From positions 62,001-126,000 of the forward strand of contig NZ_JAUXXZ010000081.1 in NCBI RefSeq assembly GCF_030684675.1: DNA of 64,000 nucleotides, in the 5' to 3' direction. Positions 1-64,000 of the stretch are shown in pieces. The translations under genes and the position numbers were made by a program. The notes below the pieces were generated by a model. The model ran no database searches. It was not told the DNA's origin and was given only the letters and a program-made list of their open reading frames with translations. The first letter of the stretch is position 1. Each line of letters begins with the position of its first letter. This DNA is from Daejeonella sp. Its GTDB lineage: Bacteria; Bacteroidota; Bacteroidia; Sphingobacteriales; Sphingobacteriaceae.

Positions 1-747
1 TTTCAGGTCGAATTCATTTTCAAATTCAATATTAACTGATTCTGAATGTCCTCCCATAACCGGTATACGAACTGTAGTTGCGGTTACACGAATTGAATCA
101 TCACTCATTATTTTTTTTGTTTCGAGAATCATCTTCATCTCCTCTTTCGTATATCCGTTCTCCTGAAATACATCTATCTGGGGTATTACATTCAAATCGA
201 TTGGATAAGCGTAAGCCATCGGACCATCAATCCCTTTACGCTCATTCATCATCTGGTCAACAGCTTTTACCCCTGTTCCGGTAACTGACTGATAAGTTGA
301 AACTACAACGCGCTTGATTTTATATTTATCATGCAATGGTTTTAAAACTACCACCATTTGTATAGTAGAACAGTTAGGATTGGCAATAATTTTGTCCTGA
401 GCACTTAACTGATTTGCATTAACCTCTGGTACGATAAGTTTTTTTGAAGGATCCATCCGCCATGCTGATGAATTATCAATAACTGTTGTACCTGATTCTG
501 CAAAGCGTGGAGCATTTTCCAGAGAGGTACCGCCACCTGCAGAAAACAAGGCCACATCAGGCTTCATTGCTATAGCATCATCCATGGTCACAACAGTATA
601 CTTCTTTCCCTTAAATTCGATCTGTTTACCTGCGCTCTTTGCTGAAGCTACGGGGATCAACTCACTTACCGGGAAATTGCGCTCTGCTAAAACCTTTAAC
701 ATCACCGAACCTACCAGGCCGGTAGCGCCTACTACTGCGACTTTCAT
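1..747 (-). CDS. asd: Aspartate-semialdehyde dehydrogenase, C-terminus beyond the window
   Basis: Converts aspartyl phosphate to aspartate semialdehyde with NADPH, the branch point to lysine, threonine and methionine, in the cytoplasm. The minus strand reads from ATG at 747 through 249 codons with no stop before base 1, so about three quarters of a usual 330-residue protein is present. The N-terminus carries the NADP-binding motif VGATGLVGS, and the catalytic cysteine lies in NPNCST, followed by SVTGTG. A histidine in GGHSES near the visible end fits the family. It is divergent from the lamin-tail gene across a 228-bp gap. The assignment is secure; only the C-terminal part is unseen. Confidence 0.95.
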   Translation of the reverse strand, partial: MKVAVVGATGLVGSVMLKVLAERNFPVSELIPVASAKSAGKQIEFKGKKYTVVTMDDAIAMKPDVALFSAGGGTSLENAPRFAESGTTVIDNSSAWRMDPSKKLIVPEVNANQLSAQDKIIANPNCSTIQMVVVLKPLHDKYKIKRVVVSTYQSVTGTGVKAVDQMMNERKGIDGPMAYAYPIDLNVIPQIDVFQENGYTKEEMKMILETKKIMSDDSIRVTATTVRIPVMGGHSESVNIEFENEFDLK

Positions 748-975
748 TTTTTAATTTTTTTTAGTGTTAAACATATAATAATTAAGCAAATATGGGAAAT
801 TGTTTGGGTTTTTATCCGATTCCTGCCTGCACAGGTCAACTTTCACGTCAATTGTTACTATTATTCCCAAATCGACGGTAAATTACCGATAATAGCAGCC
901 CCTTATACCGGATACTCATTCTATTTTTTAAGAATCTCAACAGGACTTAACTTAATTCTGTTTCTACCTGTCGAA

Positions 976-3900
976 ATGAAAAATACACTGGTTCTCCTTC
1001 TTATTTTTTATTGCCATATCGGCTTTTGTCAGATAGTTGACGATTTCTCGGACGGCAATTTTAATGCAAACCCCGAATGGAATGGCAGCAATTCGGGTGG
1101 AGATTTCAAAATCATAAACAATCTTCTGAGGTCTGAATCAAATAAAGCATCCGGAAATTTCCACCTGAGCACAGCAAATTCACTTGCATTAAACTGCTAT
1201 TGGGAGTTCTGGATCAACTTGCAGTTCAGTACTTCGAGCTTAAACTATGCCGATATATATCTGATCTCCGATAAAGCTGATCTTCAGAGTGCGGTAATCA
1301 ATGGTTATTTCATAAGAATAGGTAATACTGAAGATGAAATCAGTTTATACAAAAGGTCAGGCTCTACGGGCAGCAGTATCCGTATTATTGATGGTATCAA
1401 TGGCTCGGTTGGCTCAAGCAACAATACAGTCAAAATTCGTGTCAGCCGGAACCATCTCGGTCTTTTTACTCTGGATAGGGAAGTAATTGGTACTAATTCA
1501 ATTATCGTCAATGAAGGTTCATTTGTTGACAACACCCATATTAACACCTCATCTTTTGGGATTTTTATACAGCAATCAACTGCCTCGTTTTTTCAGAAAC
1601 ATTTCTTTGATGATTTCAAGATTGGAATACTGAATACAGATAGCATAGCTCCGATACTAAATATGGTCACTGTTCTTGACTCAAGCACTTTGGAGGTCAG
1701 GTTCAGTGAAGCCATGGACAGCCTGAGTGTCAAAGACAAAACAAATTACAATATCAATAATTTTCCAGGCCATATAGTGCAAATAAATACAGAAGCCGAT
1801 CCACAGAAATATAGAATTCGGCTTTCAGAACCCTTGAATACGGAAAATTTTCTATTGACTGTACTGAACGTAAGTGATAGAAATGGGAATAGGATAAAAT
1901 CAGGCAACTCCTATTCATTTAACTACATAAAACCATATTATGGCAGTTTCCGGGATATTATAATTAATGAAATATTTCCCGATCCTTCACCACAAATCGA
2001 CCTTCCCTCAGTTGAATATGTAGAATTAATTAATTCAGGCGATAAAACAATCTCTTTAAACAACTGGAAATTTCTAGACCCTTCAAGTACAGCAATATTG
2101 GGGAATATCAGCATCGCACCCGGCTCCATTTTAATACTATGCGCAAAATCAGATACCTCTGAGTTTCAAAAATTCGGCAATGTTCTTGGAATTTCACCCT
2201 GGCCAGGTTTAAATAATAGCAATGATGTACTTAAACTGAAAAATGCGCAAAACACCTTAATCGATTCTCTGAGCTACTCTGATCTATGGTACCGCAGCTC
2301 CGTAAAAAAGCAGGGAGGATGGAGTCTGGAACGTATCGATCCCAAATCGCTTTGTCAGGGTCAGTTTAACTGGGCCGCTTCGGTAGATTCTGCCGGAGGA
2401 ACACCAGGGAAAAAGAATTCTGTTTATGTAATGAATTCCGACCTTATATCTCCAAAAGTAGATAGCATAAACAGATTGTCAGACACCACAATCACTGTCT
2501 ATTTCAACCGGCATCTTGATAAATCTACAGTCCTTAAGGAAAACTTTACTATGCTTCCAAATGCAGGCAGCATCAGGAATATTATTCCGGACACAGACTA
2601 TAAACAACTCAGGATTACTTTTTCTGAGAAATTTTCAGCGGGGAAAAACTATGTATTGAGCATATCCGGATTAAAGGACTGCAGTGGAAATTCGATTCAG
2701 AGTACCCCATCCCAATTGAGTTTTAGTTTGCCGCTAATAGCTCCGCCGCCACCAGAAAAACCTGATACAGCAGTAATTTTTATCACCGAGATCTTTGCTG
2801 ATCCCTCTCCGGAGGTCGGATTACCCTTGGTAGAATTCGTTGAGATTCACAACCCGGGTAAGGATACCCTTATTCTTGAAGGGTGGAGTCTGAATGACAC
2901 TCAAACCAAAGGCAGCATAAAGAAGAGTCTGCTAGCACCGGGTGAATTCCTGATTCTTTGTCCTGCCGCAGATACAAGCCAATACAAAGCTTACGGTAAA
3001 ACTGCGGGAATATCCCCCTGGCCTTCGCTGGGGAATAGTTCCGATCGTCTGGTTCTGAAGAGTTTCAAAAACCGAGCTGTTGATTCCATTTCCTATTCAG
3101 ACACCTGGTATGATGATACAAAAAAGAAGCAAGGAGGCTGGAGCCTGGAGCGAACTGATGTTTTTTCGAAGTGCCCGGGTATTTTAAACTGGAGCGCGTC
3201 AATTGATACTTTGGGTGGAACACCAGGGAAGCAAAACTCGGTCAATATCCGGAATTATGACTCGATACCCTTTAAATCGGATAGTATGATCGTTAAAACT
3301 GACACCACTTTATTACTTTATTTGAATAAATCCAGCAATATCAGTTCTATACGAATTGAGAATTTTACTCTGATACCTGCATCTGGTCTAATCAAAAATA
3401 TTACTGAAGATTCAAAGATCCGGCAGCTAAAAATCACATTCAGTGAAAAATTTCTTGCGGGAAAAACATATGAGCTGGCCATATCCGGAGTAAAAGACTG
3501 CAGTGGGAATTCAATTCAAAGTACACCCTCTCCATTGAGTTTTTCTTTGCCGGCAGCAGCACCTCCACCTGCAGAAAAACCTGATTCTGCATTAATTTAT
3601 ATCACTGAAATCTTCGCTGATCCATCACCTGAGGTCGGGCTACCGCTTGTTGAATTTGTTGAAATTCTTAATCCCGGCAAGGATAGCATTAATCTTGAAG
3701 GATGGAGTTTAAATGACACCCAAACCAAAGGCAGCATAAAAAAAATTCTGATTGCACCGGGAGAATTCCTGATTCTTTGCCCGGCTGCAGATACCACTCA
3801 GTACAAAGTTTTCGGTAAAACTGCAGGAATATCAGTATGGCCATTATTGGGAAACAGTTCTGACCGTGTGGTTCTGAAAAGTTTCAAAAACCGAACTGTT

Positions 3901-6852
3901 GATTCCATTGCCTATTCAGACACCTGGTATGATGATGCAAAAAAGAAGCAGGGAGGCTGGAGCATGGAGCGAATTGATGTTTTTTCGAAGTGTTCGGGTA
4001 TTCTAAACTGGACGGCATCAACAGATACTTTGGGTGGAACACCAGGGAAGCAAAACTCGGTAAATATTCGGAATTATGACTCGATACCATTTAAAGCAGA
4101 TAGTTTGACCGTAAAATCTGATACTACCTTATCACTATTTTTTAATAAATCTGCTAACATAACTTCAATTCGGCTTGAGAATTTCGTGCTATCACCGTCA
4201 GCTGGCCAGATCAAAAATATCACTAAAGATTCAAAGAGCCGGCAACTAAAAATTACCTTTAATGAGAAATTTCTCGCAGGAAAAACCTATAATCTGAGTA
4301 TTTCAGGAATAAAGGACTGCAGTGAAAATTCTATTCAAAGTACATCCTCTCACTTGAGTTTTACTTTGCCGGCAGCAGCACCTCCACCTGTAGAAAAACC
4401 TGACACAGCATTAATTCATATTACCGAAATCTTCGCTGACCCTTCTCCAGAGATTAGATTACCCCTGGTAGAGTTTGTTGAAATTTATAATCCCGGCAAG
4501 GATACCCTTAATCTTGAAGGATGGAGTCTGAATGATACTCAAACCAAAGGAAGCCTAAAAAGAAGCCAGCTATCACCGGGAGAATTCCTGATTCTTTGCC
4601 CGGCTGCAGATACCATTCAGTACAAAGTGTATGGTAAAACTGCAGGAATATCACCCTGGCCTTCGCTGGGAAATAGTTCCGACCATCTGGTTTTGAAAAG
4701 TCATAAAAACCGAGTTGTTGATTCGGTTTCCTACTCAGATAAATGGTATAAAGATGCTCTAAAAAAATCTGGCGGATGGTCGCTGGAAAAAATTGATCTG
4801 AATCCAATCTCATGTCCCAATTTTTACAACTGGGCAGCATCAACAGACCATTCCGGTGGTACACCCGGCAGAAAAAACAGCCAGGGAGACACATTAAGCA
4901 GAGATGTAGAGTTAAAAATCGAGTCTGTCAACATCCTTGCAGATAGCACGCTTAGTATTCTATTTAACCAGATTCCTGATACAAGTTTTTTAAAAGCCAA
5001 CAATTTTAATATCCCTAAGGAAATTGGAAGATCAAAAAATTTAGCTATCCTACCCGATTACACTGGAGTAAGACTGAACTTCAGTAAAAAATTCAATGAA
5101 GGAATAGAATACACACTTTTCGCTGATTCACTCTATTCTTGTTCCGGGAAATTAAGTTCAGTAATGCAAAGTCAAATTTCTTTCAGTATCCCATCTATAC
5201 CCGAAATTGATTATCCCTTGATAATAAATGAAATTCTTGCCGACCCAAGCCCCAGCCGGGGTTTACCAGAAGCAGAATTTGTGGAACTTTTTAATCCAAC
5301 ATCAAGCTCTGTAAATATCACTGGTTTAAACTTTGGTGACCAAGGCAGAAATTACTCCTTTACCAAAGGTGAAATTGCAGCACAATCCTACCTCATATTA
5401 TGTGCTGAAAAGGACACCTCACTTTTCCTCTCTTATGGAAAAGTTATTGGTCTACCGGTGTGGCCCGACCTGAATAATGAAACAGATATTTTAATTCTAA
5501 AAAATAACAAGGGCAAAGAAATACATAAGCTTAGGTATGACTCCAATTGGTACCGGGATTCTGAGAAAAGAAAAGGCGGATATACCCTTGAGCTTATTGA
5601 TCCTGAATCAATCTGCCTTAGTTTTCAGAACTGGACAGCCAGCAGGGACAGCTCCGGAGGAACTCCCGGAAAGAAAAATTCAGTGTATCAGTCTGATTAC
5701 AAGCCTGAACCTGTGAAGTTGAAATTGGTAGAAATTTTAGACAGTATGAGAATTGTCCTAACCTTTAACAAAGCAGCAGACAGTGTTAAAGCGAGCATAA
5801 ACAGTAATTATTTTCTGAATAATGGAGCAGGAAACCCTATCCATTCCCAAATAAGCGGACCGGATTTTAACCCGGTTATATTAACTTTCAGTGAGCCACT
5901 GAGTAAAGGATACACCTATCGAATAACAGTAAGCAATGTCAGTGATTGCAAGAACACAATAATTCCGGCAGAATTCAATTCTCTGGAATTTACCATTAGC
6001 AGAAATATTGGCAAGAATGATATTCTGATTACCGAAATACTTTTTAATCCAAGAGTGGGGGGATCAGATTTTGTAGAAATCTTAAACAACAGTGATTATC
6101 CACTTGATTTGAAAGATCTTTCAATAGCCAGAATGATCAAAGACAGCATAAATTCAATTCAGCAACTGAGCAAAAAGCAAGTATTCATTGAACCAGGAAA
6201 CTATATCGCACTTACACCAGATCCCGGCAATATTAAAAAGGAATATTTCTTAAAAGATACTGCGTCCATAATTAAAATCGATCCCTTCCCGATATTTAAT
6301 GATGATGCCGGCACTGCTATTCTGATCAGTAAAGGACAAAAAATAGATCAACTGAGCTATTCTGAAAAAATGCATTTTCAACTTCTTAAGACTAAAGAAG
6401 GTGTAAGTTTGGAACGCAGTAAACTGAACAGACCTAATACTGATCCCGGGAATCTAAGATCGGCAACTTCAGCGTCTGGCTTTGCCACTCCGGGCTACAA
6501 GAATTCCCAGCATTCAGATGATCCTGTATTTCAGGAAAATTTCAAACTTGCTTCAAAAACATTTTCTCCAGATAATGATGGCTATGAAGATCTTCTGGAA
6601 ATGAATTATAAATTTCCTGGCCCCGGAAAGATTGCAAATGTATCTATATTTAATGTCCATGGAGTTTTAATAAAGAAACTTCTTAAGAACTTCATATTAA
6701 ACAATGAAGGTTCATTTATTTGGGATGGATATAACGAACATGGCCAACCCGCTCCGGGTGGCATTTACCTTTTGAAGGCAGAATTCTTTGATACTGATGG
6801 GCATATCAGAAAATTTAGTAAGCCCTTTGTGCTGGCTGTTAAATTTAAATAA
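976..6852 (+). CDS. Giant secreted lamin-tail domain repeat protein with FlgD-like C-terminus
   Basis: A 1958-residue exported protein of unknown specific role, probably at the cell surface. Residues 1-19 form a signal peptide ending FCQ. Residues 20-225 resemble a lectin/LamG-like sandwich. An SbsA-type Ig-like segment (APILNMVTVLDSSTLEVRF) follows. Six lamin-tail-like domains then begin near residues 328, 603, 876, 1149, 1417 and 1683, each opening with an ITEIFADPSP-like strand and VEFVEI. The first five carry GGTPGKKNS-like ends and alternate with Ig-like segments containing ISGLKDCSGN. The last 90 residues (FSPDNDG, WDGYNEHG, GGIYLLKAEFF) look like a FlgD-type Ig or gliding/type-9-secretion tail. 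The domain calls are from motif recognition. The partner or ligand is unknown; a structural adhesin or envelope protein is an inference. Confidence 0.8.
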   Translation: MKNTLVLLLIFYCHIGFCQIVDDFSDGNFNANPEWNGSNSGGDFKIINNLLRSESNKASGNFHLSTANSLALNCYWEFWINLQFSTSSLNYADIYLISDKADLQSAVINGYFIRIGNTEDEISLYKRSGSTGSSIRIIDGINGSVGSSNNTVKIRVSRNHLGLFTLDREVIGTNSIIVNEGSFVDNTHINTSSFGIFIQQSTASFFQKHFFDDFKIGILNTDSIAPILNMVTVLDSSTLEVRFSEAMDSLSVKDKTNYNINNFPGHIVQINTEADPQKYRIRLSEPLNTENFLLTVLNVSDRNGNRIKSGNSYSFNYIKPYYGSFRDIIINEIFPDPSPQIDLPSVEYVELINSGDKTISLNNWKFLDPSSTAILGNISIAPGSILILCAKSDTSEFQKFGNVLGISPWPGLNNSNDVLKLKNAQNTLIDSLSYSDLWYRSSVKKQGGWSLERIDPKSLCQGQFNWAASVDSAGGTPGKKNSVYVMNSDLISPKVDSINRLSDTTITVYFNRHLDKSTVLKENFTMLPNAGSIRNIIPDTDYKQLRITFSEKFSAGKNYVLSISGLKDCSGNSIQSTPSQLSFSLPLIAPPPPEKPDTAVIFITEIFADPSPEVGLPLVEFVEIHNPGKDTLILEGWSLNDTQTKGSIKKSLLAPGEFLILCPAADTSQYKAYGKTAGISPWPSLGNSSDRLVLKSFKNRAVDSISYSDTWYDDTKKKQGGWSLERTDVFSKCPGILNWSASIDTLGGTPGKQNSVNIRNYDSIPFKSDSMIVKTDTTLLLYLNKSSNISSIRIENFTLIPASGLIKNITEDSKIRQLKITFSEKFLAGKTYELAISGVKDCSGNSIQSTPSPLSFSLPAAAPPPAEKPDSALIYITEIFADPSPEVGLPLVEFVEILNPGKDSINLEGWSLNDTQTKGSIKKILIAPGEFLILCPAADTTQYKVFGKTAGISVWPLLGNSSDRVVLKSFKNRTVDSIAYSDTWYDDAKKKQGGWSMERIDVFSKCSGILNWTASTDTLGGTPGKQNSVNIRNYDSIPFKADSLTVKSDTTLSLFFNKSANITSIRLENFVLSPSAGQIKNITKDSKSRQLKITFNEKFLAGKTYNLSISGIKDCSENSIQSTSSHLSFTLPAAAPPPVEKPDTALIHITEIFADPSPEIRLPLVEFVEIYNPGKDTLNLEGWSLNDTQTKGSLKRSQLSPGEFLILCPAADTIQYKVYGKTAGISPWPSLGNSSDHLVLKSHKNRVVDSVSYSDKWYKDALKKSGGWSLEKIDLNPISCPNFYNWAASTDHSGGTPGRKNSQGDTLSRDVELKIESVNILADSTLSILFNQIPDTSFLKANNFNIPKEIGRSKNLAILPDYTGVRLNFSKKFNEGIEYTLFADSLYSCSGKLSSVMQSQISFSIPSIPEIDYPLIINEILADPSPSRGLPEAEFVELFNPTSSSVNITGLNFGDQGRNYSFTKGEIAAQSYLILCAEKDTSLFLSYGKVIGLPVWPDLNNETDILILKNNKGKEIHKLRYDSNWYRDSEKRKGGYTLELIDPESICLSFQNWTASRDSSGGTPGKKNSVYQSDYKPEPVKLKLVEILDSMRIVLTFNKAADSVKASINSNYFLNNGAGNPIHSQISGPDFNPVILTFSEPLSKGYTYRITVSNVSDCKNTIIPAEFNSLEFTISRNIGKNDILITEILFNPRVGGSDFVEILNNSDYPLDLKDLSIARMIKDSINSIQQLSKKQVFIEPGNYIALTPDPGNIKKEYFLKDTASIIKIDPFPIFNDDAGTAILISKGQKIDQLSYSEKMHFQLLKTKEGVSLERSKLNRPNTDPGNLRSATSASGFATPGYKNSQHSDDPVFQENFKLASKTFSPDNDGYEDLLEMNYKFPGPGKIANVSIFNVHGVLIKKLLKNFILNNEGSFIWDGYNEHGQPAPGGIYLLKAEFFDTDGHIRKFSKPFVLAVKFK
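1972..5232 (+). repeat. Four tandem lamin-tail plus Ig coding units, 819-bp period
   Basis: The equivalent codons of successive units start at 1972, 2791, 3610 and 4429, exactly 819 bp (273 codons) apart. The next unit starts at 5233 after 804 bp. The units starting at 2791, 3610 and 4429 are the most alike and keep long near-identical stretches at DNA level, for example the block encoding SLNDTQTKGS. The 1972 and 5233 units are much more diverged. Confidence 0.9.
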
Positions 6853-6895
6853 ATCATGATTCGGATTTTTAATGACTAAAACAAGGCAGTTTTTC

Positions 6896-6903
6896 TAACT
6901 TTG
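6896..6903 (+). promoter_or_regulatory. Bacteroidota -7 element upstream of threonine dehydrogenase
   Basis: TAACTTTG matches the Bacteroidota sigma-A -7 consensus TAnnTTTG and lies 16 bases before the ATG at 6920. The -33 TTTG element is not clear. Confidence 0.5.
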
Positions 6904-6919
6904 AGGAAAACCAATTATT

Positions 6920-7864
6920 ATGTTAGAAAAAATTGTGGTTATTGGCTCTAACGGGCAGATAGGTACAGAATTAGTCACCGAATTAAGAAAGAACTATGGC
7001 GATGGGAATGTCATAGCCTGCGATATTCGCCGGCCTGATTACGATATTAAAAATGCAGGCCCATTCGAGTTTGTCAATGTACTTGAAAAGGATATTCTGA
7101 AGCAATTATTTCAGAAATATAAGCCCACGCAGGTATACTTGCTCGCAGCACTTTTATCTGCAACAGGCGAGCAAAATCCCAAATTAGCCTGGAATTTGAA
7201 TATGAATGGCTTATTGAATGTACTTGATCTTGCCCTTGAATACAAAACAGCCCGTATCTACTGGCCAAGTTCTATCGCCGTTTTCGGCCCGAATTCACCC
7301 AAAGATCAAACCCCACAATACTGTGTGATGGATCCCAATACCGTTTATGGTATTAGTAAACTTGCCGGTGAACGCTGGTGTGAATATTATTTTCATCGCT
7401 ATGGACTGGATATCAGAAGTATAAGATATCCGGGATTGATTAGCTGGAAAGCAGCACCAGGTGGTGGAACAACAGACTATGCCATTCATATTTTCCATGA
7501 TGCACTCAGGAAAAGCAGTTACAAAAGTTTCCTTTCTGCTGAAACTGAATTACCCATGATGTATATGGATGATGCCATTCGCGGAACCATTGAGTTGATG
7601 GATGCACCGGCAGAAAAAATCAATATCAGATCTTCCTATAACTTCACAGGCATGAGCTTCACACCGGAAACACTAGCACAAGAAATAAAAAAACATATTC
7701 CTGATTTCAAATTAGACTATACAGAATATGATCAGCGTCAGGCAATTGCTGACAGCTGGCCAAGGTCTATAAATGACAGCAGTGCAAGTAATGACTGGGG
7801 CTGGAAACCCGAATTTGACCTCTCTAAAATGACAGAGTCTATGCTTAAGAATTTAAAGAGATAA
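6920..7864 (+). CDS. L-threonine 3-dehydrogenase, SDR/epimerase-like type
   Basis: Oxidises L-threonine to 2-amino-3-ketobutyrate with NAD in the cytoplasm, the first step of threonine breakdown to glycine. The 314-residue protein is an extended SDR fold: the NAD motif GSNGQIG is at residues 9-15, the catalytic serines lie in WPSSIAVFG, and the YGISK segment gives the YxxxK pair. The family is the UDP-galactose-epimerase-like threonine dehydrogenase, not the zinc medium-chain type. The partner enzyme Kbl is in the same window at 13807, which supports the role. A generic NAD-dependent epimerase remains the alternative call. Confidence 0.82.
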   Translation: MLEKIVVIGSNGQIGTELVTELRKNYGDGNVIACDIRRPDYDIKNAGPFEFVNVLEKDILKQLFQKYKPTQVYLLAALLSATGEQNPKLAWNLNMNGLLNVLDLALEYKTARIYWPSSIAVFGPNSPKDQTPQYCVMDPNTVYGISKLAGERWCEYYFHRYGLDIRSIRYPGLISWKAAPGGGTTDYAIHIFHDALRKSSYKSFLSAETELPMMYMDDAIRGTIELMDAPAEKINIRSSYNFTGMSFTPETLAQEIKKHIPDFKLDYTEYDQRQAIADSWPRSINDSSASNDWGWKPEFDLSKMTESMLKNLKR

Positions 7865-8008
7865 GCAACAAGCTACCCCGAGAAATTAGGGTTTGTGATT
7901 TGGCAAAAATAAAAAATCGTCGAAGAGACCTGAAATTTTACCAGGACCTGTATTTTAGCGGCGAAATTGATGAATTTTAAAAAACGATAGACACAAACAA
8001 TACATAAA

Positions 8009-8734
8009 ATGGGAAGAGCATTCGAGTTCCGTAAAGAGAGAAAGTTCAAACGCTGGGCGAAAATGGCCGTACAATTTACCCGACTGGGTAAAGAGATTGT
8101 TATGGCCGTGAAAGACGGAGGGTCAAATCCCGATGCAAATTCACGCCTTCGTACCGCAATGCAAAATGCAAAAGCCGTGAATATGCCAAAGCATACGGTT
8201 GAAGCAGCAATCAAAAGAGCCAGCAACAAAGATGAAAGCAATTATGAGGAAATCGTTTATGAAGGTTATGCTCCACATGGTGTCGCTGTATTGATTGAAA
8301 CCGCAACGGATAATACCAACAGAACTGTAGCTAATGTTCGTAGTTATTTTAATAAAACCAATGGCACCCTTGGTAAGACGGGTTCACTGGATTTTATTTT
8401 CACCCGTAAATCAGTTTTCAGATTTGATCCCGGAGAAATGGAATTGGATGAACTGGAATTTGAGCTGATCGATGCTGGTCTTGAGGATCTTTATGTAGAA
8501 GTTGATGAATCAGGGAAAGACATCGGGGTAATTCATACTTCATTTGAAGATTTCGGAAAAATGCAGAAAGCACTTGAAGAGAAGAATATTCCGGTAATCA
8601 GTGCCAAACTTGAGCGTATAGCCGAATCAACAAGCGAGGTAACTGAAGAACAAGCCGCAGATGTTTTTAAATTGATCGATAAGCTGGAAGAGGACGATGA
8701 TGTTCAGGCGGTTTATCACAATATGGCGGAATAA
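8009..8734 (+). CDS. YebC/PmpR-TACO1 family protein
   Basis: A 241-residue member of the YebC family, associated with transcription regulation and, in some members, with translation of proline-rich stretches. It begins MGRAFEFRKERKFKRW, with the family pattern GGSNPDANSRLRTAMQNAK and later YEGYAPHGVAVLIE and NKTNGTLGKTGSLDF. The length is typical and no domain is missing. It precedes the YxPRFK-repeat gene by 19 bases on the same strand, so the two are probably cotranscribed. The family is certain; which of the proposed roles applies here cannot be told. Confidence 0.92.
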   Translation: MGRAFEFRKERKFKRWAKMAVQFTRLGKEIVMAVKDGGSNPDANSRLRTAMQNAKAVNMPKHTVEAAIKRASNKDESNYEEIVYEGYAPHGVAVLIETATDNTNRTVANVRSYFNKTNGTLGKTGSLDFIFTRKSVFRFDPGEMELDELEFELIDAGLEDLYVEVDESGKDIGVIHTSFEDFGKMQKALEEKNIPVISAKLERIAESTSEVTEEQAADVFKLIDKLEEDDDVQAVYHNMAE

Positions 8735-8753
8735 ATACCCTTAAAATGCTGAA

Positions 8754-9353
8754 ATGACCTTTGAAGAATTTTTAATCAAGAAAAAAATTGATGCTGTTCA
8801 GCTTAAGGCAAAAGAGCAGATATTTTTTTCCGAATTCGAGAGCCATTTTCTTCAGATGGGCGAAAAAAGCTTTGATCATAGCAAGAAATTCTGGTTTAAT
8901 AAATTACGCAGAGCCTATCACTTAAAAGAAGAACCAAAGCCTGTTAAAGAAGAAGCCAAAATCGCAGAAATTCCTGCTTCTGCACAAGATAAACCAGGAA
9001 CTGAGGCAATAAATCAGGAAAAGCCGGCTTATGTACCCCGTTTTAAAGCTGCAACAGCGCAAAAAGCAGACCTTCCCACTCAATCTGATCCGCCTCCTGC
9101 CTACGTACCGAGATTTAAAGCTGCCATTAAAATGCCGGAGAAGGTAGAAGATACCGGCCTGAATAAAGAGGAATCAGAGGAAAAAGCAAAACCGATATAC
9201 GAACCAAGGTTTAAGGCACAAATTCCGGTACCTGAGGAAAAACAGCCGGAAATTACACCCGAATCAATTCCTCAATCAAATGAACAAGCGAAGCAGGCCT
9301 ACAAACCAAGGTTCAAACCTGGCCTGACAAAAAAGAATCCGGAGACCGAATAA
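8754..9353 (+). CDS. Uncharacterised protein with YxPRFK repeats
   Basis: A 199-residue cytoplasmic protein of unknown function. Residues 1-65 form a compact, charged, probably helical domain (TFEEFLIKKKIDAVQLKAKE). The rest is low-complexity, rich in Glu, Lys, Pro and Ala, and carries four copies of a short motif: AYVPRFKA, AYVPRFKA, IYEPRFKA and AYKPRFKP. The motif spacing is irregular. There is no signal peptide or membrane segment. It lies 19 bases after the YebC gene and ends one base before the convergent hydrolase. I do not recognise the family. The repeats look like linear binding motifs on a disordered tail, which is inference. Confidence 0.75.
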   Translation: MTFEEFLIKKKIDAVQLKAKEQIFFSEFESHFLQMGEKSFDHSKKFWFNKLRRAYHLKEEPKPVKEEAKIAEIPASAQDKPGTEAINQEKPAYVPRFKAATAQKADLPTQSDPPPAYVPRFKAAIKMPEKVEDTGLNKEESEEKAKPIYEPRFKAQIPVPEEKQPEITPESIPQSNEQAKQAYKPRFKPGLTKKNPETE

Positions 9354-10139
9354 TTACCTTTTGTGTGAGAATATCCAGGATAAGAATTCAGGTTCTGTGA
9401 AAGCCGGATCCCAGCTATTATGACCGGCTTCAGGATAAACTGTAAATTTTGCCGGGCGATTAAGACTTTTTAACTCATTAACCACAGCTTCTGATTTTGA
9501 AAGTGGAACTGTTGTATCTTTTCCTCCATGAAATATCCACAGTGGAACATTCCTGTACTTTTTTACATTCTCGACGTGATCGCCTCCGCAGATTGCAAAC
9601 GCAGCCGCAAAAGCCTTAGGTTTGCGTCTCAACATCTCGAATGTACCCATACCTCCCATTGAAAGACCTCCCACATAAAAACGGGCATTATCTGTATACT
9701 TCTGCGATTTTAAATAAGATTGAAGGCCCAGTAAAAGTTGCATTGCTTTACCGGGTTCCCCACCTTTCTGAAAGCCGAAACGATCTCCAGATTTTCCATC
9801 CCCGAACTTTACATTTGCCCAGAAATCATTTTTTGGACATTGCGGAAAAACGACGATTGCGGGAAAATCTCTCCTGATATCCGATCTTAAGAAAAGCTTG
9901 CTTCCATGCATCAGCTGTGCCTCATTGTCATTACCCCGTTCACCGGCACCATGCAGAAACATAAGAACCGGATATTTCTTTGCTGGATCAAAATTTTCAG
10001 GAAGCAGCATCCTATACAAAAGCGTATCATTACCGGCAATAAAAATCTCTTTAGAAAACATCGACTTATCCTGTGCAGCAGAATACTGCAGCATGAATAA
10101 TGATAAAATTGCCAGGGAAAGGAGCTTTTTCATGAACAT
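9354..10139 (-). CDS. Secreted alpha/beta hydrolase, predicted esterase or peptidase
   Basis: A 261-residue exported hydrolase. The signal peptide ends SAAQ near residue 22. The alpha/beta-hydrolase features are visible in order: the oxyanion segment FLHGAGERG, the nucleophile elbow GGLSMGGMG, an acid region at HGGKDTTVP and the catalytic histidine in EAGHNSWD. This arrangement fits the secreted predicted-peptidase/dienelactone-hydrolase-like group. It sits 15 bases downstream of trhO on the same strand and may be read through from it. The substrate is unknown; carboxylesterase is as likely as peptidase. Confidence 0.82.
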   Translation of the reverse strand: MFMKKLLSLAILSLFMLQYSAAQDKSMFSKEIFIAGNDTLLYRMLLPENFDPAKKYPVLMFLHGAGERGNDNEAQLMHGSKLFLRSDIRRDFPAIVVFPQCPKNDFWANVKFGDGKSGDRFGFQKGGEPGKAMQLLLGLQSYLKSQKYTDNARFYVGGLSMGGMGTFEMLRRKPKAFAAAFAICGGDHVENVKKYRNVPLWIFHGGKDTTVPLSKSEAVVNELKSLNRPAKFTVYPEAGHNSWDPAFTEPEFLSWIFSHKR

Positions 10140-10154
10140 ATTTTATTTAAATTA

Positions 10155-11108
10155 TTAAACTTGAGAAAGTTTGAATTTCTGCTTATTTACAGGTTGCGGA
10201 ACTTTAACATAATAGCCCGTCCCATCAAACTCACGCTTTCTTGGATGGGCCTGGCAAATTTCTGAACAAGCACCATCCAACTTTTCACCGCAGGCATCGC
10301 ATTGGGTAAAATGCTCATTACATTCAGGATTTGCACAATTAATCATTTTGCTTGTGTGTGCACCACAATTGCGACAGGTAGAAATTACCACTGGATTCAC
10401 TGTATTTACATCTACTGCAACCCGGTTATCGAATACATAACATTTACCTTCAAAATCTTCTCCTCCGGCTTCTTTTCCATACTTAATAATTCCTCCATGC
10501 AATTGATATACGTTTTCAAACCCTTCATGCAGCAATAAAGCAGATGCTTTCTCACATTTAATCCCACCGGTACAGTAGGTTACGATCTTCTTATCTTTAT
10601 ACTGAGCAAGCTCATTGATCATAGCCGGAAAATCACGGAAGTTCTCAATGTCAAAAGTGACTGCATTCTTGAAACGCCCGATTGAATGCTCATAGTTCGA
10701 CCTTACATCAACTATCACTACATCCTGATCATCTTTCATCTTCACAAAATCAGCAGGCTCTAAATGTATTCCTGTTTTCTCTTCTGGATTGATAATGCCC
10801 GGATCACGAAGGCCCGAATGAACAATTTCTGCCTTGTAACGGCAATGCATCTTGATAAATGATGGTTCTTCCACATCATCAATCTTAAAATCGATTTTTG
10901 AGAAACGTGGATCGGCATGGAGCATATCCATGTAAATCCTACAGGATTCTATAGTACCAGAAACGGTTCCATTTAACCCTTCATCAGCAACGATTATCCT
11001 TCCGACAAGATTCAGGGATTTACAAAACTGAAGGTGATTGGATGCGAATTGTTCCGCATCTTCTATTCTACTATAACAATAGTAGAGTATTGTCTGGTAT
11101 TTTATCAT
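10155..11108 (-). CDS. trhO: tRNA uridine-34 hydroxylase, rhodanese-type (TrhO/YceA)
   Basis: Oxygen-dependent hydroxylation of uridine 34 in tRNAs, giving 5-hydroxyuridine. The 317-residue protein has the N-terminal TrhO domain (YYCYSRIEDAEQFA, VADEGLNGTVSG), a rhodanese domain with catalytic cysteine in YCTGGIKCEKAS, and a cysteine-rich C-terminal region (CRNCG, CANPEC, CDACG) that probably binds zinc. The length agrees with the family. An isolated 46-base gap precedes it upstream of base 11155, and the esterase gene follows on the same strand. The call is firm from the combined N-terminal and rhodanese motifs. Confidence 0.93.
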   Translation of the reverse strand: MIKYQTILYYCYSRIEDAEQFASNHLQFCKSLNLVGRIIVADEGLNGTVSGTIESCRIYMDMLHADPRFSKIDFKIDDVEEPSFIKMHCRYKAEIVHSGLRDPGIINPEEKTGIHLEPADFVKMKDDQDVVIVDVRSNYEHSIGRFKNAVTFDIENFRDFPAMINELAQYKDKKIVTYCTGGIKCEKASALLLHEGFENVYQLHGGIIKYGKEAGGEDFEGKCYVFDNRVAVDVNTVNPVVISTCRNCGAHTSKMINCANPECNEHFTQCDACGEKLDGACSEICQAHPRKREFDGTGYYVKVPQPVNKQKFKLSQV

Positions 11109-11210
11109 AATTCATTGATACTGTTGCAAACAGCGTTTAATGCGATGCAAATATAAGGCTGCTAAACAAATTCTGCAAGTAGAATTCAGGCAAGCAAATC
11201 AGATTAAAAC

Positions 11211-13664
11211 CTAGAGACCGGTGGCTATTCGGAATCCAAAATCAGCCTTCTTACCTTTTAAATAAGACCAGCCATACAAGGCACGGAAATTCAGATATTT
11301 GATACCCAAATAGAATTCAGAATAGGAGTTGGTAGCTGGTGTTCCCAGATAATTAAATCCAGCCAGCTCATTAAGTTTTAACTTCCGTAAAAGCGGCAGT
11401 TTATTGAACAAAAAGCCCGAAAAATTATGCTCAAAATGTCCTTCCAGATATTGATCAGCGGTGCTGAAATTATAATAATCAAGGTATAGAAAACTATTCA
11501 CTCTGGGAGTATAACCCAGTGTTTGTGTGCCTATAAAATGCTTATAATCAGTATAATATATATTCTTGGCAGTTAAAAATTTACCTGCTCCCAGCCAAAA
11601 AGCTGAATGACCCAGCAGGCCTAACTTTATATCTGTCTTTGTAAGATCGAGCGAGATCCGTGTATAATCCACATCCGACCCGAAAAGTCCCTTTATCCCC
11701 CTTTCAAAATTTATCCCCAGTAGCGGATATTTTGATGGCCTGTAAAATTTACCTGAAGGGTAGGTAGCATAATCATTGCTGAACGCGTAACTGGCCCTAA
11801 ACTTAATTTTAAATGCCTGATTTTCAGGAAACATTGGTAAATCTGATCCTGGAACTATAGGGTTATTCGAAGTAAATTCCCTTCTTGTCAGATCCCTGAT
11901 TGTATAATCTGATGTATTCCGAAGTGGTCTTCGGTTTGAGTATTCGGTGCTTAAACTGGTTTGTACACTCCCAAATGGCTTTAAATAGGATAGATTTAAA
12001 AACCTTGATTCATAGAGTTTGAGCAAATTGCGATCATAATATAATGAGTTGATTGAATTCCCCAACTGATTAATACTCTCCTGATCGCTCAAGTCCAAAA
12101 CATCTGATCCGGTACTGAACATAAACCTGCCACTCTCCAGTGGAATGGAGGCAGAAAAACTTGCATAAAACTTTTCGCTGGACAGTCCATAGCGAACTTT
12201 CCCGGTGTAATGCAGGAATTTGTTGGTCAGAGAATCAATCTGCTTTGAATACGATACTCTATAATTTATTCCGAAACCTTCTACTGTATTATAAAAAAGA
12301 GAATTGATCATAGATCCAAATTGATAATACTCCTTTTTAAATCTATTGCGCGGATTATAACCAGTACCTATCAGAAAATTTAATGGCTTTAATTTGTTGT
12401 TAGCCTTATCCAGTGAATCCAGATATACTTTAGACTCCCGCTTTGTTGCCAAAGCCTCCTTTTTCACATAGTCAATTTGCTCTTCAACTGTCAGTGGGAT
12501 TGGCCTTGCCTGTTTCCAATAAGCCGTATCTTTCTTATTTACTTCGCGGCTAATATTTAAAACCTCTCTAAAATCTTTAGGATTTAGCCCTGGATTCAGG
12601 TCATAGTTATTGTAAAGTGCGATGTAATAGCCTCCAAATTTAAAGCCCAAAAAACCTCCTGAAAAGTCGAAGTGAACAGAAGATGGCATCCAGATTTTGG
12701 CATTTACCTGAATAAACTCCTGTCTTATATTCAGGGTATCCACAAATTGAATGTTTGCTTCCTTGGTCAGGTAAAGATCGGCACTGTGTATGCGCCAGCT
12801 GTCTTCAAGGATATAGATTACCCCTCTGAAAACAGGATCAGAAGAACGTTTGGGTATCAGCTCGATCTTATTTATCATTTGACCATTTTCTATACTGGTA
12901 CCCAGCAATCTGTATCTATAATAAAATAATGCATTATCAGCAATGGGCGAAACAAAGGGGCGTGCACTCAGTCCCTCCATCTCCAACAGATTCTGATAGA
13001 AATTGATTCCCATATCAGATGCACGGTTAAAGCTGAAAGCACGATTACTACCCGAAACCTTTGAAGAGATCATTACCTCTCTGTACTTTCCAGGCTGCAT
13101 ATAACTCAACTTTGATTCAGATTCAGACAAGTAAAGGATTCCCTTTCGGTTTGAATCCAGTCCGATTTGCTTACCCAGATCATCAATGTTCCTTCCCAAA
13201 AATTTCTTTGGTGCCCCGAGCAATTTCTGCATTCCCTTGATATACACTTCTGCGGTGTATTCATCGGTCTCATTTAAATGATAGTTTCTCTCTCTGATTG
13301 CATTCCTGATTACCTCATAAGCAGGGTCTTCTGAATAAGCACGTACTATAACATCTTTCAGTTCATAAATCGCTCCGGTTAAAATGACAGAAATGAACTG
13401 ATCTGATTGCAAGTTCAGCTCCCTGAATTCCTGGCTAAAGCCAATAGCTTTAAATATTATCGTATGCTTTCCGGGATTTAATTTCAGTTGATATTCTCCT
13501 TCACTGTTTGCAGAAGTTCCTGTTGTGGTGTTCTTTTCATACACACTGGCAAAGGGTACAGGTAGTCCTTTGGTATCGGTTATTTTGCCTTTAAGAATAA
13601 CTTTCTGGGCATATAAGCCATGAGAAACTAATAAGAACAACAGAAATACGAAAACTGATCGCAT
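11211..13664 (-). CDS. DUF5686 outer-membrane protein with carboxypeptidase-like regulatory domain
   Basis: An 817-residue exported protein of the Bacteroidota outer membrane. The signal peptide ends LYAQ at about residue 20. Residues 22-105 form a carboxypeptidase-regulatory-like/TonB-plug-type domain (LKGKITDTKGLPVPFASVYE). The remainder matches the DUF5686 pattern, with AYSEDPAYEVIRNAI followed by alternating amphipathic strands up to an aromatic-rich end, as in an outer-membrane beta-barrel. Its function is not established. On the minus strand CATCTTTG, one base off TAnnTTTG, precedes the start. It is divergent from kbl. Confidence 0.83.
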   Translation of the reverse strand: MRSVFVFLLFLLVSHGLYAQKVILKGKITDTKGLPVPFASVYEKNTTTGTSANSEGEYQLKLNPGKHTIIFKAIGFSQEFRELNLQSDQFISVILTGAIYELKDVIVRAYSEDPAYEVIRNAIRERNYHLNETDEYTAEVYIKGMQKLLGAPKKFLGRNIDDLGKQIGLDSNRKGILYLSESESKLSYMQPGKYREVMISSKVSGSNRAFSFNRASDMGINFYQNLLEMEGLSARPFVSPIADNALFYYRYRLLGTSIENGQMINKIELIPKRSSDPVFRGVIYILEDSWRIHSADLYLTKEANIQFVDTLNIRQEFIQVNAKIWMPSSVHFDFSGGFLGFKFGGYYIALYNNYDLNPGLNPKDFREVLNISREVNKKDTAYWKQARPIPLTVEEQIDYVKKEALATKRESKVYLDSLDKANNKLKPLNFLIGTGYNPRNRFKKEYYQFGSMINSLFYNTVEGFGINYRVSYSKQIDSLTNKFLHYTGKVRYGLSSEKFYASFSASIPLESGRFMFSTGSDVLDLSDQESINQLGNSINSLYYDRNLLKLYESRFLNLSYLKPFGSVQTSLSTEYSNRRPLRNTSDYTIRDLTRREFTSNNPIVPGSDLPMFPENQAFKIKFRASYAFSNDYATYPSGKFYRPSKYPLLGINFERGIKGLFGSDVDYTRISLDLTKTDIKLGLLGHSAFWLGAGKFLTAKNIYYTDYKHFIGTQTLGYTPRVNSFLYLDYYNFSTADQYLEGHFEHNFSGFLFNKLPLLRKLKLNELAGFNYLGTPATNSYSEFYLGIKYLNFRALYGWSYLKGKKADFGFRIATGL

Positions 13665-13806
13665 GTATATTTTTTTGCAAAGATGGCAATAATATGAATA
13701 GGCACTCTATTTTGCTATAAATTTGACTTTGCCGTTGAGGAGTTTAAAGAGGAAGAGCCTGAAAGTCCACAGAATTCGTAATTTTACACCCTTAATCTAA
13801 CCAATT

Positions 13807-14997
13807 ATGTATAAGACCCTTCAACCGATTTTACAGAAAGAACTGGAGGAAATAGAAAAAGCCGGGCTATATAAGCGTGAGCGTATTATTATTACTCCTC
13901 AGGGTGCTGATATTAAAATTCAGGGCGGACAGGAAGTAATCAATTTCTGCGCGAACAACTACCTCGGTCTGGCATCTCATCCTAAGGTGATTGAAGCCGC
14001 TAAAAAAGCACTCGACACACATGGTTTCGGAATGGCTTCAGTCCGCTTCATTTGCGGAACACAGGACATCCACAAAGAACTGGAAGAAAAAATTTCTAAA
14101 TTTCTTGGGACAGAAGATACCATTTTGTATGCAGCAGCTTTTGATGCAAACGGGGGTGTATTTGAGCCATTATTTGATGAGCAGGATGCCATTATTTCTG
14201 ACGCATTAAATCATGCATCAATTATTGACGGAGTTCGTTTGTGTAAAGCGCAACGCTTCCGCTACAACCATGATGACATGGCAGATCTTGAGGAAAAATT
14301 AAAAGAAACTCAACATTTACGCCACCGCATAATCGTAAGTGATGGCTCCTTCTCTATGGACGGAACAATTGCCCAACTGGATAAAATTTGTGACCTGGCC
14401 GATAAATATAATGCCCTGGTTATGATAGATGAATGTCATTCATCAGGTTTTTTGGGCAAAACCGGCCGCGGAACACATGAACATCATGGTGTGATGGGTC
14501 GCGTAGATATCATTACCGGAACTCTGGGAAAAGCATTGGGCGGGGCATCAGGAGGATTTACCTCGGGGCCTAAGGAAGTGATCAATCTTCTCAGACAACG
14601 CTCAAGACCCTATTTATTTTCAAATACATTGGCGCCTTCAATTGTTGGGGCTTCGATTGCAGTTTTGGATTTACTTGAGAAAAGTACAGAATTACGGGAT
14701 AAACTTGAAGAGAACACTCTGTACTTCCGGAAAAAAATGACCGCAGCGGGTTTTGATATCAAACCGGGAACACATCCAATTGTACCGATCATGTTGTATG
14801 ATGCAAAACTTTCACAGGATTTTGCAGCAGAATTGCTAAAGGAAGGAATTTATGTGATCGGCTTTTATTTTCCGGTGGTACCAAAAGATAAAGCACGAAT
14901 AAGGGTGCAGTTATCTGCTGCACATACTAGAGAACATCTGGACAAGGCCATTGCGGCGTTTATAAAGATTGGCAAGAAACTGAGAACGATAAAATAG
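13807..14997 (+). CDS. kbl: Glycine C-acetyltransferase (2-amino-3-ketobutyrate CoA ligase)
   Basis: A PLP enzyme that cleaves 2-amino-3-ketobutyrate with CoA to glycine and acetyl-CoA, completing threonine catabolism started by the dehydrogenase at 6920. The 396-residue length is standard. Visible features are [40 protein letters not shown] and the PLP lysine in [22 protein letters not shown] at 13718-13725 could be a -7 element but is distant. The 2-oxoamine synthase family also includes KBL-like serine palmitoyltransferases. The [10 protein letters not shown] segment and the Tdh gene nearby favour Kbl. Confidence 0.93.
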
Positions 14998-15013
14998 CAC
15001 GTATATTTTTTTG

Positions 15014-15021
15014 TATATTTG
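15014..15021 (+). promoter_or_regulatory. -7 element of the DUF6364/PIN toxin-antitoxin operon
   Basis: TATATTTG fits TAnnTTTG exactly. It lies inside the longer open frame that begins at 15011, so the antitoxin should start at the ATG at 15041. Confidence 0.55.
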
Positions 15022-15040
15022 TACGTACAAAGAAAAGGAT

Positions 15041-15310
15041 ATGGCTAATACAAAATTAACGCTCAGCATGGAACCTGAAGTTGTGTATCGTGCTAAACAA
15101 TACGCAAAAAAGAGGCATATAAGCTTATCCAAATTGATTCAGGATTTTTTAGAAAATTCAATTGAGAGTGATAATTTAAAGGATGATCCGGATCTTAATA
15201 TACCTGAGGAAATAGAAAAGTTAAGAGGAATATTGAAAGGATCTGATCTCTCAAAAAAACAGTTAAAGCAAATAAAGCTTGAGTATCTAAAAGAGAAACA
15301 TGGCCTCTGA
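15041..15310 (+). CDS. DUF6364-like antitoxin, ribbon-helix-helix type
   Basis: An 89-residue protein upstream of a PIN-domain toxin. It begins MANTKLTLSMEPEVVYRAKQ, a short strand followed by helices as in ribbon-helix-helix antitoxins, and continues with RHISLSKLIQDFLE. The C-terminal half is charged and probably binds and blocks the toxin. A promoter element at 15014-15021 rules out the upstream start at 15011. Its end overlaps the toxin start by 11 bases, a typical coupled antitoxin-toxin arrangement. Autoregulation by DNA binding is expected from the family but no operator is proven here. Confidence 0.78.
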   Translation: MANTKLTLSMEPEVVYRAKQYAKKRHISLSKLIQDFLENSIESDNLKDDPDLNIPEEIEKLRGILKGSDLSKKQLKQIKLEYLKEKHGL

Positions 15311-15713
15311 GAAAATTTTTATTGATTCAGATATTTTATTGGATTTGTTTTTTGACCGGAAGCCCTACTCAATATTTGCTACAAAGTTATTTGATATTGG
15401 CTTAAGAGAAAATTTTAGTTTATATACCTCTGCATTAGTCACAGCGAACTTATACTATATAATATCAAAGCAGCAGGACAAGAATTCAGCAAATGAATGT
15501 TTATCGATACTCTTAAAATATATTCATGTGCTACCAATGGAACTGGATGATGTTGAATATGGTTTAACAAATGTATTTGATGATTTTGAGGATGCAATTC
15601 AATACCATATTGCCGAAAAAAATCATTGTACAATAATCTTAACCCGTAATCTAAAGGATTATAAACATGCTAAAATACCTGTTTTAACAGCACAACATTT
15701 TTTTAAACAGTAA
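15300..15713 (+). CDS. PIN-domain toxin, VapC-like
   Basis: A 137-residue PIN-domain protein, by family a magnesium-dependent ribonuclease. Acidic residues sit at the expected places: FIDSDILLDLF near the N-terminus, DDFEDAIQYHIA in the middle and TRNLKDY near the end. The order after its antitoxin and the 11-base overlap support a toxin-antitoxin module. The stop is only 6 bases before the pheS start, so the module may share a transcript with an essential gene. RNA target unknown. Confidence 0.83.
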   Translation: MASEKIFIDSDILLDLFFDRKPYSIFATKLFDIGLRENFSLYTSALVTANLYYIISKQQDKNSANECLSILLKYIHVLPMELDDVEYGLTNVFDDFEDAIQYHIAEKNHCTIILTRNLKDYKHAKIPVLTAQHFFKQ

Positions 15714-15719
15714 ATTACA

Positions 15720-16790
15720 ATGCAAGAAAAAATATCCCAATACACATCAGAAATAAATTCATTTCAACCAAAAAACAATGATGAACTCGAAGCATTCAGA
15801 ATTCGCTTTCTGGGTACAAAAGGCATTATAAAGGATCTTTTCGAAGCCTTCAAAACTGTTTCTGCAGAAGAAAAACGGATTCTGGGCAAGGTTCTGAATG
15901 AGTTCAAGCAAATGGCTGAAGCCAAATATCAGATACTTAAAGAAAGTTTAGAGACTGTTGAGAAAAGTGCTGATTCTGAGCTTGACCTTACTCTTCCGGG
16001 AGAAGGATTCGAACTTGGTGCGCGCCATCCCCTATCTCTGGTTAGAAAAGAAATTATTGAGATTTTCAAAAAACTGGGATTCAATGTAGCCGAAGGTCCG
16101 GAGATTGAAGACGACTGGCATAATTTCTCGGCACTTAATTTCCCCGAAGAACACCCGGCCAGGGATATGCAGGATACCTTTTTCATACGCCTCAGCCCCG
16201 ACCCCTCTCCGGGAGGAGAGGGGAGTACAAACGGCAAGGGTGAAGCAATTGCGCTTCGTACCCATACTTCATCTGTTCAGGTAAGAATGATGGAAGCAGG
16301 TAAACCGCCATTCCGCGCTATTATGCCTGGCAGAGTTTATCGAAATGAGGCCATTTCAGCAAGGGCACATTGCTTTTTTCATCAGGTTGAAGGACTGTAT
16401 ATTGATGAGAATGTTTCTTTTGCCGACCTGAAACAAACCTTATTTCATTTTGTTCAGGAGTTGTTTGGAGCAGGCACAAAAGTGCGGTTCAGACCAAGTT
16501 ATTTCCCTTTTACAGAACCATCGGCTGAAATGGACATTTCCTGTTCCATTTGTAAAGGCGATGGCTGCCAGTTCTGTAAATACAGTGGCTGGGTTGAAAT
16601 TCTGGGCTGCGGCATGGTCGACCCGAATGTTCTGGAAAATTGCAATATCGATAGCAAGAAATTTACAGGTTATGCCTTTGGTATGGGGATTGAAAGGATC
16701 ACCAATTTGAAGTATCAGATCAAAGATCTCAGGTTATTTTCAGAAAATGATATCCGCTTTTTAAAGCAATTCCAATCAGAAATGATTTGA
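15720..16790 (+). CDS. pheS: Phenylalanyl-tRNA synthetase alpha subunit, with in-frame insertion
   Basis: Charges tRNA-Phe as an alpha2-beta2 enzyme with PheT. The 356 residues contain an N-terminal coiled-coil arm, the class II motif 2 region GRVYRNEAISARAHCFFHQ, a zinc-knuckle-like segment CSICKGDGCQFC and motif 3 GYAFGMGIERI. Between MQDTFFI and ALRTHTSS, normally a short link, there is an additional stretch of about 20 residues (near 157-178) containing SPDPSPGGEGS. It is encoded by a GC-rich palindrome at 16202-16223. The reading frame is kept. The gene overlaps the next start by one base (TGATG). Confidence 0.95.
   Translation: MQEKISQYTSEINSFQPKNNDELEAFRIRFLGTKGIIKDLFEAFKTVSAEEKRILGKVLNEFKQMAEAKYQILKESLETVEKSADSELDLTLPGEGFELGARHPLSLVRKEIIEIFKKLGFNVAEGPEIEDDWHNFSALNFPEEHPARDMQDTFFIRLSPDPSPGGEGSTNGKGEAIALRTHTSSVQVRMMEAGKPPFRAIMPGRVYRNEAISARAHCFFHQVEGLYIDENVSFADLKQTLFHFVQELFGAGTKVRFRPSYFPFTEPSAEMDISCSICKGDGCQFCKYSGWVEILGCGMVDPNVLENCNIDSKKFTGYAFGMGIERITNLKYQIKDLRLFSENDIRFLKQFQSEMI
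16202..16223 (+). repeat. Palindromic repeat inserted in frame in pheS
   Basis: CCCCTCTCC and GGAGAGGGG form a perfect 9-bp inverted repeat around a GGGA loop. It is unlike the flanking coding sequence and encodes the extra SPDPSPGGEGS peptide of PheS. It resembles the short GC-rich palindromes scattered through Bacteroidota intergenic DNA, which is recollection, not a search result. Confidence 0.75.
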
Positions 16791-17206
16791 TGAGAACAGG
16801 AATTTCAATAGTGCTCATTTCGCTTACTTTGCTTTCCTGCACTAAGGATAGCTTAGACCGGATTCCTGAAGCCTATGTAAATTATAGAATAACAATCCAG
16901 GAGTTTAATATTAAAAACAAAAATGGTTTGCTGTTGGTCAATAAAATGGATAATACCGGTGTTGCCGGATTGATTATTTACCGCAGGGCTGATAATGCTT
17001 ATGTAGCTTTTGACCGTTGCAGTTCTGTGAATCCACAAACCAGATGTGCAGTAGTACCGGATGACCCAAACCTGACGGCTACTGATCCATGCAGCGGGGC
17101 AAAATTTTCATTATTTGATGGTTCACCTGTGAAAGCCCCGGCTAAGAGACCCCTTAAGGAATATAAAGTAATTATTAGTAATTTTGAAATCTCGGTATTG
17201 AACTGA
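16790..17206 (+). CDS. Lipoprotein with degenerate Rieske-like domain
   Basis: A 138-residue lipoprotein: MRTGISIVLISLTLLSC forms the signal and lipobox. Its C-terminal half follows the Rieske pattern, with YVAFDRCSS, then RCAVV, then DPCSGAKFSLFDGSPVKAP and PLKEYKV. The histidines of the Rieske CxH and CxxH ligand pairs are absent, so no [2Fe-2S] cluster is expected. I chose the ATG at 16790, overlapping the pheS stop, over a TTG three bases upstream. A TetR gene follows after 1 base, so pheS, this gene and the regulator may be one operon. The fold call is inference from the motif order. Confidence 0.65.
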   Translation: MRTGISIVLISLTLLSCTKDSLDRIPEAYVNYRITIQEFNIKNKNGLLLVNKMDNTGVAGLIIYRRADNAYVAFDRCSSVNPQTRCAVVPDDPNLTATDPCSGAKFSLFDGSPVKAPAKRPLKEYKVIISNFEISVLN

Positions 17207-17207
17207 T

Positions 17208-17783
17208 ATGGAAGTCGATAAAATCAAGGAAAGTATAAAGAAAGCAGCTCAGGATTTATTCCGAAAATACGGCTACCATAAAACCAGTGTAAATGAAATT
17301 GCAAAGCGTGCTAAGATTGCTAAAGCAACCATTTACAAATATTTCGAAAGCAAGGAATTGCTGCTGCAGGCTATCCTGATGGAATACATTCAGCAAAGTG
17401 TTCACGAAATCATTCATAATTCATCAGAAGAACTGGATGAAGAAGCATACTTAAGTATGATCATCCTCAAAACCAGCCGATTATCTTATACCGTTTGTAA
17501 TGAATTTATTGGATGGGAATTTATACGTGAGTCGGCCAATTCACAGGAATTTCTGAAAACTTTATCTGATGATCTTGAGAATCTCCTTATCCAATCTTTC
17601 AATCAAACACAACTCTTTAAAGCTGATGATTATATAGAACGACTTCGCTTTTTGATCAAGGCAAGTAAAAGTATTGTCTTCTCATTTGCTTTCACCTCAG
17701 TGAGTGATTCTGATGTTCGCAAAAATTTTATCTCCTTCCAAAAAGAAATCCTCCCCTATTTAGTTAAGGCCGCCGTTAAATAA
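17208..17783 (+). CDS. TetR/AcrR family transcriptional regulator
   Basis: A 191-residue one-component regulator. The N-terminal helix-turn-helix is clear: AAQDLFRKYGYHKTSVNEIA and IAKATIYKYFESKELLL, residues about 10-55. The rest is the variable ligand-binding and dimer domain. It starts one base after the lipoprotein stop, implying cotranscription. A 24-base inverted repeat at 17838-17861, just after the gene, could be an operator. No efflux pump or enzyme target is adjacent, so the ligand and regulon are unknown. Confidence 0.9.
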   Translation: MEVDKIKESIKKAAQDLFRKYGYHKTSVNEIAKRAKIAKATIYKYFESKELLLQAILMEYIQQSVHEIIHNSSEELDEEAYLSMIILKTSRLSYTVCNEFIGWEFIRESANSQEFLKTLSDDLENLLIQSFNQTQLFKADDYIERLRFLIKASKSIVFSFAFTSVSDSDVRKNFISFQKEILPYLVKAAVK

Positions 17784-17837
17784 GTCGCGATTTCCACACA
17801 GCATTGTAGACTTAAAGTAAATTTAATATTAAACTAC

Positions 17838-17861
17838 TATACCAATTTGGTTTTTGGTATA
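17838..17861. repeat. TATACCAA inverted repeat, possible operator or terminator
   Basis: TATACCAA and TTGGTATA form a perfect 8-bp inverted repeat around an 8-base loop, 54 bases after the TetR stop. It has no strong T-run, so operator and weak terminator are both possible. Confidence 0.45.
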
Positions 17862-18087
17862 AATTTTGATATTTTGCTGATGTCAAAAAACCAATTATCA
17901 TCCATGAGCCGCGAAATTTTAATATTATCCGATTTAATTGATGAGCTTTTTGAATTTTAAGTCCTGATTTACCACGGGATATTGTTTTCATAAAGCTAAT
18001 CTGTCTGATTTGAACCTGCTTAAAGCATGGCTCTTGTAAATCCTGTGTCAATATATTTCGTTACCCCTTTCCTAAGATAAAAATCTT

Positions 18088-18095
18088 TAATTTTG
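18088..18095 (+). promoter_or_regulatory. -7 element of the RlmD-like methyltransferase
   Basis: TAATTTTG matches TAnnTTTG and ends 6 bases before ATG 18102. The transcript would be nearly leaderless. The TTG start at 18093 lies inside it and is therefore unlikely. Confidence 0.5.
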
Positions 18096-18101
18096 CCGCT
18101 C

Positions 18102-19511
18102 ATGAAAAAAATTCCGGCCGACAAAAAATTCTTGCAGAATATACAGGTAATCGACATTGCCGAAGAGGGTAAGGGTGTGGGTAAATCAGATGATCTGGTT
18201 ATCTTCATTGATAAAGCTGTTCCCGGCGACATTGTAGATGTTGAGTTATTAAGAAGAAAGAAAAAGTTCTACGAGGGAAAGATCCAAAATCTTGTAAAGC
18301 CTTCCGAACATCGCACCGAGCCTTTTTGCGAACATTTTGGCGTATGTGGCGGCTGTAAATGGCAGCATCTGACTTATGATGCACAATTACAATTCAAACA
18401 AAAGAGTGTGAGCGATGCATTGCAAAGGTTGGGCAAAGTAGATGTATCTGATATGGAGCCAATTCTGGGCTCTGCCGAGTCACGCTATTACAGAAATAAA
18501 CTGGAGTATACATTTTCCGATAAACGCTGGCTGACCGACGGAGATATGCGTAGTGATGAAACCATGGAAATGAATGCCTTGGGTTATCACATTCCTGGCC
18601 GATTTGATAAGATCCTTGATATAGACCATTGCTATCTGCAGGCTGATCCATCCAATGAGATCAGAAACAAAGTAAGGGAATACGCACTAAAAGCCGGAAT
18701 TTCATTTTATAACCTGAAAAGTCATGAAGGATCACTCAGAAATCTGATCATTCGTACCTCCAGTACCGGTGAATTAATGGTGATTGTTGTGTTTGCTTAT
18801 GCAGATGAAGAACAGATTGAGGGAATGATGAAATTCATAGCTTCTGAGTTCAAAAGCATAAACTCCTTACTGTACATCGTCAATCATAAAAAGAACGATA
18901 CGATATTCGACCAGGACATTCATACTTATGCAGGAGCAGACCATATTTTTGAGAATATGGATGGATTAAAATTCAAAATCGGTCCGAAATCATTTTACCA
19001 AACCAACTCTGCACAGGCTTTTGAACTCTACAAAATAGCCCGTGATTTCGCCGACTTTAAAGGTGATGAACTTGTTTACGACCTTTACACTGGTGCGGGC
19101 ACAATCGCCAATTTCATTGCCGGAAAAGTTAAAAATGTAATAGGTATTGAGTATGTCCCTACCGCGATTGAAGATGCAAAAATCAACTCCGAAATTAATG
19201 GAATTAAAAACACCAGCTTTTTTGCAGGCGATATGAAGGATATCCTTAATGAGGATTTTATCAGCACCCATGGCAAACCCGATGTAGTGATCACCGATCC
19301 CCCCCGTGCAGGTATGCATCCCGATGTGGTGAAGCGATTGCTGGAAATGGAAGCTGAAAAAATAGTTTATGTAAGCTGTAATACAGCAACCCAGGCAAGG
19401 GATATTGAACTGCTCAAAGCAAAATATGAGGTAGGCAGAATCAAACCAGTTGATATGTTTCCGCATACCCAGCATGTTGAAAATGTGGTGCTGCTTACAA
19501 TTAAAGGATAG
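18102..19511 (+). CDS. rlmD: 23S rRNA (uracil-5-)-methyltransferase, RumA/RlmD family
   Basis: SAM-dependent m5U methyltransferase acting on 23S rRNA; whether it modifies one or two sites cannot be told. The 469-residue protein has an N-terminal TRAM domain (IDIAEEGKGVGKSD), the iron-sulfur cysteines in CEHFGVCGGCKWQHL, the SAM-binding loop YDLYTGAGTIA, the motif DPPRAGMH and the catalytic cysteine in YVSCNTATQARD. The start ATG at 18102 is preferred because a promoter element covers the upstream TTG. The family call is firm; RlmD versus RlmCD specificity is not decidable here. Confidence 0.9.
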   Translation: MKKIPADKKFLQNIQVIDIAEEGKGVGKSDDLVIFIDKAVPGDIVDVELLRRKKKFYEGKIQNLVKPSEHRTEPFCEHFGVCGGCKWQHLTYDAQLQFKQKSVSDALQRLGKVDVSDMEPILGSAESRYYRNKLEYTFSDKRWLTDGDMRSDETMEMNALGYHIPGRFDKILDIDHCYLQADPSNEIRNKVREYALKAGISFYNLKSHEGSLRNLIIRTSSTGELMVIVVFAYADEEQIEGMMKFIASEFKSINSLLYIVNHKKNDTIFDQDIHTYAGADHIFENMDGLKFKIGPKSFYQTNSAQAFELYKIARDFADFKGDELVYDLYTGAGTIANFIAGKVKNVIGIEYVPTAIEDAKINSEINGIKNTSFFAGDMKDILNEDFISTHGKPDVVITDPPRAGMHPDVVKRLLEMEAEKIVYVSCNTATQARDIELLKAKYEVGRIKPVDMFPHTQHVENVVLLTIKG

Positions 19512-19558
19512 ATCAAAACCCGGGGCAAATTCTGCCGGGCATATTAAATTAGATTGCA

Positions 19559-19957
19559 ATGGAAATCAAAGACCTGCTAAATCCTGAAGAAAACACAGAA
19601 GGGAATAATAAAGCTAAGGAAAGTCCGCTGAAGAGTCTTGAAACTGATCTGAAGTTTTACAACGAATCGGTGAAAGAAGTAGCCATTGAAATAATGGTGG
19701 AAGGCATCTCAGAATTTCCGATTTTTGTTGCCCATCAGCATGAAGTAAAACTGGGTGAACCCATTTTAGATAGAAACGAACTAAATACAGGCTGGAGCAT
19801 TCATGCCTCTACAATCGAAGAATTTACCGAAAAAGGACTAATTCAACCCGATAAGAAAGAAAGGTTCATCAAACAATATAAAGACCCGTACCAGTTTATG
19901 TGTGTATTTGTCATTGTTCCTGAAGGAGCTAATTTTATTTTCTTCCCTTATCAATAG
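19559..19957 (+). CDS. Conserved-looking hypothetical protein
   Basis: A 132-residue cytoplasmic protein that I do not recognise. It opens MEIKDLLNPEENTEGN, then has a mixed alpha/beta body with VAHQHEVKLGEPILDR, a helix ASTIEEFTEKGLIQ, and ends in a hydrophobic strand CVFVIVPEGANFIFFPY. There is no signal peptide or membrane span. It follows the methyltransferase by 47 bases on the same strand. Good codon structure and strong hydrophobic periodicity support a real gene. No function is proposed. Confidence 0.7.
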   Translation: MEIKDLLNPEENTEGNNKAKESPLKSLETDLKFYNESVKEVAIEIMVEGISEFPIFVAHQHEVKLGEPILDRNELNTGWSIHASTIEEFTEKGLIQPDKKERFIKQYKDPYQFMCVFVIVPEGANFIFFPYQ

Positions 19958-20050
19958 AATCCGGATTGATTGATTTCTTAAATAAATTGAAGGAATAAAT
20001 AGCAAGGTTTGCACAGGAATATGTAATTTGAATCGAAATTTGAGAACAAG

Positions 20051-20560
20051 ATGGCTGTTAAAAAATTACTGATACTCAATAAAACACAGATTAAGCAGAA
20101 GATCGATCGAATGGCCTATCAGATTCTGGAGGATAACCTGAATGAAAAGGAAGTCGTTCTGGCAGGAATTATAGATCAGGGTTATATTATCGCCAAACGC
20201 CTGAAAAAAGTCATTGAATCTATTTCAGAGATTAAGGTTGTTTTAATGAAGATTGATATTGACAAAGATAGTTCCCATCTCCAGGCCAGTTCTGATATTG
20301 ATGTCAATGCAGTTAAGAACAAGGTTGTTATTCTGGTTGATGATGTATTGAACAGCGGCCGGACACTAGCCTACGGACTTGGAGTATTCATTGACATTCC
20401 CCTAAAAAAATTAAGAACACTGGTGCTGATCGACCGCAGCCACCGCAATTTTCCTATTTCTTCTGATTTCACCGGCCTGGAAATGTCTACGCTCGTCAAA
20501 GAGCATATTGAGGTGGTGATGGATGATAAATCGAAGGATGATGCGGTTTATTTGAGTTAA
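20051..20560 (+). CDS. Phosphoribosyltransferase family protein, PyrR-like
   Basis: A 169-residue type I phosphoribosyltransferase. The PRPP-binding motif is clear in VVILVDDVLNSGRTL, about residues 95-109, with the flexible loop region ahead and the hood (LVLIDRSHRNFP) behind. Size and the tail resemble PyrR, the pyrimidine attenuation/uracil phosphoribosyltransferase family. No pyr operon or attenuator is next to it, so a regulatory role is unproven and another base specificity is possible. It is convergent with aroK across a 9-base gap. Confidence 0.8.
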   Translation: MAVKKLLILNKTQIKQKIDRMAYQILEDNLNEKEVVLAGIIDQGYIIAKRLKKVIESISEIKVVLMKIDIDKDSSHLQASSDIDVNAVKNKVVILVDDVLNSGRTLAYGLGVFIDIPLKKLRTLVLIDRSHRNFPISSDFTGLEMSTLVKEHIEVVMDDKSKDDAVYLS

Positions 20561-20569
20561 ATCAATGCT

Positions 20570-21073
20570 TCACCCCAAATTCAAATAAAAAGATAAACGC
20601 TCGGCAGTCAGGTCACTCGCACTAACTACATACTTAGCCTGATTATAGAACAATTCACGCTCCTTGAGTTTGCTGCTTATAAAATCGATCAGCTCTTCTC
20701 CCTTCAGGTGGCGGATCAGGGGGCGATCAGTTTTTGAATGCTCCAGGCGACTTGCCAGGGCCTTTGGCGACAAGGAAAGATAGGCTACCAATCCGTTTTT
20801 ATTCATCCATTCCATATTATCCCCAAAGCAGGGTGCTCCGCCGCCGGTAGCGATAATAACATTTTCAGGGAATTCAGTTTTTTGCAAAATATCCTGCTCC
20901 AGTTCACGGAATACCTCTTCACCATGGAGTTCGAAATAACTGACAATACTCATTCCTGCCTTAGATTCAATTAACTTATCGAGATCAATGAATTCATATT
21001 TTAAATAATTAGCTAGTTTTTTTCCAATGGTTGTCTTTCCACTGCCCATAAATCCAATCAGGAATACCTTCAT
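20570..21073 (-). CDS. aroK: Shikimate kinase
   Basis: Phosphorylates shikimate with ATP in the chorismate pathway. The 167 residues start MKVFLIGFMGSGKTTIGKK, with the Walker A motif at GSGKTT, the shikimate-binding DLDKLIE, the GGG motif in IATGGGAP, and the lid RPLIRH. I chose the ATG at 21073, because the upstream start at 21103 adds ten residues absent from the family. The gene ends 9 bases from the convergent phosphoribosyltransferase and starts 103 bases from the DoxX gene behind it. Confidence 0.93.
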   Translation of the reverse strand: MKVFLIGFMGSGKTTIGKKLANYLKYEFIDLDKLIESKAGMSIVSYFELHGEEVFRELEQDILQKTEFPENVIIATGGGAPCFGDNMEWMNKNGLVAYLSLSPKALASRLEHSKTDRPLIRHLKGEELIDFISSKLKERELFYNQAKYVVSASDLTAERLSFYLNLG

Positions 21074-21176
21074 AAAATTCTTTCTCCTTAAATATTTGAC
21101 CACAGAGTGATTAACATCTGCTATTGCATCGAAATATTGATAATCTATAAAATTGATCTTTTTGAACTACTGATTT

Positions 21177-22331
21177 TTAATTTACACTAAAGTATTTTGC
21201 CGACAATTCATCATAAGATGGCAGATTACGAAAATGCCATTTATTGACAACTGTCCCATTTTTAAGTAATAATACTCCTGGGTTTGCCCTGACCATGCTT
21301 TTCAGTGGAATAGCATCCGCATAAAAGATCTCCATTACCAGCTTATTTTTTTTGCTGAACGCCTCTGCATCCTGTGCGGAACTCGAGGTCAGAAAGACAG
21401 TCCGGATATTGAAATTTTCTGCCGCATTGATTGCAATTGCATTCAGATTACCAATGCCGGTCAAATCGGTTTTCGAAAGGTCATAAGCCACAATCACCAG
21501 ATTATAATAAGGGTTTTCCAAAATCTCAGCATTATAATCAGTCCCCTGAGTATCCGTAATTTTCAGGTCTTTGATTTTAACTTCAAAGCCTTTACTGATC
21601 AGTTTACTTTCAGGATCTCCGGTAATTTCCCAATTCTTATCCTTCCAGATTCCTGAACTCAGATATTCTTTATCAGTTAAGGATTTCGTCTCGCCAGTGC
21701 TTTTATTCTTTAAAGTATAGGTGATCTGATACACATCTTGTGGCACTCCCGGAGGCATGATCATTAATGAAGGGATATTATTCCCAACTTTATAAGGTAG
21801 AAAATCAAGAACAGGCAGAAAATTATAGGTATACAAGCCAAATCCGAGGGATATCAGAACAATAAATCCCAATATCCAATTTTGAGCCCTTTCACTGCTA
21901 ATTAAAGGCATGATCTCATTGCGCTTTTTATAGATATACAGAATCATAATCAGCAACACAATATCCTTTGAGAAAGACTGCCATGGAGTCAGTGGAATAG
22001 CATCTCCAAAACAGCCACAGGACGTAACTACCTCAAAAAAAGCTGAATAGAAGGTAAGAAAGGTAAAGAAAATGATGGTTAACAATAAGCCGGAAGCAAC
22101 ATTTCGGGAACGGATACCAAGAAGCAGTAATGCCCCGAGAACAATTTCAATTGTGCAAAGTATAATTGCAAATACAGTCGCAAAATCATTCAGAAAGGCA
22201 ATGTGAAAAACTTCAAAATACTCCTGCAACTTATAGCCAAACCCAAGCGGATCATTGGCCTTAATCAGTCCTGAAAAGATAAAGAGTAATCCAACAATCG
22301 CTCTAAGCAAATGTAATAAGGCATGTTTCAT
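21177..22331 (-). CDS. DoxX/MauE-like membrane protein, BT_3928 family
   Basis: A 384-residue inner-membrane protein. Residues 1-150 hold four hydrophobic helices of the DoxX/MauE type, with the redox-like motif SCGCFGDAIPLTPWQSF. A fifth helix follows near residue 155. The periplasmic C-terminal part, after about residue 180, has a thioredoxin-fold-like pattern (NLVIVAYDLSK, FLTSS, NPGVLLLKNGTVV), but no CxxC pair is seen there. Such proteins are common in Bacteroidota next to DUF1599 and folP. A role in envelope disulfide or quinone chemistry is inference. Confidence 0.8.
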   Translation of the reverse strand: MKHALLHLLRAIVGLLFIFSGLIKANDPLGFGYKLQEYFEVFHIAFLNDFATVFAIILCTIEIVLGALLLLGIRSRNVASGLLLTIIFFTFLTFYSAFFEVVTSCGCFGDAIPLTPWQSFSKDIVLLIMILYIYKKRNEIMPLISSERAQNWILGFIVLISLGFGLYTYNFLPVLDFLPYKVGNNIPSLMIMPPGVPQDVYQITYTLKNKSTGETKSLTDKEYLSSGIWKDKNWEITGDPESKLISKGFEVKIKDLKITDTQGTDYNAEILENPYYNLVIVAYDLSKTDLTGIGNLNAIAINAAENFNIRTVFLTSSSAQDAEAFSKKNKLVMEIFYADAIPLKSMVRANPGVLLLKNGTVVNKWHFRNLPSYDELSAKYFSVN

Positions 22332-22426
22332 TGGAATATAATTGCTTTAATATCCCGCAAATGCGGGATCAAGGTTTATAAATTAGGGAGGACCAAAATT
22401 AAATCCACCCTATTGGAACCGGCTTC

Positions 22427-22966
22427 TTAAAGACCGAGTTTGATCAATGCAAAAACCGAATAGTTAAGCATATCCTGATAATTTGCCCTGACACCCTCCG
22501 AAGCAAGTGTTTGTCCGGAATTATCTTCAATCTGCTTTACCCTGAGGATTTTCATCAATATAAGATCAGTCAATGAACTGATCCGCATATCCCGCCATGC
22601 CTCTCCGTAATCATGGTTCTTGGCAAACATAAGTTCTTTGGTCTCATTCACCCTTTTATCAAAATACATCTCCACTTCATCAAGCGGAAGTTCCGTTCTA
22701 TCATCGTTTTGGAGATCCATCTGCATCATCGCGATGATACAATAATTAACAATTCCAATATATTCTGAAGTAATATCCTCTCCTACCTTTGAAACCTTCT
22801 TTTCTTCAAGGGTTCGGATTCGCTGAGCCTTGATAAAAATCTGGTCAGTTATAGATGATATCCTTAGAATACGCCAGGCAGTCCCATAATCGTTACTTTT
22901 CTTTAGAAAAAGTTCTCTGCAAACTTTTATGACACTATCGTATTCTGCTGAAGTTTTATTAATCAA
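22427..22966 (-). CDS. DUF1599 protein with two tandem copies
   Basis: A 179-residue protein made of two similar halves. The first carries KKSNDYGTAWRILRISSITD and IKAQRIRTLEE; the second KNHDYGEAWRDMRISSLTD and MKILRVKQIED. Each half also ends in a hydrophobic IVNYCIIAMMQM or LNYSVFALIKL strand or helix. DUF1599 has no settled function; links to nucleotide chemistry have been proposed for the family. The gene is 95 bases upstream of the DoxX gene on the same strand and divergent from folP, a neighbourhood frequently conserved in this phylum. Confidence 0.85.
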   Translation of the reverse strand: MINKTSAEYDSVIKVCRELFLKKSNDYGTAWRILRISSITDQIFIKAQRIRTLEEKKVSKVGEDITSEYIGIVNYCIIAMMQMDLQNDDRTELPLDEVEMYFDKRVNETKELMFAKNHDYGEAWRDMRISSLTDLILMKILRVKQIEDNSGQTLASEGVRANYQDMLNYSVFALIKLGL

Positions 22967-23019
22967 AGCCTTAATTTTTTATTTGTTAGAACCATGAAAT
23001 AATCGGTATTTTGCCTTAC

Positions 23020-23883
23020 ATGGCGGGTAAAAATACAGTTTTTCAGCAAAAATCTACGTTAAATGTTCGGGGTAGCCTCCTCGATCTTTCAAAGCCCAAA
23101 ATTATGGGCATACTGAACCTCACGCCCGATTCCTTTTATGACGGAGGGAGAAATAACAACCTGCATGATGCCCTGAAAAAAATCGAACAAATCCTGTCGG
23201 AAGGAGCAGACCTGATAGACATCGGTGCCTATTCATCCCGTCCCGGCGCAGAACATATCTCTGAAGAAACAGAATCAGATCGTTTGATACCTGTTTTAAG
23301 GGCTATTGTTAGCGAATTTCCGGATGTTATACTTTCAATTGATACCTTCAGATCCGGAATTGCCAAAACAGCTGTGCATGAAGGTGCTGGAATTATCAAT
23401 GATATTTCAGCCGGGTCGATGGATAATGAGATGTTTCAAACCATCGCAGAGCTTGGTGTACCTTATATTATGATGCATATGAAAGGAACTCCTCAAACGA
23501 TGGCCACACAGAACGATTATGAAGATATTACAACGGAAATTTGTCAATACTTTGTCTCCAGAATCCAAAAATTAAAGAATTTGGGAGTAAATGATCTGAT
23601 TGTTGATCCGGGTTTTGGTTTTGCAAAAAATCTGGAGCAGAATTATGAAATCTTGGCTAATCTGGAACACTTAAAATCAACCGGGCATCCGGTTCTTGCA
23701 GCACTTTCACGCAAATCGATGATCTATAAACTGTTGGAGACTGATGCTGAACATGCCCTGAATGGCACAACAGCTGCTAATACAATCGCTCTGATAAAAG
23801 GAGCAAACATTCTCCGTGTACACGATGTTAAAGCAGCGGCTGAGGTTGTTAAAATTGTTAATCAGATGAATATTCAGCGCTAA
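23020..23883 (+). CDS. folP: Dihydropteroate synthase
   Basis: Condenses p-aminobenzoate with hydroxymethyl-dihydropterin pyrophosphate in folate synthesis and is the sulfonamide target. The 287 residues contain GILNLTPDSFYDGG, IDIGAYSSRPGAE, LSIDTFRS, INDISAG, MMHMKGTPQTM, VDPGFGFAKN and RVHDV, a complete set of family motifs. The ATG at 23020 is preferred to a TTG nine bases upstream. It is divergent from the DUF1599 gene and leads to cdaA after a 94-base gap containing a heptad repeat. Confidence 0.95.
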   Translation: MAGKNTVFQQKSTLNVRGSLLDLSKPKIMGILNLTPDSFYDGGRNNNLHDALKKIEQILSEGADLIDIGAYSSRPGAEHISEETESDRLIPVLRAIVSEFPDVILSIDTFRSGIAKTAVHEGAGIINDISAGSMDNEMFQTIAELGVPYIMMHMKGTPQTMATQNDYEDITTEICQYFVSRIQKLKNLGVNDLIVDPGFGFAKNLEQNYEILANLEHLKSTGHPVLAALSRKSMIYKLLETDAEHALNGTTAANTIALIKGANILRVHDVKAAAEVVKIVNQMNIQR

Positions 23884-23907
23884 ATTAGTTTTACGGCGTA
23901 TGATTTC

Positions 23908-23935
23908 TCAATACTAAATACTCACTACTCAATAC
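23908..23935 (+). repeat. Heptad tandem repeat upstream of cdaA
   Basis: Four 7-bp units in phase: TCAATAC, TAAATAC, TCACTAC, TCAATAC. The same units recur upstream of selD at 31093. Confidence 0.75.
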
Positions 23936-23977
23936 TAATTTCCAAACCAAATCGCAATTATTATTTACATTTATAGA

Positions 23978-24769
23978 ATGGAAGGATTTGACTTTAGTTT
24001 CCTTAATCTTCGCTTTCTGGATCTCCTGGATATTGTACTGGTTGCACTTATTATATATTACATATACAACCTGATCAGGGGAACAATTGCGCTCAATATA
24101 TTGCTCGGACTGGTGATCATTTATGCTGCTTACATTCTGGTAAAGCAGGCACAAATGCGACTACTTACCGAATTATTGGGGGCATTTGTTAGCGTGGGCT
24201 TTATCGCTTTGATCGTGGTATTCCAGCAGGAAATCAGGCGTTTCCTCTTACTCATTGGCCGAAACGCATCGCTGCAAAAAAACAAGGCCTGGTGGTCCTT
24301 TCTTTTTGGCAGGAAAGAAGTAGTAAAAAATAATTCCATTCGGATCAAACCGATTATTGATGCCTGCAAGAGTCTTCAAAAGAGCCGAACAGGTGCTTTA
24401 ATTGTATTTGCTAAATACTTTGATGAACAATTTTACCAGAATAGCGGAGAAATTATTGAAGCAAAAGTTTCCAGGCGACTATTAGAAAGCATTTTCCAGA
24501 AAACGAGTCCGCTGCATGATGGAGCAGTAATTATCTCTGAAAACCGCATCAAATGCGCCAGCAGTATCTTACCCCTTACAGAAAACGATAAGCTACCACC
24601 ACAATTCGGACTCAGGCACAGGGCTGGAATAGGGATTACTGAAATGAGTGATGCCGTTGCAATAGTCGTATCCGAAGAAACCGGGGAAATCTCCTATGCC
24701 AAGCAAGGTAGGGTTCGGATGAATTTAAGTTTTTCGGAACTGGAGAAGCTTCTGAATAAGGATTATTAA
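23978..24769 (+). CDS. cdaA: Membrane diadenylate cyclase CdaA
   Basis: Makes cyclic di-AMP from two ATP at the cytoplasmic membrane. The 263-residue protein has three N-terminal membrane helices (residues about 10-80) followed by the DAC catalytic domain, with the DGA motif in SPLHDGAVIIS and the RHR motif in LRHRAGIGITE. No CdaR-like partner or c-di-AMP hydrolase is visible beside it. It follows folP, a common Bacteroidota arrangement. The family is clear. Confidence 0.95.
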   Translation: MEGFDFSFLNLRFLDLLDIVLVALIIYYIYNLIRGTIALNILLGLVIIYAAYILVKQAQMRLLTELLGAFVSVGFIALIVVFQQEIRRFLLLIGRNASLQKNKAWWSFLFGRKEVVKNNSIRIKPIIDACKSLQKSRTGALIVFAKYFDEQFYQNSGEIIEAKVSRRLLESIFQKTSPLHDGAVIISENRIKCASSILPLTENDKLPPQFGLRHRAGIGITEMSDAVAIVVSEETGEISYAKQGRVRMNLSFSELEKLLNKDY

Positions 24770-24885
24770 GCTCTGTTGCCAAATTAAAATAAAGCTTATT
24801 AAAATTTATTCATCATTCACTTTACAGGATGTTTTTAGGAATCTGTTAGAACGATTGGCATTTACTTCAAATCAGAAATCGATAA

Positions 24886-24910
24886 GTGCTTGGTGGATAA
24901 CACCAAACAC
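24886..24910. repeat. GGTG/CACC palindromic element, diverged copy
   Basis: GTGCTTGGTG, spacer GATAA, CACCAAACAC: 10-bp arms with one mismatch. It shares the TTGGTG...ATAACACCAA core with elements at 54509, 55816 and 57862. Confidence 0.6.
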
Positions 24911-24929
24911 ATGAAAAAAATTTGTAAAC

Positions 24930-24949
24930 GAGTCAGGAGACTCTTTATT
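24930..24949 (+). terminator. Possible terminator after cdaA
   Basis: GAGTC, loop AGGA, GACTC, followed by TTTATT. The stem is only 5 bp, so this is weak. Confidence 0.35.
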
Positions 24950-25078
24950 TATTGTACATCCGTAAAGACGCTGTGCTGAAACTGTACAACAGCAAATTAT
25001 TGTTGTATTGAAAAATCAATTTTCGTAATCGCTGGAAAACTAAGGACAGGATAACACGAAACCACAAGAGAATCATCA

Positions 25079-26347
25079 CTACTTATACACCACTCCTTCT
25101 TTCATAACAAAGCTCATAGAGCTCAGAACTTTAATATCCTTTATCGGATCACCATTTACAGCAATGATATCTGCAGACTTTCCTTTTTCAATTGAACCAA
25201 TACGATCTGAAATACCAAGCAGATCAGCAGCATTCATAGTTGCAGATTTGATCGCTTCCATAGCCGGCATTCCTGCTTCAACCATATATTCAAATTCTTT
25301 GTAGTTCTTGCCATGTGCAAATACACCCGCATCGGTACCAAAAGCAATTTTAACACCTGCCTTATATGCTTTGGCAAAAGTGCTTTGAATTTTCGGTCCG
25401 GTTGCAATTGCTTTAGGAACTACCAGGGGAGGGTAATATCCCGGAATTTTAGCTGAATCAGCTACAGATTTTCCAGCAGTAATTGTGGGAACATAATACG
25501 TACCATTTTCCTTCATTAAAGCGATGACCTCATCATCCATGAAAGTCCCGTGTTCAATAGAAGAAACGCCTGCCCGTATAGCCCTTTTCATTCCTTCAGC
25601 ACCATGAGCATGTGCAGCCACGCGATAACCATAATCTTTGGCAGTGCTGACCACTGCTTTAATTTCATCCTCTGTAAATTGTGCACCTGCACCATCCTTC
25701 GCATTACTTAAAACGCCGCCGGTTGCGGTTATTTTAATCACATCTGAACTTTCTTTATAACGCTGTCTTACAGCTTTTCTGGCTTCCTCCGGACTGTTAA
25801 TTACCCCGTCTTTCGCCTCGGGATCTCCAACCAATGCCCTGCTATATCCATTGGAAGGATCCGCGTGCCCGCCGGTAGTGGCAATGCTTTTGCCTGCGGC
25901 TAAGATCCGCGGACCTTTAATATCACCCTGATTGATTGCATTTCTGAGGGATATGGCTACAATACCCCCCAGATCTCTAACGGTGGTAAAACCAGCCATG
26001 AGTGTACGCTCAGAATATTTAACTGCTTTCAATGCATAGTCCTCATCGTTCAGAGTAAACTCTTCCATGTATTGATTCTTGCTGGTCTCTCCAGATAAAT
26101 GAACATGCGAGTCAATGAATCCAGGCATCACAGTCTGATTTCTCATGTTAATGAGCATATCACTAGTGGCTCCCGACTGATAGCCTTTTCTGACATCTAT
26201 TATTTTATTCGATTCAACTATGATGGTCATCTCAGTCTGAACCGAGTTTGATTTTCCATCAATTAAGCGGCCGCATTGAATATAGGTTTGCTGTGCAAAA
26301 GCAGGAAAAACTAAAAAAATAGCAAGGAGTATAGCAATATGTTTCAT
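25079..26347 (-). CDS. Secreted metal-dependent amidohydrolase
   Basis: A 422-residue exported member of the amidohydrolase superfamily, in the imidazolonepropionase/Xaa-Pro dipeptidase-like group. The signal peptide MKHIAILLAIFLVFPAFAQ is clear. Metal ligands appear in order: SHVHLSG, a lysine region in DVIKITATGG, AAHAHGAEG, SSIEHGTF and the aspartate in AFGTDAGVF. The end GSIEKGKSADIIAVNGDP is the usual beta-sandwich return. The substrate is unknown; peptide or cyclic amide hydrolysis in the periplasm is likely from the family. Confidence 0.87.
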   Translation of the reverse strand: MKHIAILLAIFLVFPAFAQQTYIQCGRLIDGKSNSVQTEMTIIVESNKIIDVRKGYQSGATSDMLINMRNQTVMPGFIDSHVHLSGETSKNQYMEEFTLNDEDYALKAVKYSERTLMAGFTTVRDLGGIVAISLRNAINQGDIKGPRILAAGKSIATTGGHADPSNGYSRALVGDPEAKDGVINSPEEARKAVRQRYKESSDVIKITATGGVLSNAKDGAGAQFTEDEIKAVVSTAKDYGYRVAAHAHGAEGMKRAIRAGVSSIEHGTFMDDEVIALMKENGTYYVPTITAGKSVADSAKIPGYYPPLVVPKAIATGPKIQSTFAKAYKAGVKIAFGTDAGVFAHGKNYKEFEYMVEAGMPAMEAIKSATMNAADLLGISDRIGSIEKGKSADIIAVNGDPIKDIKVLSSMSFVMKEGVVYK

Positions 26348-26390
26348 GGAGGATTTTTTTGGTTAATCTAAACTATCCAAAAAAAGGTAT

Positions 26391-26421
26391 AAAACAAAAA
26401 ATCCGGCCTGAGACCGGATTT
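26391..26421 (-). terminator. Rho-independent terminator of the bacilliredoxin gene
   Basis: AAATCCGG and CCGGATTT form a perfect 8-bp stem (26399-26421) with a 7-base loop. On the minus strand it is followed by a T-rich run at 26400-26391. Confidence 0.75.
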
Positions 26422-26450
26422 GATTTTCAATAAAAATGAATTTAATGTAA

Positions 26451-26861
26451 TTAACAATAATGATCAAACGCCTGTTGCAGATTATCCGCAATCATCTGTG
26501 CCGGACGTCCTTCAATCTGGTGACGCTCAATCATATGAACTAGTTTCCCATCCTTAAATAACGCAATCGCAGGTGAGGAAGGAGGGTAAGGCAACATAAA
26601 TGCCCTGGCTGTATCAACTGCATCTTTTTCCATACCTGCAAAAACGGTTACAAATTTATCCGGGTGTTTTTCATGCTGTACTGAAATCCTGGCAGCGGGA
26701 CGTGCATTAGCAGCCGCACAACCACAAATAGAATTCACCATAACCAATACCGTTCCATCTGATTTTATGGCTTGTTCAACTTCCTCAGCAGTTCTCAGAT
26801 CCTGAAAACCCGCATTTACAAGTTCCTGACGCATTGGAGCAACTAAATATTCTGGATACAT
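26451..26861 (-). CDS. Bacilliredoxin, BrxA/BrxB (YphP/YqiW) family
   Basis: A 136-residue thiol protein of the family that removes bacillithiol from oxidised proteins. The conserved CGC motif is present in VNSICGCAAANARP, with the downstream GMEKDAVDTAR, YPPSSPAIALF and ERHQIEGR segments of the family. The length is normal. Whether this organism makes bacillithiol cannot be read from the window. A hairpin terminator follows at 26391-26421. The gene stands alone, divergent from ahcY. Confidence 0.92.
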   Translation of the reverse strand: MYPEYLVAPMRQELVNAGFQDLRTAEEVEQAIKSDGTVLVMVNSICGCAAANARPAARISVQHEKHPDKFVTVFAGMEKDAVDTARAFMLPYPPSSPAIALFKDGKLVHMIERHQIEGRPAQMIADNLQQAFDHYC

Positions 26862-27030
26862 ATCTTAATTAAATTAATCTTAAAAATTGAATTATACACA
26901 AAGTTAAGTATTTACAAATGATATGATGTATTTTGAAATCGTTTGACGTTTAGATTACTAAGAAGCTATAAAGAAAATCCTGATTGAACTAAAGTTCCGT
27001 TAATAATGCATCAGCCAGGAGCACACTAAA

Positions 27031-27116
27031 CCGGATCGAAGCGATAGCTTTTGGCTCATATTCATTATTTATCCTGAACCTAAAATGCAAGAGCCAAAAC
27101 TTAAGCGAAGAGCCGG
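27031..27116. repeat. Imperfect inverted repeat upstream of ahcY
   Basis: Perfect core arms TTTTGGCTC (27049-27057) and GAGCCAAAA (27091-27099) are flanked by outer arms beginning CCGGATCG and ending AGAGCCGG, giving about 27-base imperfect arms around a 33-base centre. Confidence 0.6.
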
Positions 27117-27215
27117 ACAGGTGAGACAGAAGAATCATAGGCCCTGCTTTCCAAAAACTCCATAAGGCTCATTACCTAAAAATATCATTCGATCTTAAAT
27201 ACAGCCCTTTACTCT

Positions 27216-27245
27216 TTTGAATTGACCAAAGTATAATTACCTTTG
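27216..27245 (+). promoter_or_regulatory. ahcY promoter
   Basis: TTTG at 27216-27219 and TACCTTTG at 27238-27245 are separated by 18 bases, matching the Bacteroidota -33/-7 layout. It would give a 5' leader of roughly 70 bases. Confidence 0.7.
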
Positions 27246-27324
27246 CGAACAATTTTCTTACTTCAAATAAGAAATAATTAATTATCCATTTATCGTGCGG
27301 TAAAACGCATTTAAACCACAAACT

Positions 27325-28641
27325 ATGTCATCAGTAGAGACAAATTATGTTCCTTACAAAGTTAAGGACATTTCATTAGCAGAATGGGGCCGTAAAGAGA
27401 TCGGTCTTGCTGAAGCAGAAATGCCAGGATTAATGGCACTTCGCGAAGAATTTGGTGCATCAAAGCCTCTTAAAGGTGCACGTATTGCAGGATGTTTACA
27501 CATGACCATCCAGACAGCTGTTCTAATTGAAACTCTTGTTGAGTTAGGAGCTGAAGTTACCTGGTCATCATGTAACATTTTCTCAACTCAGGATCATGCT
27601 GCGGCTGCAATTGCTGCTGCAGGAATTCAGGTTTATGCCTGGAAAGGTCTGAATGAGGAAGAATTTGACTGGTGTATTGAGCAAACCTTACATTTCGGCC
27701 CGGATCGCAAACCATTAAACATGATTCTTGATGATGGTGGCGATTTAACTAACATGGTATTTGACAGGTTCCCTGAACTGATTGCAGGTATCAAAGGTCT
27801 TTCTGAAGAAACTACTACCGGTGTTCACCGCTTATATGAGCGTATGAAAAACGGAACATTGCACTTACCTGCAATCAACGTAAATGATTCAGTGACCAAA
27901 TCTAAATTTGATAATAAATACGGTTGTCGTGAGTCATTGGTTGATGCGATCCGTCGTGCAACTGACGTAATGATGGCTGGTAAAGTTGCTGTTGTATGTG
28001 GTTATGGTGATGTTGGTAAAGGTTCTGCAGTTTCTTTAAGCTCTCAGGGAGTTCGTGTAATTGTAACTGAAATTGACCCTATCTGTGCTTTACAGGCAGC
28101 AATGGAAGGTTATGAAGTGAAGAAATTAGCTACAGCAATTAAAGAAGCAGATATCGTGGTAACTACTACCGGTAACTGTGATATCGTTCGTGGCGAACAT
28201 TTCCTGGCTTTAAAAGACAAAGCCATCGTTTGTAATATCGGTCACTTCGATAATGAGATCGATATGGCATGGTTAAACGGAAACTACGGCAACACTAAAG
28301 TTGAGATCAAACCACAGGTTGATAAATATACCATCAATGGTAAAGATGTGATCGTACTTGCTGAAGGCCGTTTAGTGAATTTAGGATGTGCAACTGGTCA
28401 CCCTTCATTCGTTATGTCCAATTCATTTACTAATCAGACTTTAGCTCAGTTAGAACTTTGGACAAACACTGATAAATATGAGAACCAGGTTTACGTTCTT
28501 CCAAAATATCTGGATGAAAAAGTAGCCCGTTTACACCTTGCAAAGATTGGTGTTGAACTTGAAACATTAGATCAGCATCAGGCTGATTATATTGGTGTTC
28601 CTATTGAAGGTCCTTTCAAAGCTGATACTTACAGATACTAA
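27325..28641 (+). CDS. ahcY: Adenosylhomocysteinase
   Basis: Reversibly hydrolyses S-adenosylhomocysteine to adenosine and homocysteine with tightly bound NAD, clearing the product of SAM methyltransferases. The 438 residues contain [31 protein letters not shown], the NAD motif [11 protein letters not shown] and the end FKADTYRY, all family hallmarks. It is served by a good promoter at 27216-27245 and a hairpin terminator at 28722. Codon use looks like that of a highly expressed gene (uniform preferred codons), which is an impression only. Confidence 0.97.
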
Positions 28642-28721
28642 ACGAAGTCGGAGGGCTGAATCCGGAGGCCGGATTACCGTTTACTAAGTTAAGATGGAGG
28701 TATCTTCAGTTTTATAAAAGA

Positions 28722-28750
28722 ATGCTTACTTTCGGGTAAGCATTTTTTTT
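28722..28750 (+). terminator. Rho-independent terminator of ahcY
   Basis: AATGCTTAC and GTAAGCATT form a 9-bp stem with loop TTTCGG, followed by a run of T. The T-run ends exactly at the ATG of the next gene. Confidence 0.85.
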
Positions 28751-29110
28751 ATGATCAAATCATTTTCTGATCTGGATGTCTATCAGCTTTCCTATCAATT
28801 GTCAATGAGTGTTTTCAATTTGACAAGAGACTTTCCTTCTTCTGAAAAATATTCTTTAACCAGCCAAATAATTCGTTCTACAAGATCAATAAGTGCTAAT
28901 ATTGCAGAAGGTTATGGGCGGAGAATATACCATGCAGAATTTAAGAAATATCTGATCTACTCTTCCGGATCTTTGGAAGAAAGCAAAGTGTGGTTAAATT
29001 TCGCTAAAGACTGCAATTATATAACATCAGAACAATTTAACCTCTATAATGCTAAAGCAGATGAAATTGGAGCAAAACTTCATAAGCTCTATATAAACTG
29101 GAAATCTTAA
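28751..29110 (+). CDS. Four-helix-bundle protein, S23/23S rRNA intervening-sequence family
   Basis: A 119-residue member of the small four-helix-bundle family first found in 23S rRNA intervening sequences. The pattern FSDLDVYQLSYQLSMSVF, RSTRSISANIAEGYGRR and YLIYSSGSLEES is characteristic. The function of the family is unknown. Its start codon abuts the T-run of the ahcY terminator, so expression would need read-through or a promoter inside the terminator region. A 14-copy heptad array follows it. Confidence 0.88.
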   Translation: MIKSFSDLDVYQLSYQLSMSVFNLTRDFPSSEKYSLTSQIIRSTRSISANIAEGYGRRIYHAEFKKYLIYSSGSLEESKVWLNFAKDCNYITSEQFNLYNAKADEIGAKLHKLYINWKS

Positions 29111-29132
29111 TCTAATTTAACAACAGCTTTAC

Positions 29133-29230
29133 TCAGACTTCAGACCTCAGACCTCAGACCTCAGACCTCAGACTTCAGACATCAGACTTCAGACTTCAGA
29201 CCTCAGACTTCAGACTTCAGACATCAGACC
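29133..29230 (+). repeat. Heptanucleotide array, 14 copies of TCAGACN
   Basis: Fourteen consecutive 7-bp units occupy 98 bases without a break. All begin TCAGAC; the seventh base is C, T or A. The array ends 16 bases before the pdxJ start. Confidence 0.95.
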
Positions 29231-29246
29231 TCCTACCTCCTTTACC

Positions 29247-29969
29247 ATGACAAACCTATCTGTAAACATCAATAAAATAGCTACACTTCGTAATTCAAGA
29301 GGTGGCAATAACCCTGACCTGATTAAAGTTGCCCTGGATGCCGAACGATTCGGAGCAGAGGGAATAACCGTTCATCCACGTCCGGATGAGAGGCATATCC
29401 GCTATCAGGATGTATTCGACCTGAAAAAGGTGATTCAAACGGAGTTTAATATTGAGGGTAATCCCAAAGAACAAAAATTCGTTGAGTTGGTTTTAGCCAA
29501 TAAGCCAGCACAGGTTACATTGGTGCCTGATGCTGAGGGTCAGTTAACATCCAATCATGGCTGGGATACAATCAAACATCAAAGCTATCTTAAAGATATT
29601 ATTGCTGAGTTTAAATCTGAAGGCATTCGGGTGTCCATTTTTGTTGATCCTGCAAAAGAAATGATTGAAGCTGCGGAGCGTACAGGAACAGACCGCATTG
29701 AACTTTATACCGAATCATATGCCAGCAATTATCATGCTGACAAGGAATTTGCGATTAAACCCTATATCGCAGCTGCCCAGCTTGCCAACAAATTAGGTTT
29801 GGGTATAAATGCAGGCCATGATCTTGATTTGCATAATTTAAATTACTTTTCAAAAAACATTCCCGGATTACTCGAAGTAAGTATCGGGCATGCACTTATT
29901 TGCGACTCTCTGTATTTAGGTTTGGAAAATACAATCCAAATGTACCTGAGGGCACTAAAGAATAATTAA
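29247..29969 (+). CDS. pdxJ: Pyridoxine 5'-phosphate synthase
   Basis: Condenses 1-deoxyxylulose 5-phosphate with 3-amino-2-oxopropyl phosphate in vitamin B6 synthesis. The 240-residue TIM barrel shows [53 protein letters not shown] and INAGHDL, all in family order. The gene starts 16 bases after the heptad array, leaving little room for a conventional promoter, so it may depend on the array or on upstream transcription. PLP made here is needed by Kbl and GcvP in this window. Confidence 0.96.
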
Positions 29970-29996
29970 CCTTATAACCGGCACTATTCCTTGCGT

Positions 29997-31055
29997 ATGA
30001 TTCAAACACTGGACATTGATAAATTTCTGCAACTGGCCGAAACTATTCCGGTGATTGATGTCAGAACCCCGCTTGAGTTTGTGCACGCACATATTCCGGG
30101 TGCTCATAATCTTCCCATCTTTTCAAATGATGAAAGGGTTCAGGTAGGTACAACCTATAAGCAAAAAAGTCGTGAGGCTGCAATTCTGCTTGGATTTGAT
30201 CTTACCGGTCCGAAATGGTCAGGTTTTATTAAGCAAGCCCTTAAGATTGCTCCCGAAAAAAAGATTCTGATCCACTGCTGGCGTGGAGGTATGCGTAGTG
30301 GTGCAATGGCCTGGGCGCTAAATCTTTATGGTTTTGAAGTTTTTCTTCTTGAAGGCGGTTACAAGAGGTACCGTAACTGGGTGCTGGACCAATTTAAAGA
30401 AACTTATTCTATACTCATTTTGGGTGGGATGACGGGCTCCGGGAAAACAAAAACCCTCAATCAGCTCAAAGATCTTTCCCAGCAGGTTGTGGATCTCGAA
30501 GATCTCGCGCAACATCAGGGATCTTCCTATGGATCTATGGGCCAGCTCATTCAGCCCAGTCAGGAGCAATTCGAAAATTTACTTGCCCGTGAACTGAATA
30601 AAATTGACAAAAATACTCCGCTTTGGCTGGAGGATGAGAGTTTGTCGATAGGCCGATGTTTCATTCCCAATCCTATTTTCCATCGGATGCGCCAGGCTCC
30701 TGTGATGAAAATCATAGTACCATTTCAGGAAAGGGTCGATTTTCTTGTAAAGGAATACGGAGTACTTGATAAGGAGTTTCTGATTGAAAGTACCTTGAGA
30801 ATCGGAAAAAGACTTGGCCCTGAACAAACCCGCGATGCGATTCTGGCGATCAGAGAAAACCGGATGGATGATTTTATCAAAATTGTGCTGGTATATTATG
30901 ATAAAACCTATGCCAATGGGCAGGGAAAAAGGGAAAAAGAAAGTATCCATATCATTCAATGCAGAAGTACAAATGCAGAAGAAAACTGCAGACTACTGTT
31001 GAATCACATTAAATCAAATCGAATTAATGCAGACATTCAGTCTCAATTTTTGTAA
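29997..31055 (+). CDS. selU: tRNA 2-selenouridine synthase
   Basis: Replaces sulfur by selenium in wobble uridines of tRNA, using selenophosphate. The 352-residue protein has an N-terminal rhodanese domain with catalytic cysteine in HCWRGGMRSGAM and a C-terminal P-loop domain with GGMTGSGKTKTL. ATG at 29997 is chosen over the TTG two codons upstream. It is followed by selD after 73 bases, so donor and user of selenophosphate are paired. Also called MnmH. Confidence 0.95.
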   Translation: MIQTLDIDKFLQLAETIPVIDVRTPLEFVHAHIPGAHNLPIFSNDERVQVGTTYKQKSREAAILLGFDLTGPKWSGFIKQALKIAPEKKILIHCWRGGMRSGAMAWALNLYGFEVFLLEGGYKRYRNWVLDQFKETYSILILGGMTGSGKTKTLNQLKDLSQQVVDLEDLAQHQGSSYGSMGQLIQPSQEQFENLLARELNKIDKNTPLWLEDESLSIGRCFIPNPIFHRMRQAPVMKIIVPFQERVDFLVKEYGVLDKEFLIESTLRIGKRLGPEQTRDAILAIRENRMDDFIKIVLVYYDKTYANGQGKREKESIHIIQCRSTNAEENCRLLLNHIKSNRINADIQSQFL

Positions 31056-31092
31056 GAACAAATAACATAATACCTATCCCAAATCTCATGTC

Positions 31093-31120
31093 TCAATACT
31101 CACTACTCAATACTCACTAC
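31093..31120 (+). repeat. Heptad tandem repeat upstream of selD
   Basis: Four 7-bp units alternate TCAATAC and TCACTAC, ending 8 bases before the selD ATG. Looser heptads extend on both sides. Confidence 0.8.
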
Positions 31121-31128
31121 TCATTTAT

Positions 31129-32187
31129 ATGATCCCTGAAGAAATAAAATTAACACAATATTCACATGGCGCTGGCTGTGGATGTAAAATTAGTCCTGCA
31201 GTATTAGACATCATTCTGCACAGTCCAATCACTCACTCAGCCGACCCTAACTTACTGGTAGGAAATAATACCAGGGATGATGCAGCAGTACTCGATCTTG
31301 GTAATGGAAATGCACTCATTTCAACAACTGATTTTTTCATGCCAATTGTGGATGATGCCTATGACTTTGGCAGGATAGCCTCAGCTAATGCCATAAGCGA
31401 CGTTTATGCGATGGGTGGGAAGCCCGTATTAGCTATCGCTATATTGGGATGGCCGATCGATAAATTATCGCCCGAAGTTGCACAAAAAGTCCTCGAGGGT
31501 TCCAGGGCAATTTGTACGGAGGCAGGAATAACCCTCGCAGGAGGACACAGCATTGATTGTCCTGAACCTGTATTTGGCCTGTCTGTCAATGGCATTGTCG
31601 ATATTAAACATTTAAAACAAAACTCTACAGCAGAGACAGGATGCAAACTTTATCTTACCAAAGCACTCGGAGTGGGAATCCTGACCACGGCACAAAAAAA
31701 GGGAATTCTAAAGCCTGAACATGCAGATATTGCCCCGAAAAGTATGTCGATGCTTAATAAAATCGGTGAAACGCTTGGCAAGCTGGATTATGTAAAGGCA
31801 ATGACCGATGTCACAGGCTTCGGATTACTAGGGCATCTTTCAGAAATGTGTGAAGGCAGTCATTTACAGGCAGTCATTGAGTTTGACAAAGTTCCAAAAA
31901 TTGCGGTGATCGAAGAATACCTCGATCAAAATTCTGTCCCGGGAGGTACAAACAGAAACTGGAACAGTTACGGTCATAAAATTGGTTCAGGCAGTAAAAC
32001 GCTGACCCGAAAAACTACAATCCTTGCTGACCCGCAAACCAGTGGAGGCCTGCTGGTTGCTGTGGAAGAATCGAAAACTGCGGATTTTGAAGAAGTACTT
32101 CGGTCAAATGGTATTCCCGAATCAAATATTATATGTTTCGGATCGTTAAGAGAGAAGACTGGAGATTATCTGGTAGAAATAATTTAA
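31129..32187 (+). CDS. selD: Selenide, water dikinase (selenophosphate synthetase)
   Basis: Makes selenophosphate from selenide and ATP. The 352 residues closely follow the E. coli enzyme: [13 protein letters not shown], the ATP-binding [28 protein letters not shown] and [14 protein letters not shown]. The catalytic residue of the GAGCGCK loop is cysteine, not selenocysteine. With selU adjacent and no selA or selB in the window, the likely product is tRNA selenouridine. The 5' end is preceded by a heptad repeat. Confidence 0.96.
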
Positions 32188-32254
32188 AAGGGTATAGTTC
32201 CTTTACGTTAAGAATGATTTACTCTGGAATTGATTATCTTTAAGAAACACGATT

Positions 32255-32827
32255 ATGAAAAGAACAGTAATCTATTTATTATTTGTTTTGGGATTCGCAT
32301 TCATCAACGGATGCGGGACTGAAACAACAATCAATGACGACGAGGCGGCATCGGTAATCTCAAATTATCTGGATGAAAACCCGGAATATAAAACAGCCAG
32401 TTTCAATTTTGGTGAAATGAAATTCCGTCAAAATAAAGATCAGGAAGAACTAAATAAGTACAGGGAATTGGAAGAATCGGGGTACATTAGCATGGATGTG
32501 CAGGAACAAAAGAAGGTTTTCCTTTCCAAAGACAGTTCATTTGTCTATTTGATCAAATTGACCGAGAAATCTGCACCTTTTGTTCTGGAGCAGGGTAGTG
32601 ATAAAGCAAAGGTCAAGACTATCATTTATGAAATGGACAATGATAAGCCTGTGAATTTTGTGAAAACCAATGATAATTCTGCAAAAGTGACTGTTACTTT
32701 AGTTAAGGCTGAAACAGACTTCTATCCTTTTGATAACAACAAAGGTTCAAACAGTGAGTTTATTACAAAAACCTATAAACTGAAACATAAGAAAGACGAA
32801 GGCTGGGTTGTTTCCGGTGAAAAATAA
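32255..32827 (+). CDS. Hypothetical lipoprotein
   Basis: A 190-residue probable lipoprotein of unknown function. The N-terminus MKRTVIYLLFVLGFAFINGC ends in a lipobox with cysteine 20. The mature part is charged and mixed, with a tract LNKYRELEESGYIS and several predicted strands. It contains no catalytic motif I can name. It lies between selD and gcvP on the same strand, 68 bases after selD, with no obvious functional tie. Confidence 0.7.
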   Translation: MKRTVIYLLFVLGFAFINGCGTETTINDDEAASVISNYLDENPEYKTASFNFGEMKFRQNKDQEELNKYRELEESGYISMDVQEQKKVFLSKDSSFVYLIKLTEKSAPFVLEQGSDKAKVKTIIYEMDNDKPVNFVKTNDNSAKVTVTLVKAETDFYPFDNNKGSNSEFITKTYKLKHKKDEGWVVSGEK

Positions 32828-32953
32828 AGATCAAAAAATCCTAAAAATCAGCAGTATTTAGCCTTTTTAGATAGAGTAATTGCGCTCTTCAATTATTGAT
32901 AATATTATTTCAGGCAATTTATTCCTGCAATTAAATAATGTGCTGAAAATCCT

Positions 32954-32961
32954 TATTTTTG
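32954..32961 (+). promoter_or_regulatory. -7 element of gcvP
   Basis: TATTTTTG fits TAnnTTTG and ends 25 bases before the gcvP ATG. The -33 box is not evident. Confidence 0.45.
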
Positions 32962-32986
32962 CCTCATAAAAACTCCCCTCTTTTTA

Positions 32987-35869
32987 ATGAAGCTTAATAT
33001 AGATTATCAGGAAAAATTTGAGCAGCGTCATATTGCTCCGAATGAGCAGGACACCGCAAAAATGCTAGACACCATTGGTGTGAATTCCATTGACGAATTA
33101 ATCAGTCAAACAGTACCTCCAAATATCAGATTGAAAAATAATCTGAATCTGCCGGCAGCAAAGAGTGAAGCCGATTACCTGAATAATCTGAAACAAACAG
33201 CGTCAAAAAACAAAGTTTTCAAATCGTACATCGGTCAGGGTTACCATGATGTTATTATTCCTGGGGTTATACAACGCAATATTCTGGAAAACCCGGGATG
33301 GTATACCCAGTATACACCCTATCAGGCAGAAATTGCACAGGGGCGTTTGCAGGCCCTGTTAAATTTTCAGACCATGGTAATGGATCTTACCGGAATGGAA
33401 ATTGCGAATGCTTCACTTCTGGATGAAGGAACTGCCGCCGCCGAAGCGATGTTCATGCAATACAGCCTTCGCAAAAATGAGAATGCAAAAGTATTTTTTG
33501 TCTCGGAAGAGGTTTTGGCTCAAACTATTGATATACTTCAAACCCGCGCTGCTCCTTATGGTATTCAAATACTAATCGGCAGCCACGAAACTCTGAATCT
33601 GGATGAGAACATGTTCGGTGCTATCGTTCAATACCCGGCAGCTAAAGGTCAGATATATGATTACTCAAACTTTGCTCGTAAAGCTCATGAGAAAGGTATA
33701 AAACTAACGGTAGTTGCCGATATCATGGCACTTTCTTTATTAAGTCCTCCGGGAGAATGGGGTGCCGATATCGTAGTTGGTTCAAGCCAGCGTTTTGGAA
33801 TACCAATGGGATTTGGCGGACCTCATGCCGCATTTTTTGCTACCAAAGAAGAATACAAGCGTTCTCTACCGGGCCGGATTATTGGGGTAACCATTGATAG
33901 TGCCGGAAACTATGCATTGCGTATGGCGCTTCAAACCCGTGAGCAGCATATCAGAAGGGATAAAGCAACCTCAAATATTTGCACCGCGCAGGCACTTCTT
34001 GCTATCATGGCAAGCATGTATGCCATCTACCATGGTCCTAAAGGAATTAAGCAGATTGCTGAACGAATCCACGGACTAAGTGTATTCTTATCTCAAGCCC
34101 TTGAGGCCCTTGGATATAAGCCGGAAAATAAATTTTTCTTCGATACCATCAAATTAGAACTGGGTGATCTGATCAACCCAATTCATGCAGAAGCGCTTAA
34201 TAATGAAGTAAACCTGAACTATGAAGGTTCTTTGGTTAGCATAACACTTGATGAAACCACGACTCCCAATGATGTTCTGACAATCATCCGCTTCTTTGCA
34301 AAAGTTATGGGTAAAAATGCTCATGAGCTGGATTTGGATCGAATTAAATCAGGAATCAGTAGTCATATTCCTTCCCAATTACAACGGGAATCGGCTTATT
34401 TAACGCATCCGGTATTTAACTCACATCACTCTGAGCATGAAATGCTCAGATATATAAAATCGCTGGAAGCAAAAGATCTTTCGCTTTGCCATTCTATGAT
34501 TGCATTAGGTTCATGCACTATGAAGCTGAATGCCACAACAGAAATGGTTCCTATTACCTGGGCAGAATTCAGCAAAATTCATCCATTTGCTCCAGCCGAT
34601 CAGGTTGGAGGATACATGCAGATCTTTGATGAACTTAATAAATGGCTGAGTGAAATAACCGGATTTGCATCTATGAGTTTACAGCCCAATTCTGGAGCAC
34701 AAGGTGAGTATGCCGGACTTATGGTTATTCGTGCATATCATTTAGACAGAGGGGATACTCATAGGAATATTGCCTTGATTCCTTCTTCGGCACATGGGAC
34801 AAACCCTGCCTCAGCAGCAATGGCGGGCATGAAGATCATAATCGTTAAATGTGATGAAAGGGGCAATATTGATGTAGTCGACCTCAAAGCGAAGGCTGAA
34901 GAACATGCTTCTGATCTTTCATGCTTAATGGTAACCTATCCTTCTACTCATGGTGTATTTGAAGAATCGATCATTGAGATCTGTGAGGTCATTCACAAGA
35001 ATGGCGGACAGGTTTACATGGATGGAGCAAATATGAATGCTCAGGTTGGACTTACAAGTCCGGCAACAATCGGAGCCGATGTCTGTCACCTTAATCTCCA
35101 TAAAACATTTTGTATCCCACATGGCGGCGGTGGTCCTGGAATGGGCCCAATAGGTGTAGCAAAACATCTGGTACCATTTTTACCGGGACATGCTGTTGTT
35201 CATATGGGTAATGAAAAATCAATTTCTGCGGTTTCATCAGCCCCATGGGGATCAGCCTCAATCCTACTCATATCACATGCATATATTGCGATGATGGGCG
35301 GCGAGGGGTTAACCAATGCAACCAAATTCGCGATTCTGAATGCCAATTATATTAAAGCCAGACTAGAGAATTCTTACCCGGTTCTGTATTCGGGAAGCCA
35401 GGGCCGCTGTGCTCATGAAATGATTCTGGACTGCCGTGCTTTCAAGACATACGGTGTAGAAGTTACCGATATTGCCAAGCGACTGATGGACTATGGTTTC
35501 CATGCACCAACAGTGTCATTCCCGGTTGCAGGTACGGTCATGATCGAACCAACAGAATCAGAACCTAAACATGAACTTGACCGCTTTTGCGATGCGATGA
35601 TTGCTATCCGCGCTGAAATATCTGAAGTTGAAAGCGGTAAACTGGATGCAGTAGATAACCCTCTGAAAAATGCCCCACATACAGCTTCTGTTGTGACTGC
35701 AGATGAGTGGACGCATGCATACTCCAGACAAACTGCTGCATTTCCATTGCCCTATGTAGCAGCTTTTAAATTCTGGCCATCAGTTGGCCGGGTTAATGAT
35801 ACACATGGCGATAGGACACTGATTTGTTCATGTCCTCCAATAGAATCATATGCAGAGGAAGTAGCATAA
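32987..35869 (+). CDS. gcvP: Glycine dehydrogenase (decarboxylating), P-protein
   Basis: The P-protein of the glycine cleavage system decarboxylates glycine and passes the aminomethyl group to lipoyl-H protein. The single 960-residue chain has both halves fused. Features include [12 protein letters not shown] at the start, SYIGQGYHD, the PLP-binding lysine in [18 protein letters not shown] and the C-terminal [13 protein letters not shown]. GcvT, GcvH and Lpd are not in the window. A terminator follows at 35899. It is functionally linked to the Tdh-Kbl glycine-producing pair. Confidence 0.97.
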
Positions 35870-35898
35870 TCTTATTCTTTTCAACTCTTTATACTCAG

Positions 35899-35929
35899 AA
35901 TACCCTGTCCAAAAGCGGGGTATTTTTAT
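35899..35929 (+). terminator. Rho-independent terminator of gcvP
   Basis: AATACCC and GGGTATT pair across a 12-base loop region, followed by TTTTTATT. Confidence 0.75.
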
Positions 35930-36127
35930 TGAAATATATTTATTTTCATTGTCCTTGAGTTAAATTTATTAACCGTAAAACAATTTTTTAAAATCGTCGT
36001 AAAAATAAATTCCTGTCAGAAACACAGGAAAGCGACAGGCCTAAATCAATATTCTTATATAGTGATATTAACCGCTTGAAAATCAGTAATTTTAAACTTG
36101 ATTGATTCCTTTCTGGAAGAGTAATTA

Positions 36128-38365
36128 ATGAGCATCAAAATGAAAATAAATTTTCATGTCCTAACACAATACGCTGCTCTGATATTGCTATGCCTGAATT
36201 TTCCTTTCCAGGCTATTTCTCAAGAGTTAAAACCTATAAAACTTCAGCTAAAATGGCTGCATCAATTTCAATTTGCTGGTTATTATGCAGCAAAAGAAAA
36301 GGGCTTTTATAAAGATGCCGGCTTCGATGTTGAAATATTACAAGGCAATGCTTTAAATCCACCTGTGGATAATGTCCTGAAAGGCAAAGCCGATTTCGGT
36401 GTTACCGGATCTGATATCTTAAATTCCTTTATCAATAAAAAACCGGTAGTAGTTGTTTCTGTTATTTTTCAGCACTCTCCATACATCTTTATGACCTTGT
36501 CTGACAGTAAGATTAATTCTCCATCAGATCTTGCTGGAAAGACCATTATGGTATCAGAAGATCAGGGTGGCAGGTTGCTCAAGGCCCTGCTATTAGACGA
36601 AGGAATCCCCATCGACTCAGTAAACATCATCGAACACAATTGGCAAATTCAGGATCTCATCGAGAGAAAAGTTGATGCACAAAGTGCTTACATTACTGTT
36701 GAACCGCAGATACTACGCCAGATGGGGCATCAGGTAAGTATAATCAATCCCATAAATTATGGTATCGACTTTTATGGTGACCTACTTTTCACTACGGTTA
36801 AGATGGCAAATAGCCAACCCGGGACTGTTGAAAAATTCAACGAAGCAAGTTTAAAAGGCTGGCAATATGCCATGGACCACCCTGAAGAAATTACAGAATA
36901 TATTCTGGAGCTACCGGGTGTAAAAAGTCGGGGTATTAGCAGAGAGCAGTTGCTTTATGAAGCCAAAGAAATGAAAGAACTGATTCTGCCCGAACTAGTT
37001 GAAATCGGACATATGAATCCCGGACGCTGGCTGAATATGCTCAATATTTATAAGAAACTCGGACTTGCAGATAAGGATGTAACAATCGAAGGTTTATTAT
37101 TCAGGTCTTCGAGCACAAAAAAAGTTCAGTATTTCGATTATTTACTTTACGTGATCGGAGTAGCGGGAATTCTTGTTGTTCTGATACTTATTGGTACCTG
37201 GCAGCTTAGAAAACAGGTTTTAAAGAGAACTGCGGACCTTCAAACAGAGATCATGAACCGCACAAAAGCAGAACAACGCCTGGAGATTGCAATCGAAGCT
37301 GCAGGTCTAAGTATCTGGAGCAGAGATCTGAATACAAGTACAGTGATTTATGACCGAAACTGGTTCCAGAACCAGGGCATTGACCCGGATGTATTTTTGA
37401 AGGATGATACTTTAATTGCATCGATTCATCCGGATGATCAGACAAATGTGAAACAGGCTATTACAGAACTCAGAAAAGGTAAAAATCAATATAATAATCT
37501 TATTTATCGTATCAGAACTATCCATGGCGACTGGAAATGGTTGCTTTCTTTTAGTAAGATGACCAATTCTGAAGGTAGTGGCACAGGAAATATAGTTATC
37601 GGTTCACTTCTGGATATCGATTTCATTAAAAGAAAAGAGATTGAATTACAGGAAATTACAAAGGAACTACGAAAGAAGAACAATGAACTTGAAAAGTTCG
37701 CTTACATCACTTCTCATAATCTCCGTGCGCCTGTAGTAAATCTTATAAGTCTGACCGAGCTGCAACAGGAGACCAGCCTTTCTCAGGAGCTTCAGGACGA
37801 GATCCGCCAGAATATTCATGAATGTGTAAGGCAATTAGACAATACCTTAAATGACCTTGTAGAAATAGTAGCCAGCCAATCAGGAAAATCGGCTAAAAGT
37901 GAAGATCTGGATCTTCAAACTGAGCTTAATATGGTGATTAAAACGATAGAAAACCAAATCAGGAGCTCTGGTGCAAAAATAGAAGTAAACTTGGCAAAGG
38001 ATTTAAAGATCCATTTCCCGAGACATTACCTTCATAGCATATTGCTTAATCTGTTTACCAATGCGATTAAATACAAATCTAAAGACAGGGATCTGGTGAT
38101 CTCATTGAAAACACGTGAAGGGAAAGATTTTACGCAACTTTTCTTTAGTGATAACGGCATAGGCATCAATCTTGATAAATATGGAAATAAAATCTTTGGC
38201 CTGTATCAGCGATTCCATACTAATATTGATGGGAAAGGTCTGGGATTATACATTATCAAATCACAGATTGAAGCTATGGATGGAAAAATTGAAGTTGATA
38301 GTTTGCCTGATGTAGGCACAACTTTTTGCATCTATTTCAAAAATCACAAAAACACTTTGGCTTAA
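36128..38365 (+). CDS. Sensor histidine kinase with NMT1/THI5-like periplasmic binding domain
   Basis: A 745-residue membrane sensor. Order: signal segment (residues 1-32), an NMT1/THI5-like solute-binding domain (about 35-320; LKWLHQFQFAGYYAAKEKGF, SPYIFMTLSDS), a membrane helix near 336-360, a short coiled coil, a PAS domain (about 380-500; IEAAGLSIWSRDL, HPDDQ), the phosphoacceptor histidine 530 in FAYITSHNLRAPV, and an ATPase domain (LLNLFTNAIKYK, FSDNGIGI, GKGLGLYI). The binding family carries pyrimidine thiamine precursors, sulfonates or nitrate, so the ligand is unknown. No response regulator is adjacent. Confidence 0.88.
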   Translation: MSIKMKINFHVLTQYAALILLCLNFPFQAISQELKPIKLQLKWLHQFQFAGYYAAKEKGFYKDAGFDVEILQGNALNPPVDNVLKGKADFGVTGSDILNSFINKKPVVVVSVIFQHSPYIFMTLSDSKINSPSDLAGKTIMVSEDQGGRLLKALLLDEGIPIDSVNIIEHNWQIQDLIERKVDAQSAYITVEPQILRQMGHQVSIINPINYGIDFYGDLLFTTVKMANSQPGTVEKFNEASLKGWQYAMDHPEEITEYILELPGVKSRGISREQLLYEAKEMKELILPELVEIGHMNPGRWLNMLNIYKKLGLADKDVTIEGLLFRSSSTKKVQYFDYLLYVIGVAGILVVLILIGTWQLRKQVLKRTADLQTEIMNRTKAEQRLEIAIEAAGLSIWSRDLNTSTVIYDRNWFQNQGIDPDVFLKDDTLIASIHPDDQTNVKQAITELRKGKNQYNNLIYRIRTIHGDWKWLLSFSKMTNSEGSGTGNIVIGSLLDIDFIKRKEIELQEITKELRKKNNELEKFAYITSHNLRAPVVNLISLTELQQETSLSQELQDEIRQNIHECVRQLDNTLNDLVEIVASQSGKSAKSEDLDLQTELNMVIKTIENQIRSSGAKIEVNLAKDLKIHFPRHYLHSILLNLFTNAIKYKSKDRDLVISLKTREGKDFTQLFFSDNGIGINLDKYGNKIFGLYQRFHTNIDGKGLGLYIIKSQIEAMDGKIEVDSLPDVGTTFCIYFKNHKNTLA

Positions 38366-38458
38366 TGTCAGACTCAGGTAATTTATCAGTGACAGTTCCT
38401 TAAACAGATAAACAAAAATATATTTAGAATATATTTATAGGAATTGATCAATTAATTA

Positions 38459-39049
38459 ATGAAAAAAATGAAGAAACTATTTTCTTTTACAATCCTTTTG
38501 GCGGGCACCATCCTTATGATGTCATTTAACCCAATTAAAGAAGATGTCTACACACTTGACGCAGCGAACTCCTCAATCGGATGGTCAGCGAAAAAAGTAG
38601 GTGGTGGCCATACCGGAACCGTAAAAATCACAGAAGGCAGCCTGGTTTATAATGGAAAATCTTTGCAAAAAGGAGTGTTTCTTATGGACATGTCCAGCAT
38701 CACCTCAGATAATGCCCGGGTAACAACTCATTTAAAATCACCGGATTTCTTTTCAGCCGAAAAAAACCCAAGCTCCAAATTTGAGATCACAAAAGTTACC
38801 GCAGCCGGGAAAGAACGTGTAAATATTGCCGGAAATCTAACCATCAAAGGAATTACACATCCGCTGACATTTCCAGCAACTGTTAAGCAAGGAAAAGGTG
38901 TGGTAGTGGCAGTAGCCTCAGGCATCAGGGTTGATCGTACTAAATATGATATCAAGTTTCGTTCAAAAACCTTCTTCGGTGATATTGGCGATAAAGCAAT
39001 TGATGATGAGTTTGAGCTGAACATTAATCTGACAGCGAAGAAAAACTAG
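38459..39049 (+). CDS. YceI-family periplasmic lipid-binding protein
   Basis: A 196-residue exported protein of the YceI family, an eight-stranded lipocalin-like barrel that binds polyprenyl or other amphiphilic lipids. A signal peptide (KLFSFTILLAGTILMMSF) is followed by YTLDAANSSIGWSAKK, TSDNARVTTHLKSPDFFSAE, NLTIKGITHPL and SGIRVDRTKYDIKFRS, which are family signatures. The physiological ligand is not established. It is convergent with an MBL hydrolase across a 143-base region holding a 62-bp tandem duplication. Confidence 0.92.
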   Translation: MKKMKKLFSFTILLAGTILMMSFNPIKEDVYTLDAANSSIGWSAKKVGGGHTGTVKITEGSLVYNGKSLQKGVFLMDMSSITSDNARVTTHLKSPDFFSAEKNPSSKFEITKVTAAGKERVNIAGNLTIKGITHPLTFPATVKQGKGVVVAVASGIRVDRTKYDIKFRSKTFFGDIGDKAIDDEFELNINLTAKKN

Positions 39050-39072
39050 ATCAGAACAAAGAAATAAAGACA

Positions 39073-39184
39073 AAGTCTCAGCTGAATCAGAATTACGTCC
39101 TGGTTCCTGGCTCTTGGTTCTTTAATCTAAAAACTAAGTCTCAAAGCACCAGAATTACGTCCTGGTTCCTGGCTCTTGGTTCTT
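39073..39184. repeat. 62-bp tandem duplication with internal heptads
   Basis: AAGTCTCA starts at 39073 and again at 39135. A 35-base stretch is identical at 39088-39122 and 39150-39184, also 62 bases apart. Inside it run 7-bp units such as TCCTGGT, TCCTGGC and TCTTGGT. Confidence 0.9.
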
Positions 39185-39192
39185 GATTCTCT

Positions 39193-39957
39193 TTATAATA
39201 TCCTGAACGCTTCATTCTCAAATGCTACTTTTGCAATAGCCTTGCTTTTAGCATGGTAGAATAAACAATTCCAGTACTCTTCAGCAGCCCGTTTCCCATA
39301 TTCCTGTCTTAATTCCATAGATTTTCTGCCATCAAAATCATACTTGGCAATAAATTTTCTTAACAATTGCTCAGGCTCAGGAAGAATATCTGCGCCAAAG
39401 AATATGGTTTCTTCATCTTCCCTGATCAGGAATACCTGATGATATTCACAATGACCTCCAGTTAATTCAAAGGCTATTTCCCTGTTAAACTGCCCGCTTC
39501 CTTCAATAAAATGAACCGAACCACTGCGTTGAACAAAATCAAAAATCTCTGTTTTGTAAGATCGTGATGGTTTACTGTAGGCTGCTTCCCACTCTCCTCT
39601 TTGGATCACATATTCGGCATTCGGAAAACTTAATGACAACTTACCATCTGAATGATTAATCATTCCACCGGCATGATCGAAGTGCAGATGCGACATCAGA
39701 ACCAGACTGACATCAGCGGGATCATAGCCCGCTTTCCTTATATTCTCATGTATGATGAGTTCGCCCTGCTCATTTTGAAAACCCAGTCCGGTATCCAGAA
39801 TAATCAAATCATTTCCGGTTTCAACCAGAAAAGGCTGCACGTAAACAAACAGGGAGGCAGGCCGGTCTTTGGGATTATGAATTACAGGATCAAAAGGAAT
39901 AAATGTCTTTGAATTATCTACAGAATAAGATCCTTCATATAAGGCGAAAGCTTTCAA
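39193..39957 (-). CDS. MBL-fold metallo-hydrolase, lactonase-like
   Basis: A 254-residue cytoplasmic metallo-beta-lactamase-fold enzyme. The zinc motif is clear in MSHLHFDHAGGM, the preceding strand LIILDTGLG fits the N-acyl-homoserine-lactonase-like branch, and further ligands appear in GGHCEYH and FFGADILPE. The substrate is unknown; a lactonase or other ester hydrolase is likely. On the minus strand TATCTTTG at 40015-40008 is a good -7 element, overlapping the recJ start region. It is divergent from recJ. Confidence 0.85.
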   Translation of the reverse strand: MKAFALYEGSYSVDNSKTFIPFDPVIHNPKDRPASLFVYVQPFLVETGNDLIILDTGLGFQNEQGELIIHENIRKAGYDPADVSLVLMSHLHFDHAGGMINHSDGKLSLSFPNAEYVIQRGEWEAAYSKPSRSYKTEIFDFVQRSGSVHFIEGSGQFNREIAFELTGGHCEYHQVFLIREDEETIFFGADILPEPEQLLRKFIAKYDFDGRKSMELRQEYGKRAAEEYWNCLFYHAKSKAIAKVAFENEAFRIL

Positions 39958-40014
39958 TGTTCTTTGTTTATTAGAATGTTAAATTCTATTTTTACGGTTT
40001 ACTAAGGCAAAGAT

Positions 40015-41733
40015 ATGCAAAAAAGGTGGGTGGAACGGGAGCTTGAAAACCTTGCAGCGATAGTGGAATTGCAGGAATCACTGAATATTGACAGGGTTCT
40101 TGCCAGTCTTCTGGTTAAGAGAGGAATCACAGATTATGAAGAGGCCAGAAATTTTTTCAGGCCTGAACTCGACAAGCTTCACGACCCTTACCTGATGCAG
40201 GATATGGTAATCGCAGTATCCCGTATCAATCAGGCAATTACATCAGGCGAAAAGATTCTTATTTATGGTGACTATGACGTAGATGGAACCACATCAGTCG
40301 CACTCACGTTTAGCTTCTTTAAAAAGCTTTATTCAGAAATTGATTTCTATATCCCCGATCGTTACCGTGAAGGATATGGTATTTCTACCCAGGGAATAGA
40401 TTATGCTTTTGAAAATGGTTTTTCGCTGATTATCGCACTGGATTGCGGCATCAAATCAGTCGATAAAATCGATTATGCAAATGAAAGGGGGATAGATTTT
40501 ATTATCTGCGACCATCACCTTCCCGGAGATCAGCTACCTGCAGCAATAGCAGTACTTGATCCCAAACGCAGCGATTGTACTTATCCCTACAAAGAACTAT
40601 CAGGCTGTGGTATAGGGTTTAAGCTGATTCAGGCATATTCGCTCAAATATGATATTCCTTTTGAACAGGTAAGCTCTTATCTGGATCTGGTAGCTGTGAG
40701 TATTGCATCCGACATCGTCCCGATTACCGGAGAGAACCGAATCCTGGCCTGGTATGGTCTTCTCAAATTAAATACAGAGCCATGCAAGGGCTTATTGGCC
40801 CTTATGAATATTTCGGGTAGAAAAGAAAACCTGAGCATCACGGATGTCGTGTTCACGATCGGGCCAAGGATCAATGCTGCCGGAAGGATTGATGATGCTA
40901 AGCATTCAGTAAGCCTGTTGATTGCTGATGACGAAGCCATTGCCCTCGAAAAAAGCCAGATCATCAACACAAAAAATACGGAACGTAAAGAACACGACAG
41001 CAACATTACCGGGCAGGCATTAGCAATGATTGATGGAGATCCGCTTTTGATTAATCGTAAAACAACGGTGGTTTATAATGCAGACTGGCATAAAGGAGTA
41101 ATCGGGATTGTGGCTTCACGGCTGACCGAAAAATATTATCGTCCAACTATCGTAATGACCAAATCAAATGGTTATGCAGCCGGATCGGCAAGATCAGTTG
41201 CCGGCTTCGACCTTTATGAAGCACTATGTGAATGCAGTGATTTGCTGATACAGTTCGGTGGCCATAAATATGCAGCGGGGCTGACGATGAAAACAGAGAA
41301 TATCCCTGCATTTCAGCAGCGCTTTGAAGAGGTGGTTGCAGCCAGCATTCCTGAAGAATTGCTTGTGCAGGCGATAAATATCGATTCTGAAATTGAACTG
41401 AAACAGATTGATCCGAAATTCTTCCGGATTCTGAAGCAGTTTGAACCATTCGGTCCGCAAAACATGGCCCCTGTATTTGTTAGCAGAAATGTTTATACTT
41501 ACGGTTTGGCAGCAATTGTTGGCAGCAATCATTTGAAAATGTGTGTGCATCAGGATAATCATACCTATTATAATTGCATAGGTTTTAGTCTGGGTGAACA
41601 CCTTAACCTGATCAATTCGGGAGCAGCATTTGACATTTGTTATACCATTGAAGAGAACACATGGAAAGAGAAAAAATCGATACAACTGAATATCAAGGGG
41701 ATACGGCCAGCTCTTCCAAACCAGGGGCAATGA
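40015..41733 (+). CDS. recJ: Single-stranded-DNA-specific exonuclease RecJ
   Basis: A 5'-3' single-strand DNA exonuclease in recombination and mismatch repair. The 572 residues contain the DHH phosphoesterase motifs [30 protein letters not shown] and [13 protein letters not shown], the DHHA1 region [12 protein letters not shown] and a C-terminal OB-like domain. The last codon and stop overlap the lptB start by four bases (ATGA), so the two are translationally coupled. Confidence 0.95.
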
Positions 41734-42464
41734 TTTTAAGAGCTGAGAATCTGGTAAAAAAATATAAACAGCGTACTGTTGTTAATAATGTATCCTTTCA
41801 TGTTTCGCAGGGAGAAATCGTGGGATTGCTGGGGCCAAATGGTGCGGGAAAAACTACCTCCTTTTATATGATTGTAGGGCTCATCAGGCCAAATGAAGGC
41901 CATGTATTTCTGGACGATAAAGATATTACCGAAGATGCTATGTACCGCAGGGCTCAAAAAGGCATTGGATACCTTGCACAGGAGGCTTCAGTTTTTAGAA
42001 AACTATCAGTTGAGGATAATATCAAGGCCGTTCTGGAGATGACCAAACTCAGTAAAGAAGAACAAAGGGACAAACTTGAACAGCTGATTGATGAATTCAG
42101 CCTTCACAAAGTAAGGAAGAACCGCGGAGACCTGCTTTCGGGAGGAGAAAGAAGAAGAACTGAAATTTCAAGAGCACTTGCTGCCGATCCAAAATTCATC
42201 TTACTTGACGAACCATTTGCCGGCGTTGATCCTATCGCAGTTGAAGAGATTCAAAGTATCGTGGCAAAACTTAAACTGCGAAATATCGGAATTCTGATCA
42301 CCGATCATAATGTTCAGGAAACCCTCTCCATAACCGACAGAGCTTATTTGCTGGCCGAGGGTAAGATCATGCTCACAGGTACCCCTCAGGAGATTGCAAA
42401 TAATGAAATGGCCAAAAAATTCTATCTTGGTCAGAATTTTGAGCTGCGAAAAAAGAAAGTCTGA
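41730..42464 (+). CDS. lptB: LPS export ABC transporter ATPase LptB
   Basis: ATP-binding subunit that drives lipopolysaccharide extraction with LptFG. The 244-residue protein has Walker [11 protein letters not shown], signature [16 protein letters not shown], Walker [14 protein letters not shown] and the switch histidine in ITDHNVQE. The start at 41730 overlaps the recJ stop; a longer frame from 41661 would add unrelated residues encoded inside recJ. Generic ABC ATPase is the alternative, but the [10 protein letters not shown] and [10 protein letters not shown] segments are typical LptB. Confidence 0.94.
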
Positions 42465-42488
42465 GCCCCAAATAAGCCATAAAGCAGA

Positions 42489-43997
42489 ATGACGATTGTA
42501 AATTCCATCTTTACCTGGATCATGAAAAAGCGGATGCATCAGATCGAGCTTTTCATAAAATACCCCTATGATGTTCAGGATGAATGGTTTCAGACGCTCA
42601 TCTCTGCCGCCCAGCATACCGAATGGGGCAAAAAATACGGCTATTCATCCATCTATAGTCAGGATCAGTTTAAGGAACGAGTTCCGATTCAGAATTATGA
42701 ATCACTAAAACCATATATCGAAAAAATGATGAGTGGTGAGCAGAACGTGCTCTGGCCATCTGAGATCAAATGGTTCGCCAAATCATCAGGCACGACAAAT
42801 GACCGGAGCAAGTTCATCCCTGTAAGCGAAGAATCACTTGAAGAGTGCCATTTTAAAGGCGGCAAAGATCTCCTATCCATGTATTGCGATAACCGGCCGG
42901 ATGCCAGAATATTTACCGGAAAATGCCTGGTATTGGGAGGAAGCCATCAGATCAACCAATTGAATATAGACTCCTGTTATGGTGATCTATCGGCAGTTTT
43001 GATAAAAAATTTACCATTCTGGGCCGAATTCTACCGCACGCCGGATATGTCGATCGCATTGATGGATAATTTTGAGGAAAAAGTAGAAAAAATAGCCAGG
43101 GTTACCATTGATGTGAATGTAACCAATATTGCGGGTGTGCCTACCTGGAATCTGGTTCTGGCAAAGCGCATTCTTGAAATTACCGGCAAAAATAATCTGC
43201 TTGAAGTTTGGCCAAATCTTGAGTTTTACTTTCATGGAGCTGTAAATTTCAATCCTTACCGGGAGCAGTTTAAAAAACTTATTCCTTCAGATGATATGTA
43301 TTATCTGGAAACCTACAATGCCTCTGAAGGATTTTTTGGCATTCAGGATCAGCCTAATTCAGAAGAATTGCTTTTGATGCTCGATTATGGTATTTATTAT
43401 GAATTTCTTCCGATGGAGGATCTGCATGCTGAGAATCCAAAAACCCTTAGGCTCGATCAGGTGCAGTTGAATAAGAATTACGCATTGATCATTTCAACCA
43501 ATGCCGGATTATGGCGATACATGATCGGTGATACGATCAAGTTTACCTCCCTCTCACCGCATCGTATTCAGGTTACCGGCCGAACCAAGCATTTCATCAA
43601 TGCTTTCGGCGAAGAACTGATCATAGACAATGCTGAAAAAGGGCTTGCCAAAGCCTGTCTGGAGACACATGCAATCATCCGTGATTATACTGCATGTCCG
43701 ATTTATTTTGAAGGTGATGAAGTTGGCGGACATGAATGGATCATCGAATTTGAGCAAAAACCCGATGATATTGAATGGTTTACAGATCTTCTGGATCAAA
43801 CCTTAAGGGAAGTAAATTCTGATTATGATGCCAAACGTTTTAAGGATATGGCATTACGCCGGCCATTGCTGCACCTTGCACCGGATGGTACCTTCTATAA
43901 CTGGATGAAGAACCGGGGTAAACTTGGGGGTCAACATAAAGTACCGCGACTGGCGAATGACAGGGCTTATGTGGATGAGATACTGAAAATGCTGTAA
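42489..43997 (+). CDS. GH3 family acyl-acid amido synthetase-like protein
   Basis: A 502-residue member of the GH3 family, adenylating enzymes that in plants conjugate jasmonate or auxin to amino acids. Signatures include the ATP motif AKSSGTTNDRSKFIPVS, YNASEGFFGIQ and GLWRYMIGDTIKFTS. Bacterial members are widespread in Bacteroidota with unproven substrates. It follows lptB by 24 bases on the same strand. An adenylation role in the cytoplasm is expected from the family, the acid and amine partners are not known. Confidence 0.88.
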   Translation: MTIVNSIFTWIMKKRMHQIELFIKYPYDVQDEWFQTLISAAQHTEWGKKYGYSSIYSQDQFKERVPIQNYESLKPYIEKMMSGEQNVLWPSEIKWFAKSSGTTNDRSKFIPVSEESLEECHFKGGKDLLSMYCDNRPDARIFTGKCLVLGGSHQINQLNIDSCYGDLSAVLIKNLPFWAEFYRTPDMSIALMDNFEEKVEKIARVTIDVNVTNIAGVPTWNLVLAKRILEITGKNNLLEVWPNLEFYFHGAVNFNPYREQFKKLIPSDDMYYLETYNASEGFFGIQDQPNSEELLLMLDYGIYYEFLPMEDLHAENPKTLRLDQVQLNKNYALIISTNAGLWRYMIGDTIKFTSLSPHRIQVTGRTKHFINAFGEELIIDNAEKGLAKACLETHAIIRDYTACPIYFEGDEVGGHEWIIEFEQKPDDIEWFTDLLDQTLREVNSDYDAKRFKDMALRRPLLHLAPDGTFYNWMKNRGKLGGQHKVPRLANDRAYVDEILKML

Positions 43998-44002
43998 GGA
44001 GT

Positions 44003-44094
44003 ATCAAGAGCCCAGTATCAAGAATCAAGATAAATTCCGGTTCGCTTGAGATTTTGTAATAAGAGTAAAGATCAAGGAGCAAAGAATAAAGACA
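44003..44094 (+). repeat. Heptad repeats after the GH3 gene
   Basis: Units ATCAAGA at 44003, 44017 and 44024 are in phase. A second block at 44061-44094 reads AAGAGTA, AAGATCA, AGGAGCA, AAGAATA. The reverse complement of these units resembles the heptads at 44206. Confidence 0.7.
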
Positions 44095-44139
44095 TTAACT
44101 TCTTCATTGGAAATTAGTACTATTACTGATAACCGACAT

Positions 44140-44155
44140 CCTGATAGCTATCAGG
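44140..44155. repeat. Perfect 16-bp palindrome between convergent genes
   Basis: CCTGATAGCTATCAGG is a perfect palindrome, placed between the heptad blocks in the GH3-TerC intergenic region. Confidence 0.6.
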
Positions 44156-44205
44156 TGACCACATAATCGATTCCTAATCTAAATTCTGGACGCAATTTCT
44201 CAAAA

Positions 44206-44233
44206 TCCTTGTTCCTTGCTCCTTATTCCTTGT
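44206..44233 (+). repeat. Heptad repeat overlapping the terC stop codon
   Basis: Four units TCCTTGT, TCCTTGC, TCCTTAT and TCCTTGT run into the end of the minus-strand TerC gene, whose stop is at 44223-44225. TTGCTCCTT at 44217 is the inverse of AAGGAGCAA at 44074. Confidence 0.75.
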
Positions 44234-45272
44234 TCACCTTCTTAGGGAACACCAGTGATGCCACAATACTGGTTGTAAGAATAAATAATATTACGAAGAG
44301 CGAATGCATGGTTGTAAAACCCCATAAGGACAACCAGTGATGGGCAAGCATTTTGATGCCGATAAATACGAGCAGGAAGGCTAATCCTACCTTCAGATAA
44401 TGGAATTTATAAATCACATTAACCAGCAGGAAGAACATTGATCTTAGGCCAAGAATAGCGAAAATATTTGAGAAAAATACGATGTAAGGATCTTTGGTTA
44501 CCGCAAAAATTGCCGGGATAGAATCTACCGCAAAAATAAGATCGGTAAATTCCACTATCAGCAAAACAATAAAAAGCGGAGTAACCATTTTTTTTTTATC
44601 GACCTTGATAAAGAATTTATTACCTACATACTCCGGATAAACAGAGAAATATTTTGAAGCAAAACGAACAACCTTATGGTTCTCGGTATCGATCTTCTCT
44701 TCCTCATCCCGGCTCAGGAACATGCCTACACCGGTGTAAATAAGGAATGCCCCAAAAATATACAGGATCCAGCCAAACTCATTGATGAGGGTCGAACCAA
44801 GGAAAATAAAGAGGAAACGCATCAAAACTGCGCCTATGATACCCCAGAACAATACCCGGTGATAATACCGCTCATCCACCCCAAAAGCAGAGAAAATAAG
44901 CACCATTACAAAGATATTATCAACCGATAAAGCATATTCTATCACATATCCTGTAAGGAATTCAAGCGCCAGATTTTGCTTATAAATTAGCAGACTTCCT
45001 TCAAAATTACCGGGGATAAGACTGATGTTATGAAGATGCTTGGTAGTAACTTCCTGAAGTATCGCAAAATTGTTGATATCGTGCAGTATTTCGCCATTTG
45101 TAAGCAAAAGGAAATAAAAACCTATGGCAAAGCTCACCCAGATAAAACTCATTACAGCAGCTTCTTTCATGCTAACCTTATGATCCTTCTTGTTAAAAAG
45201 ACCAAGATCGATCGCCAGCATCAAAACAATAAAAAGCAGAAAGCTGCCGAAAAATATAATTTCGTTTGACAT
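44223..45272 (-). CDS. TerC/Alx-family integral membrane protein
   Basis: A 349-residue inner-membrane protein of the TerC family, linked to manganese or calcium export and tellurite resistance. About nine hydrophobic helices are visible. Conserved acidic motifs lie in EYALSVDNIFVMVLIF and VEFTDLIFAVDSIPAIFAVT. It is separated by two bases from the polyprenyl synthase behind it, so they share a transcript. The last codons are encoded by a heptad repeat. The ion is not known. Confidence 0.92.
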   Translation of the reverse strand: MSNEIIFFGSFLLFIVLMLAIDLGLFNKKDHKVSMKEAAVMSFIWVSFAIGFYFLLLTNGEILHDINNFAILQEVTTKHLHNISLIPGNFEGSLLIYKQNLALEFLTGYVIEYALSVDNIFVMVLIFSAFGVDERYYHRVLFWGIIGAVLMRFLFIFLGSTLINEFGWILYIFGAFLIYTGVGMFLSRDEEEKIDTENHKVVRFASKYFSVYPEYVGNKFFIKVDKKKMVTPLFIVLLIVEFTDLIFAVDSIPAIFAVTKDPYIVFFSNIFAILGLRSMFFLLVNVIYKFHYLKVGLAFLLVFIGIKMLAHHWLSLWGFTTMHSLFVILFILTTSIVASLVFPKKVNKE

Positions 45273-45274
45273 AG

Positions 45275-46246
45275 TTATTTTTTACGCTCAGTAGTAAACC
45301 TGACCAGTTGCTGGAGGGAATCACGGGATTCGTGTTCTGGCAGTTCATTTAAAATAGTAAAGGCTTCCTGTTGATAGGCGTCCATACGGCTTCGGGCATA
45401 ATCGAGTCCACCGCTGTTACGAACAAAATCAATGACTTCAGAAACCTTATCCGACTCCTCATTATGATTTTTTACCAGGTTAATGATTCTTCTCTTTTCA
45501 GAACTACTTGCTTTATTCAAAGCATAGATCAGGGGAAGTGTAATCTTTTTTTCTTTAATATCGATTCCCAGGGGTTTCCCTACGTCATCTGTTCCGAAAT
45601 CAAAGAGATCATCCTTAATCTGAAAAGCAATACCAACCTTTTCGCCAAACAGGCGCATTTTCTCGACAATTTCAGCATCAGCACCTGCAGAAGCCGCACC
45701 ACATGAACAGCATGATGCAATTAATGAGGCTGTTTTCTGACGGATCACTTCATAATACACCGCTTCGTCAATATCCAGTCGGCGGGCCTTCTCAATCTGC
45801 AATAATTCACCCTCACTCATTTGCTTTACCGCATCAGATACGATCTTGAGTAAACCGAAATCACCATTATTTATCGAAAGTAACAGCCCTTTGGATAAGA
45901 GAAAATCACCTACCAGAACCGCAATCTTATTTTTCCATAAAGCATTGACCGAAAAAAATCCGCGGCGCTCGTATGAATTATCAACCACATCATCATGTAC
46001 CAATGTTGCAGTATGCAACAACTCGACCAAAGCTGCACCACGATAAGTAGCTTCTGTAATTCCGCCACAAAGGCTGGCTGAAAGAAACACAAACATTGGT
46101 CGGATCTGCTTACCCTTTCTCTTGACAATGTAATGTGTAATGCGATCAAGAAGCGGAACGGAGCTCTGCATAGACGCTTTGAACTTTGCTTCGAAAGTTT
46201 CAAGTTCTGCGGCGATGGGCTTTTTAATCTCTTCGAGATTCAGCAT
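45275..46246 (-). CDS. Polyprenyl diphosphate synthase
   Basis: A 323-residue trans-prenyltransferase that builds the long isoprenoid chain of quinones. The first aspartate motif is in VHDDVVDNSYERRG, the second in IKDDLFDFG, with KRKGKQIRPMFVFL at the start. Chain length (C35-C45) cannot be read with certainty. ATG at 46246 is preceded on the minus strand by TATGTTTG (46289-46282), a -7 consensus match. It is the first gene of a two-gene operon with the TerC gene. Confidence 0.93.
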   Translation of the reverse strand: MLNLEEIKKPIAAELETFEAKFKASMQSSVPLLDRITHYIVKRKGKQIRPMFVFLSASLCGGITEATYRGAALVELLHTATLVHDDVVDNSYERRGFFSVNALWKNKIAVLVGDFLLSKGLLLSINNGDFGLLKIVSDAVKQMSEGELLQIEKARRLDIDEAVYYEVIRQKTASLIASCCSCGAASAGADAEIVEKMRLFGEKVGIAFQIKDDLFDFGTDDVGKPLGIDIKEKKITLPLIYALNKASSSEKRRIINLVKNHNEESDKVSEVIDFVRNSGGLDYARSRMDAYQQEAFTILNELPEHESRDSLQQLVRFTTERKK

Positions 46247-46281
46247 TAATTATGGCTTGCTGGTAAATATGAATTATTCTG

Positions 46282-46289
46282 CAAACATA
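46282..46289 (-). promoter_or_regulatory. -7 element of the polyprenyl synthase operon
   Basis: The minus strand reads TATGTTTG, matching TAnnTTTG, about 36 bases before the start codon. Confidence 0.5.
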
Positions 46290-46385
46290 TTGAAAATGCG
46301 GGATTATTTCAGCACGAAATGAAGGCAGTGACATTCAAACTTGATCTAAAATTTGTAAAATCCTGCAATATTTACAGAATTTTGA

Positions 46386-46393
46386 TACTTTTG
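46386..46393 (+). promoter_or_regulatory. -7 element of tRNA-Ser
   Basis: TACTTTTG fits TAnnTTTG and lies 31 bases before the mature tRNA start. Confidence 0.5.
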
Positions 46394-46424
46394 CATCCCT
46401 TCTGAAAGGAAAGGCTGCAGATCC

Positions 46425-46514
<90 letters not shown>

Positions 46515-46528
46515 AATTATCCTATAAT

Positions 46529-46555
46529 CCCCTCTAAACTAATAAGTTAGAGGGG
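46529..46555 (+). terminator. Hairpin at the left end of the element
   Basis: CCCCTCTAA and TTAGAGGGG pair perfectly around a 9-base loop, followed after a few bases by a T-run. It could end tRNA-Ser transcription in place of the displaced original terminator, and it contains an AGAGGGGAC site. Confidence 0.6.
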
Positions 46556-46566
46556 ACTATTGTTTT

Positions 46567-46604
46567 TAGGGTGTTACAGAGGGGACGATTAATTTGTCTT
46601 TATT
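46567..46604 (+). repeat. Terminal direct repeat, left copy
   Basis: TAGGGTG, then AGAGGGGACGA and an AATTTGT tract; the same order occurs at 54171-54210 inside the right end. Possibly an integrase arm-type site. Confidence 0.65.
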
Positions 46605-46695
46605 TATTAAAAAGATAACTGTTCGCTTCATTTCCTATCTTTAATTACAAATTAAAATATATTTCTCTGTATTTAAAGCTATATATTAATATGTC

Positions 46696-48741
46696 ATGAA
46701 GGACAACGAAATAGAAAAAGGTGTTAATTTAGTTTGCGAAGTATCAAAAGAAGTAAAGGGTTTTTATGATAACCCAGAGTCGTTAATTAGTGCGCTCAAT
46801 ACCGTACCAATTGACGAATTAGATAAATGCTTAAATTATTATACTGGTAGAACTGGTGTAATAGTGGATTTACGAAAAGAAGTCCTCAACTATTTACGTG
46901 CAGGAAAAAAACTTAATTCTGAAATACTTGATAACTTCATTAATAAACACAGGAGTGGAAAAGAAAACCAATTTCGCTCTTATAAACAATGGTTTAGCAT
47001 ATTTTATCCCCCTATAACGTTCTATGGTCACAATAAAATAAGAAAGTTTATTGAAGATTTTATTAAGCAATTAATAGACGAATTGAAGCTTTCCAATTAT
47101 GTAAAATCTACTTATTTCGATTTTCAAGGAGCTCGGCAACAAGGGAGTGATCGATTATGGTTAGCCATCTATAATAAAGAACAAGAGTCACAATCATCTG
47201 GAATTCAATTTTTTGTAGAATTTTATAATGGGAAAATAGCATATGGAGTTTACAGACATAGTGATAAAAGCTATTTAAAAGAGCGAGTTCTATTAGATAA
47301 AAGTGATTTTAAATATGATGATCTATTAAAATATTTTAAAAGTGCAATTCCAATTCTTAAAAACAACACGCCTGAAAATGTTTCAGGCACCTCAGTTGAT
47401 AAAGTTCAAAGCGAAATTTCAGAAAATTTAACAGAAAATTTGAACGTAATATTATATGGTCCTCCTGGTACCGGTAAGACCTATGAATTAAGTAAATATT
47501 ACTTTGATAAATTCACCTCAAAAAAATCTACTGTCTCTAGAGAAGAGTTTTTAAAGACTTTTGTCATTGATCTGTCTTGGTGGGAAATAATTGCCTTGGT
47601 TCTTTTAGATATTGGCAAAGCAAAAGTTGCGGATATCTTTAAACATGAATTGCTAAAGCTTAAAGCATCACTATCAAATTCTACCACCGTTACTCCCACC
47701 ATTTGGGGACAGCTTCAAAGTCACACTATAGAATCAAGCGATACAGTAAATGTTATCAAAAGGAGCTCCCCTTTAATTTTCAACAAATCAGATAACTCAC
47801 ATTGGGAGATTCTTCCTGAAGAAGTAATACAACAGGCACCTGAATTATTAGAATATCAGAAAGAAATCCAAAACTTTAGTGAGGACTCTACTATTGAAAT
47901 CAAGAGGTTTGAATTTGTTACATTTCATCAATCTTTTACATATGAAGACTTTATTGAAGGGATTAAACCAAATTTTGACGCTAAGGAAAATGATTTAACA
48001 TATATAATTGAAGATGGAGTATTTAAAAAAATATGTTTAAAAGCTAGAAAAGACCCTGACCAGAACTATGCGATTTTTATCGATGAAATAAATAGAGGAA
48101 ATATCTCTCAAATATTCGGAGAGCTAATAACACTTATTGAGGATGACAAGCGTGAAGGGGAAGAAAATGAATTATCGACAGTACTTCCTTATTCAAAAAC
48201 AAAGTTTAGCGTTCCTACAAATTTGTACATCATTGGGACAATGAATACAGCTGATAGGAGTATTGAAGCGTTAGATACAGCCCTTAGGAGACGATTTAGT
48301 TTTATTGAAATGGCGCCTAAACCTGAATTAGTAAGAACTGCAGGAAAAACCTTAGATGGCATTTTGGATGGAATAGATCTTTTTCAGTTATTGACTACGA
48401 TAAATAAAAGAATTGAAAAATTGTTGGATAAAGATCATATGATTGGTCATAGCTATTTTTTATCCGTGTCTAACCTTACTGACTTAAAAAAGGTATTTCA
48501 GAATAAAATTATACCTCTCCTTCAAGAGTATTTTTTTGGGGATTTTGGCAAGATCGGACTAGTTTTAGGCTCTAATTTCTTCGAATTAAACAATGACTTT
48601 GATAATGAAGAGTTTTTTGCACCTTTTGATGATTATGAAAGTAGCTCATTAAATGAAAGAAAAATATATAATTTTCAAAAGGTTGTAGAGATGAAAGATG
48701 TAGATTTCATTAATGCTATTAACATATTACTTAGAAAATAA
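46696..48741 (+). CDS. mcrB: McrB-like AAA+ GTPase of a type IV restriction system
   Basis: The motor and recognition subunit of an McrBC-type system that restricts modified DNA. The 681-residue protein has a variable N-terminal region (residues 1-240), the probable target-recognition part. The AAA+ core follows: Walker A GPPGTGKTYEL at 255, a helical insertion with SWWEIIALVLLDIGKAKV, Walker B FIDEINRGNISQIFGEL near 463, and the McrB signature TMNTADRSIEALDTALRRRF near 516. It is five bases from the mcrC start. What modification it senses is not known. Confidence 0.93.
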   Translation: MKDNEIEKGVNLVCEVSKEVKGFYDNPESLISALNTVPIDELDKCLNYYTGRTGVIVDLRKEVLNYLRAGKKLNSEILDNFINKHRSGKENQFRSYKQWFSIFYPPITFYGHNKIRKFIEDFIKQLIDELKLSNYVKSTYFDFQGARQQGSDRLWLAIYNKEQESQSSGIQFFVEFYNGKIAYGVYRHSDKSYLKERVLLDKSDFKYDDLLKYFKSAIPILKNNTPENVSGTSVDKVQSEISENLTENLNVILYGPPGTGKTYELSKYYFDKFTSKKSTVSREEFLKTFVIDLSWWEIIALVLLDIGKAKVADIFKHELLKLKASLSNSTTVTPTIWGQLQSHTIESSDTVNVIKRSSPLIFNKSDNSHWEILPEEVIQQAPELLEYQKEIQNFSEDSTIEIKRFEFVTFHQSFTYEDFIEGIKPNFDAKENDLTYIIEDGVFKKICLKARKDPDQNYAIFIDEINRGNISQIFGELITLIEDDKREGEENELSTVLPYSKTKFSVPTNLYIIGTMNTADRSIEALDTALRRRFSFIEMAPKPELVRTAGKTLDGILDGIDLFQLLTTINKRIEKLLDKDHMIGHSYFLSVSNLTDLKKVFQNKIIPLLQEYFFGDFGKIGLVLGSNFFELNNDFDNEEFFAPFDDYESSSLNERKIYNFQKVVEMKDVDFINAINILLRK

Positions 48742-48746
48742 GTGTT

Positions 48747-50006
48747 TTGAAAAGTACACCCTATCTAATTACCGTGTTTGAACATGAAAGTCTACGAACA
48801 GATCAGGGGGGGAAAAGACTTAGCGATATTGATTTAAAAATATTGCAAAAGTTTTATGGTGAAAAAGGTGTTCCCTACTATAGTTTAATCCATAATGGAG
48901 TTAAATTTTGTGAATACGTTGGAGTTATTCAAATCGGGGGAAAAGTCATAGAAGTTCTACCCAAAGCAGATAAGCATAATGACAAAAATTCTTGGAGAAA
49001 AATTTTAATTGGAATGCTCCAGACTGTAGGAGTTTTCGACATTCACGCTCCCACCACCAGTAATTTAAATTTAAAATCTAATTCTATTTTGGAACTTTAT
49101 TTTGAATTATTTATTAAAGAACTGGAGTATCTTATTCATAGTGGTCTAGTCAAAAAATATAGAAAAACAGAAGGTAACCTTACAACGCTTAAAGGAAATA
49201 TTCAATTTTCAAAACACTTAAACTTAAATTTAATTCATAAAGAACGTTTTTTCACTAGATATACCACTTATGACCATGAGCATAATATTCATTCAATTTT
49301 ATACAAGGGAATAAAATTGTTGTGTAAAATCAATACAAGTGAAAAGCTTAAAAGTAGACTAAGTTCATTAATGTTGAATTTTCCTGAGATGCCAAATATT
49401 GCAATAACTGAAAAATCCTTTGAAAATATTGTCTTTGATAGAAAAACTGAGCATTACAAACGTTCCCTTGATATCGCTAGAATAATTCTTTTAAACTATC
49501 ACCCCGATGTAAGCAGAGGCGAGAATAATATTTTAGCATTAATGTTTGATATGAATGCTCTTTGGGAGCAATTTGTGCATTTGAGCCTACGAAGACATAA
49601 AGCTAAAGAAAATACGATTACAGCTCAGAGTATAAAATATTTCTGGAAACCATCTATGGGACGTCACTCAAAGATGAAACCAGATATTGTAATTAATAAA
49701 GATAAACCAGATTGTGCTGTATTAGATACAAAATGGAAAAATTTAAATGGGAAAAACCCTGCTCCTGAAGATTTAAGACAGATGTTTGTTTATTTAAAAT
49801 ATTTTAATGCAAATAAAGTAGCATTAATATACCCAGGAAATGAAGACGGTAATAGATCAGGAACTTTTTATGACGAAAAAAATGGATCTATTGGCAAACA
49901 AGAATGTAGCATTATCTCTGTCAAAGTGAATAGAGATATTAAACAATGGCAAAAAGAACTTACTAATCAGATAAATAATTGGTGTAATTTCCATTTCGAT
50001 GAATAA
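48747..50006 (+). CDS. mcrC: McrC-like nuclease subunit
   Basis: The endonuclease partner of McrB. The 419 residues end in a PD-(D/E)XK domain: MKPDIVINKD, then VLDTKWKNL with the catalytic D-x-K. The N-terminal part (VPYYSLIHNGVKFCEYVGVIQIGG) is the McrC beta domain that contacts McrB. No in-frame ATG exists near the mcrB stop, so translation probably starts at TTG 48747, coupled to mcrB. Its end overlaps the next gene by 8 bases. Confidence 0.9.
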   Translation: MKSTPYLITVFEHESLRTDQGGKRLSDIDLKILQKFYGEKGVPYYSLIHNGVKFCEYVGVIQIGGKVIEVLPKADKHNDKNSWRKILIGMLQTVGVFDIHAPTTSNLNLKSNSILELYFELFIKELEYLIHSGLVKKYRKTEGNLTTLKGNIQFSKHLNLNLIHKERFFTRYTTYDHEHNIHSILYKGIKLLCKINTSEKLKSRLSSLMLNFPEMPNIAITEKSFENIVFDRKTEHYKRSLDIARIILLNYHPDVSRGENNILALMFDMNALWEQFVHLSLRRHKAKENTITAQSIKYFWKPSMGRHSKMKPDIVINKDKPDCAVLDTKWKNLNGKNPAPEDLRQMFVYLKYFNANKVALIYPGNEDGNRSGTFYDEKNGSIGKQECSIISVKVNRDIKQWQKELTNQINNWCNFHFDE

Positions 50007-50919
50007 AGCTGATGAACTGAAAATTTTAAATAAAATCTATGGTAATCAAACTGATTTGAAAATACAGGATCATGAACAACCGGATTTTATAATGTCAACG
50101 AACCAATTGCAATTTGGAGTTGAAATAGTGGAATTTTACGATTCAGAAACTAGTGCAAGATTAAAACATATTCCAACCTACCATGACGAGTTATTAGATA
50201 GAAAAAATTTTAGAAATGGTGATGAAAAAGTTTTAAAAGTTGATAAAATCAAATTTTATAAAAACTCTGAATTCGTTTTTGAGGATATAGCTATTATATC
50301 CAGACCCCCGACTTTACGTGTTATTGGTCAACAATTTTTAAAAACCCTTAAAACCAAAAATGAAAAATTTAAGAAGTATGATGAATCATTAAAATATATA
50401 AATCTTATCATTTACGACACAGAAGAGAATTTTAAGAGCATTAAGCAAGAAAATTTTTATAGTGAGTTTATTACTCCTGAGATTTTTAAAGAAATAATCG
50501 GTTCTCCATTTAACGAAGTATTCCTTATTGCGAATTTTTCTGATGGTGATTTCTATTTGAGATTAAAAGCCCATATTTTGATCGCTAGGCTATATCTCTA
50601 TAATAATTTTATTGTGACAAAATATTCTTTGAAAGCAGAAGTAATGGCTACTAAAATCTTCAGTCTATTAAGATTATCAGGGTTTGACGAAAGATTAAAA
50701 CTAGATAATGAATTAAATTTACATTATGCTGGGCTACAGTTTATAATCAAAGATCATGATGAAGGTTTAAAAATCTTAATCGACGAAAGACGGATGCTCC
50801 CAATCCTTGAGCATAAGTTAACACCTAATCTTAATATAGATAATTCTACTGCAGAGATTGAAGATTTTCTTAACAATAACACTTTCACAAGCTCTTTGGG
50901 ATTCCCATTAATTAACTAA
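49999..50919 (+). CDS. Third gene of the mcrBC operon, possible PD-(D/E)XK-like protein
   Basis: A 306-residue protein I do not recognise. The N-terminus has a helix (ADELKILNKIYG) followed by PDF at 28-30 and FGVEIVEFYD at 39-48, an order like the start of a PD-(D/E)XK nuclease core, though the usual lysine is replaced (E42-I-V-E45). The middle has strands such as YINLIIYDTEEN and EVFLIANFSDGDF. There is no signal peptide. The start overlaps the mcrC stop (ATGAATAA), so it is made with McrBC, as an effector, inhibitor or specificity factor. Its 3' end overlaps the convergent rep gene by 8 bases. The nuclease idea is inference. Confidence 0.7.
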   Translation: MNKADELKILNKIYGNQTDLKIQDHEQPDFIMSTNQLQFGVEIVEFYDSETSARLKHIPTYHDELLDRKNFRNGDEKVLKVDKIKFYKNSEFVFEDIAIISRPPTLRVIGQQFLKTLKTKNEKFKKYDESLKYINLIIYDTEENFKSIKQENFYSEFITPEIFKEIIGSPFNEVFLIANFSDGDFYLRLKAHILIARLYLYNNFIVTKYSLKAEVMATKIFSLLRLSGFDERLKLDNELNLHYAGLQFIIKDHDEGLKILIDERRMLPILEHKLTPNLNIDNSTAEIEDFLNNNTFTSSLGFPLIN

Positions 50920-51778
50920 TAGAACTAGATAATTCCTTATTCTTAGCATCCAATCGATTATAAAGCCTAATACTTTTTTGATTTAGGGGTATAAAATGTA
51001 AAGTGCCATAATCGGTGTAATACTCTTTAATATTTTCACCATCCAGCTTATAGGCATTATCTAAAAAGACCTCACCCCCTGAGTAATGAGTGTATAGTGC
51101 CGATACCATTTTAGAACAGTTCCAGACTTGACATAAGAATGTATCATTGTTCTTTGAAATATACTTTGTTAAATAGTTTTGAAGCTTCCTTAAATCATTC
51201 TGCTTAATTTTCATCACATTGAAAGCTGATGAAGGCTTGTAGTCTGGGTTAGTTGGTTTAACTCCATTCTTTTTCTGTAGTTCAAGCCAATAAACCCAGT
51301 ATTTATTAATATCCCAACTTTTATTGGTTACCAGATGAAAATGAATATTATTTTTGAACGTCTGGTTCTTAGTTTGTCTTTCAGCAACCCAGAGATATTG
51401 AAAGTTTACCGTTCTCTTTTTAGTGTTGTCAATGAACTTTCTTAAAATCTTAACTGCCGTTAGATCATCCACATTATTAGCAAAAGTTAAAGTAACAAAG
51501 GTCAGATTAGTGCATTGTCTGGAAAAAGCAATCAGTTTATCTTTAATCTTTTGCTTAGTTCTGGGAGACATTGATTTTAGTTGAATTTCCTTTGGCAGAT
51601 TAATCTCTCGCTCCAATTGTCTCTTTCTGACTTGCATTACGGTTAATTTTTCATTTTTATGGCAATTGTTTTGTTTCTTCCGACATAGTGAAGAGCCTGT
51701 AAATTTTTCCTGCACTGGCTCTAAAGTGCTATCATAATCAGTTACAAAGGTTCTTCCGTAGGTATTACTAGTTCTCAT
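50912..51778 (-). CDS. HUH-type replication initiator (G2P-like Rep)
   Basis: A 288-residue protein with the three rolling-circle replication motifs in order: motif I FVTLTFA, motif II NIHFHLVTN with the paired metal histidines, and motif III QNYLTKYISKN with tyrosines and lysine. These place it with Rep/G2P-like endonucleases of ssDNA phages and small plasmids. It would nick element DNA and allow circular copies to replicate after excision. It is the last gene of the minus-strand module. Confidence 0.8.
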   Translation of the reverse strand: MRTSNTYGRTFVTDYDSTLEPVQEKFTGSSLCRKKQNNCHKNEKLTVMQVRKRQLEREINLPKEIQLKSMSPRTKQKIKDKLIAFSRQCTNLTFVTLTFANNVDDLTAVKILRKFIDNTKKRTVNFQYLWVAERQTKNQTFKNNIHFHLVTNKSWDINKYWVYWLELQKKNGVKPTNPDYKPSSAFNVMKIKQNDLRKLQNYLTKYISKNNDTFLCQVWNCSKMVSALYTHYSGGEVFLDNAYKLDGENIKEYYTDYGTLHFIPLNQKSIRLYNRLDAKNKELSSSIS

Positions 51779-51852
51779 TAAAAATCTGAATCGTTACGCG
51801 TTTAATAAATATCATAAAGGTTAATTTTAAAGGTTAAAAAAAAAGCTACCGA

Positions 51853-52068
51853 CTAAGTAGCTTCTAAAAAGGCAGGGATTGGATCTCCCTTCTTAATTCG
51901 TGTAAGAAAATCCCTTGTTCGCCTGTTATAGATATTCATGTACTCCCAATTCGGGAATTTCTGACTAATAAACTTTTCAAACTTGTTAATCTGATGAACA
52001 AAAGCCCATTTTTTTACCTCTTTATTTGGAAGGAATACAATTATTGAGTAATCATTTTTATGCTGCAT
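51853..52068 (-). CDS. Small hypothetical protein of the element
   Basis: A 71-residue protein, aromatic and basic (NKEVKKWAFVHQINKF, NIYNRRTRDFLTRIKKGD), without a recognised domain. Its start overlaps the end of the HTH gene by 11 bases and rep follows after 74 bases, so it belongs to the replication/excision operon. Confidence 0.65.
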   Translation of the reverse strand: MQHKNDYSIIVFLPNKEVKKWAFVHQINKFEKFISQKFPNWEYMNIYNRRTRDFLTRIKKGDPIPAFLEAT

Positions 52069-52450
52069 GACTACCCCCCTTTCTCATTACAGAAGTAAAA
52101 TTTCGTTCTGTCAATGCCTGATCAACTTCTTCCAGTTTGAAACGGACTTTACCACCAATACGATAAGATTTGATTAATCCTTGCTTAACGTAACTGTGTA
52201 GAGTGGGCAGAGAAATCTGGAGATATTTTGATACTTCCCCACGAGTTAAATAATTGCTTCCTTGAGAGAAGGATTTAGAGTTTGGTTCTGATTGACCAAT
52301 CTTGGAACCATTGAAATACATTTCAGAGCCAGAATTTAGTTTTCTTCCTAATTGCTCCTCGAATAGCTGAGTAAAAAATTCCTTGAATTCTTGCTCGCTG
52401 ACACCTTGAATGAACAAGGCATTTTGATTATTATTTTTTGCTTTTTGCAT
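52058..52450 (-). CDS. Helix-turn-helix DNA-binding protein, excisionase-like
   Basis: A 130-residue protein. The N-terminal half is a variable region; the C-terminal half is a MerR/excisionase-type winged helix: YLTRGEVSKYLQISLPTLHSYVKQGLI followed by the wing SYRIGGKVRFKLEEVDQAL. Proteins of this type in Bacteroidota elements act as excisionases or as regulators of replication. It sits between the integrase module and rep, consistent with either role. Confidence 0.85.
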   Translation of the reverse strand: MQKAKNNNQNALFIQGVSEQEFKEFFTQLFEEQLGRKLNSGSEMYFNGSKIGQSEPNSKSFSQGSNYLTRGEVSKYLQISLPTLHSYVKQGLIKSYRIGGKVRFKLEEVDQALTERNFTSVMRKGGSHAA

Positions 52451-52511
52451 ACCTCAAAAGTAGGTATGAACTCAGGCGAGCGTTAGTCTGGGGTAGTAAA
52501 TGGGGGTACTC

Positions 52512-52907
52512 CTATTTTCTCTTTTTTAACTTAACTATATCATTTTCAATGGTTTTGGAAATCTGAGGTAAGCCCACTTCCCTAAACAATTCAATTAATT
52601 CAGTTAAATGTTTTTCATTCTTTATTTCTTGTAACTTGTCGCCGACAAAGTTAGGAAGTTCTTTTCTGATGTTGTCAGCATTGGCATTTAGTAAAGATTC
52701 CAAGAGGAAAGAATTTTTCCTGTCTGATAAATTAAACGTATTCAATATCCCCAAATAATGAAGTATCAATAATTGTTTAGGCATAGTAGATTTAACAGAT
52801 TTAACAGGTTTACTAATATTGCCCTGAATCTGATTTTCAAGATCTTGAATTCGCGTCCTTAACTCTCTATCTGTAAGGTTAAGGCCAAACATTCCTTTTA
52901 TACTCAT
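52512..52907 (-). CDS. Integrase-linked hypothetical protein
   Basis: A 131-residue protein, largely helical (RELRTRIQDLENQIQG, then MPKQLLILHYLGIL and FLLESLLNANADNI). I do not recognise it with certainty; small helical proteins of this kind often follow integrases in Bacteroidota elements. It overlaps the integrase stop by 4 bases, so both are coupled. A regulatory or accessory role in recombination is possible. Confidence 0.65.
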   Translation of the reverse strand: MSIKGMFGLNLTDRELRTRIQDLENQIQGNISKPVKSVKSTMPKQLLILHYLGILNTFNLSDRKNSFLLESLLNANADNIRKELPNFVGDKLQEIKNEKHLTELIELFREVGLPQISKTIENDIVKLKKRK

Positions 52908-54133
52908 TTGAAAAATGGATGGTCTAATAATTTATTTGCGTTTTGTTCCTGAGTAATTCGAATATACTGTAAGAATACCTTCTCAGATTTATGTCCGATA
53001 ATCTTCATTATCGTAATTGAAGGAACATCAGCAAGATAAAGATTTGTTGCAAAACTTCGTCTGGCGGTATGACTACTAATCAACTCAAATTTTTTGGAAA
53101 TTGTTTTAAGTCTTTCACCTCCTTTTGTTATTCTGGTTTCTACTTCAGAATGAATCTCCGCCTTCTTTCCAATGGTCTTTAAATATTGATTCGTATTCTG
53201 GTTTGAAATAGGCTTAGGTAGTTGATAATTATATTTAATTAGAATATCATTAACAACCGTTCCAATAGGTATAACAACCGTATCTTTTACTTTTTGAGTT
53301 CTGATTTTAAGCTTATTCCCTTCAATAATATTTTCCTTTTTGATTTGGGAATAATCAGAAAAACGAAGTCCGGTAAAACAACCAATCAAAAACAAATCTC
53401 TGGTTCTGTCTAAATATGGTTGATCACTCAAATCAAGATTCACAATTTTCTGTATTTCATCACTACTCAGATAAATTTTATCAGATTCTTCTTTAAAGCT
53501 TTTAAACTTCTTTTTCTTGAATTCAAGATTCTCATTTAATCCTCTGTCTGTGGCATCATTTAACATGGTTTTAAGCGTCTTTATATTCTTTCCTATGGTA
53601 TTTGTTGCCAGTTTTGCTTCATTGATTAAATAGGCTACATAATCATTATAGAAGTTTAAATCGATTGTATCAAAATCAACCCGCTTCTGCTTTAGTTTAG
53701 CATAGTTCTTCAAATGGTTAAAAGTGGAATTATACACTTGCAGACTTCCCTTTGCTTTAAATGTTTTACCCTCCTCTTTATATTTCTCTATGAACTCAAA
53801 GAGAGTAATTCGGGACTTTTGGAATTTGAGTTCCAATTCAATCTCTAATTCATGTTTAAGCAATTCAGTTGTAACCGGAATTTTATTGTTCAATAACCTT
53901 CGGTATGAATTATTAATTGCCGTTTCAAAATTTTTCAATCTTGAATTAAACTCTGCATGTTCCGGAAAATTTTTAGATTCTTTAGCTTTTTGATCGTCAA
54001 AATTCCAATACTTCGGTAGTATCTTCTCTCCGGTTGAATACTTGAATCTTTTATAGTTGAAATTGTAAATAAGGTAAACTAAAGTCTTTTCAGTTGACTT
54101 AGGTTCTTTGAGTATAAATCGAGCTTCTGCCAT
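52904..54133 (-). CDS. Tyrosine site-specific integrase
   Basis: A 409-residue tyrosine recombinase that should integrate the element into tRNA-Ser. Order: arm-binding domain (residues about 1-90), SAM-like core-binding domain (110-210), catalytic domain with the first arginine in CFTGLRFSDYSQI, the HxxR box in SSHTARRSFATNL, a later histidine in IIGHKSEKVFLQYI and the tyrosine in that same stretch. It lies at the right end of the element, next to attR, with a terminal direct repeat in its upstream region. Confidence 0.93.
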   Translation of the reverse strand: MAEARFILKEPKSTEKTLVYLIYNFNYKRFKYSTGEKILPKYWNFDDQKAKESKNFPEHAEFNSRLKNFETAINNSYRRLLNNKIPVTTELLKHELEIELELKFQKSRITLFEFIEKYKEEGKTFKAKGSLQVYNSTFNHLKNYAKLKQKRVDFDTIDLNFYNDYVAYLINEAKLATNTIGKNIKTLKTMLNDATDRGLNENLEFKKKKFKSFKEESDKIYLSSDEIQKIVNLDLSDQPYLDRTRDLFLIGCFTGLRFSDYSQIKKENIIEGNKLKIRTQKVKDTVVIPIGTVVNDILIKYNYQLPKPISNQNTNQYLKTIGKKAEIHSEVETRITKGGERLKTISKKFELISSHTARRSFATNLYLADVPSITIMKIIGHKSEKVFLQYIRITQEQNANKLLDHPFFK

Positions 54134-54170
54134 GAGATTATTGAAAGCTCTAAGGTGAAAAAAATAATAT

Positions 54171-54210
54171 TAGGGTGCAATAGAGGGGACGAATAAATTT
54201 GTTTTGACCT
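54171..54210 (+). repeat. Terminal direct repeat, right copy
   Basis: TAGGGTG, AGAGGGGACGA and an AAATTTGT tract, matching 46567-46604 in order and orientation. It lies in the integrase promoter region, so it may serve both recombination and autoregulation. Confidence 0.65.
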
Positions 54211-54300
54211 TATTTAGCTTTATTTGCCCATACTATAAACTGCATATAAAAGCTATATAGCAGTATTTTAAAGTATGATTCAGTAAAAAATGATAAAAAT

Positions 54301-54325
54301 GGTTCGAGTTCCACCCTCTCCGCAA
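54301..54325 (+). repeat. Right attachment site (attR)
   Basis: A copy of the tRNA-Ser 3' end with two mismatches (54308 and 54310). Only the T-loop to 3' part is present, so it is not a tRNA gene. Confidence 0.9.
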
Positions 54326-54328
54326 GAC

Positions 54329-54366
54329 AAATGCTGTTCCACCTTTGGTGGAGCGGCATTTTTTAT
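54329..54366 (+). terminator. Original tRNA-Ser terminator, displaced by the element
   Basis: A 15-bp stem, including AATGCTG/CGGCATT and TTCCACC/GGTGGAG pairing with two G-T pairs, around a TTT loop, then TTTTTATTT. It begins 4 bases after attR. Confidence 0.85.
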
Positions 54367-54508
54367 TTGGAGATCGTCAAGCTCGCTTGAACGATCGGAA
54401 AATAAAAATGCCGGCAAGCGCAGCGACAGCATTTGGCTTGACAATTCCCCCTTCAGGGATCAATGAAATTAATCCCACACTCCCCTAGCAAGATTTAATG
54501 CACAATTA

Positions 54509-54534
54509 TGTGGTTGGTGATAACACCGACCACA
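54509..54534. repeat. GGTG/CACC palindromic element
   Basis: TGTGGTTGGTG, spacer ATAA, CACCGACCACA, followed by AGGAAA: 11-bp arms with one G-T type mismatch. Confidence 0.8.
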
Positions 54535-54624
54535 AGGAAAAGCTTTACCAATCTTAAAGACGAGCGGGCCATAGGTCAATTATTATATGAGGCTTCGCCT
54601 CCACAATAACTGACCGTTAACAGC

Positions 54625-55236
54625 CTATTTGCTCGCCACCGCTGGAATCTTCACAACGGGATGACTGTACTCCGCCAAAAGCAGTAATTCCTTATCAATC
54701 TTAATTCGCCACTCCTTCTGCTTTTCAGCGGAACTGTAGCTATCGTTATCGAATGCTACCTGCTGAGTTTTATATTCTTCGGTTAGTGAACGGATTATCT
54801 TGGGAACCTTTTTGCTTGCCGCAGGTATATTTAAGTTGACCAAAATATAGGCTCTTCTCATCTTTCGCGCAAGCAGCTCGGTCATGTCGAAGTGCAGTTG
54901 CTCATGTTCTAGATACCTGTCAGTTTTCCAATTGGCATTTACGGAGGATAGAAAGCGGTTGAAGGTCGCTCTTAGCATTAATGATATTGTATCTGGCGAT
55001 TCCTTGGATCGAAGATACTCTCTCTGAATTCCAACTCTGCTTACTGCAGCTGTTCCGGGTATGCCCTGTACAGATTTATGAAATGAGGTCCCTCTAAAAT
55101 CTTCCCAGCTTATTTTATCTTGCTCATCCCAATACATAAATTGCTTCTCTTTTATTTTCTGGGCGGAGGTAATGCTTGCCACCAAAATAAGGATCAAGAG
55201 AGGGAGAGCTGCTTTCGGAGAAAAAAGGTTCTTCAA
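54625..55236 (-). CDS. Secreted DUF922-like putative zinc protease
   Basis: A 203-residue exported protein. The signal peptide ends TSAQ near residue 25. The segment ISWEDFRG and the metal motif EHEQLHFDMTELLARKMRRA, which contains HExxH (HEQLH), fit the DUF922 family of predicted zinc-dependent proteases. The gene stands alone with hairpins after its 3' end. Activity is predicted from the motif only. Confidence 0.8.
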   Translation of the reverse strand: MKNLFSPKAALPLLILILVASITSAQKIKEKQFMYWDEQDKISWEDFRGTSFHKSVQGIPGTAAVSRVGIQREYLRSKESPDTISLMLRATFNRFLSSVNANWKTDRYLEHEQLHFDMTELLARKMRRAYILVNLNIPAASKKVPKIIRSLTEEYKTQQVAFDNDSYSSAEKQKEWRIKIDKELLLLAEYSHPVVKIPAVASK

Positions 55237-55946
55237 GTGTTAAGTGTTATCGATTGGGTGATAAATATAGAAAATAGAGGGTAGTTTTCAACGTTGGTTA
55301 CATTAATCCCGGCAATACTTCTGGTGCTTACAATTTGCTTTAGTAGTTGCTTCGGCGTTATTTGGATAAAATCAAGAGGGATGCGGCTTGATATCGTTTC
55401 CCTTTTTTAATGGTAGTAAATTTTCGCTTATCATTCAGACCATTTAGATATTATTTCAAATAGTGACTGTAATAGTTTAATCAGGTTTACTATAGAAATT
55501 AGATTTCCCCACGTAAATGATTTAAATTGTTTAGAACGTTTCATTAGACCGAACTGTAAACGGAGCTTTATTGCTCCATATGGTTAGTGTCAGCAACCTT
55601 TATCTTTTTTCGTTTAAACAAATTTTTTTTAAAGTCAACATCTTGTACAGGCTTTCTTGGTGGAAGGATTTAGTAGTTGAGAGCGACCATAGTCAATTAA
55701 TATTGTCTATTAATGAAACAAATAGTATAGTGAAACGCTTAAATAGCATATATATCAAGCTGTTGTAAGCTTGCAATTTCGGGGAAGTTTACAAAACGAT
55801 TGGAATGCAAAGTTAAGTGGTCGGTGACAACACCAACCACAGGGAAAGCAAAATTTGTCTCACTCAGCGAAGTTCCCTCCCGCGAAGGGCGGATCGGGAT
55901 GACAGTACCTTTAGTGGCAGTAGCTTTATTTTAGTCGATTGCTCCT
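55237..55946. other. Large intergenic region, no supported gene
   Basis: 710 bases. I see only a palindromic element at 55816-55840 and, after it, an inverted GC-rich stretch near 55878-55900. A 65-codon frame at 55571-55768 has no recognisable domain or start signal and is not called. A decayed mobile element is possible but not demonstrated. Confidence 0.55.
55816..55840. repeat. GGTG/CACC palindromic element
   Basis: GTGGTCGGTG, spacer ACAA, CACCAACCAC, followed by AGGGAAA. Nearly identical to 54509-54534. Confidence 0.8.
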
Positions 55947-57707
55947 TCAATCAATTTTCTCCATTTCAACCCAAAATGGAAATATGTTTTTTGAGCCAAT
56001 ACTATAGTATGGCCTCAGTTCGCAATCCATATCGGTAAAGAAAACGTTATTCATCTCGATTATATCTGCACCCTCTTTATTATTTTGAATTTGTCTTATT
56101 AAGGTATTCGCTTCCAGATACATTCTACCATTGGCTTTAAGCGGCTTAAGGAATTTAAATTTTATATTGTAATATCCTTTCTGAATACTAAGCTTCCAGT
56201 TACCATTAATTTCTTCCTGCTCCCAAATTCCACGATCTCCTCCCGCATCATTACGGTTGAGTATAATTGGATTTTCGAATTTGCTTCCAACGATGATAGG
56301 AGGTTGAATGATGAGGTTTTTAGAGCTTATCAAGTCATTGTATGTCCTATCAAGCTCTTGCTTGAGGCTAGCTGCAAGATCTTTGTTTTCCAAAACGATA
56401 TTTTTTTGTTCATATACATCCTTGTCAAGATCGAATAACTCAAATTCCTCAATTTTGGCATTATAGTCTGTATTACCAACCAATTTAAAATTTCCTTTAT
56501 GCAATGACATTTTGGAATATAACTCTGGAAATCGCCGTGTCCAGTAAGTAAACAATGACCTATTAGCCCAATCTGCCTGATTTCCTTTAATTAGTGGTAC
56601 CAGACTTTTACCATCAATTATCCGATCATCAGGTAATTCAACATTACAAAGCTCAGCCACCGTAGGTAAGATATCCAAATGAGCAGCCATAGTTTCAATT
56701 TCTTTATTCTTCCCAAAAGATGAAGGATATTTAATATAAAAGGGGACCCTTATTCCTCCCTGATAAACATTTCCCTTCAAACCCCGCATACCAGCCACAT
56801 ATCTCGTTTGCTGAGGACCATTATCAGTCATAAAAATAATCATGGTGTTTTCTGCAATATTTAATTCATCCAGTTTCTTTAAAAGTTTTCCGATGTTGTC
56901 ATCAATGTTTGTGACCATTGCATAAACTTTTCGGGCATCCTCTTTATCTTTCTCCGTCATTTTAGATAGAGGTTTCTTGTCGCCTTTGAAACCCGAAGCC
57001 GGATCAATGTCTTTGTATTGCGAATAGTACTTTTCAGGTACCTGTAATGGGGTATGAGGAGCGTTAAATGAGAGGTAACAGAAAAAGGGGGCTTTCGAAT
57101 TTTTACTGATAAAATTTATAGCCTGCTCTGTGAAAATATCTGAGCAATAACCCTGGTAGGTTTCCTTTATATTGTTGTGCCAGAGTATAGGATCAAAATA
57201 ACTACTATCTCCTTTAAAATAAGTTGTAATATCGCCCACCTGGCCCATTCCACCCGAGAGATGGATCAGCGATTCGTCAAAACCCTGATCGCTGGGTCTA
57301 CTTGGATAGTTATCGCCTAAATGCCATTTGCCAAAGATGCCAGTTTTATAATCTGCTTTCTTTAGCAATTCTGCAATTGTGACCTCACTTGAAGCCATTA
57401 TTGCTCCACCATTATAGGTATCTCTTACGCCTGTACGCAACGAATAGCGCCCGGTCATAAGACTAGAACGGGTTGGGGCACAAACCGGCGATACATAAAA
57501 ATTATTAAAACGAATACTTTCAGCCGCAAACTTATCAATCACGGGGGTCTTAACGTGAGGATTTCCTGTGATCCCGAGATCCCCGTAACCCTGATCATCG
57601 GTTATGATTATAATAACATTTGGATGTGGTTTTACTTGAGCAAAACTCCCTGCAGAAAACAATAACAGAGAAATTGCAATTGCTTTATGACTATTTATAA
57701 ATATCAT
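55947..57707 (-). CDS. Secreted type I sulfatase
   Basis: A 586-residue exported S1-family sulfatase. The signal peptide ends SFAQ at residue 24. Metal-binding aspartates occur in IIITDDQGYGD, the formylglycine cysteine is 76 in PVCAPTRSSLMTGR, with GIFGKWHLG and FMTDNGPQ further on. The cysteine type requires an anaerobic-type sulfatase-maturating enzyme, not seen here. The substrate is unknown; sulfated glycans are likely, given the sialidase and oxidoreductase downstream. Confidence 0.93.
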   Translation of the reverse strand: MIFINSHKAIAISLLLFSAGSFAQVKPHPNVIIIITDDQGYGDLGITGNPHVKTPVIDKFAAESIRFNNFYVSPVCAPTRSSLMTGRYSLRTGVRDTYNGGAIMASSEVTIAELLKKADYKTGIFGKWHLGDNYPSRPSDQGFDESLIHLSGGMGQVGDITTYFKGDSSYFDPILWHNNIKETYQGYCSDIFTEQAINFISKNSKAPFFCYLSFNAPHTPLQVPEKYYSQYKDIDPASGFKGDKKPLSKMTEKDKEDARKVYAMVTNIDDNIGKLLKKLDELNIAENTMIIFMTDNGPQQTRYVAGMRGLKGNVYQGGIRVPFYIKYPSSFGKNKEIETMAAHLDILPTVAELCNVELPDDRIIDGKSLVPLIKGNQADWANRSLFTYWTRRFPELYSKMSLHKGNFKLVGNTDYNAKIEEFELFDLDKDVYEQKNIVLENKDLAASLKQELDRTYNDLISSKNLIIQPPIIVGSKFENPIILNRNDAGGDRGIWEQEEINGNWKLSIQKGYYNIKFKFLKPLKANGRMYLEANTLIRQIQNNKEGADIIEMNNVFFTDMDCELRPYYSIGSKNIFPFWVEMEKID

Positions 57708-57861
57708 TTTCCGCTTTTTTAAGCTTGCTTAGGTGTGCAGTTTGTCTAAAAATCAATTCATTATTATCGGTTGAACTGCAAACTAAATATAAGTGATTTA
57801 TAAGGATAAGGAAATAGGTTTTGGTTTGTGGGATTAATATTTCGAAAGGAAGTGCAGATGA

Positions 57862-57886
57862 CCGGTATGGTGACAACACCAACCGG
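57862..57886. repeat. GGTG/CACC palindromic element
   Basis: CCGGTATGGTG, spacer ACAA, CACCAACCGG, followed by AGGGAAA. The left arm has one extra base. The flanking arm changed in step on both sides (CCGG in place of GTGG/CCAC). Confidence 0.75.
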
Positions 57887-57916
57887 AGGGAAATAACACC
57901 ACCCGTAGGTAATTAA

Positions 57917-58300
57917 TTATACGTAGTCAAGCTCCATCAGCTCTTTCCCAAATTCTTTTAACCCCCTGGTAATCTTTGAAACTTGCTTGGGTGATGGTTC
58001 TTTACTACCATTTATGTATTGATTCAACAACTGAGTATTCATTCTGATTCTTTGACTAAACGCCTTTGCGTTAATCTCAAAGTAATCGAACACTTGGGCG
58101 ATATCCAATTGAATAATTATACTTTCCAAAGTAACAAGATCTTTCCCCTGATGCTCGAATAATAAATTGAGTGCTTCTATGGCATTTTTCTTCACTTCTG
58201 TAATGGTTGAACCAACTGTTACCGCATTGATGTAATCATCCTTCGCGTATGCAGAGTACCCAGTATCTGTCTTCTCCACTATAAAGATGTATGTTTTCAT
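57917..58300 (-). CDS. hicB: HicB-family antitoxin
   Basis: A 127-residue antitoxin. The N-terminal half is the partial RNase-H-like HicB fold (FIVEKTDTGYSAYAKD, with VGSTITEVKKNAIEAL). The C-terminal half is a helix-turn-helix (FSQRIRMNTQLLNQYINGSKEPS) that should bind the operon promoter. It lies 47 bases downstream of the HicA gene in the same direction. Confidence 0.88.
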   Translation of the reverse strand: MKTYIFIVEKTDTGYSAYAKDDYINAVTVGSTITEVKKNAIEALNLLFEHQGKDLVTLESIIIQLDIAQVFDYFEINAKAFSQRIRMNTQLLNQYINGSKEPSPKQVSKITRGLKEFGKELMELDYV

Positions 58301-58347
58301 TTTATTGAGTTATTTATATTTATATCATGTCCCAATATGAATGGGGA

Positions 58348-58533
58348 TTACTTCAAACCAGCCCATTTTTTGATTTTTATTTCAGTTCCATTTGCCATTT
58401 CTTTTGAACCTCCATCAGGAAAGGTCATCAAATCTCCATCTGGTCTTACAAGGATCACGTGACTTCCCTTACCTTGCCGTCGAACAGCTATCCCTGCTCT
58501 TTTTAATTGTCTTAATAAATCACTGCATTTCAT
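58348..58533 (-). CDS. hicA: HicA-family toxin
   Basis: A 61-residue dsRNA-binding-fold mRNA interferase. Features are CSDLLRQLKRAGIAVRRQGKG and the catalytic histidine in GSHVILVRPDG. Full length for the family. An AGGAG precedes the ATG but only two bases away, too close to be a certain ribosome site. Confidence 0.88.
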   Translation of the reverse strand: MKCSDLLRQLKRAGIAVRRQGKGSHVILVRPDGDLMTFPDGGSKEMANGTEIKIKKWAGLK

Positions 58534-58552
58534 TACTCCTCAAAAATAAGCA

Positions 58553-58560
58553 CAAATGTA
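58553..58560 (-). promoter_or_regulatory. -7 element of hicAB
   Basis: The minus strand reads TACATTTG, a TAnnTTTG match 20 bases before the hicA start. A second identical TACATTTG lies at 58591-58584, and TATAGTATAC-like symmetry in between could be the HicB operator. Confidence 0.5.
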
Positions 58561-58815
58561 AACTATAGTATACTTTTTTAATACAAATGTATAATATTTT
58601 ATACTTTTAATCTTACGGGTTGGTCTTCTTGACCTGACATTTCAACCAATTCCCTACTTAACTAAGATTAATTTTATTGGAAGTGCAACACAATTTTCGT
58701 CTCCTTTCATACGGTTTACGGACAAAAGAAAGTGCCAGAAACATATTATTCAGAAAACACAAATATTTCCTTAGTTTTAGTTTAGTTGTATTTCAATATT
58801 GATAAAATAGATTTT

Positions 58816-60546
58816 ATGTATATGATAAATTTTTCTCCGAAGTCCATTAAAAGAATCGGTATTCTGCTGGTTACTCTGATTTCATGTGTAAATCTGTCCA
58901 CTTTCAGCCAAAACATTCAAAACTTTGATATCGTAGTTTATGGTGCCACATCAACCGGTATCAGCTCGGCAATTCAAAGCTCAAGAATGGGGAAAAAAGT
59001 GATATTAATTGAGCCTACAAACAGAATCGGCGGACTCACAACCGGAGGACTCGGGCAAACTGATATTGGAAACAAACAGGCAATCGGCGGTTTATCACGA
59101 GAATTCTATCAGCTGGTAAAAGCCTATTATCAAAAGCCGGAAAACTGGATCTGGCAAAAAAGGGAGACTTATAAAGATGGCGGACAAACAACCAGTGCAG
59201 CACACGAAGATGCGATGTGGACCTTTGAACCATCTGCCGCATTGAAAATCTTCAAGGAGATGTTGAGTAAAGAATCAAACATAAATCTGGTATATAATCA
59301 GCGTTTGAATCGTAAAAATGGAGTTAAGAAGACCTCAGGAAAAATAACATCCATACAAATGGAAAGCGGGCAAGTCTATCAGGGCAAGATGTTTATCGAT
59401 GCGACCTACGAAGGGGATTTAATGGCTGCTGCCGGAGTAAGTTATACCGTTGGGCGTGAATCCAATGATCAATATGGCGAAACGTTAAACGGTATTCAGG
59501 CAAACAAAATTAGTCTGACGCTACGCAGAACCATTTCAATGAATACCTATAATCATAACTTCATTGAAGGGGTTGATCCATATATTAAGAAAGGTGATCA
59601 TAAAAGCGGACTACTTCCATTTATTACTCCCGGAAAGCCGGGAATTGATGGAAAAGGAGACAATAAAATCCAGACTTATTGTTTTCGCATGACCTTAACG
59701 AATCATCCCGATAATAGAATACCATTTGCTAAACCTGCTGGATATAAAGAACTGGATTATGAATTATTATTCAGAAACTACGAAGCAGCTGCAGGTCCGG
59801 TAGAAAAAATGTACGACTATGGCGACCCATTGGTCCCATGGATAAATTCGGATATGCCTAACCGTAAAACAGATACCAACAATCAAAAAGGATTTTCTAC
59901 TGATTTTATCGGCCAGAATTATGACTATCCGGAAGCGAGTTATGAAGAGCGCGAAAAAATTGCTGAACGACACCGAAAATATCAGCAGGGTTTAATGTGG
60001 TCATTGGCCTATCATCCCCGAATTCCTAAAAAAGTTCGTGATGTGGTATCTACCTGGGGCACTTGCAAGGATGAATATGAAAGAGAAGATGGCTGGCAGG
60101 GACAATTATACATCAGGGAGGCAAGACGTATGATCAGCGATTATGTGATGACTCAAAAAAATTGCGAGCGCCTGCTTGTTGCAGAAGATCCGGTTGGAAT
60201 GGGTGCTTATGGTATGGATTCACACAACATCAAACGTTATGTGGATGTGAATGGTTTTGTAAAAAATGAGGGCAATGTTGAAGCACATGTTGCAAGTCCT
60301 TATCCGATAAGTTATAAATCGATTGTTCCGAAAAAATCTGAAGTAAACAATCTTTTTGCACCTGCCTGCTTGTCTGCAACTCACATCGCCTTCGGATCCA
60401 TCCGTATGGAGCCTGTTTTTATGGTGCTGGGACAATCCGCAGCAATTGCCGCCAGTATTGCTATCGATAAGAATTACAGTGTACAGGATATTCCATATAA
60501 AGAATTGGAAACAGATCTTCTAAAGTATAAACAGGTGCTTCAGTAA
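58816..60546 (+). CDS. Secreted FAD-dependent oxidoreductase
   Basis: A 576-residue exported flavoprotein of the FAD_oxidored (xanthan-lyase-associated) type. A signal segment ([20 protein letters not shown]) precedes the dinucleotide motif [20 protein letters not shown] and [15 protein letters not shown]. Later features are [18 protein letters not shown] and the C-terminal [19 protein letters not shown]. The ATG at 58816 is chosen over a TTG at 58786. Such proteins cluster with glycan-degrading genes in Bacteroidota; the substrate is not established. Confidence 0.85.
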
Positions 60547-60605
60547 GGTTCTAAAATTAAGATCTTCTATATAGGGAATCTAAACTTTGCATTTTTTATC
60601 ATGTT

Positions 60606-61810
60606 ATGAAAAAAAATCTCGTTCTAATTACTTTTTTTTCTCTAATCATTCTATTCACTCAAAACTTATCCGCAAGGGATAATAATCAGGCTGGCTGGAA
60701 AGCCGAGGTAGCGAGTGTAATTATTACTCCTGAAGAATCGATGTGGATGGCTGGATTTGCAGCCCGTACCCGTCCGTCGGAAGGCAAACTTCATGAACTT
60801 TGGGCAAAAGCACTCGTATTTGAAGATGCTGCAGGCAAAAAAGCGGTGCTCATCACTACTGATCTCTCAGGCATTCCAAAAAGTATTTCAGATAATATCC
60901 GGAACCGTCTCGAAAAAAGCTTCAAGCTTTCACGAAGTCAGATCATTTTCAACACTTCCCATACCCATTCAGGTCCGGTACTGCAGGATGCGCTTCATGC
61001 ACTTTATCCGCTTAATGAGCAGCAAAAAGAGGCTATCAGGATTTATACCATAAAGTTTGAAAATCAGATCGAAGCATTGGTTAAAAAGGCTTTAAACTCC
61101 ATGATGCCTGTCATAATACGGTATTAAGTGGTTATGAATGGTCGGGAGATTATGCCGGCTATGCCCAGATTCAGGTAGAAAAAGTACATCCCGGCGCCAC
61201 AGCCTTATTTTTTCAGGGCTGCGGAGGTAACCAGAATGCATTGCCACGAAAATCAGTCCCATTGGCTAAGCAATACGGACAGGAACTGGCATTAGCCGTA
61301 GAGGCAGTACTCGAAGGGGAAATGAGAAAACTCGAACCACGTTTGAAGACCGCCTATTCAGAAGTAAATATTGAATTTGAAAACCCACCGAGTAAGGAAG
61401 AGTTAAACCAAATGCTTGTCAAAGAAAGCGGTTACATCAGGAACTGGGCTCTTGAAATGATCCGGAAATACGAAAAGGGAGAACGCATATTGAACAGCTA
61501 TCCCTATCCTGTTCAATTCTGGCAATTGGGCGATCAGTCGGTGGTTGCTCTTGGAGGTGAGCCTGTTGTGGATTATGCGATCAGACTTAAAAAGATCTTC
61601 GGCCCTGAGTTGTTTGTGATGGGATATTCAAATGATGTGATGGCCTATATTCCAACTGTTGAAATTCTGCGTGAAGGTGGATATGAAGGTCATACGTCCC
61701 AAATGGCATTCGGATTGCCTGCAAAATGGAAAGAATCAATCGAGCCAACCATCATGCGGGAAGTTATAATTTTGGCTGAGCAGCTTGGTATAAAGGCAAA
61801 ATCTAAATGA
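60606..61810 (+). pseudogene. Neutral/alkaline ceramidase-like gene with internal deletion
   Basis: Two frames belong to one former gene. The first (60606-61127) has a signal peptide and the zinc motif NTSHTHSGP, then stops after SMMPVIIRY. The second frame reads from CHNTVLSGYEWSGDYAG (codons from 61109) through FFQGCGGNQNALPR to a normal end at 61810. The junction near 61101-61112 changes frame, and the segment expected between these motifs in the family (roughly 60-70 residues) is missing. This looks like a deletion, not a simple frameshift. The broken gene is still clearly recognisable. Confidence 0.8.
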
Positions 61811-61871
61811 GCCAAAAAGGTTTCAAATTTAAATTGGCATTTATGGCTAGAAAAACACCAATTTAAACGTC

Positions 61872-63461
61872 CTAATTCAAAACATCGCTCACCGGCACTC
61901 TCATAAAATACAAATCACCTGAGCCTTCATAAACAATACCTAAGGTGTTTTCTTCAATCCTTGTTAAGGAAGAATATCCATAGCAGGGGCGTTCGTCAAG
62001 TAAGAGCTCATTGGCAGAACGCCAGGTGTTGCCCAGGTTAAGACTTGCTTTGATTGTCATATTTTTCCGTGCAATCTGGCTGGACACATTACTGAAGAAT
62101 AAAACCTCATCTAATCTGCCATTTACATTCACAACACCTTTAATAAGACTTGCCATACAAACTGGATCAGGAAGGGCTTCGTTGGAAGTAGGATGTTCCA
62201 GCCAGGTTTTTCCCATGTCTTTTGTGGTAGCAACCCTTCTGAATTTTCCGCGGTTATCGCGCATATTCAGCATCAGGGTACCAGGGGTAGTTTCAACAAC
62301 CTGACTTTCAGTAGTATTTGATTTGGCACCAACTCCACTTTTCCAGGTCTTTCCATGGTCTTGACTATAAATAATGGAGGAGTGAGGCATTCCGGGTTTT
62401 TTACTTTCATCCCAATATTGGGATGGAAAAACGAGGGTACCATTTTGCATGACCATTCCATTACCGGGGCCATTGAAATAAATATGCCATTTGGGATCTT
62501 TTACCTGTGAAGTAATATTATAGGGCTCCGACCATGTTTTACCATCATCATCGCTGCTTACCATCACCATCTGACCTGTTGTCTCCGGCGAAAGACCGGG
62601 CTCTGAACCGGCAATTGACCGGTTTCCTTTACTCCATAATGCGGCTACCCATATTTTTTTAGTAAGGGGATCAATCAATATGGCCGGGTCTCCAATTCCA
62701 CTATTTTCATGAGGAGGACCCATATCCATGATTATTTTCATCGGCTCCCAAGTCTGTCCTCCATCTGTACTGCGGCTCATCCCAACATCAATATTTGCAG
62801 GAAGATCACGAGAATTTACATAGCGAATATCATACACGGAAATCAACGTTCCCCTTTCTGTGGTGGCAAGCCCGGGAATACGATAGGTATGAGCGCCATC
62901 ATCACCTGCCTTGCGGAAAGCAATACCTAATCTTTTTGTAAAATTGGCCTTCCCGCCTGAGCTATTCAGAGCTTTGCTAATTTTATGAATAGATGTTCCG
63001 GTACTTAATGCGGAAGCACGAATTGTTAGCTGCTTTGATAAATCGGCATTGCTTTTAACTACCGGACTGATCCATATAGTATGTAAGCCGGCCTTAAAAT
63101 TAACATCAATGGGAACAGTTACTTTCCCCGACAGATCTTTATTTGAGCCAAGAAGAGTTGCACCAGTTAAAAAAGCACGTTCATTATCCTTTCGGATATA
63201 AACATCTATCCTTTCAAGAGCATTTACGGCATTTTCATCCAAAAAGCATTGAACACTTTTATAGTTGACTTCTGTACCCTCCTTTACATAAATACGTATC
63301 TGAATTGCCTCATTATAAGTATCGCGGATAATTAGAGGAATATCTGCATAAATCGCTGAAAGCTGCGGAGCTGACGTATCTGTTGTTTTATTTATTGGCG
63401 AGCAGGCTGAAATGACAAGAGCCAGAAATAGCAGACAAAAATTAACAGTTTTAGGTTTCAT
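61872..63461 (-). CDS. Exo-alpha-sialidase lipoprotein
   Basis: A 529-residue surface or periplasmic sialidase that releases terminal sialic acids. The N-terminus MKPKTVNFCLLFLALVISAC is a lipoprotein signal, favouring this ATG over the one at 63500, which overlaps the transporter gene. An N-terminal sialidase-associated domain is followed by the beta-propeller with the YRIPGLA motif and four Asp boxes: STDGGQTW, SSDDDGKTW, SQDHGKTW, TTKDMGKTW. It lies 25 bases after the transporter gene, so the two are cotranscribed. Confidence 0.92.
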   Translation of the reverse strand: MKPKTVNFCLLFLALVISACSPINKTTDTSAPQLSAIYADIPLIIRDTYNEAIQIRIYVKEGTEVNYKSVQCFLDENAVNALERIDVYIRKDNERAFLTGATLLGSNKDLSGKVTVPIDVNFKAGLHTIWISPVVKSNADLSKQLTIRASALSTGTSIHKISKALNSSGGKANFTKRLGIAFRKAGDDGAHTYRIPGLATTERGTLISVYDIRYVNSRDLPANIDVGMSRSTDGGQTWEPMKIIMDMGPPHENSGIGDPAILIDPLTKKIWVAALWSKGNRSIAGSEPGLSPETTGQMVMVSSDDDGKTWSEPYNITSQVKDPKWHIYFNGPGNGMVMQNGTLVFPSQYWDESKKPGMPHSSIIYSQDHGKTWKSGVGAKSNTTESQVVETTPGTLMLNMRDNRGKFRRVATTKDMGKTWLEHPTSNEALPDPVCMASLIKGVVNVNGRLDEVLFFSNVSSQIARKNMTIKASLNLGNTWRSANELLLDERPCYGYSSLTRIEENTLGIVYEGSGDLYFMRVPVSDVLN

Positions 63462-63486
63462 AATTAAGGTTTTAAAATCAATACAT

Positions 63487-64000
63487 TTATTGACTTTCAT
63501 ACGCTGTAAAGTCGTTGCTTTTTGGCCGTAAAAAGGAGACCTGTACGATCAGAGCAACAAGAACAATTCCCGCAAGCATGGCAAAGTCATTTCCGAGGTT
63601 GCCCGCATCTGTTGATTTCCCTAAAAGATTGGTGATATAAGCTCCGGCAAAAACACCAGTCATGTTCATAACGCCATAGGCAGTTGCCCGATGTTTGGCA
63701 GAAACAAACTGGCAGAGTATTGGCATATTATTGGCATCGAACATCCCAAAACCAATCCCAAAAAATGCTCCTGCCCCAATCACATGAACAAGGCTGTCGC
63801 CAAATCCTAATAAAAGCAAAGAAGGAATGGTCAACCCAAGTCCGATTGCACTGGTATAAATTCTCCCTTTCAGATTTTTCTGAACCCATCGGTCTGAAAG
63901 AATTCCGCCTAAAATCACGCCTATAAATGAGGAAGCAGCAATGGTAATGGTTGACAAGGGACCAGCCAGGGTCATTGGAATATTTAAGTTTTCAGCAAAT
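63487..64000 (-). CDS. MFS transporter, N-terminus beyond the window
   Basis: The C-terminal 170 residues of a major facilitator superfamily permease; the frame is open to base 64000. The loop SDRWVQKNLKGR, several hydrophobic helices and the GIGFGMFDANNMPIL segment support the call. Placed directly before the sialidase, it may import a sugar or sialic acid, but the substrate cannot be read. Confidence 0.85.
   Translation of the reverse strand, partial: FAENLNIPMTLAGPLSTITIAASSFIGVILGGILSDRWVQKNLKGRIYTSAIGLGLTIPSLLLLGFGDSLVHVIGAGAFFGIGFGMFDANNMPILCQFVSAKHRATAYGVMNMTGVFAGAYITNLLGKSTDAGNLGNDFAMLAGIVLVALIVQVSFLRPKSNDFTAYESQ

Follow-up and report, generated by a model that had tools for sequence, protein, structure and literature searches.

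The window analysed here, a 64-kb stretch (64,000 nucleotides) of a Daejeonella sp. genome, carries pheS (Table 1), whose product matches 25 distinct PDB sequences at E <= 0.001 and which carries an in-frame palindromic insert. Just upstream lie two small overlapping ORFs (15011-15310 and 15300-15713) that look by eye like an antitoxin/PIN-type toxin pair. Elsewhere, the window holds an array of the 7-bp repeats TCAGACC/TCAGACT (29119-29258) and three 300-nt direct repeats (2605-4542), spaced at exactly 819 bp and 76-79% alike to the reference copy.

Table 1. Positions of pheS and of the parts of its insert in the 64-kb window.
Feature	Position	Strand	Basis or remark
pheS, phenylalanine--tRNA ligase alpha subunit, 356 aa, insert host	15720..16790	+	ORF; Pfam PF01409 and PF02912
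Palindromic PIT/TM-type element including outer tags	16189..16246	.	alignment with 109 PheS loci, sister-loop DNA, tag coordinates
Outer tag GCCTCAGCCCC	16189..16199	-	minus-strand reading GGGGCTGAGGC, probable triplex third-strand tail, by-eye comparison with E. coli TM (PMC4666352)
Pyrimidine arm CCCCTCTCC of perfect palindrome	16202..16210	+	
Purine arm GGAGAGGGG of perfect palindrome	16215..16223	+	loop GGGA 16211-16214
Second outer tag GGGTGAAGC, imperfect, 14 bases off hairpin	16238..16246	+	pairs with first tag in predicted fold

An in-frame palindromic insert in PheS

The perfect 9-bp inverted repeat reported in the first-pass annotation was confirmed: CCCCTCTCC-GGGA-GGAGAGGGG (16202-16223) lies in frame in the pheS ORF and is the sole such match in the window, where 0.00 are expected from 100 dinucleotide shuffles. 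The claim that this palindrome encodes an added peptide stood as far as the loop is longer than in sister genomes, but the feature exceeds the 22-bp palindrome on account of its outer tags, and host DNA seems to have been replaced. Including the tags, the element encodes residues about 157-176, RLSPDPSPGGEGSTNGKGEA. After MQDTFFI, the window PheS reads FFI-RLSPDPSPGGEGSTNGKGEA-IALRT, whereas 12 of the 17 genus sisters with a match read FFI-KKGGEKGD-IALRT, which amounts to 20 loop residues instead of 8 and a net gain of 36 bp. Palindrome-free relatives do not share the same loop, then, as the annotation had conceded they might; theirs is shorter and different. In the alignment, the solved PheS structures 4p71 and 2rhq miss 17 residues at the insert place. 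Judged from the loop alignments, the PheS insertion appears to have replaced host DNA rather than merely added to it.

The comparison covered 109 PheS loci from other genomes (29 plus the best 80 of 598, with possible double entries of some genomes). Only one of them, from the congeneric genome G006, has a palindromic insert, VSLNPTLSKGEGEEA, at the same place. Its palindrome differs from that of the window, and sisters nearer in PheS (G007, G010 and G018) have, unlike G006, no insert. This could reflect two separate insertion events, horizontal transfer, or an ancient insert that has been lost repeatedly. The altered loop of G005 (L031) may be a remnant of an insert, and another long loop (L074) is unrelated to the palindromic one. 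AlphaFold2 modelled the window PheS with a mean pLDDT of 72.0 and placed the insert (residues about 158-175) between strands 153-157 and 176-180; its pLDDT is below 50, so the model says no more of it than 'loop'. The predicted DNA fold of the segment is only modestly stable (z -1.80; 13 of 200 shuffles equally good), a point against the reading favoured below. BLAST with the 63-base PheS element returned itself and three chance-level matches, and the single Rfam match fell short of the threshold (19.5 bits where the gathering score is 71; E 0.46).

Recurrence and inheritance of the palindrome family

The palindrome is not unique in its genome (G000; 4.25 Mb, 84 contigs), so the refutation that the annotation had allowed for did not materialize. 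The exact 9-bp arms occur twice and the core with 7-bp arms, CCTCTCC-n-GGAGAGG, 12 times, compared with 0 for the reversed control. Copies lie between genes as well as within them: eight of the 12 cores are in frame in long ORFs, namely PheS, MiaB, a multicopper oxidase, ArgB, AspS, an IcmF-like mutase, a heavy-metal ATPase and an N6-methylase (names other than PheS being readings of the sequence, not Pfam assignments), and the remaining ones comprise three longer intergenic forms and one terminator-like core. The terminator-like core, at C7:88534 (L004), was rejected as a family member; it has no tails and resembles an ordinary terminator hairpin. In proteins, the core is read in all three frames, as PSP..GEG, LS.GEG and PLLWRG. 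The outer tag GCCTCACCC occurs 26 times in comparison with 10 for its reversed control, and the full-element pattern GCCTCACC-N8-38-GGTGAGGC has 0 matches in G000 because the tags are degenerate, one-sided or farther apart. Across the genus, 19 of 20 genomes contain 1 to 21 looser cores each (reversed controls 0-2 per genome). More widely, 63 of 295 Bacteroidia genomes, belonging to 34 of 155 genera, had the core together with the triplex tail (GGTGAG; no reversed-control match in the rows as read), and the core alone turned up in 73 of 149 genomes (reversed control 0-2 per genome).

A longer intergenic form, approximately GCCTCACCCTGTGTACGGAACTACTGG...CCCTCTCCnnnGGAGAGGGTTTAAA, was seen in G000 on contigs C21, C28, C42 and C59 (L264-L267) and in G010 on C19 (L276), with tag and core common to several copies; ORFs starting with MKNNRRDF lie near it in C28, C21 and G010 C19. 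At G010:C1:578749-579164 (L271), four tandem palindrome units are spaced by about 133 bp where no ORF reaches 150 aa.

At each of the eight in-frame sites, comparison with sister species, which provide inserts or empty sites, supports an insertion. The AspS insert is common to G000, G005, G007, G010, G012 and G018 and absent from G003, G006 and G013; the loop of G014 is a different one. In MiaB, the insert is common to G000, G007, G008, G010, G012 and G018, of which G010, G007 and G008 show two palindromes or near-palindromes there, and G005 and G006 have sequence related to it; it is missing from G003, G013 and G014, the first of which has a long unrelated loop. The ArgB insert occurs in four genomes, its palindrome eroded in G018 and G012. 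G000, G007, G008 and G010 retain an intact IcmF core, which shows varying degrees of erosion in others. Confinement of the IcmF insert to a subclade proved too strict a description, since G005, G006 and G013 carry apparent decayed remnants. The ATPase, oxidase and methylase inserts were seen in G000 only, among few homologues compared (seven, five and one, respectively, some of them paralogues). By eye, about 8-24 bp of host DNA seem to have been replaced in PheS, ATPase, oxidase and methylase, in place of a clean addition, and no target-site duplication was noticed by eye; both points count against the reading favoured below. The term 'mobile palindromes' used at first reading is backed by presence and absence among sisters and by the synonymous-site evidence described below, rather than by a move seen to happen.

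By its sequence, the insert family appears to match the PIT/TM intrastrand-triplex repeat, which combines a pyrimidine arm, a purine arm and a third GGGGTGAGG tail. The hairpin CCCTCTCC-n-GGAGAGGG is present in the window palindrome, and the third-strand tail (the mirror of the purine arm, approximately GGGGTGAGG, 2-4 nt from the stem) has a probable counterpart in GGGGCTGAGGC on the minus strand, which stands two bases off the hairpin like the E. coli form TCGGGGTGAGGG and is one base longer. Stem and tail are alike in E. coli CCCTCTCCCTGTGGGAGAGGGCCGGGGTGAGGGC and in MiaB of G010 CTCTCTCCTTTGGAGAGGGCCGGGGTGAGGC, and both linker types, CCG/TCG and TTA, occur in E. coli and here (compared with the motifs given in PMC4666352). 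The PIT repeats go back to Hoyne et al., as cited in PMC4666352, and a palindrome CCCTCTCCC-n-GGGAGAGGG is given with 100 copies for Enterobacter 638 (PMC2869309). In E. coli MG1655, the account of Holder et al. (2015, PMC4666352) gives 23 copies that are always intergenic and have no mobility genes near them, whereas here eight of 12 cores are in frame and the family is tied to the nuclease domain DUF559. We take the in-frame position as a new habit that lies outside the sequence definition of PIT/TM; in-frame copies in essential genes and the DUF559 tie are new relative to PIT/TM as described for E. coli.

The likeness to the Rickettsia palindromic elements drawn in the first-pass annotation holds for the way the inserts work and not for their sequence family, which is that of the PIT/TM triplex repeat. 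The Rickettsia elements are in-frame palindromic inserts in unrelated genes (Ogata et al., 2000, 2002, via PMC10969869 and PMC3733652), and such inserts, absent from relatives, are found here as well. The inserts here are shorter and from another phylum, the likeness being one of habit rather than of compared sequences, and the passages on Rickettsia in those two papers mention no nuclease partner.

DUF559 nuclease domains between palindromes

The PheS insert itself contains no DUF559 domain; a DUF559 domain bordered by inverted palindromes occurs in the LeuS of four sister genomes, a connection that the first-pass annotation did not make. In G010, G004 and G006, whose loci were chosen for their palindromes regardless of DUF559, LeuS is 1092-1142 aa long and has DUF559 between palindromes, all in frame. 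G008 LeuS (1094 aa), found through the DUF559 search, likewise has DUF559 and inverted palindromes in frame. These inserts of about 150 aa consist chiefly of the nuclease domain and the palindromes. At the same site, G005 carries two palindromes and lacks DUF559, and LeuS sites that bear a short insert in one genome can contain DUF559 in another. Genomes of six families (f1, f6, f10, f14, f21 and f58, the last being a stop-codon case) have site 1 occupied, and two LeuS with DUF559 at site 2 have a short site 1. The LeuS of G219 (L390) is no open fusion because of a stop codon in its right palindrome. The IcmF insert of G000 falls in a region that holds DUF559 in G077 (f16), within a stretch that is variable in all. 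As a separate observation, G006 LeuS (L318, L382) has three inserts: site 1 contains DUF559 and palindromes, site 2 an insert of two motifs, and a third insert, NSLSKGESRGET, precedes the KMSKS loop.

A Pfam search of 80 Bacteroidia genomes, hand-chosen as 44 palindrome-bearing and 36 palindrome-free, gave 142 DUF559 matches in 51 genomes, 46 of them in ORFs of at least 350 aa. Forty of these large-ORF loci were read; four others were already in the set, and G227:C33 and G072:C19 were left out. By Pfam, DUF559 lies inside MetH, IleS, LeuS (two sites), Acs, RecJ, RecG, MutS, a UvrD-like helicase and IcmF, and also inside SpoIIE-type phosphatases and restriction enzymes; it stands at the ends of RluA-like, HisF, QueG and GATase_5 (PurL-type) proteins and in a TsaB-like ORF. 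Many, but not all, of the 40 loci are in-frame interruptions; the exceptions include one under the DUF559 cut-off (L423), one partly masked (L393) and L390 with its stop codon. In G176, from another family, an N-formylglutamate amidohydrolase ORF passes through a palindrome into DUF559. Two loci, L415 (G087:C13) and L420 (G045:C17), have DUF559 beside tandem peptide repeats (TTHPQGEVVEN and GFRGVSSHDK) that look like amplified in-frame short repeats.

A pyrimidine/purine hairpin lies within 150 bp of DUF559 in 35 of 36 large-ORF loci (the 40 minus masked L393, L415 near a contig end, and L417 and the sub-threshold L423). Both sides are marked in 26/36 when a hairpin or core 7-mer is counted and in 23/36 for hairpins alone. 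Random placement in the same loci (300 trials) gave means of 5.3 for either side (maximum 12) and 0.64 for both (maximum 3). By the hairpin rule, the left-out loci L417 and L415 are marked on the right side only and L423 not at all. The link is weakened by 20 hand-picked stand-alone DUF559 loci, of which 12 have a hairpin or motif within 150 bp and seven have one on both sides (random means 5.9, maximum 11, and 0.95, maximum 4). DUF559 occurs in 37/44 palindrome-bearing versus 14/36 palindrome-free genomes (Fisher p 5e-5, uncorrected for kinship). Also counting against the link, seven palindrome-bearing genomes lack it, including G007 (10 loose cores) and G014 (11), and some of the 14 palindrome-free genomes with DUF559 carry it in large ORFs.

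The LeuS DUF559 insert has a lower synonymous divergence than its host gene. In the three pairs among G010, G004 and G008, codons outside the palindrome arms were identical in 66/92 for the insert versus 269/546 for the rest of LeuS (0.72 v 0.49, p 7e-5), 63/91 versus 264/544 (0.69 v 0.49, p 3e-4) and 79/96 versus 522/830 (0.82 v 0.63, p 1e-4), with codons treated as independent. The amino acids of the insert are not more conserved than the rest despite the higher codon identity. A younger common origin of the insert, as in horizontal homing, would fit this pattern; a DNA-level constraint could also raise codon identity. Between G010 and G008, identity stays high (0.80) over the 60 LeuS codons that follow the insert, as co-conversion would predict, though local variation would fit as well. 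The dN/dS of the LeuS DUF559 is 0.10-0.13 in three finite pairs, three further pairs being saturated.

The nuclease signature residues D, E and D are present in all 61 aligned DUF559 domains (L423, L393 and L415 omitted). In the DUF559 tree, which rests on few columns and has many open forks, a branch with support 98/97 has on one side 34 in-protein copies without any of the 20 stand-alone genes, and on the other the 20 stand-alone genes and seven in-frame or terminal copies. Neighbouring copies can belong to different hosts and families, as with IleS in f38 and RecG in f16 (99/91) or Acs in f4 and RecJ in f16 (97/84), and the two copies of G206 (PurL-type and UvrD) pair at 86/93. For the nine multi-copy sites, at least 13 site changes are needed, compared with eight if each site were one clade. 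A literature search over titles and abstract openings, with subscription papers mostly outside, found no report that links DUF559 to palindromes or triplex repeats or describes it as inserted in host proteins, although such a report may exist.

Outside Bacteroidota, the DUF559 gene ycjD of E. coli K-12 runs at its 3' end into an imperfect TM-like palindrome, which gives the protein the end RRSPSP and fails the strict hairpin rule. TM number 9 of Holder et al. lies about 155 bp beyond this palindrome, and its hairpin is the sole strict one in the 14-kb ycjD stretch; no TM-like palindrome was found on the other side of the gene. Plasmid DUF559 loci, of which 12 of 39 records were sampled (Azospirillum, Synechocystis, Sphingomonas, Deinococcus x2, Shinella, Pseudanabaena x2, Picosynechococcus, Photobacterium, Methylobacterium and Lelliottia), have a hairpin within 200 bp in 11/12, with 25 hairpins in 4,800 bp of flank versus 12 in 24,000 bp farther off. 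Their hairpin sequences vary by group (CCCTCCCGC, CCCCCC etc.). Pseudanabaena galeata offers another in-frame case, with DUF559 in a protein of the Eco57I/N6-methylase type. YcjD and the Caulobacter VsrA share the Pfam family PF04480 and its conserved PD-(D/E)XK-type residues; VsrA is described as a putative mismatch-repair enzyme, and the in-protein, palindrome-bordered form does not figure in that description (PMC12907096).

Origin of the inserts and their significance

Overall, these observations support the earlier interpretation, and we give a probability of roughly 0.7 to the following reading: the PheS insert is a miniature of PIT/TM palindromes (pyrimidine-arm hairpin plus GGGGTGAGGC tail) that enter reading frames and persist there, lengthening loops of essential enzymes, the DUF559 form being most likely autonomous and homing-like and the short forms either internally deleted derivatives or non-autonomous copies. 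Inverted palindromes and a DUF559 (Vsr/PD-(D/E)XK-type) nuclease would together make up an element that enters conserved genes and is retained only where reading frame and fold survive, and therefore in in-frame loops. The nuclease would cut DNA and thereby mobilize the element: empty alleles would be cut and then repaired from the occupied allele, which would lead to spread. Loss of the nuclease would leave paired or single palindromes, which may in time erode to ordinary peptide, the course seen in ArgB and IcmF. One such miniature would be the insert in PheS, probably derived from a DUF559-type element, its peptide presumably translated and tolerated. The sole DUF559 match of G000 is a stand-alone gene outside the main in-protein clade, so the genome has no obvious autonomous partner and current mobilization would need that protein or one from outside; PheS may also just carry an old copy.

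Homing endonucleases in inteins and introns also sit inside conserved genes and hit the same sites in distant hosts. Homing-like features here are the same LeuS sites across families and the reduced synonymous divergence; the difference is that there is no splicing machinery, and the nuclease stays in the host protein as far as the DNA shows. Removal of the insert from the product, as an intron, an intein or a ribosomal bypass element (byp), is suggested by the likeness to byp elements, which are palindromic inserts in coding genes, and to inteins, which carry homing endonucleases. We consider it very improbable: the inserts in eight G000 genes are open and keep the frame, which would not be expected of skipped sequence, the short inserts are far below intein size, and no splicing domain is among the Pfam matches, the LeuS DUF559 inserts being mostly nuclease and palindromes. 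Even less credence is due to a variable PheS loop lengthened by drift with a coincidental palindrome. Loop length does vary among relatives, but this explanation is already contradicted by the 0.00 palindromes expected, by 11 further core copies and by palindromic inserts in seven other genes.

A more serious, though in our judgement unlikely, alternative is that the palindromes spread alone, by ectopic recombination or template switching at microhomology where forks stall at triplex or hairpin DNA, and that DUF559 is a passenger or beneficiary that lands between them. The inserts replace partly similar host DNA, since a resemblance to the arms is seen both in the empty ATPase site CCCCTTCAAAAAGGG and in the purine-rich loop of PheS; G007 and G014 have palindromes without DUF559; and the surroundings of the E. 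coli TM motifs are reported as unstable by Holder et al., who found no mobility genes (PMC4666352). Self-spreading palindromes agree poorly with hairpins or core motifs on both sides of DUF559 in 26/36 large-ORF loci, with the coincidence of short-insert and DUF559 sites in LeuS (and less clearly in an IcmF region), and with the conserved nuclease residues and low LeuS DUF559 dN/dS. Mobilization as REP elements by a Y1 (RAYT) transposase is another candidate, since palindromes with a conserved foot are typical of REPs and GTAG/CGTC REPs are described as short, single or paired, and sometimes located in ORFs, those for tRNA synthetases among them (Di Nocera et al., 2013, PMC3733652). Y1_Tnp has seven matches in G000 and some in 13/20 genus genomes. 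However, the feet here are GCCTCACC/GGTGAGGC rather than GTAG or CGTC, and no association with the transposase was found: the complete core occurs in 0/21 Y1 entries scanned (some overlapping), with isolated 7- or 8-base motifs in six, and hairpins at Y1 loci have another sequence in 8/11 and are lacking in 3/11. Since G014 has 11 loose cores and no Y1 match as well, we regard this source as scarcely plausible.

Under the favoured reading of a DUF559-driven palindromic element, a wider generalization seems to us an even bet: DUF559 framed by triplex-forming palindromes would be a bacteria-wide selfish class that resides unspliced in the frames of essential enzymes and spreads by homing, and PIT/TM repeats, including those of E. 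coli, would be its ends and relics, supplying protein sequence as they decay. If true, PIT/TM repeats, studied so far as orphan triplex DNA, would gain a candidate enzyme; the making of protein sequence by in-frame palindromes would extend beyond Rickettsia, to aminoacyl-tRNA synthetases and enzymes of DNA repair; and an endonuclease would persist inside essential proteins without intein or intron. How selfish DNA turns into coding sequence, a long-standing question, would then be open to direct tests, both in Bacteroidota that can be cultured and with YcjD of E. coli.
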